DNA of 64,000 nucleotides from Alphaproteobacteria bacterium. Its GTDB lineage: Bacteria; Pseudomonadota; Alphaproteobacteria; DSM-16000; Inquilinaceae. The notes beneath the pieces are model-generated. The model was not told the DNA's origin, searched no databases, and saw nothing but the letters and a program-made list of their open reading frames with translations. The DNA lies in contig JANQGH010000069.1 in NCBI GenBank assembly GCA_028277405.1, positions 62,001 to 126,000 of the forward strand, given 5' to 3'. Each line of letters starts with the position of its first letter. Positions within the stretch are counted from its first letter, which is position 1. Both the position numbers and the translations under genes were made by a program. This document shows positions 1-64,000 of the stretch, piece after piece.

Positions 1-2943
1 CTCTATATGAGCAGCCAGTCCACCGGCGACGGCAGCCTTGCGCTGACCGTGACTTTCGCGCTGGGCACGGATCTCGATATCGCGCAAGTACTGGTGCAGA
101 ACCGGGTTGCGGTGGCCGAGGCGCAGTTGCCGGAGGAGGTGCGCCGTCTCGGTGTGACGGTGGCCAAGAACTCGCCGGACATGTTGATGGTCATCCATTT
201 GACCTCGCCCGACGGCACGCGCGACCAGCTCTACCTCTCCAACTACGCCACGCTGCAGGTGCGCGACGTGCTGGCCAGGCTTGACGGCGTCGGCAATGTC
301 CAGATCTTCGGCGCGCGCGAGTATGCCATGCGCATCTGGTTGAACCCGGAACTGCTGCGCGCCCGTGATCTGACGGCCAGCGACGTCGTCGACGCCATCC
401 GGTCCCAGAACGTTCAGATTGCATCGGGTTCGCTGAACCAGCCGCCGGTGCCGCAGGCAGCGGCCTTTCAGATGAACATCGAGGCTTTGGGCCGCCTGCG
501 CGACGTCGACGAGTTCGAACAGATCATCGTGCAGACCGACGACCAAGGCCGCATCACCCGGCTGGGCGACGTCGCGCGCATCGAGATCGCGGCCCAGGAC
601 TATAACCAGACAAGCTATCTGAACGACGAACAGGCCGTGGCGATGGCGATCTTCCAGCGCCCCGGCTCCAACGCGCTGGAAACCGCCGATCTGCTGCAGG
701 CCCAGATGGCCGAACTGGCGCAGAACTTCCCCTCCGGCGTGGCGTACGAAATCGTCTACAACCCGACCGAGTTCATCGCGGAGTCCGTCGACGCGGTTGT
801 CGTGACGATCTTTGAGGCGGTCGCGCTGGTCGTGATCGTCGTTGTCCTGTTCCTGCAGAATCTGCGTGCCTCGATCGTGCCGATCCTGGCCATTCCGATC
901 TCGCTGATCGGCGCGTTCACGGTGCTGTCGGCTGTCGGCTATTCACTGAACACGCTGTCCCTGTTTGGCCTGGTGCTGGCCATCGGCATTGTGGTCGACG
1001 ACGCCATCGTCGTGGTCGAGAATGTCGAACGGCACATCCGTAACGGCCTCTCGCCCAAGGACGCCGCGCACAGGACCATGGACGAGGTCTCCGGCGCCCT
1101 GGTCGCGATCGCGCTGGTGCTGTCGGCGGTCTTCATTCCCGCGGCCTTCGTCACCGGCATCACCGGCGAGTTCTACCGCCAGTTCGCCGTGACCATCGCC
1201 ACGGCGACGGTGATCTCGGCCGTGGTCTCTTTGACCTTGAGCCCTGCGCTGTGCGCCATCCTGTTCAAGCCCCATCGCGAGGCGACGCGCCCCCGCTCGC
1301 TGTTCGGCTGGCTGATGTACCCGTTCAGCCGGTTTTCGCGCGGCTTCAACTGGTCGTTCGACAAGCTGTCGCTGGGTTATGGCGGCCTGACGCGGCGGAT
1401 CGCGCGGCTGCCGATCCTGACCGGGCTGGTCTATGCCGGGCTGATTGCGCTGACGTTCTTTCAGTTCGAAAGCGCGCCGACCGGCTTCATTCCGGAACAG
1501 GACCAGGGCTATCTGATCACCGTCATTCAACTGCCGCCCGGCGCCTCGCTGGAGCGCACGGATGCCGTCATACGCGAGGCTTCCGATCGGCTGCGCCAGA
1601 TCGACGGCGTTTCCAACACGGTCGCCTTCGGCGGGTTCGACGGCGCGACCTTCACCAACGCGTCCAATGCCGGGGCCATCTTCACGACCCTCGTGCCGTT
1701 CAGCGAGCGGCCGGGTGTCAGCGCCTTTGCCTTGCTGGGCGAGATCAACGCGCGGCTTGCCGACATCCAAGAGGCGTTCATCCTGACGGTACCGCCACCG
1801 CCCGTGCAAGGCATCGGCAACACGGGCGGCTTCATGATGATGGTCCAGGACCGCCGCGGGCGCGGCCTGCCAGCGCTGGAGCAGGCAGTCGGCGAACTGG
1901 TCGCGGCGGCCAACCAGTCGCCCGACGCGGTCGGCGTGTTTTCGCTGTTCAACACGCGCACACCCAGGATCTATGCCGACCTCGACCGGGTCCGGGCCGA
2001 GATGCTGGGGGTTCCGGCCGACCAGCTGTTCGAAACCTTGGAGATCTATCTCGGCTCGGCCTACGTCAACGACTTCACCTTCCTCGGCCGGCCCTTCCAG
2101 GTTACCGCCCAGGCCGACGGGTCCTTCCGGCAGACCGTCGACGACATCGCCGACCTGCGCACCCGGAACGCCTATGGCCAGATGGTGCCGATCGGCGCCG
2201 TGGCGGAGTTCAGCAATGTAACCGGGCCGCACCGGGTGGCGCGTTACAATCTCTACAGCGCCGCCGAAGTACAGGGCAATGCCGCGCCCGGCGTGGCCAG
2301 CGGCACCGCGTTGCAGGCCATGGCGGCGCTTGCCGACACCACCCTGCCCGACGGCTTCGGCTTCGAATGGACCGGCCTCGCCTATCAGGAGGTGCAGGCC
2401 AGCGGCGGCCTTTGGATCTTCGCGCTTTCGGTCGTGTTCGTGTTCCTGCTGCTGGCCGCGCAGTACGAGAGCTGGTCCCTGCCCCTGTCGGTGATCCTGA
2501 TCGTGCCGATGTGCCTGCTGGCCGGCGTGACCGGGCTGCAAATCGCCAATTTCCCCGTCGACGTGCTGGCCCAGGTCGGCTTTATCGTGCTGGTCGGATT
2601 GGCGGCGAAGAACGCCATCCTGATCGTCGAGTTCGCCCGCCAAGGCGAGGCACGCGGCGAATCGCTCGTCGATGCGGCGGTGAACGCGGCGCGTACCCGA
2701 TTGCGTCCGATTCTGATGACGTCGTTTGCCTTCATTCTGGGCGTCGTACCGCTCGTGATTGCCCAGGGCGCAGGCGCGGAGATGCGCCAGACGCTCGGCA
2801 CGGCGGTCTTCGCCGGCATGATCGGCGTCACGGTCTTCGGGCTGCTCTTCACCCCGGCCTTTTTCACCATGGTCCGGGGCGTCTCACGCCTAATCCATCG
2901 TCGCAAGCCCGAGGCGGCGGCGACGGCTGCCGATACGCCTTAG
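1..2943 (+). CDS. RND efflux pump inner-membrane permease (AcrB/MexB-like), 5' truncated by window edge
   Basis: Proton-driven inner-membrane subunit of a tripartite RND multidrug-type efflux pump. The frame is open from base 1, and the first residues (LYMSSQSTGDGS) correspond to the porter domain about 85 residues into AcrB, so the true start and TM1 are outside the window. Visible parts are porter subdomains (about residues 1-240), a helix bundle with the paired aspartates of the proton relay in GIVVDDAIVVVENVE, a second periplasmic loop (about 480-800), and a last helix bundle with the conserved lysine in GLAAKNAILIVEF. The C-terminus is complete, ending at TAG. Adaptor and outer-membrane genes, if linked, must lie upstream. 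The family call is secure; the exported substrates cannot be told. Confidence 0.95.
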   Translation, partial: LYMSSQSTGDGSLALTVTFALGTDLDIAQVLVQNRVAVAEAQLPEEVRRLGVTVAKNSPDMLMVIHLTSPDGTRDQLYLSNYATLQVRDVLARLDGVGNVQIFGAREYAMRIWLNPELLRARDLTASDVVDAIRSQNVQIASGSLNQPPVPQAAAFQMNIEALGRLRDVDEFEQIIVQTDDQGRITRLGDVARIEIAAQDYNQTSYLNDEQAVAMAIFQRPGSNALETADLLQAQMAELAQNFPSGVAYEIVYNPTEFIAESVDAVVVTIFEAVALVVIVVVLFLQNLRASIVPILAIPISLIGAFTVLSAVGYSLNTLSLFGLVLAIGIVVDDAIVVVENVERHIRNGLSPKDAAHRTMDEVSGALVAIALVLSAVFIPAAFVTGITGEFYRQFAVTIATATVISAVVSLTLSPALCAILFKPHREATRPRSLFGWLMYPFSRFSRGFNWSFDKLSLGYGGLTRRIARLPILTGLVYAGLIALTFFQFESAPTGFIPEQDQGYLITVIQLPPGASLERTDAVIREASDRLRQIDGVSNTVAFGGFDGATFTNASNAGAIFTTLVPFSERPGVSAFALLGEINARLADIQEAFILTVPPPPVQGIGNTGGFMMMVQDRRGRGLPALEQAVGELVAAANQSPDAVGVFSLFNTRTPRIYADLDRVRAEMLGVPADQLFETLEIYLGSAYVNDFTFLGRPFQVTAQADGSFRQTVDDIADLRTRNAYGQMVPIGAVAEFSNVTGPHRVARYNLYSAAEVQGNAAPGVASGTALQAMAALADTTLPDGFGFEWTGLAYQEVQASGGLWIFALSVVFVFLLLAAQYESWSLPLSVILIVPMCLLAGVTGLQIANFPVDVLAQVGFIVLVGLAAKNAILIVEFARQGEARGESLVDAAVNAARTRLRPILMTSFAFILGVVPLVIAQGAGAEMRQTLGTAVFAGMIGVTVFGLLFTPAFFTMVRGVSRLIHRRKPEAAATAADTP

Positions 2944-2964
2944 AGCCGGCGGCTGCCGGTAGGG

Positions 2965-3429
2965 TTACCGGATGAAGCCGCCGGCTTCGACCATATAGGT
3001 CGGTTGGGCGCCGGCAATTTCCTGGCGCAGCGCGGGACTGGGGTCACCATTGACGAACATCTGCGCGGAGTCGAGCAACGGCATCAGCCGATCGGCGAAG
3101 TTGGCGTTGAACGATGCGAGGTGGGTCAAAGCCGCTTCGGAACTCTCGTAGCGCTCGCGAAGATGGCCTGTCGTGCCGTCCTCGCTGATGGTCCAGTGGT
3201 ATTCCAGCGTGCCAGGCTCGTTGGCCTCGGCCCGGCTCGCCATCTCGGCGATCAAGTCCCTCAGGGCGTCCACCTGCCCTGCCTTGATGGTCACGGCGTA
3301 CATCCAGGAAACCTCTGAGCCCATCGTGTCATCCTCCCCTTGAGCGTTGGAAACGGCGTGACCGGCAAACACCGAAACGGCCGACAATGCAATGATAACC
3401 GCGCCGACAAGCATTACCCTACTCATCAT
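2965..3429 (-). CDS. Exported protein with antibiotic-biosynthesis-monooxygenase (ABM)-like fold
   Basis: 154 residues. An N-terminal hydrophobic segment (MLVGAVIIALSAVSVFAG) looks like a signal peptide. The mature part has the pattern of the dimeric alpha/beta-barrel ABM family: a first strand (WMYAVTIKAG), a helix (VDALRDLIAEMASRAE), then GTLEYHWTISEDG, followed by ERYESSEAALTHLASFNANF. Such proteins include small monooxygenases and many uncharacterised members, and no catalytic residues are diagnostic. It converges on the RND gene and is transcribed away from the repeat element to its right. A periplasmic location is inferred from the leader. Function is unknown beyond the fold. Confidence 0.7.
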   Translation of the reverse strand: MMSRVMLVGAVIIALSAVSVFAGHAVSNAQGEDDTMGSEVSWMYAVTIKAGQVDALRDLIAEMASRAEANEPGTLEYHWTISEDGTTGHLRERYESSEAALTHLASFNANFADRLMPLLDSAQMFVNGDPSPALRQEIAGAQPTYMVEAGGFIR

Positions 3430-3533
3430 CGAAGTGCTCCTCTAGCCAATGCCTATGGCCCAAACGGCCAACGTGGAACCTGAAGATCTACCCGAATCGA
3501 AGTCGCGTAACATCAAATCGGTCCCCGGGTCTA

Positions 3534-3796
3534 ATACCAAGGAGCGTTGATAATGACCCATGGGATGGCGGCCAAATCGGTTCACGGCAAGGCGCGGCGC
3601 GCGGCGCGATGCGGTGCATCGGGCAAGCGGCGTAACGCAGCCGTGAAGCGATTTGGCCCCACCGAAGGCCGCGTTGTCTTGCCCGCTGGCTGCGTTGCGC
3701 GCCGCTTGTGGTGCATCCACACCACGGCGCGACACGCTCCTTTCCAGCCGACAAGACAACGCGGTCACATGAGTCATTATCAACGCTCCTTGGTAT
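3534..3796. mobile_element. MITE-like element, 263 bp with 27-bp terminal inverted repeats
   Basis: The two ends (3534-3560 and 3770-3796) are inverted copies of each other with one mismatch in 27; the outer end reads ATACCAAGGAGCGTTGATAA. Inside, further inverted pairs are visible: a CCAAATCGGTTCACGGC-like stretch near 3572 against GCCGTGAAGCGATTTGG near 3640, and GACAAGACAACGCGG near 3748 against its complement near 3670. The transcript or single strand would therefore fold extensively. No transposase is encoded. It fits a non-autonomous miniature inverted-repeat element placed between two convergently spaced genes. The exact target duplication is unclear because the flanks are TA-rich. Confidence 0.7.
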
Positions 3797-3953
3797 AATT
3801 GCGGCGCTCCGTTGAAACAACTGAAACAAAGAAAGGGCGCCTAAGAAATATGGCGGAAATGCTGGGCGATTAGCGTCGCGTTTACACAGACGCAAACGAC
3901 CCCATCGCCTTGGCCGCAAGGGCCGAGGCTGAAAGACCAGGAAGGAGCATTTC

Positions 3954-4901
3954 ATGATGGCCAAGTATCGCGCCCGCCTGCCGCAATTGAACGGCACCAT
4001 GTTTTTGACCGATGGCGGCATTGAAACCACGCTGATTTTTCACGATGGGTTCGACCTGCCCCATTTCGCCGCCTTCGATTTGCTGCGCGACCAAAAGGGC
4101 AAGGAGGCGCTGCACCGATACTATCGCCGCTATGCCGAAATCGCCCGCGCCAAGCAGCTTGGCTTCATCCTGGAAAGCGCGACCTGGCGGGCCAGCCCGG
4201 ACTGGGGCGCCAAGATGGGCTACTCGCCCGAAGAGTTGAACGACGCCAACCGCAACGCGATCGCGCTGCTGAGCGAGGTTCGCGAAAGCTATGAAACCGC
4301 ACAAACCCCGATCGTCATCAGCGGCTGCATCGGCCCGCGCGGCGACGGCTACGACCCGGGCGAGATCATGAGCGCGCGCGAGGCGCAAAGCTATCACCGT
4401 CATCAGATCGCGGCGTTCAAGGACACGCAAGCCGATATGATCACGGCGATCACCATGACCAACATCAACGAGGCCATTGGCATCACGCGGGCGGCGGCGG
4501 AGGCGTCGATGCCGGTGGTGATCTCGTTCACGGTGGAAACGGACGGGCGGCTGCCGTCGGGCGACAGCCTGCGCGCCGCCATCGGCACGGTCGACGCCGT
4601 GACCGACAACCCGCCGGCCTATTACATGATCAACTGCGCCCATCCGAGCCATTTCAGCCAAGAGCTGACAGGCAACGAGCTGTGGCTCGACCGCATTCGC
4701 GGCGTCCGCGCCAACGCCTCGCGCATGAGCCATGCGGAGCTGGACGAGGCCGAGGAGCTGGACGACGGCAACCCGCTGGAGCTGGGCGACGATCACAGGG
4801 AACTGCGCCGGCTGCTGCAGCGGCTGAACGTCTATGGCGGCTGCTGCGGCACCGACCACCGCCATGTCGAGGCCATCGCCAACGCCTGCCTGGCGGCCTG
4901 A
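3954..4901 (+). CDS. Homocysteine S-methyltransferase family protein
   Basis: 315 residues, the usual length for the zinc-dependent MmuM/BHMT family, which moves a methyl group from S-methylmethionine, betaine or similar donors to homocysteine in the cytoplasm. The three zinc-ligand cysteines are present: C228 in MINCAHP, and C297/C298 in VYGGCCGTDHRHV. The N-terminal LTDGGIETTLIF block matches the barrel start. A strong AGGAG lies about 10 bases before the ATG; a second ATG follows directly. It stands alone between the MITE-like element and a tiny membrane peptide gene. The donor cannot be read from sequence. Confidence 0.88.
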   Translation: MMAKYRARLPQLNGTMFLTDGGIETTLIFHDGFDLPHFAAFDLLRDQKGKEALHRYYRRYAEIARAKQLGFILESATWRASPDWGAKMGYSPEELNDANRNAIALLSEVRESYETAQTPIVISGCIGPRGDGYDPGEIMSAREAQSYHRHQIAAFKDTQADMITAITMTNINEAIGITRAAAEASMPVVISFTVETDGRLPSGDSLRAAIGTVDAVTDNPPAYYMINCAHPSHFSQELTGNELWLDRIRGVRANASRMSHAELDEAEELDDGNPLELGDDHRELRRLLQRLNVYGGCCGTDHRHVEAIANACLAA

Positions 4902-5003
4902 TGCCCTATGACCGCCGTCACTGACGGGGCCCGCAGGAACGAGGATTATCGGAGTATGGATCGCGAGAGGCTTGATTGAGGCTCTCGCGCGGGGAGAAGA
5001 AAA

Positions 5004-5081
5004 ATGGATCTGAGATCAAACATTGCCGTGCTGGTGTTCGCAGCCGCGTTCTTTGCGGTCGCGGCCATCATCGCTGCGTAA
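5004..5081 (+). CDS. Possible 25-residue single-pass membrane peptide
   Basis: An ATG about 8 bases after a GGGGAG motif opens a 25-codon frame ending in TAA. The peptide has a short charged N-terminus (MDLRSN) followed by an uninterrupted hydrophobic, alanine-rich stretch able to span a membrane once. Downstream, at 5092-5103, is a perfect 12-bp palindrome GACACCGGTGTC. Small single-pass proteins of this type are often missed in annotation. No homologue is recognised, so the call rests on the ribosome-binding site and the composition alone. Confidence 0.4.
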   Translation: MDLRSNIAVLVFAAAFFAVAAIIAA

Positions 5082-5117
5082 ACATCTCTGCTGACACCGG
5101 TGTCGCTGGCGCCGGTG

Positions 5118-6914
5118 TCAACCGAGATGATGAACCGGCTCCATGCCATAGACCGGCGTGGCAATGCCCTCCAGCCGAGCCTTCAACTGCAACGCCAAGT
5201 ACTGCGAATAGTGCCGTGACTGGTGCAGGTTGCCGCCATGGAACCATAGGGCCTCCTGGTGGGTCGGCTTCCACATGTTGCGCTGTTCGCCCTCCCAGGG
5301 TCCTGGATCATAGGTCGTGTCGGAGCCCAAGCCCCAGCACTTGCCGACCTTGTCGGCGACCTCTTGCGAGATCAGCAGCGCGGCCCAACCATTCATGGAC
5401 CCGTAGCCGGTGCAATAGACGATGAGATCGGCGTCGAGCGCGGTGCCGTCGCTCAACACCAGGCCGGTCTCCGTGATCTCCTTGATGCTGACCCTGCTCT
5501 TCAGCTTGATCTTGCCGTCGGCAACCATGTCGGACGCACCGACATCGATGTAATAGCCGCTGCCCCGCCGCATGTACTTCATCGGCAGGCCGGTCCCGTC
5601 ATCGCCGAAATCCAGCATGAAGCCGACCTTCTCCAGACGTTTCAGCAGGTCCGCATCCTTCTTGGCGACGGCCTCCGCCATCGGCTTTTGCACGTCGGCC
5701 ATCAGGGCATAGGGCATCGATGCCGAGATCAGATCGGCCTTTTCCGTGGTGATGCCGGACGCGATCGCCTTTTCGGAATAGAGCGCGCCGAAATTCACCC
5801 GCGTGAAGTTCTCAGAGCCGACGATGCAGGTCGAGGAGCGCTGCAGCATCGTGACGTCGGCGCCGTGTTCCCACAAATCGGCGGCGATATCGTGCGCCGA
5901 GGTGTTGGAGCCGACGACGATGCATTTCTTGCCGGCGTAGGCCTCGCCGCCGGGATGTTTGCTGGAATGGTGCTGTTCGCCCTTGAAGCGCTCGGCACCG
6001 GGAAACTTGGGCTCGTTGGGCATGCCGGACATGCCGGTCGCCAGAACCAGTTGCTTGGGCCTCAGCGTGATGGTCTCGCCGTTCCGTTCGACGGTGACGA
6101 TCCATTCGCCGGCGGCCTCGTCATAGCGGGCGTTCTTGCACTCCGTGCTGCCCCAATAGTTCAGCTCCATCACCTTGGCGTACATTTCCAGCCAATCGCC
6201 CAGCTTGTCCTTGGGCGAAAAGATCGGCCAGTTTTCCGGGAACGGAATGTAGGGCAGATGGTCGTACCAGACCGGGTCGTGCAGACAGAGCGATCTGTAG
6301 CGCTTGCGCCACGAGTCCCCGGGCCGCTCGTTCTTTTCAATAATGATCGTGGGAACGTCGAGTTGTTTCAGCCGCGCGCCCAACGCGATGCCCCCCTGCC
6401 CGCCGCCGATGATGACGCAGTAGGGCTGCTTGGTATGACCGAGCGTGGCTTCCTCTTCGAGCTTTTCCTCAAGCCAGCTTTTGCGCCCAGCCACGTAACC
6501 GAAGGCGTGGCCGTTGGGGCGCGTCGCACCCTTATGCTCCTCGAAACCTTTCAGCTCTTCCGTCGTGGTCAGCAAGGTCCAGCACTTGCCGCCTTTCAGA
6601 CGGACATGCGCGACGCCACGGCCGACCTCGGTCTCGAAGGCGGCCCAGGCCTCCGTGGTCGTCCCGGCGACCGTCGCATCCTCGGTCAGGTGCCAACTGC
6701 GTGGCTGTACCCGCTCAAGGTTCGCATCCAGCATCGCCTTGACCGCGTCCCTGCCCTCGACGGTTTTGATGTTCCAAGTGAAGGCGATGAGGTCGCGCCA
6801 GTAGCATTCCTCGCCGAACAAGTCGGCCGCGCCGGCGGTGTCGTTGCGCGCCAGCGCGGCGGCAAAGGTCTCAAGCCAAGCGTTGACCCGCTCGGTCGGC
6901 GTTGCCTCGGTCAT
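5118..6914 (-). CDS. Flavin-containing monooxygenase with N-terminal NTF2/SnoaL-like domain
   Basis: 598 residues. Residues about 5-125 form an NTF2-like domain (VNAWLETFAAALARND, then a WRDLIAFTW region). The rest is a class B flavoprotein monooxygenase: FAD Rossmann motif IIGGGQGGIALG at about 168-180, an FMO-type block around SWRKRYRSLCLHDP, an NADPH-binding motif VVGSNTSAHDIA at about 333-344, and a late ATG-like motif VYCTGYGSMNGW. Such enzymes are NADPH- and O2-dependent oxygenases of ketones, amines or sulfides; this NTF2 fusion architecture is common among bacterial FMO-like proteins. The gene is monocistronic on the minus strand. The substrate is unknown. Confidence 0.9.
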   Translation of the reverse strand: MTEATPTERVNAWLETFAAALARNDTAGAADLFGEECYWRDLIAFTWNIKTVEGRDAVKAMLDANLERVQPRSWHLTEDATVAGTTTEAWAAFETEVGRGVAHVRLKGGKCWTLLTTTEELKGFEEHKGATRPNGHAFGYVAGRKSWLEEKLEEEATLGHTKQPYCVIIGGGQGGIALGARLKQLDVPTIIIEKNERPGDSWRKRYRSLCLHDPVWYDHLPYIPFPENWPIFSPKDKLGDWLEMYAKVMELNYWGSTECKNARYDEAAGEWIVTVERNGETITLRPKQLVLATGMSGMPNEPKFPGAERFKGEQHHSSKHPGGEAYAGKKCIVVGSNTSAHDIAADLWEHGADVTMLQRSSTCIVGSENFTRVNFGALYSEKAIASGITTEKADLISASMPYALMADVQKPMAEAVAKKDADLLKRLEKVGFMLDFGDDGTGLPMKYMRRGSGYYIDVGASDMVADGKIKLKSRVSIKEITETGLVLSDGTALDADLIVYCTGYGSMNGWAALLISQEVADKVGKCWGLGSDTTYDPGPWEGEQRNMWKPTHQEALWFHGGNLHQSRHYSQYLALQLKARLEGIATPVYGMEPVHHLG

Positions 6915-7297
6915 GCGATCCTGTCCCTGTCGTCTCTTCGAACGCTGGGGTCATTGTCGACCAGCTGCCGAGATGAAGACAAGCGACTTGCTGAACCGGC
7001 GAAAGCCAAAGCCTCTTGAAGGATGGCCGCCAGGCCGGTGGCCTCTCTATGCGTTCCCTATCGAAGCACCACCACCCAAGGCGGAATGCCGTACTGAACG
7101 CACCGGCACGGCTTCGTTGCGATTCGGTCTGGCCCGTTGCGGGGCGCGACGCCAGCGACGGCTGAGTGGTCGGTTCGTGCGTTGCACTGAACACCGCGGT
7201 CGCTCGTCGTCAGTTGACGGCGCGATCACCACCGTTGAGAGTTGTCGCTGCATTCCAACATTGCAGCCACCGCCAATCCAGCGACCAGGGCGATCGC
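6915..7297. other. Intergenic region between divergent monooxygenase and transporter genes
   Basis: 383 bases between two divergently transcribed genes, so both promoters must lie here. I see no convincing -35/-10 pair, no long palindrome and no coding-like stretch with a ribosome-binding site. Small open frames on both strands are interrupted and lack family signatures. Confidence 0.5.
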
Positions 7298-8578
7298 ATG
7301 CCAAATGACCAAACGGTTCGCGACGCGACACGGCCGCTGCCGCCTCGGCTGCTGGCGGCCGGCGCCATCGGCACCGGGCTCGAATTCTACGACCTGATCG
7401 TCTACGGCCTGATGGCCGCCACCTTGGCGCCGCTGTTCTTCCCATCGGAGAGCGCCAGCGCTTCCTTGATCGCGGTGTTTGCCGCCTTTGCGGTCGGTCT
7501 GATCGCGCGGATAGCGGGCGGCGCGATCTTCGGCTGGCTGGCGGACCGGTTTACCCGCCGGGCGTCGTTGATCGGATCGATCCTCACAATGGCGGTCAGC
7601 AGCGGGCTGCTGGCCGTCCTGCCGACTTTCGCAACAATTGGCGTGGCAGCACCGATTCTATTGGTTGTGTTGAGGCTGGCTCAAGGCTTGGCCGTCGGTG
7701 GCGAGTTGGGCGTGTCATATGTCTTTGTGCGCGAACATGCGCCGAAGCGTCATCGGGTGACGGCCATGAGCGCCGTCGGCGCGGGCCCTGCCCTGGGCAT
7801 CCTGTTCAGCGCGTCCGTCGTCGCCGTGCTGCACCTCGCCCTGACCGACGAGCAGTTCACCAGTTTCGGCTGGCGCATTGCGTTCGGGCTTGGCGTGGTC
7901 ATCGCTCTTGTCGGCCTGCTGATACGCCGACGGGTCGGCGACCAAGCAGTTACGGCGGCGGCAGGAAGAAAAATCTGGTTCGACGCGGCCCGCCAGAGCG
8001 GCCGAATGATCCTGAACGTGCTGGCGCTTGCCGGCATCGCGGTCGGTTTCGTCGGCTTGTTCGTCTTCGTGCCGACCTGGGCGGTGGTGACGCTTCATGC
8101 CGACGCCCAGGCGGCCCATTTCGCACCGATCGCAGGCGCACTGGCGGCGCTGGTCGTGTTGCCGTTTTGCGGCAGGCTTGGCGATTACATCGGCGCGCGC
8201 ATTACCGCGCTGATCGGAACCGTCGTGCTGGCGGTTGCGCTCGTTCCACTGCTGTCTGTCTTCACCGAGGGATCGACGACGGCGATGGTGCTGGTCTTCT
8301 GCTTCCTGGGCGCCTTGACGTCCGTCTGCATACCGTCCATCGCCGCCCTGACCGTCGGGTTGTACCGGCACACCATTCGGGGCCTGAGCGCGTCGCTCGT
8401 CTTCAACGTCGCCTATGGTGCGATTGGCGGCACGACGCCGGTGATCGCCATGTGGTTGAACGAGACCACGGGCAATCCATTGGCCTTTGCCTGGTATCTG
8501 GCAGGGCTGTGCGTCCTGTCCTCTATTGTGCTGATCGCTCTTCGCCCTCAAAGCTTCGGCCCCCAAAGCTTCGACTGA
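7298..8578 (+). CDS. MFS transporter, metabolite:H+ symporter (MHS) type
   Basis: 426 residues with about 12 hydrophobic helices. The family hallmark is GTGLEFYDLIVYGLMAATLAPLF at the start of TM1, as in proline/betaine and shikimate symporters. The loop 2-3 motif GWLADRFTRRASL is present, as is RLAQGLAVGGELGVSYVFV. The frame is open for 44 codons further upstream, but the ATG at 7298 places the family start correctly and has AGGG a few bases before it. Likely a secondary importer of a small organic acid or osmolyte in the inner membrane. Substrate not deducible. Confidence 0.88.
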   Translation: MPNDQTVRDATRPLPPRLLAAGAIGTGLEFYDLIVYGLMAATLAPLFFPSESASASLIAVFAAFAVGLIARIAGGAIFGWLADRFTRRASLIGSILTMAVSSGLLAVLPTFATIGVAAPILLVVLRLAQGLAVGGELGVSYVFVREHAPKRHRVTAMSAVGAGPALGILFSASVVAVLHLALTDEQFTSFGWRIAFGLGVVIALVGLLIRRRVGDQAVTAAAGRKIWFDAARQSGRMILNVLALAGIAVGFVGLFVFVPTWAVVTLHADAQAAHFAPIAGALAALVVLPFCGRLGDYIGARITALIGTVVLAVALVPLLSVFTEGSTTAMVLVFCFLGALTSVCIPSIAALTVGLYRHTIRGLSASLVFNVAYGAIGGTTPVIAMWLNETTGNPLAFAWYLAGLCVLSSIVLIALRPQSFGPQSFD

Positions 8579-8650
8579 AATCGCGGCGCGACAAAGTGCC
8601 TGCGTGGGCACTAGTCTCGTTTTCTTTTGCCCGGCTAGCTTGGAGACATC

Positions 8651-9394
8651 ATGACCGACCGATCGGAGACAAGAGTTCTCGTGACCGGCGCGACCAGCGG
8701 GATTGGCGAAGGGATCGTCCGCGTTCTTCGCGCAGAATCTCTTGACGTCCTGGCGGTCGCCAGGCGCGCCGAACGGCTTGAGACGCTGGCCCGGGAGACG
8801 GGGTGCCGAACGATCGCGGCGGACGTGCGCGAAACCCAACGGCTGCAGGATGCCATCGAGCAGTTCGGCCCGGAGGTCGTCATCAACAATGCCGGGGTCG
8901 GCCACGGGATCATGGGGCTGGAGCAGATCGGCCTCGACCACATTCAAGAAGCCATCGAGGTCAATGTCATCGCGCCGATGCAAATCACCGCCCTTGCGCT
9001 TGCCGGCATGCGCAAGCGCCGGCGCGGTCACATCGTCAACATCGGCTCGATCGCCGGCCTGCATACCCTGACATCGGCGGTCTATGGGGGCAGCAAGGCG
9101 GCGGTGCATATGTTCAGCCAGAACCTTCGCCACGAGGTGCGGGGAACGGGCATTCGCGTGACTGAGATCTGCCCCGGCCGGGTGTCGTCGGAGTTTTATG
9201 ACAGCGCGCTTGGCGACCAAGAGCGGCTCGCGGCCGCGAAGCAAACCGGCATCGCCGAACTCAGCCCCGAGGACATTGGCCGCACGATCCTGTTCGCCAT
9301 AGAGGCGCCAGCCCATATGAACATCGCCACGATCGAGATTCTGCCGACCGAGCAGGCCGTCGGCGGCGTTGCCCTGACGCCGACCGAACCATAG
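8651..9394 (+). CDS. Short-chain dehydrogenase/reductase (YdfG-like)
   Basis: 247 residues, a classical SDR. It has nucleotide-binding TGATSGIG (12-19), NNAG (79-82), catalytic S133 (IGSIAG), Y145 and K149 (YGGSK). Arginines after the second strand (VARRAERL) favour NADP(H). It resembles the YdfG subgroup that oxidises 3-hydroxy acids and serine-like substrates. It follows the transporter by 72 bases in the same direction, so import and oxidation may be linked; that is inference. Confidence 0.88.
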   Translation: MTDRSETRVLVTGATSGIGEGIVRVLRAESLDVLAVARRAERLETLARETGCRTIAADVRETQRLQDAIEQFGPEVVINNAGVGHGIMGLEQIGLDHIQEAIEVNVIAPMQITALALAGMRKRRRGHIVNIGSIAGLHTLTSAVYGGSKAAVHMFSQNLRHEVRGTGIRVTEICPGRVSSEFYDSALGDQERLAAAKQTGIAELSPEDIGRTILFAIEAPAHMNIATIEILPTEQAVGGVALTPTEP

Positions 9395-9410
9395 GGCCCG
9401 CGATAGCCTG

Positions 9411-10115
9411 CTAGTCGGTTGTCGCCGCCTGCTCCATCGCCTCGCGCAGCTTCTCGACGGAGAAGTCCGGCCCCTTGGCGGCGCCGATGATGAACGCCTC
9501 GCGCCGGAACATCAGGTCGGCCGCGTCCGGCACGCCGGCGGCAACGCCGTGCGGCACCACGACCGCACCATGCCGGTCGGCATGGATGAGATCACCGTCC
9601 GCAACGTCCATGCCGGCGACGGAGACGGGACCGCCGAAATCGACCACCCGGACATAGGCGTGTGACGGGCCGACCTTAGCGGCAAGCGCCTGGAAACCCT
9701 CGGCGAACTGATCGATATCGCGCACCGACCCGTTGGTGACCAGGCCCACTGCGCCGAACGATTTGTGGACATTGGTGAACACTTCGCCCCAGAAGGCACC
9801 GAAGCCGGGCCGTTCGTCGATGTCCTCGACCACCACGACCTTCGGGTCGTCGCCTTCGGCGATGTAGGTGAAATAGTCGACCAGCTTGGCCTGCTTTTCC
9901 TCCGCGGATTGAGGGTCCGGCGTTTCGGCCTCGATCCTGACGGTCTTGGCATAGCCGACCATGCTGCCCAGTTCCGGCCGCACGCAGTGCAGATGGTCGA
10001 CCGTGTAGCCCGTGCCGCGCCGGTCCGGCGCGACGAGTTCCAAGGCATTGCAAACGGTCGGGGTGTCGAGGCCGCGCAAGGCGTTCAAAACATCGGCGGA
10101 CGAGCGATCGGTCAC
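9411..10115 (-). CDS. RraA / 4-hydroxy-4-methyl-2-oxoglutarate aldolase family protein
   Basis: 234 residues of the RraA-like fold, formerly annotated as dimethylmenaquinone methyltransferase. Family blocks seen are LDTPTVCNALE near the N-terminus, TNGSVRDID around 130, and the divalent-metal site region VADGDLIHADRHGAVVVP. Relatives act as oxaloacetate decarboxylase/HMG aldolase, or bind RNase E; sequence alone does not separate these. It converges on the SDR gene and lies just downstream of the LacI-type regulator on the same strand. Confidence 0.82.
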   Translation of the reverse strand: MTDRSSADVLNALRGLDTPTVCNALELVAPDRRGTGYTVDHLHCVRPELGSMVGYAKTVRIEAETPDPQSAEEKQAKLVDYFTYIAEGDDPKVVVVEDIDERPGFGAFWGEVFTNVHKSFGAVGLVTNGSVRDIDQFAEGFQALAAKVGPSHAYVRVVDFGGPVSVAGMDVADGDLIHADRHGAVVVPHGVAAGVPDAADLMFRREAFIIGAAKGPDFSVEKLREAMEQAATTD

Positions 10116-10196
10116 TGGGGTCTCCTTCGTTCGGGTATCGGCATCGTAAGTCGCCAGGACTCACGCGCACAAGACGCGTGGCCGCCGGCCACCGAC

Positions 10197-11180
10197 TCAC
10201 TTCGTTGTCTGGCGTACGACCAGTTCGGTCTGCAGCAGATAGCGCGCGTCCTTCAGGCCGACCGAACGCAGCGCGTCATACATCAGAGATACGGCCAGCC
10301 CGCCGGCCTCCGACGATCGGCTTGAGATCGTGGTCAAAGGCGGATGGGTCAGGTCGCCCAAGACATCGTCGCAGCCAACGACGCTGAAACCGTCGGGCAC
10401 CGTGATGCCGCGTTGCTCAAGGCCGGCGAGGATGCCGTGGGCGGTGACGTCGTCGAAAGCGATGGCGACCGTGGTGCCGGCGTCCAGGATGCGGTCGACG
10501 GCGCTCAGGCCCGCCTCGAAGCTGGAGACCTGGGCCGGGCAGACATAGAGCTCAAGACCCGCCTGTTGGGCCGCCTTGCGCACGGCCGACCGCCGTGACT
10601 TGTTCGACCAGGAGCCGGACGGGCCGCTGACATAGGCGATCTTCTTGTGGCCGCGCTCGGCCAGAAAGCGCACCGCCTCGGTCATACCGTTGGACGAGTC
10701 GATCAGGACGCGCGGCACGCCGGCCACGTCCCGGTTGATCAGCACGATCGGCCGCTGTTCGGCATAGTCCAGGATGCGCTTTTCGGGCAGCCGCGAGGAG
10801 GCCAGGATCAGCCCCTCGACCTGGCCGATGAAGCGGCCCACGAGGCGGTCTTCCTTGCTGGGGTCCTCGTTGGAATTGCCGAGGAAGACGCAATAGTCCT
10901 GGGCATCCGCCGCGTCCTGGGCGGCGCGGATCATGGGCGGAAAGAACGGGTTGGCCACGTCCGGCACAATCAGGGCCAGATTGCTGTTCCTGCCGGTGCT
11001 GAGCGCCCGCGCCGTATGGTTCGGCACGTAGCCGAGCGTATCGGCAACGGCCTTGATCCGTGCCACGGTTTCCGGCGTCAGCATGTAAGGCTTGGTGAAG
11101 GCGCGCGAAACGCTCGACCGGTTCACGCCCGCCGCCTGCGCCACCTGGCTGATGGTTACCGTGCCCCTGCGCTTGATCAC
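10197..11180 (-). CDS. LacI-family transcriptional regulator of the amino-sugar locus
   Basis: About 327 residues from a GTG start at 11180. The N-terminal helix-turn-helix (TISQVAQAAGVNRSSVSRAF) is followed by the hinge and minor-groove segment (YVPNHTARALSTGR), then a periplasmic-binding-protein-like sensor domain (NSNLALIVPDVANPFFP, VPDGFSVVGCDDV). An in-frame ATG at 11273 lies inside the palindromic operator and would add an unlike-family leader, so I prefer GTG 11180; this choice is inference. It is divergent from nagB, with the palindrome between them, so it probably controls nagB onwards, the ABC operon and perhaps itself. The inducer is probably an amino sugar or its phosphate. Confidence 0.85.
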   Translation of the reverse strand: MIKRRGTVTISQVAQAAGVNRSSVSRAFTKPYMLTPETVARIKAVADTLGYVPNHTARALSTGRNSNLALIVPDVANPFFPPMIRAAQDAADAQDYCVFLGNSNEDPSKEDRLVGRFIGQVEGLILASSRLPEKRILDYAEQRPIVLINRDVAGVPRVLIDSSNGMTEAVRFLAERGHKKIAYVSGPSGSWSNKSRRSAVRKAAQQAGLELYVCPAQVSSFEAGLSAVDRILDAGTTVAIAFDDVTAHGILAGLEQRGITVPDGFSVVGCDDVLGDLTHPPLTTISSRSSEAGGLAVSLMYDALRSVGLKDARYLLQTELVVRQTTK

Positions 11181-11252
11181 GCCTTGTCCCGCACTGTCTT
11201 GAGCGATGGCTGCATGCCCCACCCTGGCACAAGACGTCCTCGGAAACAAAGT

Positions 11253-11281
11253 TTGACATGCAACCGGTTGCATGGCTCAAT
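11253..11281 (+). promoter_or_regulatory. LacI-type operator overlapping the nagB promoter
   Basis: A perfect 18-bp palindrome CATGCAACCGGTTGCATG (11257-11274) with the central CG typical of LacI-family operators. It starts within a consensus -35 TTGACA (11253-11258). Seventeen bases later, CTCAAT (11276-11281) could serve as a weak -10, which places transcription start at about 11288, the A of the chosen nagB ATG. The same 24 bases (11251-11274) recur at 15283-15306. Confidence 0.8.
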
Positions 11282-11287
11282 CCGGGA

Positions 11288-12118
11288 ATGACGCTCAGCA
11301 GCTCGAATCCTTCGCGCACAAATGGCCAGGCAGCCCCCCCGCGCGCCGAGGCAGAACAACCTATCGCAAGCGCCCTGGTCGGATCGCTGCGGGTGCAGAC
11401 CTACGGCTCGCGCCAGGCCCTCGCCCACGCCAGCAGCACCGACATTCGTCGCGCCCTGACCGAGTGCCTTGCGCGGCAGGATCGCGCGCGCTTGATCCTG
11501 GCCGCCGCGCCCAGCCAAGCCGAAATGCTGGCGGAACTGGCGCAGTCGGCTGACATCGACTGGTCACGCGTGACGCTGTTTCACATGGACGAGTTCATCG
11601 GCTTGCCGGCGGGGGCGCCGCAACGATTCGCCGTCTGGCTCGACCGGCATTTCTTCGCAAAGGTGCCGCAGGCGGAATGCCATAAGATCGTGCCCGAGCC
11701 GGCACCGGAGGCGGCCGCGGAACGCTATGCCGGTCTGCTGAGCGCGGACGACATCGACGTCGTTTGCCTGGGCATCGGGGTGAACGGGCATATCGCCTTC
11801 AACGACCCGCCGGTGGCCGATTTCGATGATCCGCTGGACGTCAAAGTCGTGGAACTGGACCGGACCTGCCGGCTTCAGCAGGTCGACGACCAGGGCTTTT
11901 CAAGCCTGGACCAGGTGCCGACCCACGCGGTCACGCTGACGATTCCCCGGCTGCGGCGTGCGAACAAGCTGTTTTGCTGCGTGCCCGGCGGCCATAAGGC
12001 CGAGGCGGTGAAGCAGTGCCTGACCGGCCCGGTCTCCACCGAGTGGCCGGCCAGCATTCTGCGCAGCCATCCCGACTGCACGCTCTATTTGGACAAGGAC
12101 TCCAACCCCGATGTCTGA
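11288..12118 (+). CDS. Glucosamine-6-phosphate deaminase family protein (NagB-like)
   Basis: 276 residues from ATG 11288. The NagB signature CLGIGVNGHIAFNDPP is intact, along with TLFHMDEFIGL, which holds the catalytic aspartate region. The family converts glucosamine-6-phosphate to fructose-6-phosphate and ammonia in the cytoplasm. An earlier in-frame ATG (11258) is inside the operator. No Shine-Dalgarno precedes 11288, and the predicted transcript start coincides with it, so the message may be leaderless. The 3' end overlaps the SIS gene by 8 bases, showing tight coupling. Start-site confidence is moderate. Confidence 0.85.
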   Translation: MTLSSSNPSRTNGQAAPPRAEAEQPIASALVGSLRVQTYGSRQALAHASSTDIRRALTECLARQDRARLILAAAPSQAEMLAELAQSADIDWSRVTLFHMDEFIGLPAGAPQRFAVWLDRHFFAKVPQAECHKIVPEPAPEAAAERYAGLLSADDIDVVCLGIGVNGHIAFNDPPVADFDDPLDVKVVELDRTCRLQQVDDQGFSSLDQVPTHAVTLTIPRLRRANKLFCCVPGGHKAEAVKQCLTGPVSTEWPASILRSHPDCTLYLDKDSNPDV

Positions 12119-12890
12119 CCAGCCAAAGATCAACGCCGACGCGCTGTGCGAGGACTATTTCAGCGCAATTCAGGATCTGATGCGGCGCATCCTCGATGAG
12201 GAGTCAGGCGCGCTGGACAAGGCAGCGGAGATGCTCGCCGACCAGATCGCGGCGGACCGGCTGGTCCACGTCTTTGGCCCCGGCGGCCATTCCAACCTGG
12301 CGACGCAGGAGGTGTTCTTTCGTGCCGGCGGCCTGATGCATATCAGCGCCATCCTGGACGAGGGCACCATGCTGGCAAACGGCGCCTTGCGCTCGATGGC
12401 GATCGAGCGGACGCCGGGCTACGGCAAGGTGGTGATCGCCAATCGCGGCCTTGGCGACACGGATTTGTTGGTGCTGGTCAATGCCTACGGCATCAACGCG
12501 GCGTTGATCGATTCCGCGCTGGAGGCGCGCAGCCGTGGCTGCACCATCATCGGTATCAGCTCGGCGGGCCACGCGGCGAACACGGCCCCGGACCACCCGG
12601 CGCGCCACCCGACCAAGCAGAACCTGCAAGACGTCGTCGACCTGCATATCGACACCAAGGTGCCGATCGGTGACGCGGTCGTCGCCGTGCCGGGCATCGG
12701 CGAGAAGATCGCGGCGGTCTCGACCTTCGCCAACGCGTTTACCCTGAACTGCCTGGTCATACGCGTCGTCGCCAAGCTGAAGGATCGCGGTATCGACCCG
12801 CCGATCTGGCGCAGCGGCAACGCGCCGGGCGGGGATGCGGCCAATGCGCGCTTCATCGACAAGTTCAGGCACCGCGTGCCGACGCTATGA
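12111..12890 (+). CDS. SIS (sugar isomerase) domain protein, UPF0309-like
   Basis: 259 residues with a single SIS fold: phosphosugar-binding GPGGHSNLATQEVFFRAGG around 55-75 and SSAGHAANTAPDHP around 150. It matches the uncharacterised UPF0309 type rather than GlmS or MurQ. The family binds phosphosugars; a specific reaction is not established from sequence. It overlaps nagB and is overlapped by nagA (4 bases at ATGA), so it is expressed with the amino-sugar pathway and probably handles a phosphorylated intermediate. Confidence 0.85.
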   Translation: MSDQPKINADALCEDYFSAIQDLMRRILDEESGALDKAAEMLADQIAADRLVHVFGPGGHSNLATQEVFFRAGGLMHISAILDEGTMLANGALRSMAIERTPGYGKVVIANRGLGDTDLLVLVNAYGINAALIDSALEARSRGCTIIGISSAGHAANTAPDHPARHPTKQNLQDVVDLHIDTKVPIGDAVVAVPGIGEKIAAVSTFANAFTLNCLVIRVVAKLKDRGIDPPIWRSGNAPGGDAANARFIDKFRHRVPTL

Positions 12891-14038
12891 CAGACGGCGC
12901 GGAGATCCTGGGCAGCGACCCGGCGACGGGCGAAAGCCTTCGCCTGATCGTCGAGGACCGTGCGATCGCCGCGATCGAGCCCGCTGCCGAAGACACCGAC
13001 GCCTTCCTGGCCCCGGGCCTGATCGACCTGCAGGTGAACGGCTATGGCGGCATTGACCTGAACGATGCCGATCTGACGCCCGATGCCGTCTCCGACCTAT
13101 GCCGATCGCTGGCGACGCTCGGCGTGACGACGTTTCTGCCAACGGTCATTACCGCCCCGGAGGATCGGATTATCGGCGCCCTGGGCAGGATCGCAGCCGC
13201 GCGGGCGGCCGATCCCTTGGCGGCCGAGATGATCGCTGGGATCCATGTGGAAGGTCCGTCTGTGTCGCCGGAGGACGGGCCGCGCGGTGCGCATCCGCTC
13301 GAATTTGTGCGGCCGCCATCGATCGAGGAGTTCGACCGCTGGCAAGCGGCCTGCGACGGTTTGGTTGCGATGGTGACACTAGCGCCAGAGCATGACGGCG
13401 CCCTCACCTACATCGACGCCGTGTCGCAACGCGGCGTCCACGTCGCCATTGGCCATTCCGGCGCGTCGGCGGATCAAATCCACGCGGCTGTCGCTGAAGG
13501 CGCGCGGCTGTCGACCCATCTCGGTAACGGGGCTGCCGCCACGCTGCCGCGCCATCCAAACCTGATCTGGGCGCAGCTCGCCAGCGACATGCTGACCGCC
13601 ACCTTCATCGCCGACGGGCATCACCTGCCGGCCGACACGTTTGCCGCGATGCTGCGCGCCAAGGGACTGGACAAAGCGGTCCTGGTCTCAGACAGCGTCG
13701 CCCTGGCCGGACTGCCGGCCGGGGTCTATGAGCAGCCGATCGGCGGTAAGGTCGAGTTGAGCGAGGACGGTAGGGTGAGCCTCGCGGGCACGCCCTACCT
13801 CGCAGGCGCGGGCCTGCCACTGATCAACACCCTGCCCATCGCCATGCGCATGGCGGGGCTCGATCTCGCTTCGGTCCTGCGCATGGCCACGACCAACCCT
13901 GGTCGGTTCGTCGGCCGGTCGGAAGGTCTGAAGACTGGTGCGCGTGCCGACATTCTGCGCTTCCGCCGACCGTACGACCCGCAGGGGCCGCTCGACGTCG
14001 TCGACGTTTGGTCGGCCGGGCGGAGGGTGGCGCCGTGA
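12887..14038 (+). CDS. nagA: N-acetylglucosamine-6-phosphate deacetylase
   Basis: 383 residues of the amidohydrolase superfamily. It hydrolyses GlcNAc-6-P to GlcN-6-P and acetate, feeding the NagB-like enzyme. Visible features are PGLIDLQVNGYGGID at about 43-57, metal ligand E122 in GIHVEGP, H190 in AIGHSG, H211 in STHLGNG, and catalytic D269 in VLVSDS. Like the Escherichia coli enzyme it lacks the HxH at the end of strand 1 (LQVN), consistent with the single-metal subgroup. It starts in the ATGA overlap with the SIS gene and ends in a GTGA overlap with the next gene. Confidence 0.92.
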   Translation: MTDGAEILGSDPATGESLRLIVEDRAIAAIEPAAEDTDAFLAPGLIDLQVNGYGGIDLNDADLTPDAVSDLCRSLATLGVTTFLPTVITAPEDRIIGALGRIAAARAADPLAAEMIAGIHVEGPSVSPEDGPRGAHPLEFVRPPSIEEFDRWQAACDGLVAMVTLAPEHDGALTYIDAVSQRGVHVAIGHSGASADQIHAAVAEGARLSTHLGNGAAATLPRHPNLIWAQLASDMLTATFIADGHHLPADTFAAMLRAKGLDKAVLVSDSVALAGLPAGVYEQPIGGKVELSEDGRVSLAGTPYLAGAGLPLINTLPIAMRMAGLDLASVLRMATTNPGRFVGRSEGLKTGARADILRFRRPYDPQGPLDVVDVWSAGRRVAP

Positions 14039-15288
14039 TCCGCGCCGGCGTCGCGGTGATCGACATCACGCCGCCGCCGGGCCTGCTGATGGCCGGCTTC
14101 GCTGCGCGCACGGAGCCGGCGGAGGGCGCCCATGATCCCCTGACCGTCCGAGCATTGGCGGTCGATGAGACCGTCTTAGTGGTCGCGGACGTGATCGGCT
14201 TTCACCAGGAGATGAGCGCGCGGGTGCGCGCCCGCTGCGGCCTGCCCGATGAGAATGTCATGCTGTGCGCCACGCACACCCATGGCGGGCCGGTCTCGAT
14301 GCTAGGACGGCTGCATGCGGCGGCGGACTCCGGTTATCTGGGCCGACTGGAGGATGCCTGCGTCACGGCCATCGACCAGGCGCGTGACAGGCGCGTCGAC
14401 GCCGAGCTGTTTTTTGCAGCGGGTGACGATCCCGACGTGGCGCGCAACCGACGCCATGATGACGGTCCGATCGACCGAACCCTGCCGGTCCTGACGGTGC
14501 GCCGGACGGATGGGGACGTGCTGGCGATCCTGGTCAACTACGCCTGTCATCCGGTGGTGCTGGGCGCCGACAATCGGCAATGGACGGGCGACTATCCGCA
14601 CTTCGTCCGCGCCGAACTCGAGGCCTCCAACCCCGGCGCGACCGCGATCTTCCTGACCGGCTGCATCGGCGATCTGAACACCGGCCATTCCGCCGAGGCC
14701 TCGATCAGCCTGGCCGGCAATCCGGCGCGCAGCTTCCCGACCGCCGAGGCCATTGGCAAGCGGATCGCCGAGGCCGTCGCGGAGGGCAAAGACAGGCCGC
14801 TCGGCACCGATTGCTCGGCAGCCTTGACCAGCGTGACCCTAACATTTGAGCGGCGCGAACAGGCACCCTTCGAAAGCCTGCGCCTCTCCTGGCTGGATGA
14901 GGCGGCACACAGCGACCAGGCGCGCGCGGAGCTGTTGAAGATCTGGGCGGATTGGGCACGGGACATCGCGCCGCGTCCGTTGGACCCGCTTCCCGAGCGG
15001 GTCGCCATGTTCGATTGGGGCGGCATGATCCTGATCGGCATGCCAGGCGAGATCTTTGCCGCGACAGCCCTTGATCTGCGCGCGGCGCTGGGCGATCGGC
15101 CCGTGATGCTGGCCGGCTTTTGCGACGACAATCCCGGCTATATCCCGCCGCGGGAAGAGTACCGGTTCGGCGGTTACGAGGTCGACGAGGCGCACCGCTT
15201 CTATGGCCAGCCGGCCACAATCGCGCCGGGCTGCGCCGAGGCGATTCGCGATGCGGCCTTGGCTATCACCGGCGTCCGGCACGTTTGA
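14035..15288 (+). CDS. Neutral ceramidase-like / alkaline ceramidase superfamily hydrolase
   Basis: About 417 residues from a GTG in the GTGA overlap with nagA, with GGAGGG just before it. Family blocks are VIDITPPPGLLMAGFAAR at the N-terminus, the CATHTHGGP zinc-ligand motif, NYACHPVVLG, and GCIGDLNTG. These match the neutral/alkaline non-lysosomal ceramidase superfamily, which has zinc-dependent amidases. No signal peptide is visible, so the enzyme seems cytoplasmic, unlike secreted ceramidases. In an amino-sugar operon it may deacylate or hydrolyse an amide of the imported sugar; that is inference. Confidence 0.78.
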   Translation: MIRAGVAVIDITPPPGLLMAGFAARTEPAEGAHDPLTVRALAVDETVLVVADVIGFHQEMSARVRARCGLPDENVMLCATHTHGGPVSMLGRLHAAADSGYLGRLEDACVTAIDQARDRRVDAELFFAAGDDPDVARNRRHDDGPIDRTLPVLTVRRTDGDVLAILVNYACHPVVLGADNRQWTGDYPHFVRAELEASNPGATAIFLTGCIGDLNTGHSAEASISLAGNPARSFPTAEAIGKRIAEAVAEGKDRPLGTDCSAALTSVTLTFERREQAPFESLRLSWLDEAAHSDQARAELLKIWADWARDIAPRPLDPLPERVAMFDWGGMILIGMPGEIFAATALDLRAALGDRPVMLAGFCDDNPGYIPPREEYRFGGYEVDEAHRFYGQPATIAPGCAEAIRDAALAITGVRHV

Positions 15289-15313
15289 CATGCAACCGGT
15301 TGCATGCAACACT
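15285..15313 (+). promoter_or_regulatory. Second LacI-type operator, ahead of the sugar ABC operon
   Basis: The palindrome CATGCAACCGGTTGCATG recurs at 15289-15306 with the identical preceding GTTTGA. TTGACA (15285-15290), a 17-base spacer filled by the operator, and AACACT (15308-15313) form a plausible promoter, with start near 15320. It begins just before the end of the ceramidase-like gene. A bound repressor would cover the -35 to -10 interval. Confidence 0.8.
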
Positions 15314-15358
15314 GCATTCAAGCTCTGGCGTTCTTTAAGCGCAACCAAGGAGGGGAGA

Positions 15359-16651
15359 ATGGGAAGGCACACGAAGACATCGATGACCTTGAGTGCGGCG
15401 CTGCTGGTCGGCACCGCGATCGGGGCCAACTCGGCAGCGGCGGAGACGATCACCGTTTGGAGCGGGTTCCCTGAGATGGTGCCCTTCTACGAGCACGTCG
15501 CGGCGTCCATGGCCGACGACCATCCGGACCTGGAGGTCAATGTCGAGGCCATCGCCTTGCGCGAGCATGAACGGCGCATCGCGCTCGGCCTCACCGGCGG
15601 CGGACAAGGCACGCTGGTGATCGAACTGGCCGGCTCCACCGCCCAGCGCTACATCGAGAATGAACTTCTGCCGGCCGTGCCGGACGACGTTGCCAGCTTC
15701 GTGACGGGTGACGGCAATTTCTCGGAGTTTTTCATCAACACGGCCAGCGACGGCGGCACGGTGTACGGCGTGCCGTTGTTCCGGGGCCAGGGCGCCCTGT
15801 TCTACAACACCGACATGTTCGAGGCGGCGGGCCTGAGCGAGCCGCCCGCGACCATGGCCGACTACACGACCTATGCCGAGCAGCTGACCGAGCGGGACGC
15901 CGATGGCAATCCGATCGTGTCGGGCTGGAGCCTGCGCCTGTCCGGTGGCGGACAAGGCATTGCCGAGAAATTTTGGATCAACCTGTTCCAGTTCGGCGGC
16001 TCGGTGCTCGAACAGACCGACGACGGCACGTGGCAGGCCGGCTACGCCAACGAGGCCGGGCGGAACGCGCTGAACCAGTATCTGGTCAACCTTTACACGC
16101 TGGACACGGTGACGCCGGAAATGCCAGCCGACGCCGAGGCGTTCCAGCGCGGCCAGACGGCCATGTTCATCCGCGAATCCTGGGTCATCGGCGACATCGC
16201 CGCACGGGCACCTGACCTGAACTATGCGACCGCCCCCCTGCCCGTCGGCTCAATCGCGCTGCCCGTCAACCTCTATGTCAACGAGGCCGATGGCGACGGC
16301 GCGGACGCAGCCTGGGCCTTCGCCATGGCCGCCAACGAGCCGGAGAACCTAGTCTGGCTGTTGGAGAATGTCGGCTGGCTGCCCAACCGGATCAATGTCG
16401 ACTATTCGTCGGTGACCGAGGCCGTTCCACAATTCTCTGCCTTTGTCGATAACCCGGCGGGCTTTGAATTCTTCACACTGCCGGCGATCGGGCCGATCGA
16501 AGAGGTTCTGACCCGCCTTGCCGCGCAGCTTGAGCAGGCCTTCGCCGACCCGTCGTTGGCGGACGATCCTGACGCCATCGACGCCTTCCTGGCGGCCGCG
16601 GCGGAAGAGACCAACCGTATCCTCGAGCGTGAAGGCCTGCTTGCACAGTAG
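15359..16651 (+). CDS. Sugar ABC transporter substrate-binding protein (family 1, MalE/UgpB-like)
   Basis: 430 residues from ATG 15359, preceded by a strong AAGGAGGGG. The N-terminal signal peptide (TLSAALLVGTAIGANSAAAE) sends it to the periplasm. The mature protein starts ETITVWSGFPEMVPFYEHVA, typical of cluster B/family 1 binding proteins, and contains YGVPLFRGQGALFYNTDMFEAAG. It delivers a sugar to the two permeases downstream. Position after the nag genes and behind the shared operator suggests an amino sugar or oligosaccharide ligand; that is inference. Confidence 0.9.
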   Translation: MGRHTKTSMTLSAALLVGTAIGANSAAAETITVWSGFPEMVPFYEHVAASMADDHPDLEVNVEAIALREHERRIALGLTGGGQGTLVIELAGSTAQRYIENELLPAVPDDVASFVTGDGNFSEFFINTASDGGTVYGVPLFRGQGALFYNTDMFEAAGLSEPPATMADYTTYAEQLTERDADGNPIVSGWSLRLSGGGQGIAEKFWINLFQFGGSVLEQTDDGTWQAGYANEAGRNALNQYLVNLYTLDTVTPEMPADAEAFQRGQTAMFIRESWVIGDIAARAPDLNYATAPLPVGSIALPVNLYVNEADGDGADAAWAFAMAANEPENLVWLLENVGWLPNRINVDYSSVTEAVPQFSAFVDNPAGFEFFTLPAIGPIEEVLTRLAAQLEQAFADPSLADDPDAIDAFLAAAAEETNRILEREGLLAQ

Positions 16652-16670
16652 CCTGAACGTTTGAGAAACT

Positions 16671-16713
16671 GCCGTTCCGGGGCTGCCTCACCCCCCGGAA
16701 CGGCATGTTTTTT
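16671..16713 (+). terminator. Intra-operon intrinsic terminator/attenuator after the binding-protein gene
   Basis: Arms GCCGTTCCGGGG (16671-16682) and CCCCGGAACGGC (16693-16704) form a 12-bp perfect stem with a 10-base loop, followed by a T-run. It sits 19 bases after the binding-protein stop and 28 bases before the first permease. Placement is typical of hairpins that keep the binding protein in excess over the permeases, by early termination and by protecting the upstream message. Confidence 0.85.
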
Positions 16714-16731
16714 GTTCGATAAGGCGGGCAG

Positions 16732-17619
16732 ATGCTGCGCACCAAGAAGTGGCGGTTTGCGATCCTGGCGATTTTGCCGACGCTCGCGATTTTCGCCTGG
16801 GTGCGCATGTTTCCGATCTGGGAAACCCTGCGGCTCAGCCTGCATCGCTGGGACATACTCTCCCGCGATAAGCCGTTCATCGGACTGGAGAACTTCCGCG
16901 AGCTGTTTCAGGACCAGCTGTTCCTGAACGCCCTGGTCAACACCACGATCATCGCCTTTGGCGTGCTGTTCGTGACCATTCCGGCGGCCCTGGTGATCGC
17001 CGCCCTGATCTACCACCGCACCCGCTCGCGCTTCGCCGGCTTCTACGAGACCACCGTTTTCATTCCGCACATCGTGTCGCTGGTGCCGGCGGCGATGGCT
17101 TGGAAATGGATCTTCGACGCCAATCTCGGGCCGCTGAACGCAGTCCTGGAATTCTTCGGCATCCCGGGCCAGGCCTGGCTGTTCGACCCGGTGCTGTCGG
17201 TGATTTGCATCATCATCCTGTGCTCGTGGCAGGCGCTGGGCTATGCGGTGCTGATCTATCTGGTCGGCTTCAAGAACCTGCCGCACACCCTGTTCGAGGC
17301 CGCCAAGCTGGACGGCGCCTCGGGCATTCAGCGGTTCTTTTTCATCTCCGTGCCCCTGTTGCGGCCGATCACGCTGTACGTCTCGGTCGTGACGCTGATT
17401 TCCGGCTTCAATGTCTACGCCCAGGCGTTCGTGCTGGCCTCGGACTCGCAAGGCGCGCCCGGCCGTTTGGTTCGCGTGCTGGTGCTGGACATGTTGGAAA
17501 ACGCCTTCCGCAACTACCGCGTCGGCTACGCGGCGTCGGAGGCGGTCATTCTGCTTTGCATCGTGCTGGTACTGACGCTGGTCCAGTTCGGTCTGCTGCG
17601 CGAGAAGTGGAACCGATGA
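16732..17619 (+). CDS. Sugar ABC transporter permease (MalF/UgpA-like)
   Basis: 295 residues, about six membrane helices. The cytoplasmic EAA loop, which contacts the ATPase, reads TLFEAAKLDGASGIQRFFFISVPLL. The N-terminus (KKWRFAILAILPTLAIFAW) matches MalF-type permeases of the CUT1 family without the long extra loop. Its stop overlaps the next start (ATGA), so the two permeases are translationally coupled and form the membrane channel as a heterodimer. Confidence 0.9.
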   Translation: MLRTKKWRFAILAILPTLAIFAWVRMFPIWETLRLSLHRWDILSRDKPFIGLENFRELFQDQLFLNALVNTTIIAFGVLFVTIPAALVIAALIYHRTRSRFAGFYETTVFIPHIVSLVPAAMAWKWIFDANLGPLNAVLEFFGIPGQAWLFDPVLSVICIIILCSWQALGYAVLIYLVGFKNLPHTLFEAAKLDGASGIQRFFFISVPLLRPITLYVSVVTLISGFNVYAQAFVLASDSQGAPGRLVRVLVLDMLENAFRNYRVGYAASEAVILLCIVLVLTLVQFGLLREKWNR

Positions 17620-18497
17620 GCGACGCGGATCAAAAGCCGGCCGCCGAGACGGTCCCCGGCCTTGGCATGACCGCCCGCGCGCGGCTGACCAACCTGACCA
17701 TCGACATCGTGCTGTTCGTCTTCGGCATCCTGATGGTGCTGCCCCTGGTGCTGCTGGTGGCCAACGCGTTCAAGACGCCTCAGGAGATGGTGGCCTGGCC
17801 GCCGACGATCATCCCGGCCGACCCGACGCTCGACAATTTCCGCTCCGTGCTCGGCGAGACGCCGCTGCTGCGCTGGATCTGGACAAGCCTGCGCTTTGCG
17901 TTCCTGTCGATGGTGGCGATCGTCATAACCTCGTCGATCGTCGGCTATGTGCTGGCCAAGTTCCAGTTCCGGACGCTGGAGGTCATCTTCATCCTGATCC
18001 TCGCCACGGCGATCGTGCCGTTCGAGGTCTATATGATCCCGCTCTATTTCCAGGCCCAGTCACTCGGCATCCTCAACTCGATCTGGGGCCTGCTGCTCGG
18101 CTATCTGGTCATGAGCTTCGGCATCTTTCTGATCCGCCAGAACGTGAAGCATTCGATCCCCGACGAGCTGTTGGAAGCGGCGCGCATCGACGGCGCCGGC
18201 GAGCTGTGGATCTTCGCGCGGATTGTTCTGCCCCTGCTGCGCGGACCGCTGGGCGCGCTGGCGGTGCTGTCCTTCTTCCAGGCCTGGACCGCGTTTGCCT
18301 GGCCGATCATCGTCACCACCTCGCGCGATGCCTACACCATCGAGGTTGGCCTGGCCCTGTTCCAGACCGGCTTTACGGTCGATCTCGGCCGGCTTAGCGC
18401 GGCGGCCGCGGCCGTCCTGGTGCCCTCGGTGACGATCTTCGTCATCCTGCGGCGCAACTTCGTCCAAGGCATTGCCAGCACCGGGGTCAAGGAATGA
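17616..18497 (+). CDS. Sugar ABC transporter permease (MalG/UgpE-like)
   Basis: 293 residues from the ATG in the ATGA overlap. A short polar N-terminus precedes TM1 (TIDIVLFVFGILMVLPLVLL), and the EAA loop is DELLEAARIDGAGELWIFARIVLPLL. It is CUT1-type and pairs with the preceding permease. An open frame extends upstream over the first permease but is out of family, so 17616 is the start. Confidence 0.9.
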   Translation: MSDADQKPAAETVPGLGMTARARLTNLTIDIVLFVFGILMVLPLVLLVANAFKTPQEMVAWPPTIIPADPTLDNFRSVLGETPLLRWIWTSLRFAFLSMVAIVITSSIVGYVLAKFQFRTLEVIFILILATAIVPFEVYMIPLYFQAQSLGILNSIWGLLLGYLVMSFGIFLIRQNVKHSIPDELLEAARIDGAGELWIFARIVLPLLRGPLGALAVLSFFQAWTAFAWPIIVTTSRDAYTIEVGLALFQTGFTVDLGRLSAAAAAVLVPSVTIFVILRRNFVQGIASTGVKE

Positions 18498-18532
18498 CGC
18501 CCATCACCCGTTCCAGCGTCGCGGAGTAGACC

Positions 18533-19606
18533 ATGGCCGACGTTCAGATCCGCGACGTGCACAAGGCCTATGGCGAGGTCGAGACGATCAAGGGCGTGTC
18601 GGTCGATGCGCCGGACGGTCAGTTCGTCGTCCTGGTCGGCCCGTCGGGCTGCGGCAAGTCCACCCTGTTGCGCATGATCGCGGGGCTGGAGGAGATCGAC
18701 CGGGGCACCATCAGCATCGGCGGCCGGGTCATCAACCAGGTCGAGCCGAAGAACCGCGACATCGCGATGGTGTTTCAGAACTACGCGCTCTACCCCCACA
18801 TGACGGTGGCCGTGAACATGGCCTTCTCGCTGCGGCTGGCGCGGACGCCGAAGGCGGAGATCGCGCGGCGGGTCGCGGAGGCCGCGCGCATCCTGGGCCT
18901 GACGGAGTATCTGGAGCGTTATCCCAAGCAGCTTTCCGGCGGCCAGCGCCAGCGGGTGGCCATGGGCCGGGCGATCGTGCGCAACCCACAGGTCTATCTG
19001 TTCGACGAGCCGCTTTCGAACCTCGACGCCAAGCTGCGCGTGCAGATGCGTGCGGAGTTGAAGGACATCCATGCACGCCTGAAGACCACGACCCTTTACG
19101 TCACCCACGACCAGATCGAGGCCATGACCATGGCCAACACGATCGTGGTCATGCGCGACGGCATCATCGAGCAGGCGGGCGCGCCCTTAGAGCTCTATGA
19201 TCATCCGGCGAACACGTTCGTGGGAAGCTTCATCGGCTCACCGGCGATGAATCTGATCGAGGGCCACTGCGACGGCCAGAACGGCGCGATCAAGCTGGAC
19301 GGCGAGGCCGTGCTCCGTCACGGCGTCCATGGCGTGCCCGCCGGCCCGGTGATCTGCGGCATCCGGCCGGAACATCTGGCCATCGTCGACGCAGAGAGCG
19401 ACGGCATCGATGTGGTCGTCACCACGCTGGAACCGACCGGGTCCGACACGCTGGTCCAAGCCCGCCTCGGCGATCAGATCATCGCCGCCCAGTTGCGCGA
19501 ACGCATCACCGCCCAGCCGGGCGACACGATCCGCCTCGGTAGTGCGCCGGAGAACACCCATCTGTTCGACGCGAAGTCCGAACGGCGGATTGCCGCGTCG
19601 GACTAG
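18533..19606 (+). CDS. Sugar ABC transporter ATPase (UgpC/MalK-like)
   Basis: 357 residues. It has Walker A GPSGCGKST at about 38-46, the [14 protein letters not shown] signature at about 134-147, Walker B VYLFDEPLSNLD and the H-loop THDQIEAM. A C-terminal regulatory TOBE/OB domain follows (VICGIRPEHLAIVD), as in MalK. It powers the importer from the cytoplasmic face. Its stop overlaps the stop of the convergent fusion gene by 4 bases, so the two transcripts must collide or share a terminator. Confidence 0.93.
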   Translation: MADVQIRDVHKAYGEVETIKGVSVDAPDGQFVVLVGPSGCGKSTLLRMIAGLEEIDRGTISIGGRVINQVEPKNRDIAMVFQNYALYPHMTVAVNMAFSLRLARTPKAEIARRVAEAARILGLTEYLERYPKQLSGGQRQRVAMGRAIVRNPQVYLFDEPLSNLDAKLRVQMRAELKDIHARLKTTTLYVTHDQIEAMTMANTIVVMRDGIIEQAGAPLELYDHPANTFVGSFIGSPAMNLIEGHCDGQNGAIKLDGEAVLRHGVHGVPAGPVICGIRPEHLAIVDAESDGIDVVVTTLEPTGSDTLVQARLGDQIIAAQLRERITAQPGDTIRLGSAPENTHLFDAKSERRIAASD

Positions 19607-21615
19607 CGCTCTTCGCGTTCCAGGTTCAGCCAGGCCGCCTCGTCGGCCGTCAACCCGACCTTGAGCGCCGGCAGCGTCGTCGCAAGTTCGTCCGGCGAGC
19701 GGGGGCCGATCAGCGCAAAGGACGGGAAGGATTGCGCCAACACCCAGGCGGTGGCGATGTTGTGCGGGGTGACGCCGCGCTCCACCGCAAGTAATTCAGC
19801 ACGCCGCCGCCTTTCCTCGTTGGCGGCGCTGCCGAAGCAGCGATCGGGGCCGATATGATCAGGCAGCCGGTCCCTCAACTCGGGCGGCAAGAAGAAGCCG
19901 CGCGCCTGAGACGACCAGGAGAGATGGACCGTTCCGGTATCGCGCAGCCAGGCTAAGGTCTCGCCCGTGTTGGACGAGACGCAGCCCGACCAGATGGGCC
20001 TTTCCATCACCGCGAGCGACAGGTTGTTGTTCAGGATGCTGAAGCCTTGAAGGCCGTGCCGTTCGGCATACTCGTTGGCCTCGACAAAGCGCTCGACGGT
20101 CCAGTTGGAGCCGCCGAAGATGCCGATCCGCCCCGCCTCGCGCAGGCGGTTCAGCGCATCCACGAACTCGCCAACGGGCACCGACGGGTTATCGCGGTGC
20201 ATGATGTAGATCGGCACGCGATCGAGCCCCAGCCGGCCGAGCGACCGCAGCACCTGCGGCTCGATCGTGCCGGGCGTGCAGAACGGACTGTGTGCCCCCT
20301 TGGCCACCACGACGACCTCGTCGCCGACGCCCCGGCTGGCGATCCAATGGCCAAGCGCGGTCTCGTGGCGTCCGCCGCCATAGATGAAGGCGGTGTCGAA
20401 GGCGTTACCCCCCGCCTCCATCCAGGCATCCCAGACCACGGCCCCGTCCTCGAGTGTCGCCTTGTTGTCGCAGCCCATGATCAGGGATGACACCGGCTGA
20501 TCGACGCCGTCGACCCGGGTTTTGGGCACTGTGGGCAAGCCTTGAGGTATCAGCCTGGGCAACACGGCGAGCGGCGCCCGGTCCTCGACGCCGTATGCAT
20601 AGCCGATCTCCCGCCGCCAACGATCCAGGGTTTCGGCATTGCCGATACTGTCGCCCCAACCGGCGGCCGGCGGATCGGGCTCATGCGCGCCGGCAGCAAT
20701 GGCGCGGCTCGCCAGCTCGGCCTCGAAGGCGAACAGATGCTCCGGCCGGCGGATTTCCTCGCGACGGGTTTCGCCGCCAACCGTCACCTCGATGATGGCG
20801 TCCGACGGTCCGGCATTGCGGCCCGGCGTCCACGGGTTGGGCAGATGGATCTGGCCCTCGGTTCCGATGATCGTCGCCGTGTTGTCCATAGCGCGGCGGA
20901 TCGCGGTCGCGCATTCGGCGATGACCCCACCGGGAAAGCGCAGCAGCGCGTAAGCTTCCTCGTCGACGCCGGAGCGGCCGATATGGCCCACAGCCTTCAC
21001 CTCATCCGGGTCTTCCCAGTCCTTGCCCACGGCAGCGCCGGCCACCAGGCGCGCGAGGGACACGGGGTAGATCCCGACATCCAGAATGGCGCCGCCACCC
21101 AAAGCGCGGTCGAACAGGCGCGATGCGGGATTGAACGAGGCCCGAAACCCGAAGGAGGCACGGACATGCTCGACCGTGCCGATTTCGCCGCTGCGGATGA
21201 TCTCGACCAGGCGCGCGATCTGCGGATGGCAGCGATACATCACCGCCTCCATGAAGAACACGCCCTCTTGCGCCGCGACCTCCGTCATGGCGATCACCTG
21301 CGCTGCGGTGATCCCGGCGGGCTTTTCGCACAGCACGTGCTTGCCGGCGCGCAGCGCCATGAGGGCGTGACCGGCATGGAGGGCCTGCGGCGTCGAAATG
21401 TAGATGGCGTCGACGTCCGGATCGTCCGCCAGCGCTTCATAGGTCGAGTGGCGATTTTCAGGTGCGATTTCGTAGGCGTCACCGAAGCTATTGCGCCGCT
21501 TTTCGTTCCCGCTGGCGATCGCGACGAGCCGGCCCGACGACGCCTCGGCCAGGCCATCGGCGAAGTTGTGGGCGATGGCCCCAGGTCCAAGAATGCCCCA
21601 ACGGGTGTTACTCAT
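19603..21615 (-). CDS. Fused Gfo/Idh/MocA oxidoreductase - aldo/keto reductase
   Basis: 670 residues holding two complete redox domains. Residues about 1-330 are Gfo/Idh/MocA: NAD(P) motif WGILGPGAIAHNFADGL and catalytic-lysine block HVLCEKPAGIT. Residues about 345-670 are an aldo/keto reductase: tetrad region GNAFDTAFIYGGGRHE (Asp, Tyr), the lysine in VVVVAKGAH, and the histidine in IYIMHRDN. Each half normally stands alone. Linking them suggests that a sugar is oxidised and re-reduced (a redox-neutral epimerisation or deoxygenation) with channelling of the keto intermediate; that is inference. It lies convergent to the amino-sugar transporter operon. Confidence 0.88.
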   Translation of the reverse strand: MSNTRWGILGPGAIAHNFADGLAEASSGRLVAIASGNEKRRNSFGDAYEIAPENRHSTYEALADDPDVDAIYISTPQALHAGHALMALRAGKHVLCEKPAGITAAQVIAMTEVAAQEGVFFMEAVMYRCHPQIARLVEIIRSGEIGTVEHVRASFGFRASFNPASRLFDRALGGGAILDVGIYPVSLARLVAGAAVGKDWEDPDEVKAVGHIGRSGVDEEAYALLRFPGGVIAECATAIRRAMDNTATIIGTEGQIHLPNPWTPGRNAGPSDAIIEVTVGGETRREEIRRPEHLFAFEAELASRAIAAGAHEPDPPAAGWGDSIGNAETLDRWRREIGYAYGVEDRAPLAVLPRLIPQGLPTVPKTRVDGVDQPVSSLIMGCDNKATLEDGAVVWDAWMEAGGNAFDTAFIYGGGRHETALGHWIASRGVGDEVVVVAKGAHSPFCTPGTIEPQVLRSLGRLGLDRVPIYIMHRDNPSVPVGEFVDALNRLREAGRIGIFGGSNWTVERFVEANEYAERHGLQGFSILNNNLSLAVMERPIWSGCVSSNTGETLAWLRDTGTVHLSWSSQARGFFLPPELRDRLPDHIGPDRCFGSAANEERRRRAELLAVERGVTPHNIATAWVLAQSFPSFALIGPRSPDELATTLPALKVGLTADEAAWLNLEREER

Positions 21616-21921
21616 GACATGCCTTTCGTCTCGCCACCCTGACCGGCGGCGTTGTGTTCAATCTCGTCGTCGACAAGCATCGCGGCAAGCGATTGCGCTC
21701 TGTCTGGCTGCAATTTCGGGGACGGCAAAACCCGCAGCTAGCTCCCGCGAACAGCGTTTCGAATCGGCACCGCAAGCACGTCATTCTACATGGCTCGTTG
21801 CATTATCGACGAATACAAATTAAAGTATTTGGCAAATAAGCCTAAAAAATTTCACTCACTGAAACGCCGCTCAATTCACTGCTTCGAGCGGTCAGCTGGG
21901 TACTTATGGGGGACGAGCAAG
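21616..21921. other. AT-rich leader region ahead of the peptide/opine ABC operon
   Basis: 306 bases between divergent genes. From about 21790 the sequence is unusually A+T-rich for this window (around ACAAATTAAAGTATTTGGC and AATAAGCCTAAAAAATTTC), so the operon promoter probably lies there. No clear operator palindrome is seen. An open frame runs in from 21790 into the binding-protein gene, but it lacks a ribosome-binding site and does not resemble a signal peptide. Confidence 0.5.
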
Positions 21922-23535
21922 ATGACTCTACAGAAAGATCAAGTAAAAGACTTCGTCGGGAAGTATCTTCAAGGAAGGATTTCCCGCAGGCAGCTTTTGA
22001 TTTCGCTGAGTATTGTCGGCGGAACCGCGCTGGCCCAGCCGCTGCTGGCCGGCACAGGCGTGCGGGTTGCCCGGGCCCAGGGGGCGACACCCCGGCGCGG
22101 CGGCACCCTGGTCGCGGCGACCATCGACAAGCCGGTCAACATGGACCCGGCCTTTTCCGAGCTCTATTCGTCCATGCAGGTCTACCAGAACGTCTTCTCG
22201 CGCCTGGTGAACCTGGAGCGGGACGGCACGTTCAGTCCGAACCTGGCGCGTGCCTGGCGCCAGGTTGACGACACGACCTGGGAATTCGACCTGGTCGACA
22301 ATGCCTGGTTCCACAATGGCGAGCCGTTCACCGCCAACGATGTGCGCTACACGTTCGAACGGCTCGCGGACCCGGAGCTCGGTGCGGCGAACCTGGTGTT
22401 CTTCACCCCGTTGGACGGGGTCGAGGTGGTCGACGATACGACCGTGCGCTTCATCACCGAGCCCAATTGGGGCGGCCTGCCCGCGGCCCTGGCGGCGTTC
22501 GGCGACATCGTGAACCAACGGGCGATCGAAGAACACGACCCGCGCCTGATGCCGATCGGCACCGGTCCGTTCCGCTTCGTCGAATGGGTCCGCGACGATT
22601 TCGTCGAGCTGGAACGCTGGGACCGCTACTTCAAGCCCGAGCAGCCCTATCTGGACCGCGTGATCTTCCGTGCGATTTCCGACGATACGGTGCGGCTGAC
22701 CGGCCTTCAGACCGGCGAACTGGGCTGGATCGAGCAGGTGCCGCTGCACCGGGTCGATGAGCTGCGTGAGGACCCGGAGATCAAGGCCAACCCGGATGGC
22801 GAGTTCTTCCCGGACCTGTTCCTGTTGAACACCGCGCAACCGCCCTTCGACCAGGTCGAGGTGCGCCAGGCGCTGCAATGGGCGCTGAACCGCGACGCCA
22901 TTGCGGCCCTGGTCTGGCAAGGCCAGGCCGCGCCGTCGGCCGACCCGGTGTCGCCGTCGAATCCGTGGTATTCGGGCCCGGGCGTCTATGCGGGCGGGCC
23001 CGATCTGGACCGGGCCCGGGCCTTGCTGGCGGAGGCCGGCTATGGCGACGGGCTGCAAATCCGGTTCGCCGCCCAACCGCAGGTGCCGACCCAGCCGCTG
23101 GTCGGGCAGTTGCTGCAACAGCAGTTGGCGCCTATCGGTATCGATTTGGAGGTGCAGTCCTTCGAATCCGCCCGCTGGTTTGAGGAGCTGGCGAGCCAGC
23201 GCTACCAGATCACCAGCACCTATTGGAGCGCGACGGCCGACCCCGGCGAGCATTGCGTGCTGCCCCTCACCCACTCGCAATCGCCCTGGAACTTTTCGGC
23301 CTTCAACCAGTCGCCGGAACTGGACGCGGCACTTGACGCGCTGCGCTTCACGGTCGATCCGGAGGCCCGGCGAACCGCCTATGCCAACGTCATGGCCCTG
23401 CAGCAGGAACAGTCGCCGGCGGTCTTCCAGGTGAACTTCAAGCGCACCTATTGGACCCAGCCGAACGTCTACGGCGTCGAAACCGTGCCGACGCTGGAGC
23501 TGCGCATGGAGGATGTCTGGATCGACGATGCCTGA
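21922..23535 (+). CDS. Peptide/opine-type ABC transporter substrate-binding protein (family 5, DppA-like), Tat-exported
   Basis: 537 residues from ATG 21922. The leader contains a twin-arginine motif (RISRRQLLISLSIVGG), so export by Tat is likely. The family 5 hallmarks are RRGGTLVAATIDKPVNMDPAF, and later LVDNAWFHNGEPFTANDVRYTFERL. It captures a peptide, opine or similar solute for the DppBCDF-like machine encoded next. Ligand unknown. Confidence 0.9.
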   Translation: MTLQKDQVKDFVGKYLQGRISRRQLLISLSIVGGTALAQPLLAGTGVRVARAQGATPRRGGTLVAATIDKPVNMDPAFSELYSSMQVYQNVFSRLVNLERDGTFSPNLARAWRQVDDTTWEFDLVDNAWFHNGEPFTANDVRYTFERLADPELGAANLVFFTPLDGVEVVDDTTVRFITEPNWGGLPAALAAFGDIVNQRAIEEHDPRLMPIGTGPFRFVEWVRDDFVELERWDRYFKPEQPYLDRVIFRAISDDTVRLTGLQTGELGWIEQVPLHRVDELREDPEIKANPDGEFFPDLFLLNTAQPPFDQVEVRQALQWALNRDAIAALVWQGQAAPSADPVSPSNPWYSGPGVYAGGPDLDRARALLAEAGYGDGLQIRFAAQPQVPTQPLVGQLLQQQLAPIGIDLEVQSFESARWFEELASQRYQITSTYWSATADPGEHCVLPLTHSQSPWNFSAFNQSPELDAALDALRFTVDPEARRTAYANVMALQQEQSPAVFQVNFKRTYWTQPNVYGVETVPTLELRMEDVWIDDA

Positions 23536-23575
23536 ACGATCGCACCGATCACGCGCGAGGCGGGCTGGCTAGACG

Positions 23576-24532
23576 GTGCCGCTGACACAATTCGTCGTCC
23601 GCCGGCTGATCTTGCTGCTGCCGGTGCTGGTCGGCATGTCGATCGTGGTCTTCCTGCTGATGAGGCTGGTGCCGGGCGACCCGGCGTCGGTGATCCTGGG
23701 CCTGCGGGCGACGCCGCAAGGATTGGCGGTCATTCGCGACCAGCTTGGTCTCGATCTGCCGATTACACAGCAATATCTGCATTGGGTCGGCAACCTGCTG
23801 CAGGGCGACCTCGGTCAGGACTATCGCAGCAACATCCCGGTGACGACGCTGCTGGCCGACCGGCTGCCGGTGACCATCGAGCTGACCTTGCTGGCGCTTG
23901 TCCTGGCGCTGGTCATTGCCATTCCGCTCGGCGTGCGCGCCGGGGTTCGCCAGCGCGGCCTGGCCGACAAGGGGGCCATGACGCTGGGCCTGCTGGGTAT
24001 CTCGATCCCGGATTTCTGGCTCGGCATCATGCTGATCCTGGCCTTGTCGCTGGGGCTGGGCTTGTTCCCCTCCTCCGGCTTCGTGCCGCTGTCCGACGGC
24101 CTTTTCGCCAACTTAAGGTCGCTGTTCCTGCCGGCCCTGACCCTGGCCGTCGGACTGTCGGCCGTTCTGGTGCGAGTGACCCGCGCGGCGGTGGCGGAGG
24201 TCCAAGAGCGGGACTTCGTGCGCTTTCTGCAGGCCAAGGGGCTGCGCCAGCGGGCGATCGTCTATCGCCATGTGCTGCGTAATGCCGGCATTCCGATCGT
24301 CACCGTGATCGGGCTGCAGTTCGGCTATCTATTGGGCGGGGCCGTGATCGTCGAGGAGGTCTTCAGCCTGCCCGGCGTCGGGCGCCTGATCGTCAGCAGC
24401 ACGTTGGAGCGCAACTATCCGGTCGTGCAGGCCGGCATGCTGGTCATCGCGCTGATGTTCATCCTGGTCAATCTGGCCACGGACATCCTCTATGCGGTCC
24501 TGAACCCCAAGATCAGGGACGCCTATCGATGA
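23576..24532 (+). CDS. ABC transporter permease (DppB-like)
   Basis: 318 residues from a GTG start. The N-terminus is typical: TQFVVRRLILLLPVLVGMSIVVFLLMRLVPGDPA. The EAA-like loop reads FLQAKGLRQRAIVYRHVLRNA and a later helix EEVFSLPGVGRLIVSS. Six membrane helices. The last four bases overlap the next gene (ATGA). Confidence 0.92.
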   Translation: MPLTQFVVRRLILLLPVLVGMSIVVFLLMRLVPGDPASVILGLRATPQGLAVIRDQLGLDLPITQQYLHWVGNLLQGDLGQDYRSNIPVTTLLADRLPVTIELTLLALVLALVIAIPLGVRAGVRQRGLADKGAMTLGLLGISIPDFWLGIMLILALSLGLGLFPSSGFVPLSDGLFANLRSLFLPALTLAVGLSAVLVRVTRAAVAEVQERDFVRFLQAKGLRQRAIVYRHVLRNAGIPIVTVIGLQFGYLLGGAVIVEEVFSLPGVGRLIVSSTLERNYPVVQAGMLVIALMFILVNLATDILYAVLNPKIRDAYR

Positions 24533-25392
24533 CGGCCGACGCGGTCCAGACCGGCCGGTCGATCGGTCTTCTGCGGCGCACCTATCGGCGCAGTCCGCCG
24601 GCGATCATCGGCGGCGGATTGCTTCTCGTGCTGGCAGTTGCGGCCGTGGCGGCGCCCTGGCTGACGCCTTACGCGCCGGAAACGATGGATTTCAACGCGC
24701 CGCTTGCCGGCCCCTCCGCCAGCCATCCGTTCGGCACGGACAATTTCGGCCGCGACGTGCTGAGCCGCGTGCTGCACGGCTATCGCGTCTCGCTGGCGGT
24801 GGCCATCGGCTCGGTCGCCATGGCATTGGTGGTGGCCATCCCGCTCGGCCTGGTCGCCGGCTACTACCAACGCTGGCTGGACAATGTGATCATGCGGCCG
24901 ATGGACGTGATCATGGCGTTTCCGGCCATCGTCCTGGTGGTCGCCATGGCCGGGTTCTTCGGCCAGGGCCTGGTACTGATGATGCTGGCGCTGGCCATCG
25001 TCTATGTGCCGATCATCGTCCGGGTAATGCGCGGTGCCGCCCTCGGCGTGGCCGGCGAGCTGTTCGTCGAGGGGGCGCGGGCGCGCGGCGCCTCTGACTT
25101 GCGCATCATGGTCCGCCACGTCTTGCCGAACGCGATCACGCCAGTCTTCGTCCAGGCCTCCGTGCTGATGGGCATCGCCATCCTGCTGGAGGCGGCGCTC
25201 AGCTTCATCGGTTTGGGCGTCGAGCCGCCGACGCCGTCCCTCGGGCTGATGCTGGCCGAGGGCCGGTCCTTCATGGGTCGCGCGCCCTGGCTGGTGATCG
25301 CGCCGGGCCTCGCGATCGTTCTGGCCGTGCTCGGCTTCAACCTTCTCGGCAACGGCTTACCCGCCCTGTCCGGGCCGCGACGGGGCCGATAG
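24529..25392 (+). CDS. ABC transporter permease (DppC-like)
   Basis: 287 residues. The N-terminal cytoplasmic arm and TM1 are followed by [24 protein letters not shown], the DppC signature, and the coupling loop [23 protein letters not shown]. It is the partner of the DppB-like permease, with overlapping reading frames. Confidence 0.93.
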
Positions 25393-25405
25393 CGGTGGCG
25401 GCGCG

Positions 25406-26377
25406 ATGAGCCTGCTGGACGTTCGCGGCCTGACGACCGAGTTCAGGACAGAGCAGGGCTGGCGCCCAGCGGTCTCGGATGTCAGCTTCACGCTCGACCC
25501 CGGCGAGATCCTGGGGCTGGTCGGTGAGAGCGGCTGCGGCAAGTCGACGGCCGCTTACAGCGTCATGAAGCTTTTGGGCGCCAATGCCAGGATCGCCGCC
25601 GGCGAGGCCTGGCTGGGCGGCGAGAATCTGCTGGCCATGGACGACAACGCGCTGCGTAAACTGCGCGGCGATCGGCTGTCGATGATCTTTCAAGACCCTG
25701 CCACCGCGCTCGACCCCGCGATCACGGTCGGCGAGCAGGTGATGGAGACGGTGCGCGAGCATCTGGGCCTCGACCGGCGGGCAGCCCGTGCTCGTGCCTT
25801 GGAGCTGTTCCGCCAGGTCGGGATCTCGGACCCGGAACGCCGGCTTAGCGCCTATCCGCACCAGTTCAGCGGCGGCATGGCACAGCGGATCGCGCTGGCC
25901 ATCGCGATTTCCTGCAATCCGGAGATGCTGATCGCCGATGAGCCGACGACGGCGCTGGACGTGACGATCCAGGCCCAGATCCTGCGGCTGATCAAGACCC
26001 TTCTGGTCACCGAGCGTCGGTCGGCCGTGCTGCTGATCACCCATGATCTGGGTGTCGTCGCCCAGATCTGCGATCGGGTCGCGGTCATGTATGCCGGCCG
26101 GATTGTCGAGGTCGGTGACGTCCGGTCGGTCTTTGCCGACCCGCTGCATCCCTACACCCGCGCCTTGCTGGATGCGCTGCCGACCCATGAGGTCGCCCGC
26201 GGTGCGTTGGCGACCATCGAAGGCCGCGTGCCCGGGCTGACCGACCGGCCGAGCGGCTGCAGCTTCCACCCGCGCTGCCCCCATGCCCGCCCTGTGTGCG
26301 CAACCGAATTGCCGCCCCGGGTGAGGCCGTCGCCTGGGAGGGAGGTCAGTTGCGTCCTCCATACCGCCGATGGCTGA
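25406..26377 (+). CDS. ABC transporter ATPase (DppD-like)
   Basis: 323 residues. It has Walker [10 protein letters not shown] at about 37-45, signature [13 protein letters not shown], Walker [13 protein letters not shown] and H-loop THDLGVV. The C-terminal oligopeptide/dipeptide cluster with cysteines ([15 protein letters not shown]) is present, which binds an iron-sulfur cluster in some relatives. It overlaps the next ATPase by 8 bases. Confidence 0.93.
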
Positions 26378-27386
26378 GCCCCTCCTGCGGCTGGACCGGC
26401 TGGCCAAACATTTCCCGGTTGGCGGCAGCTGGATCGACGCGCTGACCGGCAAGCGTTCGCACGTGAAGGCCGTGGACGGCGTCAGTCTCGACGTGCGCCA
26501 GGGGGAAACCCTGGCCATCGTGGGCGAATCCGGCTCCGGCAAAAGCACGCTGGGGCGTCTGGTGATGCGCCTGCTGACCCCCAGCGGCGGCCAGGTGCTC
26601 TACAAAGGGCGCAACGTCGTGGCCATGAACCGCGCCGAACTGCGCCAGTTCCGGCGGCAGGCGCAGATCATCTTTCAGGACCCGTTCTCGTCCCTGAACC
26701 CCAGGATGCGCATTGCCGACATCGTGCGAGAACCCTTGGACGTCTACCAGGACGGCGCGCGCGCCGACCGGCCGGGCCGGACGGAAGCCTTGCTGGAACG
26801 GGTCGGCCTGACGGCGGCCCATGGACGCGCCTACCCGTCGGAGCTGAGCGGCGGCCAGCGACAACGGGTGGGCATCGCCGCGGCCTTGGCCCTGTCGCCG
26901 GAGTTGATCGTCGCCGACGAGCCGACCTCTGCCTTGGACGTATCGGTCCAGGCCCAGACCTTGAATCTGCTGGCCGACCTGCAGGCGTCCTACCATCTGA
27001 CCTTTGTGTTCATCACGCACGATCTGGGCATCGTCCACCATTTCGCCGATCGGGTCGCGGTCATGTATTTGGGCAGGATCGTCGAGGAAGCACCGACCGA
27101 GACGCTGTTTCGGGAGCCGAAGCACCCGTACACGCGCTCGCTGCTGTCGGCCATTCCCCAGCCGGACCCGACGAAGCGGGTCGACTGGCAACTGCCGGAG
27201 GGCGAACCGCCCTCGCCTGTCGACCCGCCCGCCGGCTGCAGCTTTCACCCGCGTTGCCCGCACGCCATGGACGTTTGCGCCAGGCAAGCACCAACGCTCG
27301 CGCCGGTCGAGCCCGGGCATCGGGCCGCCTGTTTTCTCCATCAGCCGGCCGCGGACAGTGCGCCGCAGACCGGCATGCAATCGTAG
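26370..27386 (+). CDS. ABC transporter ATPase (DppF-like)
   Basis: 338 residues. It has Walker [10 protein letters not shown], signature [17 protein letters not shown], Walker [13 protein letters not shown] and the C-terminal [15 protein letters not shown] cysteine cluster. With the DppD-like subunit it forms the ATPase heterodimer. The gene for a glutaminase-fold protein follows after 13 bases, so that protein is co-expressed with the importer. Confidence 0.93.
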
Positions 27387-27399
27387 GGGGAGCTAAGCC

Positions 27400-29190
27400 A
27401 TGTCAGAACCTGCCAAACTGACCGCCATCGCCGCCGACATCGAAGGCTGGCCGCAGGCCGTTGCCGCCGTAAACGACCTGCTGCGCGACGGCGCGACGGT
27501 CTTGTGGGCGACCGGACCGTTCGAGGCCAAAGCGAGATCCGGCGCGGCGATGTCGTTCGACGCCGGCACGTTTCTGGTAACCGAGCCTTCCGACCGGCCG
27601 ATGCCGGACTGGCACTTGCGCATCAGGCGCGAGTTCGAGGTGGAGCCGGTGGCGCTCGGCTCCGTCGACGGTTTCGACGGGCTGACCCTGAAAACGTCGC
27701 GCATCGCGCTCTATGGCGGCGGCGGCGCGCCCTACAACCATGCGCGGATCTTCGCCGAGCTCGGCTTTTTCGTCGACTTCATCGGGCCGCGCGAAATCCG
27801 ACAGGGCCGGCTGTCCGGCTTCGACATCCTGGTCATGCCGGGCGGTGGCGGCCTCGGCATGATCGGCCAGTTGGAACCGCTTGGCGAGGAAGGCTGCCGG
27901 GCGATTAAGGACTTCGTGCGGGCCGGCGGCATGTATGTCGGGTCCTGCGCCGGCTCGTATGACGCCGCGCGGGTGCCGGAGAGCTTCCTGGAAGTCTGTC
28001 CGCAGCAACAGGAGATGTGCCTGGCCAATGCCCTGGTCTGGAACCGGCACGACACCGAATGGGTCGGGCTGAAATCGCCCGGTGTCGGCGTGCTGCGCAG
28101 CCGGACCTTGCGGCCGGACCATCCGGTGATGGTCGGCATGCCGGAGAGCTTCGAGATCACACACTACAACGGTCCCCTGTTCGAACCGGGGCCGGACGGG
28201 CTGTCCGACCTTTCGGCGATCACAGGTCTGTCGGCCGTCGCCGGCTTCACCGACGACTTCACCCCCGCTGAGGACTTCATGGCCATCGGCGCGTTCGATC
28301 GGAAGAAGGCGGAAGAGACATCCCTGGTCGCCCAGGCCGCCGCTGAAGGGCGGTTCAATGTCATCGCCGGCCATTGCGGCCTCGGCCGGGTCGTTCTGTT
28401 CGGGTCGCACCCCGAATTCGGGCTCGATTTGGGTATGGATCGCTGGGGCACGCCAGCCCGCATGCTGGCCAATGCGGCGTTCTGGCAAGCGTCTTATCTG
28501 ACCGCTTCAGCGTCGCAACATCGCGCGACCGTCCCCGGGGCACCGCGCTCGGTGCCGAACGGCGCCGGCCTCGACCGCGTGGCGGGGCGCCTGTCGGCGA
28601 TCGCGGATGCGGTCGCCGCCTTGCACGCGGCTGCCTTGGATGACGCGGCATGGCTGGACGATGCGCTGGCCATGTCGACCTTCGGCCTATCCGGCCGCGA
28701 AATCTGGACACGGAGCCTGGCCGCCTTCGACGGCGCGTCGGAGGTGTTGGGGCAGACCATCGAGACCTGCAGAACGGCGGCGGGTGAAGCGCGGACGCTG
28801 ATCGGTAGTTTGGCCAAGCGCAAGAAGACAGCCGCCCATCTCGCCGATGCTCTGAACGAGGCCCTCGGCGGGCTTGAGGACGCGATCCATTATCGGGTGC
28901 CACCGGAATGGGGGCAGGATTACGGCCACGAGGGCGTGCTGCAAATGCTGGACCGCACCGAAGCGATGCTGCGCAAGGCCCTTGCGAACGCGGATACCGC
29001 ATTCGAGCCATCCACCAACCCCTATGCCCATCTGGGCGAAAGCCCGTTTCAGCTTGTTGCCGGCTCTTACCTCGCGGCGATCGGCATCTTCACCAATGCG
29101 CGGCTGTTGCTTCAGGTGCACCAGTACGCGTTGCAGGCGGCTGTACTGCGCGGAAGACGGGCTGAGGCGGAGGTTGCGCTGGCGTCTTAG
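27400..29190 (+). CDS. GATase1/BPL_N-like domain protein co-expressed with the ABC importer
   Basis: 596 residues. Residues about 90-350 form a class I glutamine-amidotransferase-like domain: strand SRIALYGGGGAPYNHARIF, then LVMPGGGGLGM, the nucleophile-elbow cysteine in GMYVGSCAGSYDAAR, and a late GSHPEFGLDL. This matches the BPL_N family (biotin-protein-ligase N-terminal-like). Residues about 370-596 are helical and alanine-rich with no recognised domain. Substrate and role are unknown. Placement suggests it processes the imported solute, perhaps as an amidase. The long helical extension is unusual. Confidence 0.7.
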   Translation: MSEPAKLTAIAADIEGWPQAVAAVNDLLRDGATVLWATGPFEAKARSGAAMSFDAGTFLVTEPSDRPMPDWHLRIRREFEVEPVALGSVDGFDGLTLKTSRIALYGGGGAPYNHARIFAELGFFVDFIGPREIRQGRLSGFDILVMPGGGGLGMIGQLEPLGEEGCRAIKDFVRAGGMYVGSCAGSYDAARVPESFLEVCPQQQEMCLANALVWNRHDTEWVGLKSPGVGVLRSRTLRPDHPVMVGMPESFEITHYNGPLFEPGPDGLSDLSAITGLSAVAGFTDDFTPAEDFMAIGAFDRKKAEETSLVAQAAAEGRFNVIAGHCGLGRVVLFGSHPEFGLDLGMDRWGTPARMLANAAFWQASYLTASASQHRATVPGAPRSVPNGAGLDRVAGRLSAIADAVAALHAAALDDAAWLDDALAMSTFGLSGREIWTRSLAAFDGASEVLGQTIETCRTAAGEARTLIGSLAKRKKTAAHLADALNEALGGLEDAIHYRVPPEWGQDYGHEGVLQMLDRTEAMLRKALANADTAFEPSTNPYAHLGESPFQLVAGSYLAAIGIFTNARLLLQVHQYALQAAVLRGRRAEAEVALAS

Positions 29191-29262
29191 GGCCTACGCC
29201 GATTGCCTCGCGCCTGACTTCACGCCAGGATCGTGATCTCAACGGACAGGAGCCCGAAACCG

Positions 29263-29796
29263 ATGGCAAAGCGTGGATGGCACTATTCGATCACGGTCTG
29301 GCTGATAGCCGCCGTTTTTGCCGTGGCCAGCGTCACCATGACCAGACCCGCCGAGGCCCAATCGACAGCCACGGACGAGCAGGAAGTACGCGCGGCCGTG
29401 GATCAATGGATCGTGGTGTTGAACGCCATGCTGAACGGCGACCCGGAGCCGTTCGCATCCATCTACTCCCACGCCGACGACGCCATGTATATGGGCGCAG
29501 CCGGCAGTTACCGGATCGGCTGGGACGCGATCTACAGCGACTGGGCCGCCCAGGCGGAGGCCAGCAGCGGCGGCGAGCTGAGCGCGTCCGATATTCACAT
29601 CATCGTCTCGGGCGACATGGCCATGGCGTCGCACATCACGTCGGGCCCGGTGCGCCAGCCCGATGGCGAGATGAACCAAAACCATGTCCGCGAAACCAGC
29701 GTCTTTCGTCGCGAAAACGGCGCGTGGCTGATGATTGGCCACCACGCCGACACTATCGGCTATTGGGTGGACGCGTTCAGCGACCAGGCTGACTGA
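29263..29796 (+). CDS. Exported SnoaL/NTF2-like protein
   Basis: 177 residues from ATG 29263, with AGGAG 11 bases upstream; an earlier in-frame ATG at 29233 is less well placed. A signal peptide (ITVWLIAAVFAVASVTMTRPAEAQ) is followed by an NTF2-like domain: AAVDQWIVVLNAMLNGDPEPF, IYSHADDAMYMG, RETSVFRRENGAWLMIGHHAD. It is clearly paralogous to the leaderless proteins at 37930-38352 and 38438-38836. Such domains bind small hydrophobic ligands or act as isomerases. No function can be assigned. Confidence 0.8.
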   Translation: MAKRGWHYSITVWLIAAVFAVASVTMTRPAEAQSTATDEQEVRAAVDQWIVVLNAMLNGDPEPFASIYSHADDAMYMGAAGSYRIGWDAIYSDWAAQAEASSGGELSASDIHIIVSGDMAMASHITSGPVRQPDGEMNQNHVRETSVFRRENGAWLMIGHHADTIGYWVDAFSDQAD

Positions 29797-29813
29797 CCCG
29801 GTTCGCCTGGCGT

Positions 29814-30455
29814 TCAGGCGACCAGCTTGGAAGCCTCCTGCGCGTTTGCTTCGATCGCAGCCCAATCGCGCTGACGAACCTGGTCCGCCGACGCCACCCA
29901 GGTGCCACCGACACAGACCACGTTGGGCAGCGCCAGATAGGCTGCGGCGTTCGTTGCCGTGACACCGCCGGTCGGGCAAAAGCGGATCTGCGGCAACGGC
30001 GCGCCGATGCCCTTCAAGGCCGGGATGCCGCCCGAAGCCTCGGCCGGAAAGAATTTCTGGAAGACATAGCCCGCCTCCAACAGGCGCATGGCCTCGCTGG
30101 CGGTGGCCGCACCCGGCAGCAAGGGCAGCGACGACATGGCGGCCGCGGCCAGCAGGTCCGGTGTCGACCCTGGCGATACGGCAAAGCGGGCGCCTGCATC
30201 CCGTGCTTCGGCAAGCTGTGCCGCCGTGAGGACCGTTCCCGCACCGATCACCGCGCCATCGATTGCATCGGCCATCGCGGCGATGCAGGTAAGCGCGCCC
30301 GGCGTACGCAGCGTGACCTCGAGAACGCTCAGGCCACCGGCGACCAGCGCCCGACCCAAACCGACCGCCGCGTCCGGCTCGCTGACCACCAGCACCGGAA
30401 CGACCGGACAAAGCTCCAGAACCTCCGCCAAAGCGCCATTGCCCGTCACATCCAT
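29814..30455 (-). CDS. eda: 2-dehydro-3-deoxy-phosphogluconate (KDPG/KHG) aldolase
   Basis: 213 residues, class I aldolase of the Entner-Doudoroff pathway. It cleaves KDPG to pyruvate and glyceraldehyde-3-phosphate, or acts on the 4-hydroxy-2-oxoglutarate analogue. Catalytic Glu is in VLEVTLRTP. The Schiff-base lysine is in YVFQKFFPAEASGG, and phosphate-binding FCPTGGV follows. Full length. No edd or glucose-6-phosphate dehydrogenase gene is adjacent, so the exact sugar acid is open. It converges on the exported SnoaL-like gene. Confidence 0.92.
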   Translation of the reverse strand: MDVTGNGALAEVLELCPVVPVLVVSEPDAAVGLGRALVAGGLSVLEVTLRTPGALTCIAAMADAIDGAVIGAGTVLTAAQLAEARDAGARFAVSPGSTPDLLAAAAMSSLPLLPGAATASEAMRLLEAGYVFQKFFPAEASGGIPALKGIGAPLPQIRFCPTGGVTATNAAAYLALPNVVCVGGTWVASADQVRQRDWAAIEANAQEASKLVA

Positions 30456-30529
30456 CCTCCGCTTTGCCCGTTGCCGTCAGCCGCCTCGCGAGCGGGTGGC
30501 CGCTACCTAGCGGGTTCGCGACCCCTCAA

Positions 30530-31237
30530 TCAAGAGCGTGCCGCCTTGCGTTCCTTCGCGCGTCGAGGCGGCGCCTGGGCAACCGTGATCTCGTAGGCAC
30601 AGCGGCGGGCGCCGGCCAGGATGTGGTCGGTCCGCTCGACCGTGACCGAGGGGCCGAGGACGGCGCGAAAAACGTCCAACTCCGAGCGGCACAGGCCCTG
30701 ACACGCGGCCGCCGCAGCGCACACCGGGCAGTGGTTTTCGACCAGAAGGTAGCGATCGGGCGCCAGCTTCTCCCAGTCCGCCATATAGCCCTCGCGCGAC
30801 CGAATGCGGGCCAAACCGGCGATCCTGTCCTCGATCGACTCGGCCTCGGCCAGTTCCGCCCCGTAACTCTCCAAGGTCGCCTTCTCGCGATGGCGGATCA
30901 GCCGGTCCAGCCCCTTCTTGCCGAACAGGGCCTCGGTCGACTGCAACAGACCGAGCGTCAGGTCCGAATGGCGATCGGGGAACCGGCCATGGCCCTTGGC
31001 CGTCAGGCGCCAATAGCGCCGGGGCCGGCCGCGGCCATGCTTCCGGTCCTCCGGCTCGACCAGGCCGGCGGCGGCCAGCTTGGCCAATTGCTGTTGCGCA
31101 CCCGGCGTCGTGATGCCAAGCGCCGCACCGGCATCACCGGCGGTCTGCATGCCGCGGCTCTTCAGCAGATAGAGCAGCCTTTCCTCTGTCGAACCCGTCA
31201 TGGCATTCTGAACATCTTGCCTTTTTAAAAAGATCAT
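30530..31237 (-). CDS. Winged-helix regulator with C-terminal cysteine cluster (COG2345/SufR-like)
   Basis: 235 residues from ATG 31237; an alternative ATG at 31201 would give 223. The N-terminal wHTH (LLYLLKSRGMQTAGDAGAALGITTPGAQ) carries a basic wing HGRGRPRRYW. The C-terminal part has NHCPVCAAAAACQGLC and GARRCAYEI, cysteines arranged as in SufR-type repressors that can hold an Fe-S cluster. It is divergent from an MFS exporter with a palindromic region between them, so it probably represses both. Metal or redox sensing is inferred from the cysteines only. Confidence 0.75.
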   Translation of the reverse strand: MIFLKRQDVQNAMTGSTEERLLYLLKSRGMQTAGDAGAALGITTPGAQQQLAKLAAAGLVEPEDRKHGRGRPRRYWRLTAKGHGRFPDRHSDLTLGLLQSTEALFGKKGLDRLIRHREKATLESYGAELAEAESIEDRIAGLARIRSREGYMADWEKLAPDRYLLVENHCPVCAAAAACQGLCRSELDVFRAVLGPSVTVERTDHILAGARRCAYEITVAQAPPRRAKERKAARS

Positions 31238-31250
31238 GCTTTTTAAAATT
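31221..31250. promoter_or_regulatory. Tandem A/T palindromes in the regulator-MFS divergent region
   Basis: A perfect 12-bp palindrome CTTTTTAAAAAG (31221-31232) is repeated imperfectly 18 bases on as CTTTTTAAAATT (31239-31250). In this GC-rich sequence such an A/T block stands out. It overlaps the candidate start codon of the wHTH gene and lies 30 bases before the GTG of the MFS gene, as expected for an autoregulatory operator or promoter. Confidence 0.5.
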
Positions 31251-31279
31251 ATCCGACTGTCAAATTAGAAGGGTTCGCC

Positions 31280-32734
31280 GTGATAGGCAATGCCGAGGCG
31301 CGACCGGCCGGCTGGAAGGAGATCCTGGGCCGGCAGTATGGCCCATCCCTGGCGCTCGTCTGCGCCGGGGTGTGGCTGCATGCCGCCGACGGCCTGCTGG
31401 TCTCGACCATGACGCCCGCGATCGTGGCCGATATCGGTGGTATCGCCCTCATCCCCTGGACCGTTGCACTCTATGAGATCGGGTCCATCGTCGCTGGGGC
31501 CGCCAGCGGCCTTCTCGCCCTGCGCTTTGGCGTCCGCCGACCCATGGCCTTGGCGGCCTGTCTGTTCGCCTTCGGCTGTGTGGTCAGTGCCTTGGCGCCG
31601 GAGATGTGGGTGTTGCTGGCTGGGCGCCTCTTGCAGGGCTTCGGCGGCGGCGGCCTGATGGCCCTGTCCTTCGTCTCGGTCAGCCGACTGTTCCCAAGCC
31701 GCCTGATGGCGCGCGTCATGGGAGCGCTGTCGACCGTCTGGGCCGCATCCGCCTTCATGGGACCATTGATCGGCGGCCTGTTTGTCGAGCTGGCAACCTG
31801 GCGGTTCGGGTTCTGGGCCTTCGCCGCCCAAGCGGCCCTGCTGGCCGCCTGGCTGGCATCACGGCGCGAGGTTTCCGCGCGAACGGCCGAGGCGGCCCGA
31901 AGGGGACGGTTTCCCTTCGTTCGACTGCTTTGGCTGTGCGCCGGGGTCGTGGCGATTGCCTATGCCGGCGTCTCGGTCAGCGCGATCCGCACGCCGCTCT
32001 TCGTGGCGATCGGCCTTGTCTGCCTGGCGATCTTCCTGCTGCTGGACGCGCACCGGCCGGCCAGCCGATTGCTGCCGCACCATCCGTTCAGCTTGCGCCG
32101 GCCGGTTGGCGCGGCACTGACCATGATCCTGTGCTTCGCCGCCGCTACGGTCGCGATCGGGCTCTACGTCCCGTTCGTGATCACCAGGCTGCACGGCGTC
32201 TCGGCCCTGGTCGCCGGCTATGTCATCGCCCTTGAGGCAATCGCCTGGGCGATCAGCGCGGCGCTGCTGTCCGGCCTGCCCGAAAAGCGCGACCGGTTGG
32301 CGATCGTCACGGGCCTGGTGATCGTCACGATCAGCATTCCGGGTTTTGCCTACGCCGTGCCCAACGGCCCCGTCGTGCTGGTGGCCTTGTGCGGCATCCT
32401 TCAGGGCGCCGGGTTCGGCATGGCCTGGACCTTCATCCTGCGCCGCGCCACGGCCATCGCCCCGCGCGGCGACACCGACCTGGTCGCCGGCGCGATCCCC
32501 ACGGTTCAACGGCTCGGCTACGCGCTGGGCGCCGCCTATGTCGGCATCATCGCCAACGCCTGGGGCATCGAGCATGTCGATGCGGACGGCGCGTTGGAGC
32601 GCGCGGCGGCGGCGATCTTCCTCGCCTGCCTGCCGCTGACGGTCGTGGGCCTGATCGCAACGGCACGCTTCGTGCACGGCGAGCCGGCAACGGCCGACGA
32701 TCAGCAGCCGGCAACGCGAAAGGACCTGGCTTGA
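31280..32734 (+). CDS. MFS exporter (DHA2/EmrB-like)
   Basis: 484 residues from a GTG start. Motif A appears as GLLALRFGVRRPMALAAC and motif C-like glycine/proline helix as AASAFMGPLIGGLFVE, both typical of drug:H+ antiporters. Around 12-14 hydrophobic helices. It is divergent from the cysteine-containing wHTH regulator, the usual regulator-pump arrangement. The exported compound is unknown. Confidence 0.85.
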   Translation: MIGNAEARPAGWKEILGRQYGPSLALVCAGVWLHAADGLLVSTMTPAIVADIGGIALIPWTVALYEIGSIVAGAASGLLALRFGVRRPMALAACLFAFGCVVSALAPEMWVLLAGRLLQGFGGGGLMALSFVSVSRLFPSRLMARVMGALSTVWAASAFMGPLIGGLFVELATWRFGFWAFAAQAALLAAWLASRREVSARTAEAARRGRFPFVRLLWLCAGVVAIAYAGVSVSAIRTPLFVAIGLVCLAIFLLLDAHRPASRLLPHHPFSLRRPVGAALTMILCFAAATVAIGLYVPFVITRLHGVSALVAGYVIALEAIAWAISAALLSGLPEKRDRLAIVTGLVIVTISIPGFAYAVPNGPVVLVALCGILQGAGFGMAWTFILRRATAIAPRGDTDLVAGAIPTVQRLGYALGAAYVGIIANAWGIEHVDADGALERAAAAIFLACLPLTVVGLIATARFVHGEPATADDQQPATRKDLA

Positions 32735-32895
32735 CAGCAGATCGCCGGGATCTCTGGCGGTATCGCAAGACGGCAGCAGATATCGAATCCCGCTAGAAGC
32801 CCGGGACAGCCCAGAGTACGGTCCGCGAATGCCTGACCCCACCCGCATTCCATCGACCTTGGCGCCTGAAGTAATCAAGCCCAGCGGCTGAGCGC

Positions 32896-33642
32896 TTGAC
32901 CGATCTCTCCCTCGTCTGGCTGTTCCTGGCCGCCATTCCCGTCGGCATGTTCGCGATCATCATCGGCGGCGCCGCCGTGTTGTCGTTCGCGGTGTTTCAG
33001 ACGCTGTTTCCCGGCATGGCGCTCGCCGCGATTGTCGGCAACACGGAACTGGGCAGTGTCTTGCGCAACGGGTCTTCGCTGATCTCGCTGCGTAAGGACG
33101 TTGACTACAAGCGGATCAGCTCGCTGCTCCTCGCCCTTGGCACCGGCGCTATCATCGGCGCCCTGCTGATCGTCGACGTTACCCAGATCATGATCGTGCC
33201 GATCCTGGCGCTCGGCTTTCTGGTCATGGAGTTTTCCGACCGCATCGCGCGCCTGATCACCGGCAGGACCTACATCGTCATGACCTTTCTCGTCGGCATC
33301 TATGGCGGGATGTTCGGGGCCGGCGTCTCGCTGCTGCTGGTCTCGCTGATCCGCATCAAATACAGCGTCGATGCCGACATCTACAAGACACGGGCGGACG
33401 CGATCTTTCTGGAAATCTCGTTCGCGGTCCTGGCGTTGATGGTCTTCATCTATTACGGGCTGATCATTCTGCCGATCGCCCTTACCTGGGCGGCCGGGGC
33501 GATCATTGGCGGCTATCTCGGCGGCGTGTTGCTGAAGCGCACCGGCAGACTCTCGGGCAGCGCGCAGAAGAACATTCTGCGCGGTGCATTCGCCTTCGCG
33601 ATCGGCGAGGCGGTTTGGCACGTCATTCGCAACCCGCCCTGA
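32896..33642 (+). CDS. TauE/SafE-type permease (sulfite/organosulfonate exporter family)
   Basis: 248 residues from a TTG start at 32896. Around eight hydrophobic segments in two halves; the second repeat begins VGIYGGMFGAGVSLLLVSLI, the family glycine-rich motif. Members move sulfite, sulfoacetate or other anions across the inner membrane. The first-half motif is also visible as IIIGGAAVLSFAVFQTLFPG. It stands alone. Substrate not inferable. Confidence 0.8.
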   Translation: MTDLSLVWLFLAAIPVGMFAIIIGGAAVLSFAVFQTLFPGMALAAIVGNTELGSVLRNGSSLISLRKDVDYKRISSLLLALGTGAIIGALLIVDVTQIMIVPILALGFLVMEFSDRIARLITGRTYIVMTFLVGIYGGMFGAGVSLLLVSLIRIKYSVDADIYKTRADAIFLEISFAVLALMVFIYYGLIILPIALTWAAGAIIGGYLGGVLLKRTGRLSGSAQKNILRGAFAFAIGEAVWHVIRNPP

Positions 33643-33804
33643 CTGGCATGGCCCGACCAGTTGACAGCCAGGGCACAACCGGTGCTTTCGCGATCTGGCC
33701 GGCGTCGATGCAGTGCGGCTATGGGGCGCGCTTTGGAGTAAGCGACAGCGTCATGATAGGTTGCGCTCAAAAGCTCGTGTCGTTTGGTTAGAACGGGGGA
33801 TCCG

Positions 33805-35445
33805 ATGACCTATTTCGATCTCGGCACCTACACGCGCGCGGTCACGACCCAGTCGCGCGAGGCCCAGCTCTGGTTCGATCGGGGCCTCGTCTGGACCTAT
33901 GGCTACAATCATGAAGAGGCCATCGTCTGTTTTGAGAAGGCGCTGCAACATGATCCCGGCTGCGCCATGGCGCAGTGGGGCATCGCCTACGCCATCGGGC
34001 CCAACTACAACAAGCCGTGGGAGACGTTCGAACCGGAGGAAAAGCCGGAGGCGATCGAGCGGGCGCAGCTTGCGCTGGCAGCGGCCATGGAGCGCTCGTC
34101 GGACGCCTCACCGATCGAGCGGGCGCTGATCGAGGCGCTGCGCCAGCGCTATCCGGACACGGCCGACATCGAGACGTTCGACCCGTGGAACGACGCCTAT
34201 GCCGACGCCATGCGTCAGGTTCATCGGGCCCATCCGGGGGATCTGGACGTCTGCGCCCTGTTCGCCGAGGCGATCATGAACCGCACGCCCTGGCAGCTTT
34301 GGGATCTGCCGACCGGCAAGCCGGCCGAGGGCGCGGACACTCTGGAGGCCATCCAGGTCTTGGAAACCGCCTTCGCGACCCTGGACGGCGCCTGGGACCA
34401 TCCGGGCCTCTTGCACATGTACATCCATCTGATGGAGATGTCGCCGCATCCGGAACGGGCGCTGCGCCATGGCGACCGGCTGAGCACGCTGGTCCCGGAG
34501 GCCGGCCACCTGCTCCATATGGCGACCCATATCGACGTGCTGTGCGGCGACTATCAGAACGTCGTCGCCCGCAACGCCAACGCCATCGTGGCCGACCGCA
34601 AGTTCCTGGCCCATGCCGGGTCGGAGAACTTCTACTCCGCCTATCGCTGTCACAATTATCACTTCAAGATCTATGGCGCCCTGTTCCTGGGCCAGCCGGT
34701 GCCGGCGTTCGAGGCGGCGGACGAGCTGATCGAGACCTTGCCGGAGGAGGCCCTGCGCCCCTTCGCCGACTGGTTCGAGAGCTTCATTCCGATGAAGCAG
34801 CACGTCTTCGTGCGCTTCGGCCTGTGGGACGAGATCGTCGCCCAGCCCCTGCCCCGGGACGCCGAGCTTTACAGCGTCACCACCGCAATGATGCGCTATG
34901 CCCGCACGGTGGCCTACGCCAATCTCGGCAACGTCCCCGCCGCCGAGGCCGAACGTGACGCCTTCTTCGCCGCCCGCGACGCGGTGCCGGACAGCCGCAT
35001 GCTGTTCAACAACACCTGCGCCGACATTCTGAAGGTGGCCGAACAGATGCTGCTGGGCGAGTTGGAGTACCGCAAAGGCAACCTCGACCCCGCCTTCGAC
35101 CATCTGCGCCGTTCGGTCGAGCTCGACGACACCCTGCCGTACGACGAGCCCTGGGGCTGGATGCAGCCGACCCGCCACGCCCTCGGCGCCTTGCTACTTG
35201 AGCAAAACCGCCTGGACGAGGCCGAGGCCGTCTACCGCGCCGATCTCGGCCTCGACGCCACGCTAAGCCGGGCGTGCCAGCACCCCAACAATGTCTGGAG
35301 CCTGCACGGGCTGCATGAGTGCCTGGAACGGCGCGGCGAGACGGTCGAGATCCAGCACGTGAAGCTGCGCCTGGATCAGGCGCTGGCCCGTGCGGAAGTG
35401 CCGATCAGGGCCTCGTGTTTCTGTCGGGGAAGGGAAGCGGCCTGA
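33805..35445 (+). CDS. Tetratricopeptide-repeat protein
   Basis: 546 residues from ATG 33805, preceded by GGGGG; a frame extends 7 codons further to a TTG. Paired-helix TPR-type units are visible at the start (EAQLWFDRGLVWTYGYNHEEAIVCFEKALQHDP) and end (RHALGALLLEQNRLDEAEAVYRADLG). No signal peptide or membrane segment is seen, so it is probably a cytoplasmic scaffold. The middle has conserved histidine-rich blocks (LLHMYIHLMEMSPHPERALRH; LLHMATHIDVLCGDY), which could bind metal. Function unknown. Confidence 0.75.
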   Translation: MTYFDLGTYTRAVTTQSREAQLWFDRGLVWTYGYNHEEAIVCFEKALQHDPGCAMAQWGIAYAIGPNYNKPWETFEPEEKPEAIERAQLALAAAMERSSDASPIERALIEALRQRYPDTADIETFDPWNDAYADAMRQVHRAHPGDLDVCALFAEAIMNRTPWQLWDLPTGKPAEGADTLEAIQVLETAFATLDGAWDHPGLLHMYIHLMEMSPHPERALRHGDRLSTLVPEAGHLLHMATHIDVLCGDYQNVVARNANAIVADRKFLAHAGSENFYSAYRCHNYHFKIYGALFLGQPVPAFEAADELIETLPEEALRPFADWFESFIPMKQHVFVRFGLWDEIVAQPLPRDAELYSVTTAMMRYARTVAYANLGNVPAAEAERDAFFAARDAVPDSRMLFNNTCADILKVAEQMLLGELEYRKGNLDPAFDHLRRSVELDDTLPYDEPWGWMQPTRHALGALLLEQNRLDEAEAVYRADLGLDATLSRACQHPNNVWSLHGLHECLERRGETVEIQHVKLRLDQALARAEVPIRASCFCRGREAA

Positions 35446-35515
35446 TAGTTGATGTGGCCCGCTGGTGGCTCTACCGGCTTAGTCGCGAGACTTTGAAAGG
35501 CTTCGTCTAAATAAT

Positions 35516-35539
35516 GGGATTTAGTAAACTGTCACCGTA
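35516..35539 (+). repeat. Left terminal inverted repeat of the Tn3-like element
   Basis: 24 bases beginning GGGATTTAGTAAACTG; the inverse of 36667-36690 except at position 11. It runs directly into the 13-bp tandem repeat array. Confidence 0.75.
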
Positions 35540-35569
35540 TTTCGTCACCGTATTTCGTCACCGTATTTC
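35531..35569 (+). repeat. Three perfect tandem copies of a 13-bp unit
   Basis: GTCACCGTATTTC is repeated three times without interruption (35531, 35544, 35557). The first copy overlaps the inner part of the left terminal inverted repeat, so the array looks like an iterated transposase-binding site or a slippage product inside the element end. Confidence 0.85.
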
Positions 35570-35627
35570 GGGGGTCCTATAGCTGGTCTGGATCCTCAGG
35601 TCCGCGCCAACGGCGTGTCCAGACGGG

Positions 35628-36017
35628 CTATGCCGGTGGCACATCAAGACCGTTCGGCAGTGAGATCCAGATGACAGTTTGCGCTGCAGCCGAGTGGCGT
35701 GACAGATGGCCTTTACCGTGTGTGTCCTCCACCAACACGAAGCTACCCGCCTGGACGTTGCGCACCTCTCCGTCGCTCGTCTCGTAATCAACCGAACCAT
35801 CCAGTCTGACAGTAAGCACCGGCTCTGGCACCGTATGCCAAGAAACCTCGCGCATACCCGCTGGGATGCGGGTGAGGCGCACCCGGGATGATTGATAACT
35901 GGCCGAAACTTCGAACGGTTCGGCATCGGGGTGTACCGACCTCTTCGTGGTTGGCAATTCGACTTCGTCGAAATGCGACTCTCCATCCGGCGTGGCGTAG
36001 ATGCGCAGGCACCTCAT
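35628..36017 (-). CDS. Small cupin-domain protein, transposon passenger
   Basis: 129 residues with a single cupin barrel: motif-1-like stretch SWHTVPEPVLTVRLDGSVDYETSDGE and motif-2-like VQAGSFVLVEDTHGKGHLSRH, with histidines in the expected places. No signal peptide. It lies in the same direction as the resolvase, 32 bases downstream of it and inside the same inverted repeats, so it has travelled with the element. Cupins include dioxygenases, isomerases and sugar-binding proteins. The specific role is unknown. Confidence 0.72.
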   Translation of the reverse strand: MRCLRIYATPDGESHFDEVELPTTKRSVHPDAEPFEVSASYQSSRVRLTRIPAGMREVSWHTVPEPVLTVRLDGSVDYETSDGEVRNVQAGSFVLVEDTHGKGHLSRHSAAAQTVIWISLPNGLDVPPA

Positions 36018-36049
36018 TGCGGCTGACTCCTTCTGGTGCGGCTCTCTTG

Positions 36050-36625
36050 TTACACCTCACCTGCATTCTGTAACACCGGCTTCTGCAGCCGCGAAATGGT
36101 CGAGTGTGACACGCCCATGTCCCGGCCGATCTCCCGGCAGCTCTCGCCGGCGGCCAGGCGTTCCAGGGCCTTGGCCTTCTGGTGATCCGTGAGCTTCGGT
36201 TTTGGCCCGAACTTCACCCCCTTGGTGCGGGCGATCTTTCGCCCGTCTTCGGCCCGCCGGTTAATCCGTTCCAGCTCGTCTTCGGCCAGGGCGGAGAGGA
36301 AGACCAGGAAGCCCCGGCCGATCGGTGTCGTCAGATCGAGGGAGGGCCGATCAAGAGCCTTGAATCCGGCTTGCCTGGCCGCTACGCGCTGCATGATGTG
36401 GATTCCGTCCATCATCGAGCGTGTCGCCCAGTCCCATTCCGCGATCACCAACTCATCATCTGTGCCTAAGGCATCGATCGCTTTTTCCAGCTCAGGCCGG
36501 TTCTTGATGCTCTTGGCCGAGGCCTTCTCACGGAAGACCTGATCGCATTTCTCCGCCCGCAGGGCGGCAATCTGGCGGTCAAGATTTTGGTCCGGTGCGG
36601 ACACTCTGGCGTAACCGATCTTCAT
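36050..36625 (-). CDS. Serine site-specific recombinase, TnpR resolvase family
   Basis: 191 residues, normal for small serine resolvases. The catalytic serine is in IGYARVSAPDQNLDRQ at residue about 9. The arginine/aspartate core is IAEWDWATRSMMDG, followed by SALAEDELERINRRAEDGR. A C-terminal helix-turn-helix (GESCREIGRDMGVSHSTISRLQ) binds the res site. It would resolve cointegrates formed by a Tn3-type transposase. It is transcribed toward the cupin gene from near the right inverted repeat. Confidence 0.93.
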   Translation of the reverse strand: MKIGYARVSAPDQNLDRQIAALRAEKCDQVFREKASAKSIKNRPELEKAIDALGTDDELVIAEWDWATRSMMDGIHIMQRVAARQAGFKALDRPSLDLTTPIGRGFLVFLSALAEDELERINRRAEDGRKIARTKGVKFGPKPKLTDHQKAKALERLAAGESCREIGRDMGVSHSTISRLQKPVLQNAGEV

Positions 36626-36666
36626 GCTCTCAGGGTATCAAAGCGCCCGCAGACTTGCACCAAGGT

Positions 36667-36690
36667 TACGGTGACAGTTAACTAAATCCC
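36667..36690 (-). repeat. Right terminal inverted repeat of the Tn3-like element
   Basis: Reads GGGATTTAGTTAACTG on the minus strand, matching the left end over 24 bases with one mismatch. It lies 42 bases upstream of the resolvase start. Confidence 0.75.
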
Positions 36691-36992
36691 CTAATTCGCG
36701 CTTCGCTTTTCCTGTCGCCCAACGCGGCCGCCTCGTCGCTCTGCTTTCGCGAATGTGCAGACGCGCCTGAGTATCTAGGGCAGCACATCAATCCAGGGAC
36801 CGATCATCTTAATCCAATCATCTTCCTTGCGCATTATGTTGATCGCCCGAAGGCGGCGGCGTAAGCGCAAACGGCCCCTTAGAGCCAGTCGTCGCGCCGC
36901 AAGGGATTGACTAGGCTTGACCGCCCGCACATCGCAAAACCTGTAACTTCTGTCAGCCGATCGCCGGCTCGACTGCACAAATCAGCCTCCTA
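36691..36992. other. Non-coding region right of the transposon
   Basis: 302 bases with no supported gene. Small open frames lack ribosome-binding sites and family features. No tRNA-like fold, strong hairpin or repeat is seen apart from the boundary with the element. Confidence 0.5.
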
Positions 36993-37634
36993 TCACGCCT
37001 CGAACCAGCCCGCCCAAGCCTCCCAACCGTCCACCAGATCGGCCATGATCGCGTAGCCGGAGCCGTCGCAATGCATGCGGTCGCCGCGTGTGAGGCTGGC
37101 CATGTAGTCTTGATTGGCCAGCAGTGGGGTTTGGATGTCGAGATAGGGGACGCCGAGCGTCGCTGCCAGTGCGATGAAGCGCTGGTTCAGCGCCATGGCG
37201 GTGTCTTGCGAAAAGGTGATCTCTAATCCCTCGCTGGGGTGCATGGGCGAGCAGGCGACGTTTGCCGGAGGGATGCCCACCCACAGGGTTGGGCACAGGT
37301 CCGAGGCCTGGCGCGCGATCGCGGTCGCGTTGTCGACCGAGGCGTTCTCTTCGACGCGCCGGCCGGAGCCGACGATCTCGGCGACATCGTTGATGCCGAA
37401 CTGCAAGACGATGCGGTTGTCGGCGCCGGGTTGAAGGCGCGCATCGCACTCTGCCTTCCAGCGGCCGCGGATCTCGTCCGTCGTCGCGCCGCGGATGCCC
37501 AGATCGTAAAAGGTCAGCCGGAACTGGCGCGTGAAGCGCCGGGCGCACAGGCGGCCGATCCAGCCGAGGCACTGTTCGTCGCCCGTGCCGTTGATGTAGC
37601 TGTCGCCCACGAAACAGATGCGCAGGTCCCGCAT
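36993..37634 (-). CDS. SGNH/GDSL-family hydrolase
   Basis: 213 residues from ATG 37634; an upstream in-frame ATG at 37706 would add a non-family leader. Block I with the nucleophile is CFVGDSYINGTGD. Block II glycine is in YDLGIRGATT, block III is LQFGINDVAEIVG, and the catalytic Asp/His pair is DRMH in RGDRMHCDGSGY. These are esterases or lipases for acyl or acetyl esters. No signal peptide is present, so it seems cytoplasmic. Its partner substrate is unknown. Confidence 0.88.
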   Translation of the reverse strand: MRDLRICFVGDSYINGTGDEQCLGWIGRLCARRFTRQFRLTFYDLGIRGATTDEIRGRWKAECDARLQPGADNRIVLQFGINDVAEIVGSGRRVEENASVDNATAIARQASDLCPTLWVGIPPANVACSPMHPSEGLEITFSQDTAMALNQRFIALAATLGVPYLDIQTPLLANQDYMASLTRGDRMHCDGSGYAIMADLVDGWEAWAGWFEA

Positions 37635-37929
37635 GTCGGCCTCCCCAGCAAGATGGTGTGGTTCGCTGGACCACAACCACCGTTTGATTGCTTCAGCATG
37701 CACCAATGGACCCGTCGGACAAGGTCCCTGGCTCGGTCATCGAGGTTGCTGAGCCGTCCGAGCTGTTCCAAAAGTCTGACCGATAAGACAAGTCAAGGAC
37801 CGATGGTACTGTTGATGGAAATCGCTTGGAGGAACCACGCCTACAGCGATAGCCTCGGGCCTCGGAGACGAACCTGTCTATGCCGACCTTAACTGATCTC
37901 CGTCCGCGCACGGGAGAGAGGCCACTGAT

Positions 37930-38352
37930 ATGACCCCGGACGAGAAAGCCGTTCACGACGCCGTCGAACAGTGGTTCGTTGCGCTCAACGCCATGCTCGC
38001 CGGCGATCCTGAGCCATTTGCCGAGCTGTACAGCCACGCCAGCGACGTGACCTATATGGGCGCGGAGGGTACGTATCGGGTCGGTTGGGACGACACGTAT
38101 GCCGACTGGAAGGTCCAGGCGGAAAAGAGCCTTGGCGGGGATGTGCACGGGGAAGACATCCATGTCGTGGTCGAAGGCACGATGGCGACGGCGTCGCATT
38201 TCACGAAGGGCACCGTGACCTCACCTGACGGTAAGGCAACAGACCTGCTGGTGCGCGAGACCAGCGTCTTTCGCAAGGAGGACGGCGCCTGGAAGATGGT
38301 CGCCCATCAGGCCGACGACTATCCTCTGTGGGTAAGGGTCCTCAACCGATAG
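37930..38352 (+). CDS. SnoaL/NTF2-like protein (paralogue A)
   Basis: 140 residues of one cone-shaped NTF2-like domain: AVEQWFVALNAMLAGDPEPFAELYSHASDVTYMG and RETSVFRKEDGAWKMVAHQADDYPLW. It is nearly colinear with the exported protein at 29263-29796 but lacks a signal peptide. It is followed 85 bases later by a second paralogue in the same direction. Likely a small ligand-binding protein or isomerase; role unknown. Confidence 0.8.
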   Translation: MTPDEKAVHDAVEQWFVALNAMLAGDPEPFAELYSHASDVTYMGAEGTYRVGWDDTYADWKVQAEKSLGGDVHGEDIHVVVEGTMATASHFTKGTVTSPDGKATDLLVRETSVFRKEDGAWKMVAHQADDYPLWVRVLNR

Positions 38353-38437
38353 GGCTTGAGAGCAACAGATCTGCGTCCATCGCCCGACGGGAAATCAGCG
38401 ACTGACGCTAAACAGATAAACAGAAGGGAGCCATCGC

Positions 38438-38836
38438 ATGAGCGGCAGCGACGAAGCAGGGGTCACGGCGGCCGTGAAAGGGTTCTATACCGCCCTTAAC
38501 GCCATGTTTGTCGGCGACATGGCGCCGATGGACGCCGTCTGGTCCCACGCCGACGACGTGACCTATATGGGCCCCTTTGGCGACTATCGCCTTGGCTGGG
38601 CGGATGTTCGCGCAAGCTGGCTTGAGCAGACGGCGATGAAGCTCGGCGGTGACGTCGAGCCCGAGGACATCAGGCTCAATGTCGGCGAAGGCATTGCCAT
38701 CGCGCACAATCTGGAGATCGGGCACGTCTTCCCCGAGGGCCATGACGAACCCGTCCACCTGCGGGCGACCAACATGTTCCGCAAGGAAGACGGTCAGTGG
38801 AAGATGATCGGCCACCACGCCGACCGTCTGCCCTAG
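38438..38836 (+). CDS. SnoaL/NTF2-like protein (paralogue B)
   Basis: 132 residues with the same framework: FYTALNAMFVGDMAPMDAVWSHADDVTYMGPFGDYRLGW and MFRKEDGQWKMIGHHADRLP. It is a tandem duplicate of the preceding gene, diverged in the middle (DVEPEDIRLNVGEGIAIAHN). Both probably arose by local duplication, with the third copy at 29 kb having acquired a leader or lost its partner. Function unknown. Confidence 0.8.
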   Translation: MSGSDEAGVTAAVKGFYTALNAMFVGDMAPMDAVWSHADDVTYMGPFGDYRLGWADVRASWLEQTAMKLGGDVEPEDIRLNVGEGIAIAHNLEIGHVFPEGHDEPVHLRATNMFRKEDGQWKMIGHHADRLP

Positions 38837-38888
38837 CCGATTGGCGTCGCCGCCTTAGCCGTCTCGGCGCGCGTGCGCCCGGCGACGA

Positions 38889-39293
38889 TCAGTCGTCTTC
38901 CAGATCGTGGCACGATTTGCCGATCGCGGCCAGACCCTCTTCCAAGAGGTCGCCCAGTTGCGGCATGCCGAGCAGGTAGCCCGGCATCTGCCGGTTGCGC
39001 GTTGAGGCGACCTGGCTGCGCGCCTCGGCCCAATCCGCGCCGGTGAAATCGCCGCGCCCGATCCAGGCCAGCGTGATGATGTCGATCTGCTCGTCCTCAT
39101 TCAGCTGATCGATGGCGCCGGCGAGTTGGTGATAGATCGGGTCATCCTCGCTTTCGTGCAGCATCTCGATGTCGTCGTCGTCCTCGGGCAGCGACACCTC
39201 TTCTTCCTCGACATGGGTGATTTCGTCGTCGGCGTCATAGATGCGCGCCTGATCGATGATGTAGCAAACCTGCTCCAGGGGAATCGAAAGCAT
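38889..39293 (-). CDS. DUF3775-like acidic protein
   Basis: 134 residues from ATG 39293, with GGAGGAG 7 bases before it. The opening LEQVCYIIDQARIYDADDE leads to a strongly acidic stretch (HVEEEEVSLPEDDDD), then HQLAGAIDQLNEDEQIDIITLAWIGRGDF, a pattern I associate with the uncharacterised DUF3775 family of Rhodospirillales and rhizobia. Soluble and cytoplasmic. It has no evident partner; function unknown. Confidence 0.7.
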   Translation of the reverse strand: MLSIPLEQVCYIIDQARIYDADDEITHVEEEEVSLPEDDDDIEMLHESEDDPIYHQLAGAIDQLNEDEQIDIITLAWIGRGDFTGADWAEARSQVASTRNRQMPGYLLGMPQLGDLLEEGLAAIGKSCHDLEDD

Positions 39294-39508
39294 GGATACT
39301 CCTCCAAACCTATCTCCCGGCGATTCCGCCCGAGGCGGTCGGTAACGGCAATGACCTGGCTCAATTCCGAGGACAGGGCGCAAGCTCGCTAAAGCCGGAG
39401 CCTCAACAGCATCCGACCACCGGTGAAATCGTCACCCACGGTTTGATCCGCATCAATGCCAGCAGGCCTCCGATCCCGCACATTGGCGTAACGGGAGGGC
39501 CATGCCAG

Positions 39509-40069
39509 ATGTTCGAAATCCGTATCCATGGGCGCGGCGGACAAGGGGTTGTCACCGGGGCCGAGCTGTTGTCGGTGGCCGCCTTTGACGAGGGCAAGCA
39601 TGCCCAGGCCTTCCCCAGTTTCGGATCGGAGCGCATGGGCGCGCCGGTCGTCTCGTTCTGCCGGATCGATGACGAGGAGATCAGGCTGCGCGAGCCGATC
39701 CTGGAGCCGGACGCGCTGATCATCCAGGACCCGACGCTGTTGAACTCGGTCGACGTCTTCTCCGGCCTGAAGCCGGACGGATACATCGTGATCAACTCTC
39801 ACCGCAGCTTCGAAGAGCTCGGCATCGCCGACTATGTCGCCAAGTTTCCGCCGCACCATGTCGGCGCCTTCGGCGCGACTGAACTGGCCATGCGCCATGT
39901 CGGCCGGCCGGTGCCGAACGCGGCCCTCTTGGGCGGCCTCGCTGCCATTACGGGCGTGTTGAGCTTCGAGTCCGTCGAGCTGGCCATCAACCACAAATTC
40001 CCCCCGAAGATCGCCAAGGCGAACATCGCCGCGGCGGCGGACGCCTACGAACTGGCCAAGGCGGCCTGA
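39509..40069 (+). CDS. 2-oxoacid:acceptor oxidoreductase, gamma subunit
   Basis: 186 residues from ATG 39509, after GGGAGGG. The family opening is EIRIHGRGGQGVVTGAELLSVAAF. It is the first of four genes that together encode a thiamine-diphosphate, iron-sulfur oxidoreductase which decarboxylates a 2-oxoacid to its CoA ester (pyruvate, 2-oxoglutarate, phenylglyoxylate or indolepyruvate types). The gamma chain carries the catalytic-domain partner lobe. Operon order is gamma, alpha, beta, then a GltD-ferredoxin fusion. Confidence 0.9.
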   Translation: MFEIRIHGRGGQGVVTGAELLSVAAFDEGKHAQAFPSFGSERMGAPVVSFCRIDDEEIRLREPILEPDALIIQDPTLLNSVDVFSGLKPDGYIVINSHRSFEELGIADYVAKFPPHHVGAFGATELAMRHVGRPVPNAALLGGLAAITGVLSFESVELAINHKFPPKIAKANIAAAADAYELAKAA

Positions 40070-40085
40070 GAAAGGATCGGTCGAC

Positions 40086-41342
40086 GTGATCAAGCAGATC
40101 GAAGGCTCCCAAGCCGTGGCCGAGGCGGTCGCCCTGTGCCGGCCGCAGGTCGTGTGCGCCTATCCGATCACGCCGCAGACGCACATCGTCGAGGGCGTCG
40201 GCGCGCTGGTGAAATCGGGCCAGTTGGAGAACTGCGAGTTCATCAACGTCGAGTCCGAGTTCGCCGCCCTTTCCGTGGGCATCGGCGCCTCGGCGGCCGG
40301 AGCGCGGGTCTATACCGCGACGGCCAGCCAGGGCCTGCTGTTCATGGCCGAGGCGGTCTACAATGCCGCCGGTTTGGGCCTGCCCATCGTCATGACCATC
40401 GGCAACCGGGCGATCGGCGCGCCGATCAACATCTGGAACGACCATAGCGACAGCATGTCGATGAAGGATGCCGGCTGGATCCAGCTTCACGCCGAGACCA
40501 ACCAGGAGGCGGCCGACCTGCACATCCAGGCCTTCAAGCTGGCGGAGATGATCAGCTGTCCGGTCATGGTCTGCATGGACGGGTTCATTCTGACCCACGC
40601 CTATGAGCGGGTCGACATCCCGACACAGGAGCAGGTCGACGCCTTCCTGCCGCCCTTCGAGCCGGTGCAGGAACTGGACCCGGACAACCACTACTCCATC
40701 GGCGCCATGGTCGGGCCGGACGCCTTCATGGAGGTGCGCTATCTGGCCCACCACAAACAGATGGAGGCGCTGGAGCGCATTCCGCCGCTGGCGGCCGAGT
40801 TTGCCGAGGTATTTGGCCGTGAGGCCGGCGGCCTGGTGCGGCCCTATCGGACCGAAGATGCCGACACCATCATCGTCGCGATGGGCTCGATCAACGGCAC
40901 GGTCAAGGACGTGGTCGACGCCAAGCGCGAGGCCGGCATGGCCATCGGCAGCGTCGGCATCTGTTCGTTCCGGCCGTTCCCGCTGGACGCCCTGCGCGAC
41001 GCGATCGGCGACGCCAAGCGCATCGTCTGCCTGGAGAAGAGCCTGGCGCCGGGTCTTGGCGGCATGCTGGCCTCCAACGTGCGCATGGCCCTGCGCAGCA
41101 ATCCCCTGCCGGTCTACACGGTCATCTGCGGCCTCGGCGGCCGGGTGATCACGCGCAAGTCGCTGTCGGGTCTGTTCGACAAGGCGGCCGGCGACAGTCT
41201 GGACGACGTCACCTTCCTCGACCTCAACTGGGACGTGGTGCACCAGCAGCTTGAGCGTGCCCGCGACCACCGCCAATCCGGCCCGATCGCCGAAAGCCTG
41301 CTGAAGGACCTGAACCCGGGCCTTGTGCGGCGCGCCTCTTAG
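40086..41342 (+). CDS. 2-oxoacid:acceptor oxidoreductase, alpha subunit
   Basis: 418 residues from a GTG start 16 bases after the gamma gene. Typical motifs are VVCAYPITPQTHIVEGVGALV, then ARVYTATASQGLLFMAEAVYNAAGLGLPIVMTIGNRA (pyrimidine-binding/substrate lobe), and ICSFRPFPLDALRDA. Full length for PorA/PadG-like subunits. It pairs with beta to form the active site. Confidence 0.92.
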   Translation: MIKQIEGSQAVAEAVALCRPQVVCAYPITPQTHIVEGVGALVKSGQLENCEFINVESEFAALSVGIGASAAGARVYTATASQGLLFMAEAVYNAAGLGLPIVMTIGNRAIGAPINIWNDHSDSMSMKDAGWIQLHAETNQEAADLHIQAFKLAEMISCPVMVCMDGFILTHAYERVDIPTQEQVDAFLPPFEPVQELDPDNHYSIGAMVGPDAFMEVRYLAHHKQMEALERIPPLAAEFAEVFGREAGGLVRPYRTEDADTIIVAMGSINGTVKDVVDAKREAGMAIGSVGICSFRPFPLDALRDAIGDAKRIVCLEKSLAPGLGGMLASNVRMALRSNPLPVYTVICGLGGRVITRKSLSGLFDKAAGDSLDDVTFLDLNWDVVHQQLERARDHRQSGPIAESLLKDLNPGLVRRAS

Positions 41343-41351
41343 CCCCCTCCC

Positions 41352-42389
41352 ATGAACAAGGACTCCCCCATGACCGAAGAATCGGCCCTGCAGCGGGTCA
41401 AGTTCTATCAAACCGGCACGTTTACCGTCGGCAATCGGCTGTTGGACGAGGCCAAGAGGTCCGTCCAAGCCTCCATGGAGCGGTCGAACGCCATCACCTC
41501 GGGCCACCGCGCCTGCCAGGGCTGTGGCGAGGCGCTGGGCGCGCGTTACGCGCTCGACGCCGCCATGCGGGCCTCCGGCGGCGACATGGTCGCGGTGAAC
41601 GCGACCGGCTGCCTGGAAGTGTTCACCACCCCCTACCCTGAAACTTCGTGGCAATTGCCGTGGCTGCACTCCCTGTTCGGCAATGCGCCGGCCGTGGCGG
41701 CGGGCGTGGCCGCCGGATTGCGCCGGCGCGGCCGGGGCGACATCAAGGTGGTGGCCCAGGGCGGCGACGGCGGCACGGTCGATATCGGCTTCGGTTGCCT
41801 GTCCGGCATGTTCGAGCGCAACGACGATGTGCTGTACATCTGCTACGACAACGAGGCCTACATGAACACGGGCGTGCAGCGCTCGTCGGCGACGCCGCCG
41901 GCGGCCCGGACCGCCACGACGCCGGCGGTGGGCGACGCGCCGGGCAACGTGTTCGGCACCGGCAAGAACCTGCCGCGCATCGCCATGGCCCACAACATCC
42001 CCTATGTCGCCACCGCCAGCGTCGCGGATCTGCACGATCTGGAGACCAAGGTGACCAAGGCGATGGGCATCAGCGGTGCCCGCTACATCCACGTCATGGT
42101 GCCCTGCCCGCTCGGCTGGGGCTCGAACTCGGCCGACACGATCAAGATCGCGCGGCTGGCCGTCGAGAGCGGCCTGTTTCCGCTGTTCGAGGCGGAACAT
42201 GGCGACGTCACCTTGGTAAAGAGGATCCGCCGACGCGTGCCGGTCGAGGCCTATCTGAAACTGCAGAAACGCTTCGCCCACCTGTTCCGCGAAGGCGCGG
42301 AGGACACCGAACGGGTCGGCGCGATCCAGCGCATGGCCGACGCCAACATCGCCCGCTATGGCCTATTGCCCGAGGGAGAAGCCGCATGA
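41352..42389 (+). CDS. 2-oxoacid:acceptor oxidoreductase, beta (ThDP) subunit
   Basis: 345 residues. Thiamine-diphosphate/magnesium motif: GGDGGTVDIGFGCLSGMFERNDDVLYIC, with the asparagine in YDNEAYMNTG. Cluster cysteines are in HRACQGCGEALG and NATGCLEVFTTPYPET. A second ATG lies 18 bases into the frame. Its stop overlaps the next start (ATGA), so synthesis of the reductase subunit is coupled. Confidence 0.92.
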   Translation: MNKDSPMTEESALQRVKFYQTGTFTVGNRLLDEAKRSVQASMERSNAITSGHRACQGCGEALGARYALDAAMRASGGDMVAVNATGCLEVFTTPYPETSWQLPWLHSLFGNAPAVAAGVAAGLRRRGRGDIKVVAQGGDGGTVDIGFGCLSGMFERNDDVLYICYDNEAYMNTGVQRSSATPPAARTATTPAVGDAPGNVFGTGKNLPRIAMAHNIPYVATASVADLHDLETKVTKAMGISGARYIHVMVPCPLGWGSNSADTIKIARLAVESGLFPLFEAEHGDVTLVKRIRRRVPVEAYLKLQKRFAHLFREGAEDTERVGAIQRMADANIARYGLLPEGEAA

Positions 42390-44026
42390 AGCACGACAAG
42401 CTGCCCTTTGCGATCACGCTGAACCCCGGCACCAGCCTCGCCAACCAGACCGGCACCTGGCGGACCGAACGCCCGGTCTATCTGGACCGGCTGCCGCCCT
42501 GCAACAATGCCTGTCCGGCGGGCGAAAACATCCAGGCCTGGCTGGCCCATGCCGAGGAAGGCGACTATGCCGAGGCCTGGCAGACCCTGATGGCGGACAA
42601 TCCGATGCCGGCCGTCATGGGCCGGGTCTGCTATCACCCCTGCGAGACAGCCTGTAATCGGGCGGCCTTGGACGAGCCGGTCAGCATCCATGCGGTCGAG
42701 CGCTTCCTGGGCGATTTCGCCAGGGAAAAGGGCCTGGTGCCGCGTGTCGAGGCCGAACCGAGCGGCAAGCGCGTGCTGATCGTCGGCGCCGGCCCCAGCG
42801 GTCTTTCGGCCGCCTATCACCTCACGCGCATGGGCCACCAGGTGACCATCCGCGAGGCCGGCCCCATGGCCGGCGGCATGATGCGCTTCGGCATCCCGAA
42901 ATACCGGCTGCCGCGCGATGTGCTGGACGAGGAAATCCAGCGCATCCTCGATATGGGTGTGACGCTGGAGCTGAACACCAAGGTCGAAAACATCGAGGCG
43001 GCGTTCAACGATGACGGCTTCGACGCGGTGTTCGTCGCGGTGGGTGCGCATTTGGCCAAGCGGATCGACATCCCGGCCAACGCCGCCGGCAGAATCCTGG
43101 ATGCGGTTTCGGTGCTGCGCGACATGGAGGTCGGCGACAGCCCGCCCCAGCTCGGCCGCCGGGTCATCGTCTATGGCGGCGGCAACACGGCAATGGATGT
43201 GGCGCGCACGGCCAAGCGGCTGGGTGCCGAAGAGGCGATGGTCGTCTACCGCCGGACGCGCGACGACATGCCGGCCCACGAATTCGAGGCCCAAGAGGCC
43301 GAGGAAGAAGGGGTCATGATCCACTGGCTGCGCACCATCAAGCAGATCGACGAGACCACCTTCACGGTCGAGAAGATGGTGCTGGACGAGAACAAGCGGC
43401 CCCAACCGACGGGCGAGTTCGAAACGCTTGAGGCGGACTCCCTGGTCCTGGCGCTGGGACAGGACGTCGACACGACGTTCCTCGAGGCCGTGCCCGGCGT
43501 CGAAATCGCGCGCGACGGCGTGGTGCAGGTCAACCGCCAGATGATGACGGGCCGTGAGGGCCTGTTCGCCGGCGGCGACATGGTGCCGTCGGAACGGACG
43601 GTCACGGTCGCGATCGGCCATGGCAAAAAGGCCGCGCGCAACATCGATGCCTGGCTGAGGGGCGAGCGCTACGAAAAGCCGCCCAAGGCCGAGCTGGCGG
43701 GCTTCGAGTTCCTGAACACCTGGTACTATGACGACGCGCCGCAGCGGGTTCAGGGCCAGCTCGATCTGGTGCGCCGGCAAAGCAGCTTCGACGAGGTTTT
43801 GCAAGGGCTGAACGAGGACAACGCCTTGTTCGAGGCACGCCGGTGCCTGTCCTGCGGCAATTGCTTTGAGTGCGACAATTGCTACGGCATCTGTCCCGAC
43901 AATGCGGTGGTAAAGCTGGGGCCTGGCAGCCGGTTCCGCTTCGACTATGATTACTGCAAGGGGTGCGGCATCTGTGTGGCCGAGTGCCCTTGCGGCGCGA
44001 TCAAGATGGTTCCGGAGGAAGTCTAA
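42386..44026 (+). CDS. GltD-like NAD(P)H oxidoreductase fused to a 2[4Fe-4S] ferredoxin domain
   Basis: 546 residues from the ATGA overlap. The N-terminus has the GltD-type Fe-S domain (CNNACPAGENIQAWL, CYHPCETACNRAALDE). It continues with an FAD motif (VLIVGAGPSGLSAAYHL) and an NAD(P) motif (VIVYGGGNTAMDVARTAKRLG), and ends with a bacterial ferredoxin (CLSCGNCFECDNC, CKGCGICVAECPCG). The fusion would take electrons from 2-oxoacid oxidation directly to NAD(P)+ without a free ferredoxin, as known for phenylglyoxylate:NAD oxidoreductase (PadEFGHI). Whether the substrate is phenylglyoxylate cannot be told. Confidence 0.9.
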   Translation: MKHDKLPFAITLNPGTSLANQTGTWRTERPVYLDRLPPCNNACPAGENIQAWLAHAEEGDYAEAWQTLMADNPMPAVMGRVCYHPCETACNRAALDEPVSIHAVERFLGDFAREKGLVPRVEAEPSGKRVLIVGAGPSGLSAAYHLTRMGHQVTIREAGPMAGGMMRFGIPKYRLPRDVLDEEIQRILDMGVTLELNTKVENIEAAFNDDGFDAVFVAVGAHLAKRIDIPANAAGRILDAVSVLRDMEVGDSPPQLGRRVIVYGGGNTAMDVARTAKRLGAEEAMVVYRRTRDDMPAHEFEAQEAEEEGVMIHWLRTIKQIDETTFTVEKMVLDENKRPQPTGEFETLEADSLVLALGQDVDTTFLEAVPGVEIARDGVVQVNRQMMTGREGLFAGGDMVPSERTVTVAIGHGKKAARNIDAWLRGERYEKPPKAELAGFEFLNTWYYDDAPQRVQGQLDLVRRQSSFDEVLQGLNEDNALFEARRCLSCGNCFECDNCYGICPDNAVVKLGPGSRFRFDYDYCKGCGICVAECPCGAIKMVPEEV

Positions 44027-44162
44027 AGGCCGCGGCTAAACGCGTCTGCTGTTCCCGGTGGACACGTTCAACGAAACTAGAATAACAAGGGCAAGTCCGG
44101 CATCGGCCGGTGATATGCCTGACGGGCGAGGATCGATCCTTTGTGCGGAGGGGATGCGGGAG

Positions 44163-44897
44163 ATGCGGATTGACAAGCGCGCTTACGACGCGGTGCTTTT
44201 CGATCTCGACGGCGTCCTGACCGCGACCGCGCGCCTGCACGCCGCCTGCTGGAAGCGGCTGTTCGATGACTTCTTGAAGCAAAGGGCAGCAGAGCTCGGC
44301 GAGCGGTTTCGGCCTTTTGACGAGCGGGAAGACTACCTCGCCTACGTCGACGGCAAGCCGCGCTATGACGGCGTGCGCAGCTTTCTTGCGTCGCGGAATA
44401 TCTCCCTGGATTTTGGCCGGCCGACCGACCCGCCGGGCGATACCACCATGTGCGCACTGGGAAATCGCAAGGATGCCCTGTTCGACGATCGGCTTCGCGC
44501 GGACGGCGTGGAGACGTTTGACGGCGCGGTCAGGTTCACGACCCATATGCGGCTGCGCAAGCTGAACACCGCCGTTGTGTCTTCCAGCCGGCATTGCCGG
44601 GCGATCCTCGACAGGTCACAGCTAACCCCGCTGTTCGACGTTGTTGTCGATGGCCGCGTCGCGGAGGAAGAGGGCCTGACCGGAAAGCCGGCGCCTGATA
44701 CCTTTCTACTTGCGGCTCGAAAGCTGCGCGTCGAACCGCGGCGCGCCATCGTTGTCGAGGATGCGATCGCCGGTGTTCAGGCCGGCCAGGCAGGCGGCTT
44801 CGGTCTGGTAATCGGGGTTGACAATCTGGGCCAGCCGGAGCGGCTGAAGTCCAACGGGGCGTCGCTCGTCGTCGCCGATTTGGCGGAGCTTCTGTGA
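44163..44897 (+). CDS. HAD-family beta-phosphoglucomutase-like phosphatase/mutase
   Basis: 244 residues from ATG 44163; an ATG nine bases earlier is also possible. HAD motif I is AVLFDLDGVLTATARLHAACW, motif II VVSSSRH, motif III lysine in TGKPAPDTF, and motif IV VVEDAIAGVQAGQAGGF. The cap sequence fits the beta-PGM subgroup, which converts beta-glucose-1-phosphate to glucose-6-phosphate. It directly precedes a GH65 phosphorylase gene, the usual partner that releases beta-glucose-1-phosphate. Confidence 0.87.
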   Translation: MRIDKRAYDAVLFDLDGVLTATARLHAACWKRLFDDFLKQRAAELGERFRPFDEREDYLAYVDGKPRYDGVRSFLASRNISLDFGRPTDPPGDTTMCALGNRKDALFDDRLRADGVETFDGAVRFTTHMRLRKLNTAVVSSSRHCRAILDRSQLTPLFDVVVDGRVAEEEGLTGKPAPDTFLLAARKLRVEPRRAIVVEDAIAGVQAGQAGGFGLVIGVDNLGQPERLKSNGASLVVADLAELL

Positions 44898-44927
44898 TGC
44901 TGGCGACAAGACAGAGAGCGGCGCATC

Positions 44928-47318
44928 ATGATTAGGCGTAACGTTCAGTTGCCGCCGGAGCACATCTATCCGATCGACGATTGGCGCATTGTCGAACGGC
45001 GGTTCTCGATGCGCTATCTGGAGCATAACGAGACGATCTTCGCGATCGGCAACGGCTATCTCGGCATGCGCGGCAATCTGGAGGATGGCAGGCCGATCGC
45101 GCAAAGCGGCACCTACATCAACGGTTTTTACGAGTCCTGGCCGATCACTTATGCCGAGGAAGCCTACGGCTTTGCAAAAACCGGCCAGACGATGCTGAAT
45201 GTCACCGACGGCAAGATCATTCGTCTTTACGTCGATGACGAGCCGCTGTTTTTGCCCACGGCCACCCTGCTCAGCTATGAGCGCGCGCTGGACATGGCCG
45301 CCGGCACGCTGGACCGCGAACTGGTTTGGGAGATGCCGTCCGGCAAGCTGGTGAAGGTCGCCTCACGCCGCCTGGCATCATTTCGGCACCGGCATCTCGC
45401 CGCGATTTCATATCAAGTGACCGTGATGAACGCCGACGCGCCGGTGGTCGTCTCATCAGAACTGATCACGCCGGAAAACAATCAGTCCAAACGGTTGGGC
45501 GACCCCAGGGCCGCGACCGGCCTTTCGCACAGCGTGTTCGAGCCTAAGCTGTCGTTCGCCCGCGACCGGCGAATCGGCCTTGGCTACGTCACGGCCAACA
45601 GCCGCATGTCGCTCGCCGTCAGCGCCGAACACGTGCTTGAGACCGCCAGCACTTGGCGGGTGATGAGCGAGAGCGACGACTACACGGCAAAAACCGTGTT
45701 CTCGGTCGATGCGGAGGCCGGCCAACCGATCACGCTGATCAAGTATCTCAGCTATCACAAGTCGCGCACGGAACAGGCGCCGGAGCTGAGCGCACGCTCA
45801 GACCGCACGCTCAACCGTGCCGCCGATGCCGGCTTTGATCATTTGATCGACAGCCAGCGCACCTACATGGACGAGTTCTGGCGGCGCAGCGACGTCGTCT
45901 TGCGGGATGGCGACCCGCGGGTTCAGCAATGCGTGCGCTTTAACCTCTTCCACATTCTGCAGGCGGCCGGCCGCGCCGAGGGGTCCGGCATACCGGCCAA
46001 GGGCCTGACGGGCCCGGCCTATGACGGTCACTATTTCTGGGACATTGAGATCTACATCCTGCCCTTCCTGATCTACACGTCCCCCCGGATCGCACGGAAC
46101 CTGCTGAAGTTCCGTTACGGCCAGTTGGATGCCGCCAGGGCCCGCGCACGGCAGGTCAACCAGAAAGGCGCGCTGTTCCCCTGGCGCACGATCAACGGCG
46201 AGGAGGCATCCGCCTATTTCGCGGCCGGCACGGCGCAGTACCACATCAACGCCGATGTGGTTTATGCGCTGAAAAAGTATGTCGAGGTCACCGGGGACGA
46301 GGACTTCCTGTTCGAGTTCGGCGCGGAGATCCTGGTCGAAACGGCCCGGTTCTGGGCCGATCTGGGTGCCTATCCTAACGGCAACGACAGTTCGTTCCAC
46401 ATCCACGGCGTCACCGGCCCGGACGAGTATACGGCGATCGTGAACGACAACGCCTATACCAACCTGATGGCCCGATCGAACCTGCGCTACGCGACCGAAA
46501 TCGTGGACCGGCTCGCACGCGAAGACGAACACCGCTTCGCCGCCCTGGTTCACGCCACCGGCCTCACTCGGGAGGAGATTGAGGAGTGGCGCGGGGCGGC
46601 CGACCGCATGCATGTGCCCTATGATGAGGCGCTGGGCGTTCATCCTCAGGATTCGAGTTTTCTCGACAAGCCGGCCTGGGACTTTGAAAACACGCCATCC
46701 GATCACTACCCGCTGTTCATGTTCTACCACCCGCTGGTGATCTATCGACACCGGGTGATCAAGCAATCCGACGTGGTGCTGGCGATGTTCCTGTTGGGCG
46801 AGGAGTTTTCGCTGCAATCCAAGCGGCGCAACTTCGACTATTACAGCCCGCTCACGACCTGGGATTCCAGCCTGTCCGTCAGCATTCAAAGCATCGCGGC
46901 GTGGGAACTGGACTACCGCGACATGGCGAACGAATTCTTTCGCTACACCGCGCTGATGGACCTGGCCGATGTCGGCGGCAATGTGAAGGACGGCGTGCAT
47001 GTTGCCTCCCTGGGCGGTACCTGGATGGCCGTGGTCTACGGCCTTGCCGGCATGCGCGACTATGGCGGCGCGCTGTCCTTCGACCCGCGTTCCGCCGACG
47101 ACACGGTCGTTAAGTTCCCGCTGATCGTCAGGGGCCAGGAGATGGAAGTCGCGATCGAGGGCCCGACCGTGACCTATTTGCTGCGGCGAGGATCGGGACT
47201 GACGATCCGCCACCGCGACGAAGCGATCGAGCTGGCGGAGGGCGAGCCGGTCGCCAGACCGACCAGCTTGATCGACGAGAGCCAAGGGGAACGCGACGCA
47301 GCTTCGAAAGAAGCCTGA
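44928..47318 (+). CDS. Glycoside hydrolase family 65 disaccharide phosphorylase
   Basis: 796 residues, typical for GH65 (maltose, trehalose, kojibiose or nigerose phosphorylases). The N-terminal beta-sandwich starts RYLEHNETIFAIGNGYLGMRG. The (alpha/alpha)6 barrel holds FWDIEIYILPFLIYTSP and the catalytic acid E500 in HGVTGPDEYTAIVNDNAYTN. The phosphate-loop region is WDSSLSVSIQSIAAW. It phosphorolyses an alpha-glucobiose in the cytoplasm to beta-glucose-1-phosphate plus glucose, which the adjacent HAD enzyme isomerises. The linkage cannot be deduced. No importer is adjacent. Confidence 0.92.
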   Translation: MIRRNVQLPPEHIYPIDDWRIVERRFSMRYLEHNETIFAIGNGYLGMRGNLEDGRPIAQSGTYINGFYESWPITYAEEAYGFAKTGQTMLNVTDGKIIRLYVDDEPLFLPTATLLSYERALDMAAGTLDRELVWEMPSGKLVKVASRRLASFRHRHLAAISYQVTVMNADAPVVVSSELITPENNQSKRLGDPRAATGLSHSVFEPKLSFARDRRIGLGYVTANSRMSLAVSAEHVLETASTWRVMSESDDYTAKTVFSVDAEAGQPITLIKYLSYHKSRTEQAPELSARSDRTLNRAADAGFDHLIDSQRTYMDEFWRRSDVVLRDGDPRVQQCVRFNLFHILQAAGRAEGSGIPAKGLTGPAYDGHYFWDIEIYILPFLIYTSPRIARNLLKFRYGQLDAARARARQVNQKGALFPWRTINGEEASAYFAAGTAQYHINADVVYALKKYVEVTGDEDFLFEFGAEILVETARFWADLGAYPNGNDSSFHIHGVTGPDEYTAIVNDNAYTNLMARSNLRYATEIVDRLAREDEHRFAALVHATGLTREEIEEWRGAADRMHVPYDEALGVHPQDSSFLDKPAWDFENTPSDHYPLFMFYHPLVIYRHRVIKQSDVVLAMFLLGEEFSLQSKRRNFDYYSPLTTWDSSLSVSIQSIAAWELDYRDMANEFFRYTALMDLADVGGNVKDGVHVASLGGTWMAVVYGLAGMRDYGGALSFDPRSADDTVVKFPLIVRGQEMEVAIEGPTVTYLLRRGSGLTIRHRDEAIELAEGEPVARPTSLIDESQGERDAASKEA

Positions 47319-47533
47319 CCCGACCGAAAGACCCGGTGTCTGGCCGACACATGGCTGCGGACCAGCCCTCCGCAGCGGGCAGCACGGACGATCGATGAAA
47401 CCCGGCTTCGCCAATGCCGCCAGTTTGGGTTCGGCGCCTTACGCCTTTTTGCAGAAGAGTGCGTATTGACGCCCAAGAGGTGGAGCCGGATAAAACTGTC
47501 GCAGCCGCTGCGGCTACTGATCGGAAACCGCCT

Positions 47534-48628
47534 ATGCTTCGCCTGGCTTTTGCGATTGCCCTTTTGACCGCAGTCGGAGTCGCCCGCCTCGTGTCTGCCG
47601 ACGAACTGGCGCAAGACCTGGCCGCGGACCTGTTGGCGCGCACCGGGGCGCCGGGCGTGGCGGTGGCCTATCACCGCGACGGCGCCGAGGGGTTGGCAAT
47701 GGCCGGCGTCCGGGCGGCGAGATCGGACACGCCGATCGAACCCGACGATCTCTGGCATCTCGGTTCCAACACGAAATCGATGACCGCGACCCTGGTGGCG
47801 CGCCTGGCCGAGGCCGGCCGGATCGGTTGGGACGACACGGTCGGCGCGGTCTTGGGGGCCGTGATCCCGGAAATGGACCCGGCCTATCGAGACGTGACCA
47901 TCCGACAATTGCTGGCCCACCGTTCCGGACTGGTGGCCAACCTCGGCGTCTTCCATGTGCTGCCGCTGGTCGGCATGGCTACCGACCGGGACCTGATGGC
48001 CGACCGCCTGAGCTATGCTCGCGTGGCACTCAGCAGCCCTCCGGAGTATGGGCCCGGCACCGATTTCCTCTATTCAAACGCCGGCTACGTCGTCGTGGGC
48101 GCGATGCTGGAGGCTGCGACCGGGATCGCGTGGGAAACACTGATGGCCCGCGAGGTTTTCGGGCCGCTGGGCCTGACCAGCGCCGGCTTCGGACCGCCCG
48201 GAACGGTCGACGCACTGGACCAGCCGCGCGGACACCAGGGCACCATTGCCGATGGATTGACGCCCATGGAACCTGATGCGCGGGCCGACAACGTCCCTGC
48301 CCTGGGACCTGCCGGCACTGTGCATATGAGCGCGGCCGATCTCCTCGCCTATCTGGTCTCCCATCTCGACACCGACCCGTCGTACCTCTCGCCGGCAGGT
48401 TGGGCTGCCCTCCACACGCCTGAGGACGGGCACGACTACGTTGCCGGCTGGGTTGCGCTGCCGGACGGAACGCTTTTGCACGCTGGCTCGAACACTTTTT
48501 GGTACGTACTGGTTGTGCTTTGGCCCGAGCGCGACGAGGCGCTGATGCTCGCCGCCAACGCGGGCGATATCGCCGCACTCGACCCGGCGTTCGGTGATAT
48601 CGCGCATCTGTTCGCCGAGGGTGGCTAA
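47534..48628 (+). CDS. Serine hydrolase, class C beta-lactamase/DD-peptidase family
   Basis: 364 residues from ATG 47534. A hydrophobic leader (LRLAFAIALLTAVGVARLVSADE) suggests export. Catalytic SxxK is in HLGSNTKSMTATLVARLAEAGR, and YxN is YSNAGYVVVGAMLEAATG. The third (KTG-like) motif is not clear; HAGSNTFWYV occupies the position. Members are esterases, D-aminopeptidases or penicillin-binding-like enzymes more often than true beta-lactamases. Stand-alone gene; substrate unknown. Confidence 0.85.
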   Translation: MLRLAFAIALLTAVGVARLVSADELAQDLAADLLARTGAPGVAVAYHRDGAEGLAMAGVRAARSDTPIEPDDLWHLGSNTKSMTATLVARLAEAGRIGWDDTVGAVLGAVIPEMDPAYRDVTIRQLLAHRSGLVANLGVFHVLPLVGMATDRDLMADRLSYARVALSSPPEYGPGTDFLYSNAGYVVVGAMLEAATGIAWETLMAREVFGPLGLTSAGFGPPGTVDALDQPRGHQGTIADGLTPMEPDARADNVPALGPAGTVHMSAADLLAYLVSHLDTDPSYLSPAGWAALHTPEDGHDYVAGWVALPDGTLLHAGSNTFWYVLVVLWPERDEALMLAANAGDIAALDPAFGDIAHLFAEGG

Positions 48629-48697
48629 CCGGGATCTGGGTTTCGCCTGGGGCGCGTGCTAAGCCTAAGGCTGCCCGCTGACCAGGAGAATGCCCGG

Positions 48698-49744
48698 ATG
48701 AATGTCGCCCTGCTCAAAGCCCTGTGCGAAACCCCCGGCGTGCCCGGCCATGAGGACCGGGTGCGTGACCTGATCGCGGACGAGGTCAAGGGCCTGTTCG
48801 ACGAGATCCGGGTCGACGCCATGGGCTCGTTGCTCTGCCGACGCGCGCCACGGAAGACCCAGAAATCCAAGAAGCCGCCGCTCAAGATCATGCTGCTGTG
48901 CCACATGGACGAGATCGGCTTTCTGGTCAGTCACATCACGGACAAGGGCTTTGTTTATCTGCACCCGGTGGGCGGCTTTGACCCGCGCAACCTGTTTTCG
49001 CGCCGGGTACTGGTCTGTACCGATCAGGGCGACCTGAAGGGCGTCATGAACCCGGCCGGCCGTCCGATCCATATCTCCACGGCCGCCGACCGCAAAAAGG
49101 TGCCGGAGGTCGCGGATTTCTTCATCGATCTCGGCCTCGGCGAGGCGACCAAGGACGCGGTGAAGGTCGGCGACATGGTGGTGATGGACGAGCCGCTGAT
49201 CGAAATCGGCGACAAGATCGTTTCCAAGGCGCTGGATAACCGCATCGCCTGCTGGCTGGGCATCGAGGCGGTGCGCGGCCTGGGCAAGGCCCGCCACGCG
49301 GCGGAGATCCATGTCGCCTTCACCACGCAGGAGGAGGTTGGCCTCAGGGGCGCCCGCACCGCCGCCTACGCCGTGCGCCCCGATGTCGGCATCGGCATCG
49401 ACACCACGCTGGCCTGCGACACGCCCGGCGTGCCGGAACAGGACCGCACCACCGAGCAGGGCAAGGGCTTCGGCCTGCACGTCCGCGACAGCTCGTTCAT
49501 CGCCGACAAGGGGTTGTTGGCGGAGTTTCAGGCTCTGGCCGTCAAGCACAAGATCCCGTTCCAACGCACCATGCTGCGCTATGGCGGTCAGGACGGCGCG
49601 GCCGCCCAACAGGCCGCGACCGGCGCCCGTGCCGTCGGCATCGTGGTCGGCACCCGCTATATCCACACCGTGACCGAGATGCTGCACAAGGCCGATCTTC
49701 AAGCCGCGCGCGATATCCTGGTGGCCTATTTGAAGCAGGCGTGA
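48698..49744 (+). CDS. M42-family metallo-aminopeptidase/glutamyl aminopeptidase-like
   Basis: 348 residues from ATG 48698, after AGGAGA. The two-metal site is visible: His/Asp in LLCHMDEIGF, bridging Asp in KALDNRIACW, Glu-Glu in FTTQEEVGLRGA, Asp in IGIDTTLACD, and His in GTRYIHTVTEML. M42 enzymes are large cytosolic tetrahedral aminopeptidases that finish peptide degradation. The last part of this gene has been copied to 50624-50729 by the local duplication. Confidence 0.9.
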   Translation: MNVALLKALCETPGVPGHEDRVRDLIADEVKGLFDEIRVDAMGSLLCRRAPRKTQKSKKPPLKIMLLCHMDEIGFLVSHITDKGFVYLHPVGGFDPRNLFSRRVLVCTDQGDLKGVMNPAGRPIHISTAADRKKVPEVADFFIDLGLGEATKDAVKVGDMVVMDEPLIEIGDKIVSKALDNRIACWLGIEAVRGLGKARHAAEIHVAFTTQEEVGLRGARTAAYAVRPDVGIGIDTTLACDTPGVPEQDRTTEQGKGFGLHVRDSSFIADKGLLAEFQALAVKHKIPFQRTMLRYGGQDGAAAQQAATGARAVGIVVGTRYIHTVTEMLHKADLQAARDILVAYLKQA

Positions 49745-49830
49745 GGCCGTTGCCCTCGGCCGATTGGCCTGCGATTTGCGAACCGCTAGGCTAGCGGATC
49801 GACAGAATCCGGCGACCCTGGAGAGGTCTG

Positions 49831-50601
49831 ATGACCGAGCGCGATCCTGAGAACGTCGAGAAAAAGTACGACCAGATCGCCCGGCAATATCGCAAATCTA
49901 CCGAACTGCCGCTGCGGGTTTATGTCGATCGACCCAATCTGCTGGGCCTGGCCGGGCCGCTCGACGGCAAGTCGGTGCTCGATCTCGCCTGCGGTGAGGG
50001 TCACTACACCCGTCTGCTGAAGCAGGCGGGTGCGGCCCAGGTGCTGGGTATCGACCTGTCGCACGAGATGATCGCACTGGCCGAGGCGGCGGAACGGCGC
50101 GAACCCGTCGGCTGCCGCTATCAAACCGGCGATGCCGCCGACCTGGCGCTGGAGCGCAGCTTCGATCTGGTCGTTGCGGTCTATCTGCTCCACTACGCCC
50201 GCACCAAGACGCAGCTGCTCGAATTCTGTCGCACCATCCGGCGGCACCTGGCCCCGGGCGGCCGCTTCGTCGGCCTCAACCTCGATATGATGTTCGATCC
50301 GGCCCACTATGCGAGCAGAAAGCGGTACGGCATCTGGTTTTCAGGGCCGCCCAACCCGAAGGAGGGCGACCCGGTGACCGTCCACATCGCCAACCAGGAC
50401 GGCAGCACCGCCAGCTTCAACAATTATTACCTAACGCCCGAAACCTACGCCCAGGCCTTCGCCGAGGCCGGCCTGAAGGATCTCACCTGGCACACGTTGC
50501 AGGTCTCCGAGGATGGCCTGGCGGCGTTCCCGCCCGGCTATTGGGATGCGACGCTTGCCCATCCGATGACGGTTGGGATGCGGGCGCGGCTGGGGCCGTA
50601 A
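49831..50601 (+). CDS. Class I SAM-dependent methyltransferase (copy 1)
   Basis: 256 residues with a Rossmann SAM site: motif I GKSVLDLACGEGHYTRLLKQAG, acidic residue in LGIDLSHEMI, and later FDLVVAVYLLHYARTK. The second half (GRFVGLNLDMMFDPAHY; YLTPETYAQAFAEAGLKD) is a substrate lobe. The protein is nearly colinear with the product of 50800-51570. Substrate unknown. Confidence 0.88.
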   Translation: MTERDPENVEKKYDQIARQYRKSTELPLRVYVDRPNLLGLAGPLDGKSVLDLACGEGHYTRLLKQAGAAQVLGIDLSHEMIALAEAAERREPVGCRYQTGDAADLALERSFDLVVAVYLLHYARTKTQLLEFCRTIRRHLAPGGRFVGLNLDMMFDPAHYASRKRYGIWFSGPPNPKEGDPVTVHIANQDGSTASFNNYYLTPETYAQAFAEAGLKDLTWHTLQVSEDGLAAFPPGYWDATLAHPMTVGMRARLGP

Positions 50602-50623
50602 GGCAGGAGCACCGCCGCAAACG

Positions 50624-50729
50624 CAGACTGCTACCGGCGCCCGCGCCGTTGGCACCGTTGTCGGCACCCGCTATACCGACATCGTGACCGCGATGCTGCA
50701 TCTGGGTCGCATACTTGAAGCAGGCGTGA
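50624..50729 (+). pseudogene. Duplicated 3' end of the M42 peptidase gene
   Basis: Encodes TATGARAVGTVVGTRY and VTAMLH in frame, matching AATGARAVGIVVGTRY and VTEMLH at the end of the M42 protein, then ends with the same CTTGAAGCAGGCGTGA. About 38 bases present in the parent are missing just before that end. It has no start and is a by-product of the tandem duplication that made methyltransferase copy 2. Confidence 0.85.
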
Positions 50730-50799
50730 GAAGCGGCGCCTTGCCGAACCCACAGGGCATGCGCGCGATGGACAAACGCCACTTTGGTGAGGCGCCCCG

Positions 50800-51570
50800 A
50801 TGACCGACCGAAACCCGCCCGACGTTGGCGGCACCTACGATCGGATCGCCGCGGAGTACAGCAAGTCCATCGAGCTGCCCCTTCGGGTGCATTTCGACGA
50901 GCCAAGCCTGCTGAAGCTTGCCAAGCCGCTGGACGGCAAGTCGGTCCTCGATCTCGCCTGCGGCGATGGCCACTACACGCGACTGGTCAAACAGGCCGGC
51001 GCGGACGAGGCGCTGGGTATCGACCTGTCGCGCGAGATGGTCGCGCTGGCTGAGGCAGAGGAACGGCGCACGCCCATCGGCTGCCGCTACCAGATGGGAA
51101 ACGCCTCCAATCTCGACCTAGGCCGTACCTTTGATCTGGTTGTCTCCGTCTATCTGCTGAACTACGCCCGTACAAAGGCGGAACTGCTCGATTTCTGCGA
51201 TACGATCCGGCGGCACTTAAAGCCCGGCGGACGCTTCGTCGGCCTGACCCTCAACATCACTCTCGACCCGGCCCACTATGCGGACGGGAAGCATTACGGC
51301 GTCTGGTTCACGGGGCCAGCCCAACCGCAGGAGGGCGACCCGCTGACCGTCCACATCGCCAACACCGACGGCAGCACGGCCAGCTTCGACAATTACTACC
51401 TAACGCCCGAAACCTACGCCCAGGCCTTCGCCGAGGCGGGCCTGCAGGGCTTCGCCTGGCGCCCCCTGCAAGTCTCAAAGGAGGGCCTCGCCGCCTTCCC
51501 ACCCGGCTATTGGGACAGTGCGCTGGCCTATCCGATAACGATCGGGGTGGAGGCGCGGCGAGGAGCGTAG
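50800..51570 (+). CDS. Class I SAM-dependent methyltransferase (copy 2)
   Basis: 256 residues, the same length as copy 1, with identical or nearly identical blocks (DGKSVLDLACGDGHYTRLVKQAG, YLTPETYAQAFAEAGLQG, AAFPPGYWDSALAYP). Differences are spread evenly and the frame is intact, so the copy appears functional and under constraint. It may have shifted specificity. It is separated from copy 1 by the M42 gene remnant. Confidence 0.88.
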   Translation: MTDRNPPDVGGTYDRIAAEYSKSIELPLRVHFDEPSLLKLAKPLDGKSVLDLACGDGHYTRLVKQAGADEALGIDLSREMVALAEAEERRTPIGCRYQMGNASNLDLGRTFDLVVSVYLLNYARTKAELLDFCDTIRRHLKPGGRFVGLTLNITLDPAHYADGKHYGVWFTGPAQPQEGDPLTVHIANTDGSTASFDNYYLTPETYAQAFAEAGLQGFAWRPLQVSKEGLAAFPPGYWDSALAYPITIGVEARRGA

Positions 51571-51623
51571 CGCTGCAGGATTTGGACAGGCGGAAGTGCC
51601 GATCCGTCGACGAAGGCAATACT

Positions 51624-52019
51624 TCAGAACCACATGTCCCTTACGGTACGATCGTCGCGCGGGAGTTCTTGGAAGCTGTCGAGCCCCTCAAAGTGACGGA
51701 TCGGCAGCGCGCTGATCGGTGAAAGGTCAGACAGCCGGACATTCACGGCCGCGCGAATGCGCCCGTTTTCACCTTCGGCGCTCGCGACATAGTGCGTCAC
51801 ACATCCGCACTTGGGGCAGAAGTGGAAATGGATGTCTCCGCTGTCGCGGCGCCGATAGGCGCTGGTTTGGCCGTCCGTTTGAATGTCGTCTCCCATGAGC
51901 CCGTAAGCCCACAAGGCGCCATAGCGCCGACAAACGGTACAATTGCAGGCGGTGATCGACGTTGGCAGCGTTTCCAGGGTCCAGCCAACCGCACCGCAGT
52001 GACACCTTCCTTCCAGCAT
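51624..52019 (-). CDS. GFA (glutathione-dependent formaldehyde-activating)/CENP-V-like zinc protein
   Basis: 131 residues from ATG 52019; the frame extends 30 codons upstream with no family match. Zinc motifs are CHCG in EGRCHCGAVGW, CNCTVC in ITACNCTVCRRYG, and CPKCG in FHFCPKCGCVTHY. The fold is the GFA domain. Most members do not act on formaldehyde and have unknown substrates. Small cytoplasmic protein, convergent to methyltransferase copy 2. Confidence 0.88.
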   Translation of the reverse strand: MLEGRCHCGAVGWTLETLPTSITACNCTVCRRYGALWAYGLMGDDIQTDGQTSAYRRRDSGDIHFHFCPKCGCVTHYVASAEGENGRIRAAVNVRLSDLSPISALPIRHFEGLDSFQELPRDDRTVRDMWF

Positions 52020-52225
52020 GCCCCAGTCTCCTGTCGCGGCACTGTCGCCGATCCCAAAGAGGCGGCGAACAGGCCATGTCAATGCTGATGAAAACGCTAC
52101 ATCCGTCACCCCCCCTCACGCCACACCGGCCGCATGCATCAAGCGTGCGGCCGGTGGTGCCGTGGGCGGGGCACCGTTTTCCCCAAGCTGCGGCCGGCCC
52201 GACGAACTCCGGTCATGCGCTTTGG
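52020..52225. other. Hairpin-rich intergenic region
   Basis: Contains a 14-bp stem (52124-52156, arms CACCGGCCGCATGC and GCGTGCGGCCGGTG with one G-T type mismatch and a 5-base loop), followed by a second stem GGTGCC...GGCACC near 52155-52176 that leads into GTTTT. No gene is seen. It may end the minus-strand HupE-like operon or serve as a bidirectional terminator. Confidence 0.5.
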
Positions 52226-52840
52226 TCACTCACTCCGGACAAGCTCGCTGTAGTCGCCACGCAGTTGCAGGGTGACCGTGACGTCCGTGTCGTCGCGGTT
52301 GCGCCAGAACCAGCCATGCTCGCCGGCGAAGGGCGCCTGGAAGCTGCCCTCGCCGGAGGTTTCGCCACGTCCGCGTTCGTAGTCGATCGACTGGCCGTCG
52401 CCATGGGCGTGGAGGTCGAAGTTGATCCGCCCGCCCTCGGCCACCCAGGCGTACTGGGCGCTGTCGCCTTCCGCCATAACAAGCTTGACCTCGGTGTAGT
52501 CGCCCGGCGCCAGGGTGAAGCTGACCTCGTCGCGCCAGGCCTCCTGGGCATAGGCGGTGGTGACGAACAGCCCGAGGACCGGGTCGAGCAGGTTGAACGA
52601 CTGATCGTCGCCATGGATCGCACGGTCCTGTTCGGCCTCGTCGGCCAGGTCGCGCTTGATCTCCCCCATTTCGGTGAGGCCCAGCACGCGGCCGACGCCC
52701 GTCGGGTCGATGCCGTATTCCGCGGGCAGCACGAAGGCAACCAGGATCACGCCCGCCGAGGCCGCCGCGATGACGGTGGAACGGAGAAGCTGTGCCGAGC
52801 TTGGCAGTTCGTCGAGGCTGGGTCTTTCTGCGTTGAACAT
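52226..52840 (-). CDS. Predicted membrane-anchored protein of the HupE/UreJ operon
   Basis: 204 residues from ATG 52840. One N-terminal membrane anchor (TVIAAASAGVILVAFVLPAEYG) follows a short cytoplasmic arm. The rest is probably periplasmic, with a beta-rich, sugar-binding-like end (AHGDGQSIDYERGRGE, HGWFWRNRDDTDVTVTLQLRG). It follows the HupE/UreJ gene by 17 bases in one transcript. Such anchors are often found next to HupE/UreJ_2 proteins. Function unknown. Confidence 0.65.
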   Translation of the reverse strand: MFNAERPSLDELPSSAQLLRSTVIAAASAGVILVAFVLPAEYGIDPTGVGRVLGLTEMGEIKRDLADEAEQDRAIHGDDQSFNLLDPVLGLFVTTAYAQEAWRDEVSFTLAPGDYTEVKLVMAEGDSAQYAWVAEGGRINFDLHAHGDGQSIDYERGRGETSGEGSFQAPFAGEHGWFWRNRDDTDVTVTLQLRGDYSELVRSE

Positions 52841-52857
52841 GTCTCTCTCCTCTCCGT

Positions 52858-53583
52858 TCACGCGGCCACGAAGTAGCCGGTGATCTGGTAGCCCATGAGC
52901 ATGAACCCAAGGGACATGATGACGACATTGGCGGTGTAGGACTGCAAGAAGAAACGCGGGCTTTTCCGCCAGAAGCCCATGACGATCAGGATCACGGCAA
53001 GCGCCAGGATCTGGCCGATCTCGACCCCGACATTGAAGGCCAGCAGGTTCCACAACAGCCCATCCTCGGCGATGTCATAGTCGAGGATCTTGGTGGCCAG
53101 GCCGGTGCCGTGGGCCAGGCCGAAGATCAGCGTCGCGGCCTTGGTGTTGGGCTGGAAGCCGAACCAGCGCTGATAGGCGCCCAGATTGTCCAGCGCCTTG
53201 TAGACGACCGACAGGCCGATGATAGCGTCGATGACGTAGGCGTTCACGCCCCAGCCGAACCAGACCCCCGCCAGCATGGTGATCGAATGGCCCAGCGCGA
53301 ACAGGCTGACATAGATCGCCACGTCCTTCATCCGGTAGAGGAAGAAAACGACGCCCAGCAGGAACAGAATGTGGTCGTACCCGGTCACCATGTGCTTGGC
53401 GCCCAGATACATGAATGGAATGACGTGCACCCCCCAGATTTCCTGGATATAGCCCGCGTCGCCCTCGGTAACGTTGTGAGCCGTGGCAGGCTCCGCGCCG
53501 AGGGTGAGCGCGGCGAGGACAAGGCAGGGCAGCGCCCAAAGGCGCCGGTCCGGCCCCGCCCGGCCCGGTGATTTGAAGATCAT
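52858..53583 (-). CDS. HupE/UreJ-family membrane protein
   Basis: 241 residues. A signal-like leader (WALPCLVLAALTLGAEPATA) precedes H-x(n) residues and about six helices. The signature is HMVTGYDHILFLLGVVFFLYRMKD, then FALGHSITMLAGVW and FGLAHGTGLATKILD, with histidines inside membrane segments, as in nickel/cobalt permeases of hydrogenase and urease operons. No urease or hydrogenase gene is in the window, so the metal and its user are open. It shares a direction with the histidine-rich gene upstream and the anchor gene downstream. Confidence 0.83.
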   Translation of the reverse strand: MIFKSPGRAGPDRRLWALPCLVLAALTLGAEPATAHNVTEGDAGYIQEIWGVHVIPFMYLGAKHMVTGYDHILFLLGVVFFLYRMKDVAIYVSLFALGHSITMLAGVWFGWGVNAYVIDAIIGLSVVYKALDNLGAYQRWFGFQPNTKAATLIFGLAHGTGLATKILDYDIAEDGLLWNLLAFNVGVEIGQILALAVILIVMGFWRKSPRFFLQSYTANVVIMSLGFMLMGYQITGYFVAA

Positions 53584-53647
53584 GCGCGTGTCTCCGCGTT
53601 CAAAGTGACTGATCGGTGAAGCCGCGCCGGAAAAGGCGCGGCGCCGA

Positions 53648-54031
53648 TCAGGCGCGCGGAGGTCGTTCGATCAGGAAAAGGCGGGTGGGGCCGCCAGGAT
53701 GAGGCGGGGGACGCCAGGTTTCCCGGTCGATAACGGCCTGGCCATAGGGGCCGTCAAGAGCCGGCATCACCTGGCCGTGGTCATGGTCAGCCGCGTCCTG
53801 GCCAAGGACATGCAGCATACGATGGAAATCTTCCTCGACCCCGTGCGCATGCCCATCCTCGGCGATCGTGCCTGGTTTGTGCCGGCCGGTGTGGGACTCG
53901 CCTGGGGCATGCTGGTCCGTCGCGACCGCGGTAGGCGCATGACCGGCGGCCGGTGTCGCGGACCAGACCCAAAGCGACAGGCAAACAAGCGCGGCGAACG
54001 CGCTCCGTCCGAATGTGGTTACGACGCCCAT
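53648..54031 (-). CDS. Histidine-rich exported protein
   Basis: 127 residues with a signal peptide (SAFAALVCLSLWVWSATPAAGHA). The mature part is rich in histidine (DQHAPGESHTGRHKPG, EDGHAHGVEEDFHRMLH, AADHDHGQVMP). It is first in the HupE/UreJ operon and plausibly a periplasmic metal-binding protein. Its 5' end, covering the start codon and leader, is the source of the repeat duplicated across the CRISPR-Cas locus at 60156-60200. Confidence 0.65.
   Translation of the reverse strand: MGVVTTFGRSAFAALVCLSLWVWSATPAAGHAPTAVATDQHAPGESHTGRHKPGTIAEDGHAHGVEEDFHRMLHVLGQDAADHDHGQVMPALDGPYGQAVIDRETWRPPPHPGGPTRLFLIERPPRA
53970..54014 (+). repeat. Left copy of the direct repeat flanking the CRISPR-Cas locus
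   Basis: 45 bases beginning CAAAGCGACAGGC and ending CCGTCCGAAT, identical to 60156-60200. Similarity continues weakly to about 54055 (ATCGGCCTTGCTTGCCCGCT versus ATCGGTCTTGCTTGCCCACT). The copy lies within the leader of the histidine-rich gene. Confidence 0.9.
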
Positions 54032-54153
54032 CGGCCTTGCTTGCCCGCTCCTCCCGATTCACGGAACAGATTTATCGATCTTCTTCCGCCCTGCAAGGGG
54101 ATACCCCGTCTTTTAGGACACCGCCCCTGCCAGGCAACCCGCCCGGCCATGAA

Positions 54154-54982
54154 CTCGCGGTTGGCCTGCGATTTCTGAGCCGCTAAGCTCCGCGCCCGCG
54201 CGTGGCTGGAGCGGCATGGGTTGCGGTTGGCCTGCGATTTCTGAACCGCTAAGCTTACCCCGCCGATGCTCAAGGCGGCGATCCTGTTGCGGTTGGCCTG
54301 CGATTTCTGAACCGCTAAGCTCCGGAGTATCGCCGTGTGCGTGCCGAGGCCGTTGCGGTTGGCCTGCGATTTCTGAACCGCTAAGCTGCGCGCGCTTCGC
54401 GATGCCGCCTACGCCAAGTTGCGGTTGGCCTGCGATTTCTGAACCGCTAAGCTTTTTCCGTCGCGCCACCAGTTGTCGTCGCGGTTGCGGTTGGCCTGCG
54501 ATTTCTGAACCGCTAAGCTTCTGCGGCGGGCAGACATGACCGCCGCCCCCGTTGCGGTTGGCCTGCGATTTCTGAACCGCTAAGCTTTACCCAGCGCCGT
54601 CTTGATCGGGTGTTGGGTTGCGGTTGGCCTGCGATTTCTGAACCGCTAAGCTCGCGTGCCGCAATAGGCGTCTGCCCGTGTTGTTGCGGTTGGCCTGCGA
54701 TTTCTGAACCGCTAAGCTCAAGCCGACGATCTGGCAGAAGGTGGAACCGTTGCGGTTGGCCTGCGATTTCCGAACCGCTAAGCTACCGCGCCCGCGCGTG
54801 GCTGGAGCTGCATGGTTGCGGTTGGCCTGCGATTTCTGAACCGCTAAGCTGCGCGGGCCGACGAACTCGAGGCTGGTGCAGTTGCGGTTGGCCTGCGATT
54901 TCTGAACCGCTAAGCTTCCTTGAAACCGTACATCTGCTGGATGCCTGTTGCGGTTGGCCTGCGATTTCTGAACCGCTAAGCT
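54154..54982 (+). CRISPR. Type II-C CRISPR array: 13 repeats, 12 spacers
   Basis: Repeat unit 36 bp, beginning GTTGCGGTTGGCC and ending CCGCTAAGCT, at 54154, 54220, 54286, 54352, 54418, 54484, 54551, 54617, 54683, 54749, 54815, 54881 and 54947. Spacers are 30 bp except one of 31 (54520-54550). The first repeat is degenerate (three changes) and the tenth has one. The plus-strand orientation is set by the tracrRNA anti-repeat, which pairs with the GTTGCGG half. Each repeat contains TTGGCC, 17 bases, TAAGCT, a possible built-in promoter. Spacers 1 and 10 are nearly identical. The array converges on cas2. Confidence 0.98.
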
Positions 54983-55054
54983 GGATGCTTCGATAAGCTT
55001 TTGAAACAACAAGAGAAATCGGCGCATCCGGTTGGCGGTTTCTTTTGGACAAAG

Positions 55055-55438
55055 TTAGAACATCGCCAGCTGGTCCGGGTTCTTGCGCGGTTTGCGGCGG
55101 CGCTGGCTGGAGAAACGCACAATGTTCTCATATTGCCGGTCTGTGAAGGTGAGCACATGGATGTCGCCCTTCTCGGGCAGGTTCCGTTCGATCTTCCTGA
55201 GATGGGTTTCGTAGCTGTCCTTGCCGTTGCAAAAGCGAGCATAAACGGAAAACTGGCTCATCTCAAAACCCTGGTCGAGCAGGAACTCGCGGAACTTGGT
55301 GGCTTCGCGCGACTGCTTCTTGGTGCCGACCGGAAGGTCGAACATGACGAAGATCCACATCAGTCGATACCCGCTGAGATACCCGGTTTCGGTGGTAGTT
55401 TTGGCGGCAGTTTTGGCGGCGGCCTGGGCCACGGTCAC
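55055..55438 (-). CDS. cas2: CRISPR-associated endoribonuclease/adaptation protein Cas2
   Basis: 127 residues from a GTG that overlaps the cas1 stop (GTGA); an internal ATG at 55360 gives the standard core (MWIFVMFDLPVGTKKQSRE). The catalytic-site aspartate of the ferredoxin fold is in FDLP. The block FSVYARFCNGKDSYETHLRKIERNLPEKGDIHVL is typical of type II Cas2. With Cas1 it forms the spacer-integration complex. The roughly 26-residue N-terminal extension (alanine/threonine-rich) is unusual and may be untranslated if the internal start is used. Confidence 0.93.
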   Translation of the reverse strand: MTVAQAAAKTAAKTTTETGYLSGYRLMWIFVMFDLPVGTKKQSREATKFREFLLDQGFEMSQFSVYARFCNGKDSYETHLRKIERNLPEKGDIHVLTFTDRQYENIVRFSSQRRRKPRKNPDQLAMF

Positions 55439-56367
55439 GGCACCTCCCCTTCGTCACCGACGAGCGCGGCCCAATCGATCGGCGAAGGCGGCTCGAACAG
55501 CGCGAGACGGGGACGGCCATCCTCGAAGCTTTGCGCCAGCGACTGCGCCAAACGCTGCGCCGCCACTGAAACCGGAGAAGCCTCGCCGTCAAACCTCAGG
55601 TCGAAGGCGATCAGCCGGGCAAACCGGCGCTTCACCTCGGGCTCCAGCGTCTCAATGCCCTGCCCGCCCATCGCCGCGACCAGCCCGTCGACGAGCGGCC
55701 GGAACGGCTCAACCAAATCATCAGCCAGCGCGAAGGCGTTGCCGCGATTGGCGTGGTGGATGCCGATGGTCGGATGCAGACCTGCGGCCACCACCGCCCG
55801 GGCGACGGTCGACCGCATCACCGTATAGCCGTAGTTGAGCAGCGCGTTGGCGCCTTCGCGGTGCCGATCGCGGCGGAAGTCCTCGCCCATCAGCAAGGGC
55901 CAATAGCGCCGCGCCGCCTGGGCTTCAAGGTTCTCCGGGTCGCCGGAGCGAACCCGGCGGGCCATGTGCTGGAACGCGACGGCGCCCGACGCGCCACGGG
56001 CCAGCAGAAGCGACCCCTGCATGGCGATCTTGGCCTGGACGACCCGGCGCCAAAGCTGTTTGGCCAGAGGCTTCGACGCGGACCATTGGGCCTGCATCCG
56101 GCTGCCCTGGGCGTGGTGGCCCTCAAGCGGCTGGGTCACCGCGATCGGGCTGTGGTTGGCGGCGCAGAACACGATCGGCGCGCCGCGCTTGGCCAGGGCC
56201 GTCACCAAATTACCGGTCCAGGTGACGCCGTAGGCGTGCACGATGACGGCGTGGATATCGTCCAGGGCAACACGACCGACCTCTTCCCGGTCCCGCTTGA
56301 CCAGCAGGAAACCGCGATGGGTCGACAGATGGCTGCCATCGCTGGCGATGTCGACGATGCGATCCAT
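55435..56367 (-). CDS. cas1: CRISPR-associated integrase Cas1
   Basis: 310 residues. N-terminal beta domain (DIASDGSHLSTHRGFLLVKRDRE), then the catalytic alpha domain with Glu in PENLEAQAARRYWPLLMG, His in GLHPTIGIHHANRGN and Asp/Glu in FALADDLVEPFRPLVD. The sequence is of the type II class. It captures and integrates new spacers together with Cas2. It is 29 bases downstream of cas9 and overlaps cas2, forming one operon. Confidence 0.96.
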   Translation of the reverse strand: MDRIVDIASDGSHLSTHRGFLLVKRDREEVGRVALDDIHAVIVHAYGVTWTGNLVTALAKRGAPIVFCAANHSPIAVTQPLEGHHAQGSRMQAQWSASKPLAKQLWRRVVQAKIAMQGSLLLARGASGAVAFQHMARRVRSGDPENLEAQAARRYWPLLMGEDFRRDRHREGANALLNYGYTVMRSTVARAVVAAGLHPTIGIHHANRGNAFALADDLVEPFRPLVDGLVAAMGGQGIETLEPEVKRRFARLIAFDLRFDGEASPVSVAAQRLAQSLAQSFEDGRPRLALFEPPSPIDWAALVGDEGEVP

Positions 56368-56395
56368 GATCCCGCCCCGACTTCCGCCACGGCCG

Positions 56396-59300
56396 CTATT
56401 CGCGCGGCCCGGGATCGAAGACCCGGCCCAGCGGATCGATGCGCACCTGCCGTGCTTTCAGCTTCTTCAGGCCGCTTGCGGATGAGTTTATGTACTTGAA
56501 CGGGTCGACGTCGTTCGGGGCCGTGTCTCGGGCCTTCAACTGTCCGCCCTCATTGTCCGCTGCCAGCTGGATCGTCCGGTTCGTCGAGAACTTCACCACC
56601 CGCACGATGATCGCATCACCGTCGCGCTCGATCGCGAGCATGTCGTTCTGGCGCAGGCTCAGCATCTTCTTGGCGGCCGGATGGGGCCGGCGGTCGGGCT
56701 GGTCGCGCTGATGGGCGTCGAACATGGACACCACGTCCGAGACCCATTTGCCGTCCGGCAGGCGCCAAACGTCGTACCGCGCGTTGGCATCACCCTTGTA
56801 GGCCTTGTAGGCGCGGCCCGCGCGGTCGCGGATTGGGATGACGTTCAGCGGCTCGCGCACGCGCAGCCGGCGGATGCCGCCAAACACCTTGTCGGTCTTG
56901 GCGAAGTTGGCCAGCGCCTGTTCAAATGCCTTGCCGGTCAGGCCAGAGGCGGCGCGGCGCAGCGCGGTGCGGAGCGCCCTGTCGGGTATGCGCGCCGGGT
57001 CGTCCAGATCGGCCGGCTTGAGGCTGAGCAAGGGCACGCGGTGCACGACGATGGGCGTCTTGCCGTCCGCCGCCATCTTGCCGGTCAGGCCATAGGCGGT
57101 GTCGTTGTGCAGCCGGCCGGAGGTGACGTCACGGTCGCGACGCGGCCGCCCCTTGCGGCCGTGATCGGGCTTGTGGCTGACCGTGATGGCGAGCAGTTTG
57201 TCTTGCAGTTCGTCGCGAAAGCCGTCCCACGGTTCTGGAAGGTCCTCGAACAAGCGGTCCAGATCCTTGTCCTCCGCCCGGCCGGCAGCCCGCGCGATGC
57301 GCTGCAGCAGGCTGCGTGTCGTCGCGGCAACGACGAAGGCGTCGATCGCGTGATGCCGATGGTCCAGCCGGTTCTTCGGCGCGTTGCTGTGCTGGTTCTC
57401 GACGATGTTGTGATCGGGCAGCAGGCTGTTCAGGCCCCACAACCGGCGCAGCATCGCTGTCATCCGGCCGGGAATGACATAGACGCTGCCCTTGCCGCCA
57501 TCCTCATAGAGGCACGACAGGTACCGGCTGGCCAGGCGCGACAGGTATTGCGTATCGGTCAATTGCCGCGCGATGAAGTCTCCGTTGCTCTCGAGCTGCT
57601 CGATGGCGTCGGGCTGAAAGCGCCATTGCTTGGATTTGTGCAGACGGCCGGCCTGGTCGGCGATCATCGGCCAACGGGCCGTTTCTCCCCAAACCTCCCA
57701 TGGCGTCCGATTGCCCTTCTCGCGGTTGCAGTGCCGGTGGGCCACGACCTTGTTGCCCGGGCTGTCATCCAGCGTGCGCGAGTATGGCAGGATGTGGTCG
57801 ATATCGGCCTCGCCGCTGAACAGCATGGCCATGCCGATCGGCGCGCCGCAATAGGGACAGCGGCGGTCAACCGGATTGTCCGGGTTCAGCTCCTCCCACA
57901 GGCGCAGCAGCATGCGGTTGGCGCCGGTGTTGGGAAAGCCTTCTTCGCGCAGTTTGTCGGAGCGCCGTTCGGCGGCGCGGGTGGTGTCGCGGATGCGCTT
58001 GTTGTGCGCCTCCTTCTGCTGGTCGTTCAGCTTCAGGTCGCGGGCCAGTTCGACCACGATCTGGTCCGGCCGGCCATGCCTGGCGATGATGGCGTTGACC
58101 AGCTTTTGAAGCTGGCGCAGGCCGATATGAACGGTCGGGTTGGTGATCTTGCCCCAGCGCTTTTCCGGCAGGTCCCCCGGCTTCTGGCTGCCGGGCGGGA
58201 TCTCGCGGTCGAGGATTTCGCCGTAATAGGGCAGCCGATCCAGGAACTCGCCGGTGCGGAGATCGGAATGGTGCCAGCCGGCGCGTTCCACGGCGATGGT
58301 GTAAGTCACGACCTCCTGGTCGTTCTTCAACTCCTCCAGAATCCGCGTGCTCGCCGTCTGGCCCAGGCGGCCATAGCCTTCCGGCAACTGCGCCTTGGCA
58401 ACCTCGTCCGCCTGCGCGTCGTCCAGGCCGCACTCCTCCGTGAGGAAGGCGTGCAGAACCGCCGGGTCCTCCTCGTTCAGCAGGCGTTCGACGATGGCCC
58501 ATTGCCGGTCCCGATCGAACGTGCCCCAGCGCGGGCCGAAACGCTTCTTGTCGCTCATGGCCGCATAGACCTCGTCGCCGGCGAGATCCTTGCGGCTGTC
58601 GCTCGCCTTGTTGAAGCTCTGCCCCGGCTCCAGCTTCAGCAGCTTGGCCAGCGAGGTGAAGGCGACCTTTCGCTTGCCCCTCAGCCTCAAGACCAGCTTG
58701 TCGCGCTGATCGACGCTCAGCGGTACGCTGGCCTCGCCCGGCGTCGTGATTTCAAGCTGGTTGACCTCTTCATACAGCCGCCGCTCCTGAAACAGCGGAT
58801 GGGCCTTGGGCAGGCGCTCCTCGTCGGTGACGAAGGTGCAGACGCCGACCTCCGGCGCCTTCAACGGGCGCTGGAAGAACAGCACGCGGTGCAGCGCGTC
58901 CCGCGCCGCCTCGGTCAGCAGGTCCGGGTGATGGCGGGCCTGGGCCTGCCAGATCGCCTCGAACTCAGCCTCGACATGGTGCCGTTGCGGATAGAAGTCA
59001 TAGGCCTGGCTTTCGCCGCCCATACGCACGCGCTTGACCTCCCGCCCCGCCAGGAACGCACCCAGCGTGCGCGCGCCGGCCGCCCGCATGGCCTCGTCCA
59101 AGGCCTTGGCGCCGCCGGCGATCTTGCCATCTTCGCCGTCCTTGCGCCCCCGCTCCGCCTTGCGGTTGGACTTGAAGCCCCGTCGCTGGTTCAGATGAAA
59201 CAAAGCCCGGCCAACTTCGAACGGCTCCAGCCGCTCATCCAACGCCCGGGCTCGCAAGGTGTATGGATCGCTCTCGGCGACCAGCCGGGCCTCGTCGGCA

Positions 59301-59545
59301 TCCGCCGGCATCAGCCCATGATCGACCAGCGCCCGCAGAAAAGCCGACCGCCGCCCGAGATACCGATCCCGCCGCCGCCGCGCGCCCCTCGCCAGCCGGC
59401 GGTCGACCGCCAACGAAGCGCCAGACTTCGGATCGCGGCCGTCAGAGTAGATCCTGACACCGGTGTCGACGATCCGCTTGTCATCCGCGATCAGGCACCA
59501 ACCGATGCTGTTGGTCCCGACATCCAATCCCAGTTTCTGAACCAT
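56396..59545 (-). CDS. cas9: CRISPR-associated endonuclease Cas9, subtype II-C
   Basis: 1049 residues from ATG 59545, in the small II-C size class; a TTG four codons upstream is less likely. RuvC-I has D8 (KLGLDVGTNSIGW). The arginine-rich bridge helix is RRLARGARRRRDRYLGRR. RuvC-II has E499 (IVVELARDLK). HNH has D583/H584 (ADIDHILPYSR) and N607 (HCNREKG), and RuvC-III has H732/D735 (HHAIDAFVVA). A CPYCG zinc-like pair precedes HNH. All catalytic residues are present, so it should be an active dual-RNA-guided nuclease. It heads the cas9-cas1-cas2 operon. No csn2 or cas4 is present, which fixes subtype II-C. Confidence 0.97.
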   Translation of the reverse strand: MVQKLGLDVGTNSIGWCLIADDKRIVDTGVRIYSDGRDPKSGASLAVDRRLARGARRRRDRYLGRRSAFLRALVDHGLMPADADEARLVAESDPYTLRARALDERLEPFEVGRALFHLNQRRGFKSNRKAERGRKDGEDGKIAGGAKALDEAMRAAGARTLGAFLAGREVKRVRMGGESQAYDFYPQRHHVEAEFEAIWQAQARHHPDLLTEAARDALHRVLFFQRPLKAPEVGVCTFVTDEERLPKAHPLFQERRLYEEVNQLEITTPGEASVPLSVDQRDKLVLRLRGKRKVAFTSLAKLLKLEPGQSFNKASDSRKDLAGDEVYAAMSDKKRFGPRWGTFDRDRQWAIVERLLNEEDPAVLHAFLTEECGLDDAQADEVAKAQLPEGYGRLGQTASTRILEELKNDQEVVTYTIAVERAGWHHSDLRTGEFLDRLPYYGEILDREIPPGSQKPGDLPEKRWGKITNPTVHIGLRQLQKLVNAIIARHGRPDQIVVELARDLKLNDQQKEAHNKRIRDTTRAAERRSDKLREEGFPNTGANRMLLRLWEELNPDNPVDRRCPYCGAPIGMAMLFSGEADIDHILPYSRTLDDSPGNKVVAHRHCNREKGNRTPWEVWGETARWPMIADQAGRLHKSKQWRFQPDAIEQLESNGDFIARQLTDTQYLSRLASRYLSCLYEDGGKGSVYVIPGRMTAMLRRLWGLNSLLPDHNIVENQHSNAPKNRLDHRHHAIDAFVVAATTRSLLQRIARAAGRAEDKDLDRLFEDLPEPWDGFRDELQDKLLAITVSHKPDHGRKGRPRRDRDVTSGRLHNDTAYGLTGKMAADGKTPIVVHRVPLLSLKPADLDDPARIPDRALRTALRRAASGLTGKAFEQALANFAKTDKVFGGIRRLRVREPLNVIPIRDRAGRAYKAYKGDANARYDVWRLPDGKWVSDVVSMFDAHQRDQPDRRPHPAAKKMLSLRQNDMLAIERDGDAIIVRVVKFSTNRTIQLAADNEGGQLKARDTAPNDVDPFKYINSSASGLKKLKARQVRIDPLGRVFDPGPRE

Positions 59546-59580
59546 GCGATCTACCAAATGGAATGTACGGAGTTAACATG

Positions 59581-59609
59581 ATTGTAGATAGCAGTCGAAT
59601 CGGGTACAA
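59581..59609 (-). promoter_or_regulatory. Candidate cas9 promoter
   Basis: On the minus strand, TTGTAC (59609-59604), 17 bases and TACAAT (59586-59581) give a good -10 with a weak -35, and would start transcription near 59574, leaving a 29-base leader before ATG 59545. Upstream, 59620-59672 contains an inverted pair CGTCGGCTG / CAGCCGACG that could be a further control site. Confidence 0.5.
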
Positions 59610-59754
59610 GCAAATGTCGGCTACCGTCGGCTGCGCGATGTGGCTTCCAACCCGCACAGCACAGCCGACGACGCGACTCATCCAAGGGGAGCAGTAGCAC
59701 GATGGGCGGGTGGATTCCAAGCCACTCGCCCACAACATCACATTAGATGGCGAT

Positions 59755-59859
59755 CTTGCGATCTGCCAAATGGATGTAGTTGCGGTTTGCCCGCGATTTC
59801 TCAGTTGCGTCCAACTATCGCTGCGAATTTGCTGAATCGATAGTTGGACGCAGTTTTTT
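59755..59859 (+). ncRNA. Candidate crRNA-like RNA with homology to the cas9 5' region
   Basis: Three parts in order. First, a spacer-like segment ending at 59778: its bases from 59757 (TGCGATCTGCCAAATGGA, then TGTA) match 59545-59567 (TGCGATCTACCAAATGGA, A, TGTA) with one mismatch and one extra base. Second, 59779-59801 matches the first 23 bases of the CRISPR repeat at 21 positions. Third, from 59806 there is an intrinsic terminator. The product would look like a mature II-C crRNA, pair with the tracrRNA anti-repeat, and guide Cas9 to the cas9 start. The 5' end is uncertain; TTAGAT at 59743 is a weak -10. Confidence 0.55.
59806..59859 (+). terminator. Intrinsic terminator of the crRNA-like unit
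   Basis: A perfect 15-bp stem, arms TGCGTCCAACTATCG (59806-59820) and CGATAGTTGGACGCA (59838-59852), with a 17-base loop, then G and six T (59854-59859). It is a strong plus-strand terminator with no protein gene before it on that strand, which itself implies an upstream plus-strand transcript. Confidence 0.88.
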
Positions 59860-59990
59860 CACGACGCCGAAGTATCAAGAAGCGTGGATTGCGAGCTATG
59901 GCATCGAATCTTCTCGCATGTCTCGGTGCGCCAAAAACCTTCAAACGCTGTTAGGCGCGGCACTACGAGCGGCAGGCTGGCTCAATCCGT

Positions 59991-60018
59991 TTGAAGTTAA
60001 TGCCCATGGTGCTATGAT
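59991..60018 (+). promoter_or_regulatory. tracrRNA promoter
   Basis: TTGAAG (59991-59996), 16 bases, TATGAT (60013-60018). The -10 matches consensus at five of six positions. The predicted start is at about 60024-60026, exactly where the anti-repeat begins. Confidence 0.75.
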
Positions 60019-60024
60019 GGATTT

Positions 60025-60104
60025 GCAGAAATCGCAGGCTGGCTGTTAACAAGCAGTTTAGCTGCACCAAATAAGGGCGGCGCTCCGGCGCCGCCTCTCT
60101 TTTT
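60025..60104 (+). ncRNA. tracrRNA (about 80 nt)
   Basis: The anti-repeat at 60026-60050 starts CAGAAATCGCAGGC, 14 exact complements of CRISPR-repeat positions 11-24. It continues TGGCTGTTAAC, which pairs with positions 1-10 through G-U wobbles and one bulged U. Next comes a small nexus-type hairpin GCAG-TTTAG-CTGC (60053-60065), a linker, and the terminator stem GGCGGCGC / GCGCCGCC (60076-60095, loop TCCG), then TCTCTTTTTG. It is required for crRNA maturation and Cas9 binding. It runs divergently from cas9. Confidence 0.88.
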
Positions 60105-60155
60105 GTGTATCCAGGCTACGGTCTCGACGGCGGTCGGCGCACCGCCGACCGGACT

Positions 60156-60200
60156 CAAAGCGACAGGCAAACAAGCGCGGCGAACGCGCTCCGTCCGAAT
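60156..60200 (+). repeat. Right copy of the direct repeat flanking the CRISPR-Cas locus
   Basis: Identical over 45 bases to 53970-54014 and in the same orientation. Here it is not part of a complete gene: on the minus strand the position of the start codon reads ATA, and the frame does not continue into the histidine-rich protein. It lies about 50 bases after the tracrRNA terminator. Confidence 0.9.
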
Positions 60201-60387
60201 ATGCTCGCCAACTCTATCGGTCTTGCTTGCCCACTCCTCTCGGGGTGGCTCCCGCTTGTCGAAGGTCAGCAATCAGGAGTGAAGACGGGCGCTGAATGGG
60301 CCGCTCCTGTCAAAGCGGACCACCATCACGCAATCGAACGGGGATGGCGCTGCCGCCATTGCCGTGGCAGCTCGCCCCCACGGCCGC

Positions 60388-60705
60388 CTACGATCCGACG
60401 TAGTCCGCCACCTCCAGCTCTTGCAGGAGGCACGCCCACTGCGCGCCATGCATGTCCCGATCGTGTCGTGAACCCTGGATCGTCGGGCGCGGCATGGAGA
60501 ATTTCAGAACACTGAGATCCGCAACCTCGAAGCGCTTTATTTCCTCAGCCTTCACGGCGAGCAGTTTTGCAACCAGGTCAGTCGGCACGTTATTGACGAT
60601 GTGTTCGTAGCGGGAGGCCGTTCCGCAGAAGATATCTATCGTAAGCCAGAAGGGGCCGGCATTCTTAGAGCGAACCTTTTCGGCTATATCGGCGAGAGCA
60701 GTCAT
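60388..60705 (-). CDS. DUF4387 protein, partner of the AtuA-like protein
   Basis: 105 residues from ATG 60705, one base after the AtuA-like stop. The sequence DIAEKVRSKNAGPFWLTIDIFCGTASRYEHI and DLSVLKFSMPRPTIQGSRHDRDMHGAQWA is the DUF4387 pattern. In many bacteria this small domain is encoded next to, or fused to, AtuA-like proteins, so the two likely form a complex. Biochemical role unknown. Confidence 0.82.
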   Translation of the reverse strand: MTALADIAEKVRSKNAGPFWLTIDIFCGTASRYEHIVNNVPTDLVAKLLAVKAEEIKRFEVADLSVLKFSMPRPTIQGSRHDRDMHGAQWACLLQELEVADYVGS

Positions 60706-60706
60706 T

Positions 60707-62056
60707 TTACAGGGTTCTCCGGTCAAGACGAAAGGCGTCCATTGGGTTTTCAAGCGCCAATACATGATGCAGGCAGAACTCGTAATGCGGTCCGCGAAGC
60801 GACTCCGCCGGCGAGAAGGGAAAGGCGAAGGTCGGCATCGGTTCATCCTCGATCAGCGGATGGTGCAGCAGATAAGGGTTCAGCAGCTTGGCGATCTCCT
60901 TAACCTGCTCCGGCGTCGGGGCGATGGCGATGGCCATGACGCCGACTTCATGCACCTGGCTGTCCTTGGTTTCCAGGGCGCCCAACACCGCGTCAATACC
61001 GATCAGGCGCAGGTCGATATCGAATGCGTCCGGCGAAAGTTTCAGGGTCTCGACAACCTGCTTGGTACACGCGGCCTTGATGCTTTCCGCCCAGCCTCGA
61101 GCGTGTTTGACATAGCGACGCTCGCGCAGGAGGGCGATGCTCACCGCCTGGTACCCCACCCGCCGTGAGCCTTCCAGCTTGACCGTGTAGGGACCTGGCC
61201 GCCACTCGGCCCCTTCGACGCGGACCGACCTCTCGTCGATCTGGCGGTATTTGGCGTTCTTGACGTGCAGGCTGCCGCCAGGCTCGTGGAGAACAAAGGG
61301 GTCGGAGTTCTCGTAGAGCATATGTGCCGAGACGCTGTACGGCGTCGCGCGTACGCCATCGGCAAGGGGCGCAATGGTAAACCCGCTGCTGTCGAAGTCG
61401 ATCTGCACGACCCCGGAGCTGGGCTGGCTTGTGGCGATAGCGCCGCATTCGCCGACCTTCGCGCCGTGCCAGACTGCGCCCGGGTGATCACCCCGCAACA
61501 GCGGCAGCGCCGCGATGTTGGCGGTATCGGTTGCCCGCCCTGCGATCACGATGTCCGCCCCGGTCTGGAGCGCGGCCTGAATCTGCTCGACCCCGGCCAG
61601 CGCGACGATATGAGAGCAGTCCTCGATGATATCGGCGTCAATGTCCGGGGCGGCGGGAAGAGGTCGAATCCGCCCGTCGGCCAGCGCCTGTTTGATGAAG
61701 TCGTTCGATTGGCCCGAATAGAGCAGCGCCACCTTCGCCGAGAGGCCTTCTTCGCTGGCTATCTCCCGGGTGATCTCAAACAGCCAGTCTACCGAAGCAT
61801 CGCTGCCACAGGTCCCGGCCGTACCGATAATCAGCGGGACGCCGGCGCTCTGGCGCGCCAGCATAAGCTGACGCCATTCCGCCTTGATGGACGCGCGTGA
61901 ATACTTCGAAACGCCCTCGCCCAAGTAGAAGGGACCGCTGTCTGTCGATCCGCCGTCAATGGCGATGACATCGGGCCCGTTCGCTATGCCCGCCATCAGA
62001 GCTTCTTGGCTGAAGCTCAGGCCAAGCGCCCCGGACGGTATCAATACCCTTGTCAT
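60707..62056 (-). CDS. Acyclic terpene utilisation AtuA family protein (DUF1446)
   Basis: 449 residues. Conserved blocks are VIAIDGGSTDSGPFYLGEG at about 30-48, LIIGTAGTCGSDASVDWL around 75-92, and VIAGRATDTANIAALPLLRGDHPGAVWHGAKVGECGA around 170-205. AtuA is linked to citronellol/geranyl-CoA catabolism in Pseudomonas, but many homologues lie outside that pathway. Here no carboxylase or acyl-CoA genes accompany it, so the substrate is open. Cytoplasmic. It is expressed with the DUF4387 partner. Confidence 0.85.
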   Translation of the reverse strand: MTRVLIPSGALGLSFSQEALMAGIANGPDVIAIDGGSTDSGPFYLGEGVSKYSRASIKAEWRQLMLARQSAGVPLIIGTAGTCGSDASVDWLFEITREIASEEGLSAKVALLYSGQSNDFIKQALADGRIRPLPAAPDIDADIIEDCSHIVALAGVEQIQAALQTGADIVIAGRATDTANIAALPLLRGDHPGAVWHGAKVGECGAIATSQPSSGVVQIDFDSSGFTIAPLADGVRATPYSVSAHMLYENSDPFVLHEPGGSLHVKNAKYRQIDERSVRVEGAEWRPGPYTVKLEGSRRVGYQAVSIALLRERRYVKHARGWAESIKAACTKQVVETLKLSPDAFDIDLRLIGIDAVLGALETKDSQVHEVGVMAIAIAPTPEQVKEIAKLLNPYLLHHPLIEDEPMPTFAFPFSPAESLRGPHYEFCLHHVLALENPMDAFRLDRRTL

Positions 62057-62180
62057 GATGCGTCCTATCCTTGGTAATGGGGCACAACCCGAAAAGAGTT
62101 GAGCGATTTCAGAAGCCTTCGATTCTGTCTGGCCGCCAAACCGGACGGAGCCGTCAACGCCGTGGATAGCAACCGCCCGG

Positions 62181-62288
62181 CGCCACTATGAGCGACGGGC
62201 TCGACGCTGCGCAAGTGACCTGACGGACGACGAGCGCGCACTGATGGTGCCCTTCTTGCTCACCAGGACGAAAACGACGCGCACTTGA
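62181..62288 (+). pseudogene. IS5-family transposase N-terminal remnant
   Basis: The frame from 62181 reads RHYERRARRCASDLTDDERALMVPFLLTRTKTTRT then TGA. This matches the start of IS5-group transposases (Y-x-S-DLTD-E-W-ALI-x-PFLP) but is cut off after about 35 residues. No inverted repeats or remaining transposase sequence are seen. Relic of an old insertion. Confidence 0.65.
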
Positions 62289-62350
62289 CCGAGGCCTATG
62301 GCGCACGGGTGCAGCACCCCTGGGCGCGCGCCACGACGGGTGAGACGGCG

Positions 62351-63112
62351 CTAGGCGTTCGCCACCGGGCGGGCGGCCCAGCGATGGCCATCCCAGTGCA
62401 GCAGCGGCGTATCGAAGACGCCGACGACCCGGTCGGACAGCTCGGAATCAAGCGCCGCCAGATGATCGCGCCAGGCGATGGTCTGCCTCATGATCACGCC
62501 GATGATGACGGGCTCAAGATCCAGCCGCTTTAACAAATCGAGCGCCGCGGCGAGCGAGCGGCCGGAGCTGGTGACGTCGTCGACAAGCGCGATACGGCGA
62601 CCTGCCAGAAGCGGCAGCAGGCGGGGGTCGAGATAAAGGCGTTTGGATTGGCCGGGGCTTGTGATCGAGCGCAGGTCGGCCGAAAGCGCCTCGTCGTACC
62701 AGAATTTGCGCGAGGTGCCGAGTGGGACATAGCGATCATGGCCCAGGGCGGCGGCGGCCCCACGGCCGGCGATCAGGCCCAGGGTCGGCACCGCGATTAC
62801 GATCTCCGGCCGGTGGTCGGCAAGGCGCGCGGCCAAGGCGGCGCAGAGCGCGCGCTCTACGGTCAGCGAGGCCTGGTTGATGATCAGCGAGGCGAGGCCG
62901 CGATCAGGGGTGTCGGGCAAGCGGCGGATCGGCAGCAGCAGCCGGCGCTGGTCCGGCAAGCGGGCGACGAACGACGTCTCGGACACGGGGCCGGTCGGGC
63001 CGTCAGGCGGCAGAAGGTCTTGCCAGCAGGCGAGCGGGTCTGGTTCGGGCAGCATGATGAGCCGGGCATCGTCGGATCGCGAGCCCGACACGATAGCAGG
63101 CTCCGCCAGCAC
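62351..63112 (-). CDS. Phosphoribosyltransferase-family protein
   Basis: 253 residues from a GTG at 63112; an internal ATG at 63055 would give 234 residues, and neither has a strong ribosome-binding site. The PRPP-binding loop is RRIALVDDVTSSGRSLAAALDLL. A preceding flexible loop contains SRKFWYDEALSADLRSITSPGQSKRLYLDPRL. It resembles orotate/xanthine-type PRTases with an N-terminal extension of about 75 residues (LPIRRLPDTPDRGLASLIINQAS). A purine or pyrimidine salvage role is possible, but the base is unknown. Confidence 0.8.
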   Translation of the reverse strand: MLAEPAIVSGSRSDDARLIMLPEPDPLACWQDLLPPDGPTGPVSETSFVARLPDQRRLLLPIRRLPDTPDRGLASLIINQASLTVERALCAALAARLADHRPEIVIAVPTLGLIAGRGAAAALGHDRYVPLGTSRKFWYDEALSADLRSITSPGQSKRLYLDPRLLPLLAGRRIALVDDVTSSGRSLAAALDLLKRLDLEPVIIGVIMRQTIAWRDHLAALDSELSDRVVGVFDTPLLHWDGHRWAARPVANA

Positions 63113-63130
63113 GGCCAGCGCCGACCCAAC

Positions 63131-63301
63131 TCAGCGCTTCTTCGGCGGGTCCGGATCGTCCTCGTCGTCGTCGAACAGGATGCGGTTGGCGGCACCTTCC
63201 AGATCGTCGTACTGGCCGGATTTCAGCGACCACAAAAAGGCGACCAACCCGACCAGCCCCAGCACCAGGGCGATCGGGATCAGGATGACGAGCTGTTCCA
63301 T
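63131..63301 (-). CDS. ccoS: cbb3-type cytochrome oxidase assembly protein CcoS
   Basis: 56 residues: one N-terminal membrane helix (QLVILIPIALVLGLVGLVAFLWSL) followed by the CcoS hallmark SGQYDDLEGAANRILFDDDE and a short basic tail. CcoS is needed for cofactor insertion into cbb3 oxidase. It starts 5 bases after the ccoI stop, in the conserved ccoI-ccoS order. It is too short to be caught by simple length filters. Confidence 0.93.
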   Translation of the reverse strand: MEQLVILIPIALVLGLVGLVAFLWSLKSGQYDDLEGAANRILFDDDEDDPDPPKKR

Positions 63302-63306
63302 CGCCG

Positions 63307-64000
63307 CTAGCGGCGCGACAGGCGCAGCGCGTTCATCACCACCACGATCGAACTCAGCGACATGGCGATGGCGGCGATCAGGGGTGTGACAAAGCCGGCC
63401 ACTGCGATCGGCACCGTGATGACGTTGTAGCCGAAGGCGAGCGCGAAGTTCTGGGTGACCAGGCGGGCGGACCGGTCAGCGGTCTGCCGCACCGTCAGCA
63501 CGGGCGTCAGCGCCTCGCCCTGGAACACGAAATCGGCCGCCGTCTGGGCGATGTCCGACGCGCTGGTCGGCGAGAGCGAGACCGTGGCCGCGGCAAGCGC
63601 CGGCGCGTCGTTCAGCCCGTCGCCCACCATCATCACCCGCCGGCCGGCCCCGGTCAGTGCGTTCAGCCGGGCAACCTTGTCCGCCGGTGTCGCGGCCGCC
63701 TGCCACTGCTCAATGCCGGCCTCGCGCGCAACCGGGCCAACGGCAGCGGTCCGGTCGCCGGAAATCAGCTCGACCGCGATCCCCTGCGCCTTCAGCGTCG
63801 CGACCACGTGCGCCGCGTCGGATCGCACCTGGTCCTCGAAGGCGAAGCGGATGGGCGCCTGGCCGGGCCGGCTGAGCCAGAGCTCCATGCCCACATCCCC
63901 GTCGTCCTCGGCGACGCCGCAGAAACGGCGGCTGCCCATTCGGATCTCGCCGTCGGCGGTTTCGCGACGCAGCCCCTGCCCCGACACCTCCTCTACGCCG
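63307..64000 (-). CDS. ccoI: Cu+-translocating P1B-type ATPase CcoI/FixI, 5' part beyond the window
   Basis: 231 residues of the C-terminal portion, open to the window edge. It covers the end of the N-domain (VEEVSGQGLRR, MGSRRFCGV), the P-domain (AVELISGDRTAAV, then MMVGDGLNDAPALAAATVSLSP) and the last two helices with a polar NFALAFGYNVITVPIAVAG. The adjacency to ccoS identifies it as the copper pump for cbb3 oxidase maturation rather than a detoxifying CopA. The phosphorylation DKTGT and CPC motifs would be outside. Confidence 0.92.
   Translation of the reverse strand, partial: GVEEVSGQGLRRETADGEIRMGSRRFCGVAEDDGDVGMELWLSRPGQAPIRFAFEDQVRSDAAHVVATLKAQGIAVELISGDRTAAVGPVAREAGIEQWQAAATPADKVARLNALTGAGRRVMMVGDGLNDAPALAAATVSLSPTSASDIAQTAADFVFQGEALTPVLTVRQTADRSARLVTQNFALAFGYNVITVPIAVAGFVTPLIAAIAMSLSSIVVVMNALRLSRR

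Follow-up and report, generated by a model that had tools for sequence, protein, structure and literature searches.

Organization of the locus

The locus lies in a 64-kb stretch of DNA, called the window here. A gene for a LacI-family regulator is followed, on the opposite strand, by a unit encoding NagB-like, SIS-domain, NagA-like and neutral-ceramidase-like proteins and then by the genes of an ABC importer (Table 1). The regulator scores 36.6 bits against PF00356 (cut-off 27) and 96.3 bits against PF13377. Its probable start is favored because the conserved N terminus of its orthologues begins near residue 1 of the resulting protein, and the start of the NagB-like gene was judged from its N terminus relative to annotated homologues. 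An ATG inside the predicted operator described below was considered as the start of either the NagB-like or the LacI-family protein and was rejected in view of the starts of homologues. Beyond the importer and convergent to it, positions 19603-21615 encode a 670-aa protein in which a Gfo/Idh/MocA oxidoreductase is fused to an aldo/keto reductase.

Table 1. Genes, repeat copies and promoter elements of the locus, in window coordinates
Feature	Position	Strand	Remarks
LacI-family regulator, 327 aa	10197-11180	-	probable start GTG 11180; Pfam LacI and Peripla_BP_3; HTH TISQVAQAAGVNRSSVSRAF
Repeat copy 1	11251-11274	+	-35 TTGACA 11253-11258 fused to predicted operator O1 CATGCAACCGGTTGCATG, 11257-11274
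Promoter 1, -10 position CTCAAT	11276-11281	+	17-bp spacing; conserved T6 kept, conserved A2 absent (T instead)
NagB-like protein, glucosamine-6-phosphate deaminase family	11288-12118	+	PF01182; ATG 11288 likely start, GTG 11393 alternative
SIS-domain sugar isomerase/NagS-like protein (PRK02947 family)	12111-12890	+	NF002805 above cut-off; PDB 9eol, E 7e-37
NagA-like amidohydrolase, N-acetylglucosamine-6-phosphate deacetylase family	12887-14038	+	TIGR00221; PDB NagA matches
Neutral-ceramidase N-terminal-domain-like protein	14035-15288	+	PF04734; PDB 2zws neutral ceramidase, E 9e-9
Repeat copy 2	15283-15306	+	-35 TTGACA 15285-15290 fused to predicted operator O2, 15289-15306
Promoter 2, -10 AACACT	15308-15313	+	17-bp spacing; conserved A2 and T6 both present
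ABC importer substrate-binding protein	15359-16651	+	PF13416/PF01547; distant matches to trehalose/maltose/XOS-binding proteins
ABC permease, UgpA/MalF type	16732-17619	+	family profiles
ABC permease, MalG type	17616-18497	+	ORF and orthologues; start inferred
UgpC/MalK-type ATPase	18533-19606	+	NF008653 above cut-off

An identical repeat ahead of both units

The same 24 bases, GTTTGACATGCAACCGGTTGCATG, stand letter for letter before the NagB-like gene and before the importer, as the initial annotation had reported together with the divergence of the LacI-type gene from the first copy. Each copy had also been placed in the spacer of a TTGACA promoter, a description that can be made more precise: the 18-bp palindrome within the repeat takes in the final CA of TTGACA together with 16 of the 17 spacer bases. 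O1 is situated 77 bp upstream of the regulator gene and 4.03 kb from O2, where the ceramidase-like gene ends in a TGA (15286-15288) that falls within the second TTGACA.

Within the window the palindrome has no further match at up to 3 mismatches (shuffle mean of 0.03 for 64-kb shuffles), and a scan of the 6.2-Mb genome for more copies returned only the window pair at up to 2 mismatches. One match with 3 mismatches elsewhere (C52:45308-45325) was set aside as chance, because a reversed control pattern does about as well, scoring 2 at the same threshold.

Conservation of the predicted operators

An exact scan for the TTGACA-operator 20-mer, TTGACATGCAACCGGTTGCA, through about 85,000 genomes, one per species, yielded 74 sites. 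Nearly all adjoin a LacI gene orthologous to that of the window, the site in Fundicoccus being next to an unrelated LacI, and most precede a NagB/SIS/NagA/ceramidase-like operon, many with the same ABC importer; the hosts are mostly Hyphomicrobiales. Because this sample was selected for the operator itself, operons were also gathered via the SIS protein, from Inquilinus relatives, plasmids, the family of genome G397 (10 of 297) and the family of genome G402 (3 of 394); a class-wide protein search (1 of 385) was too sparse. The resulting set holds 21 distinct orthologous operons, the window included, 18 of which were found by protein similarity without use of the operator; three of the 21 genomes (G397, G403 and G402) are not independent, since the pattern scan had supplied them as centres for these searches.

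With up to 2 mismatches allowed, the core TGCAACCGGTTGCA stands ahead of the first operon in all 21 cases and ahead of the importer in 15 of the 18 operons that carry one, there usually as CGCAACCGGTTGCA. In the same DNA, 367 kb in all, the real core has 19 exact matches, whereas permuted CG-centred palindromes average 0.01. From these counts, the predicted two-operator layout is conserved and not peculiar to the window. Both sites are perfect in two cases, the window and Roseitalea; among the orthologous operons compared, the importer operator is absent from Bradyrhizobium and a few others. The sites are even palindromes with a central CG, near both regulator and targets and conserved among orthologues, as in comparative definitions of LacI-family operators. 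Such phylogenetic footprinting at orthologous places lends support to what the initial annotation had proposed, a pair of LacI operators over catabolic genes and an importer.

Two copies that agree in all 24 bases are also what a duplication without regulatory role, such as a remnant of a mobile element or repeat family, would leave in a genome, and chance might be invoked as well. Only two copies exist in the genome, however, orthologous sites are conserved in many genera while their flanks have diverged, and the Ponticoccus operator, TGCAATCGATTGCA, has changed in both halves in step, a symmetric compensatory change. The phylogenetic footprint already contradicts an origin of this sort, and its probability is negligible.

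Variation around the conserved layout is of several kinds. In Inquilinus the operator occurs in tandem, 22 bp apart, and genes for an SSS-type symporter and for an AGE-type epimerase-like protein (both named from their sequences) replace the ABC importer; the predicted operator persists there though the transporter differs. Deltaproteobacterial MAGs (L032, L050 and L104; also L046 and L060) have the same LacI type and TTGACA-operator before a different operon, with dehydrogenase, TIM-barrel, FAH-like hydrolase, SDR and Gfo/Idh genes. By gene content this is a regulon switch, and an amino-sugar regulon can thus not be recognized from the operator by itself. In Streptomyces acidipaludis and Micromonospora matsumotoense (L076, L082), the LacI protein, operator and NagB are close to the alphaproteobacterial ones, as is NagA in L076, which suggests transfer of the whole cassette.

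A conserved -10 signature at fixed spacing

A generic sigma-70 scan detected no promoter at either repeat copy, because both -10 hexamers, CTCAAT and AACACT, are poor. It was superseded by a comparative -10 profile built from columns outside the selected 20-mer, over 48 non-redundant first sites and 24 pre-importer sites. Before nagB, position +18 is A in 44 of 48 sites and +22 is T in 45 of 48, which makes them the second and sixth bases of a -10 hexamer with a spacing of exactly 17 bp. Both bases are present in every pre-importer site (24/24 each). The family as a whole thus displays a sigma-70-type promoter (-35 TTGACA, 17-bp spacing, -10 A2/T6), to which promoter 2 of the window conforms, whereas promoter 1 agrees at T6 and departs at A2. 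With T in place of the conserved A, its -10 element is degenerate and the nagB promoter of the window may be weak. Transcription beginning about 7 bases past this -10 would start near ATG 11288, so the nagB message may be leaderless. In Nitratireductor (three loci), an overlapping pseudo-operator, GGCAACCGGTTGAC, lies 15 bp upstream, and the -35 box forms its right half.

The regulator and its predicted DNA recognition

Regulator orthologues beside the same operator are 50-73% identical. Among 85 of them, the recognition helix opens with R/K-S/A followed by VSR, and the ALSTG hinge hardly varies. In Ponticoccus the altered operator is accompanied by a repressor whose DNA-binding region differs at A27V, T29N, R30N and S61R. 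The closest solved relative by sequence is CcpA (1rzr, E 4e-37), which is alike in fold and HTH type and differs in its recognition helix, SMATVSR, and in its role.

The genome encodes 27 LacI-family proteins, and a paralogue rather than the adjacent gene could be the main reader of both sites, the more so as one of them (C16:58293-58421) likewise starts its recognition helix with Arg-Ser. Yet the adjacent gene alone has a site with up to 2 mismatches inside a distance of 1.5 kb, none of the other LacI genes having a similar site nearby, and it travels with the operator, recognition helix included, across many genera. Control chiefly by a paralogue is accordingly very unlikely. A further paralogue, with Thr-Ala at those helix positions, adjoins a second SIS-type operon: this SIS-type/ABC/LacI cluster of the same genome (L023:9500-16500, G000:C87) has TGTA-type palindromic sites near L023:14551-14585.

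Proposed regulation

The DNA itself shows the two sites, the lack of further copies in the genome at up to 2 mismatches, the conservation of each site at its place and a -10 signature that follows at a constant distance. From these features we infer binding, repression, the sign of control, the inducer and autoregulation. It is highly probable that both copies serve as operators for the LacI-family repressor encoded next to them, which would block the promoters of the nagB unit and the importer and release both jointly in response to a sugar. A repressor dimer on TGCAACCGGTTGCA would cover the spacer of the sigma-70-type promoter and the end of the -35 box, so that RNA polymerase could not bind. 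Such steric block had been predicted from the positions of the sites, and the conservation of a -10 element at 17-bp spacing in unselected flanking sequence supports occlusion of the polymerase.

O1 would control the nagB-SIS-nagA-ceramidase-like unit and possibly the regulator's own gene. At O2, the same repressor would act on a separate importer promoter and may additionally keep transcription of the first unit from running on into the importer genes. The inducer, a sugar or derivative that enters via the importer and is probably either an amino sugar or its catabolite, would release the repressor and induce both units. LacI forms loops by means of a C-terminal tetramerisation tail; the regulator ends without a tail of this type, and DNA looping across the 4.03 kb between O1 and O2 is therefore unlikely.

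The LacI protein might instead bind these sites as an activator or dual regulator, and some members of the family, such as PckR, are predicted in the main text of PMC4052901 to act both ways. Against this, the space between -35 and -10 is taken up by the operator at essentially every site, an arrangement that fits occlusion, and the -35 box is generally conserved, which makes an activator less needed. Activation or dual control is very unlikely on these grounds.

Enzymes and substrate

The label amino-sugar derives from homology to NagA, NagB and SIS proteins, and the enzymes of this operon are divergent. Neither of the first two reaches its equivalog cut-off: the NagB-like protein scores 111 bits against TIGR00502 (cut-off 236.9) and the NagA-like protein 197.8 bits against TIGR00221 (cut-off 225.65), the latter retaining the NagA core motifs. 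Among the NagB-like proteins, APSQ replaces the TGGTP-type loop in 76 of 78, and Arg at position 172 gives way to D, G, Q or E; we take this loop and Arg172 to be phosphate-binding residues of NagB. An alignment with NagS shows that the window SIS protein keeps catalytic H53, R64, E94, D179 and N228, and the E94, D179 and N228 motifs are kept in nearly all orthologues. S91 and the phosphate-binding S119/S121 are absent, with MA[IVM]E and NAY in their stead, and NAY replaces the S119/S121 region in all 66 SIS orthologues. The substrate of the NagB- and NagS-like enzymes may therefore be unusual.

No sugar kinase or PTS was seen in the window operon or among the annotated genes of five orthologous regions, and ROK-family proteins are encoded elsewhere in the genome. 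A speculative and on present evidence unlikely extension is that the regulon serves an undescribed amino-sugar route, in which NagB- and NagS-like enzymes devoid of canonical phosphate-binding residues are joined by a ceramidase-like protein and frequently an AGE epimerase, while a linked kinase is absent. Were this so, the substrate of these enzymes could be a non-phosphorylated amino sugar or one modified in some other way.

Relation to known systems

A search of the literature for this gene set with a LacI-family regulator, with supplementary files and RegPrecise outside its scope, found no description, and the passages of PMC4052901 compared here do not describe the regulon. Proteobacterial GlcNAc control has been assigned to NagC, to NagR (LacI family; gammaproteobacteria) and to NagQ (GntR family; alpha- and betaproteobacteria) (PMC5343134). 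Since the published alphaproteobacterial GlcNAc regulator is NagQ, and NagR is reported only from gammaproteobacteria, the regulon seems not to have been described before; in type it is ordinary, a textbook form of sugar control. It would provide many plant-associated and soil alphaproteobacteria with a specific regulon, where the surveys found give amino-sugar uptake to a GntR-type regulator or to none. It also ties one regulator to an uncharacterised set comprising the SIS protein, the ceramidase-like protein, an AGE epimerase and the ABC importer; once the inducer is identified, the substrate would thereby be known.

NagR of Shewanella and Xanthomonas is likewise a LacI-family protein over nagA/nagB homologues and sugar uptake genes (PMC5343134). 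By description, it is set apart by its restriction to gammaproteobacteria and its association with PTS or TonB uptake and a kinase; the present regulon is alphaproteobacterial, with an ABC (or SSS) transporter. NagQ governs a pathway of the same kind, likewise in alphaproteobacteria, but it belongs to the GntR family and recognizes tandem-repeat sites rather than palindromic ones (PMC5343134). The glucosamine genes of S. meliloti (SM_b21216-21221) also combine an alphaproteobacterial amino-sugar ABC importer with catabolic genes; compared by description, they include a dedicated kinase, SM_b21217, whereas the operon here has none (PMC11378808, PMC4961836). The GlcNAc-6P dehydratase NagS (SCO4393; PDB 9eol) is a homologue of the operon's SIS protein, in which E94 and D179, essential in NagS, and N228, important there, are kept and the three serines are replaced; homologues at similar distance that were assayed lacked NagS activity (PMC12680351). 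Further parallels are the local LacI-family regulons treated in the main text of PMC4052901, which share the even palindrome with central CG, the divergent regulator and, in some species, tandem 22-bp sites, a spacing reported there as typical of cooperative LacI dimers. Set against the regulons in that text, the present one does not differ in kind, although its near-invariant fusion of -35 box and operator is unusually uniform.
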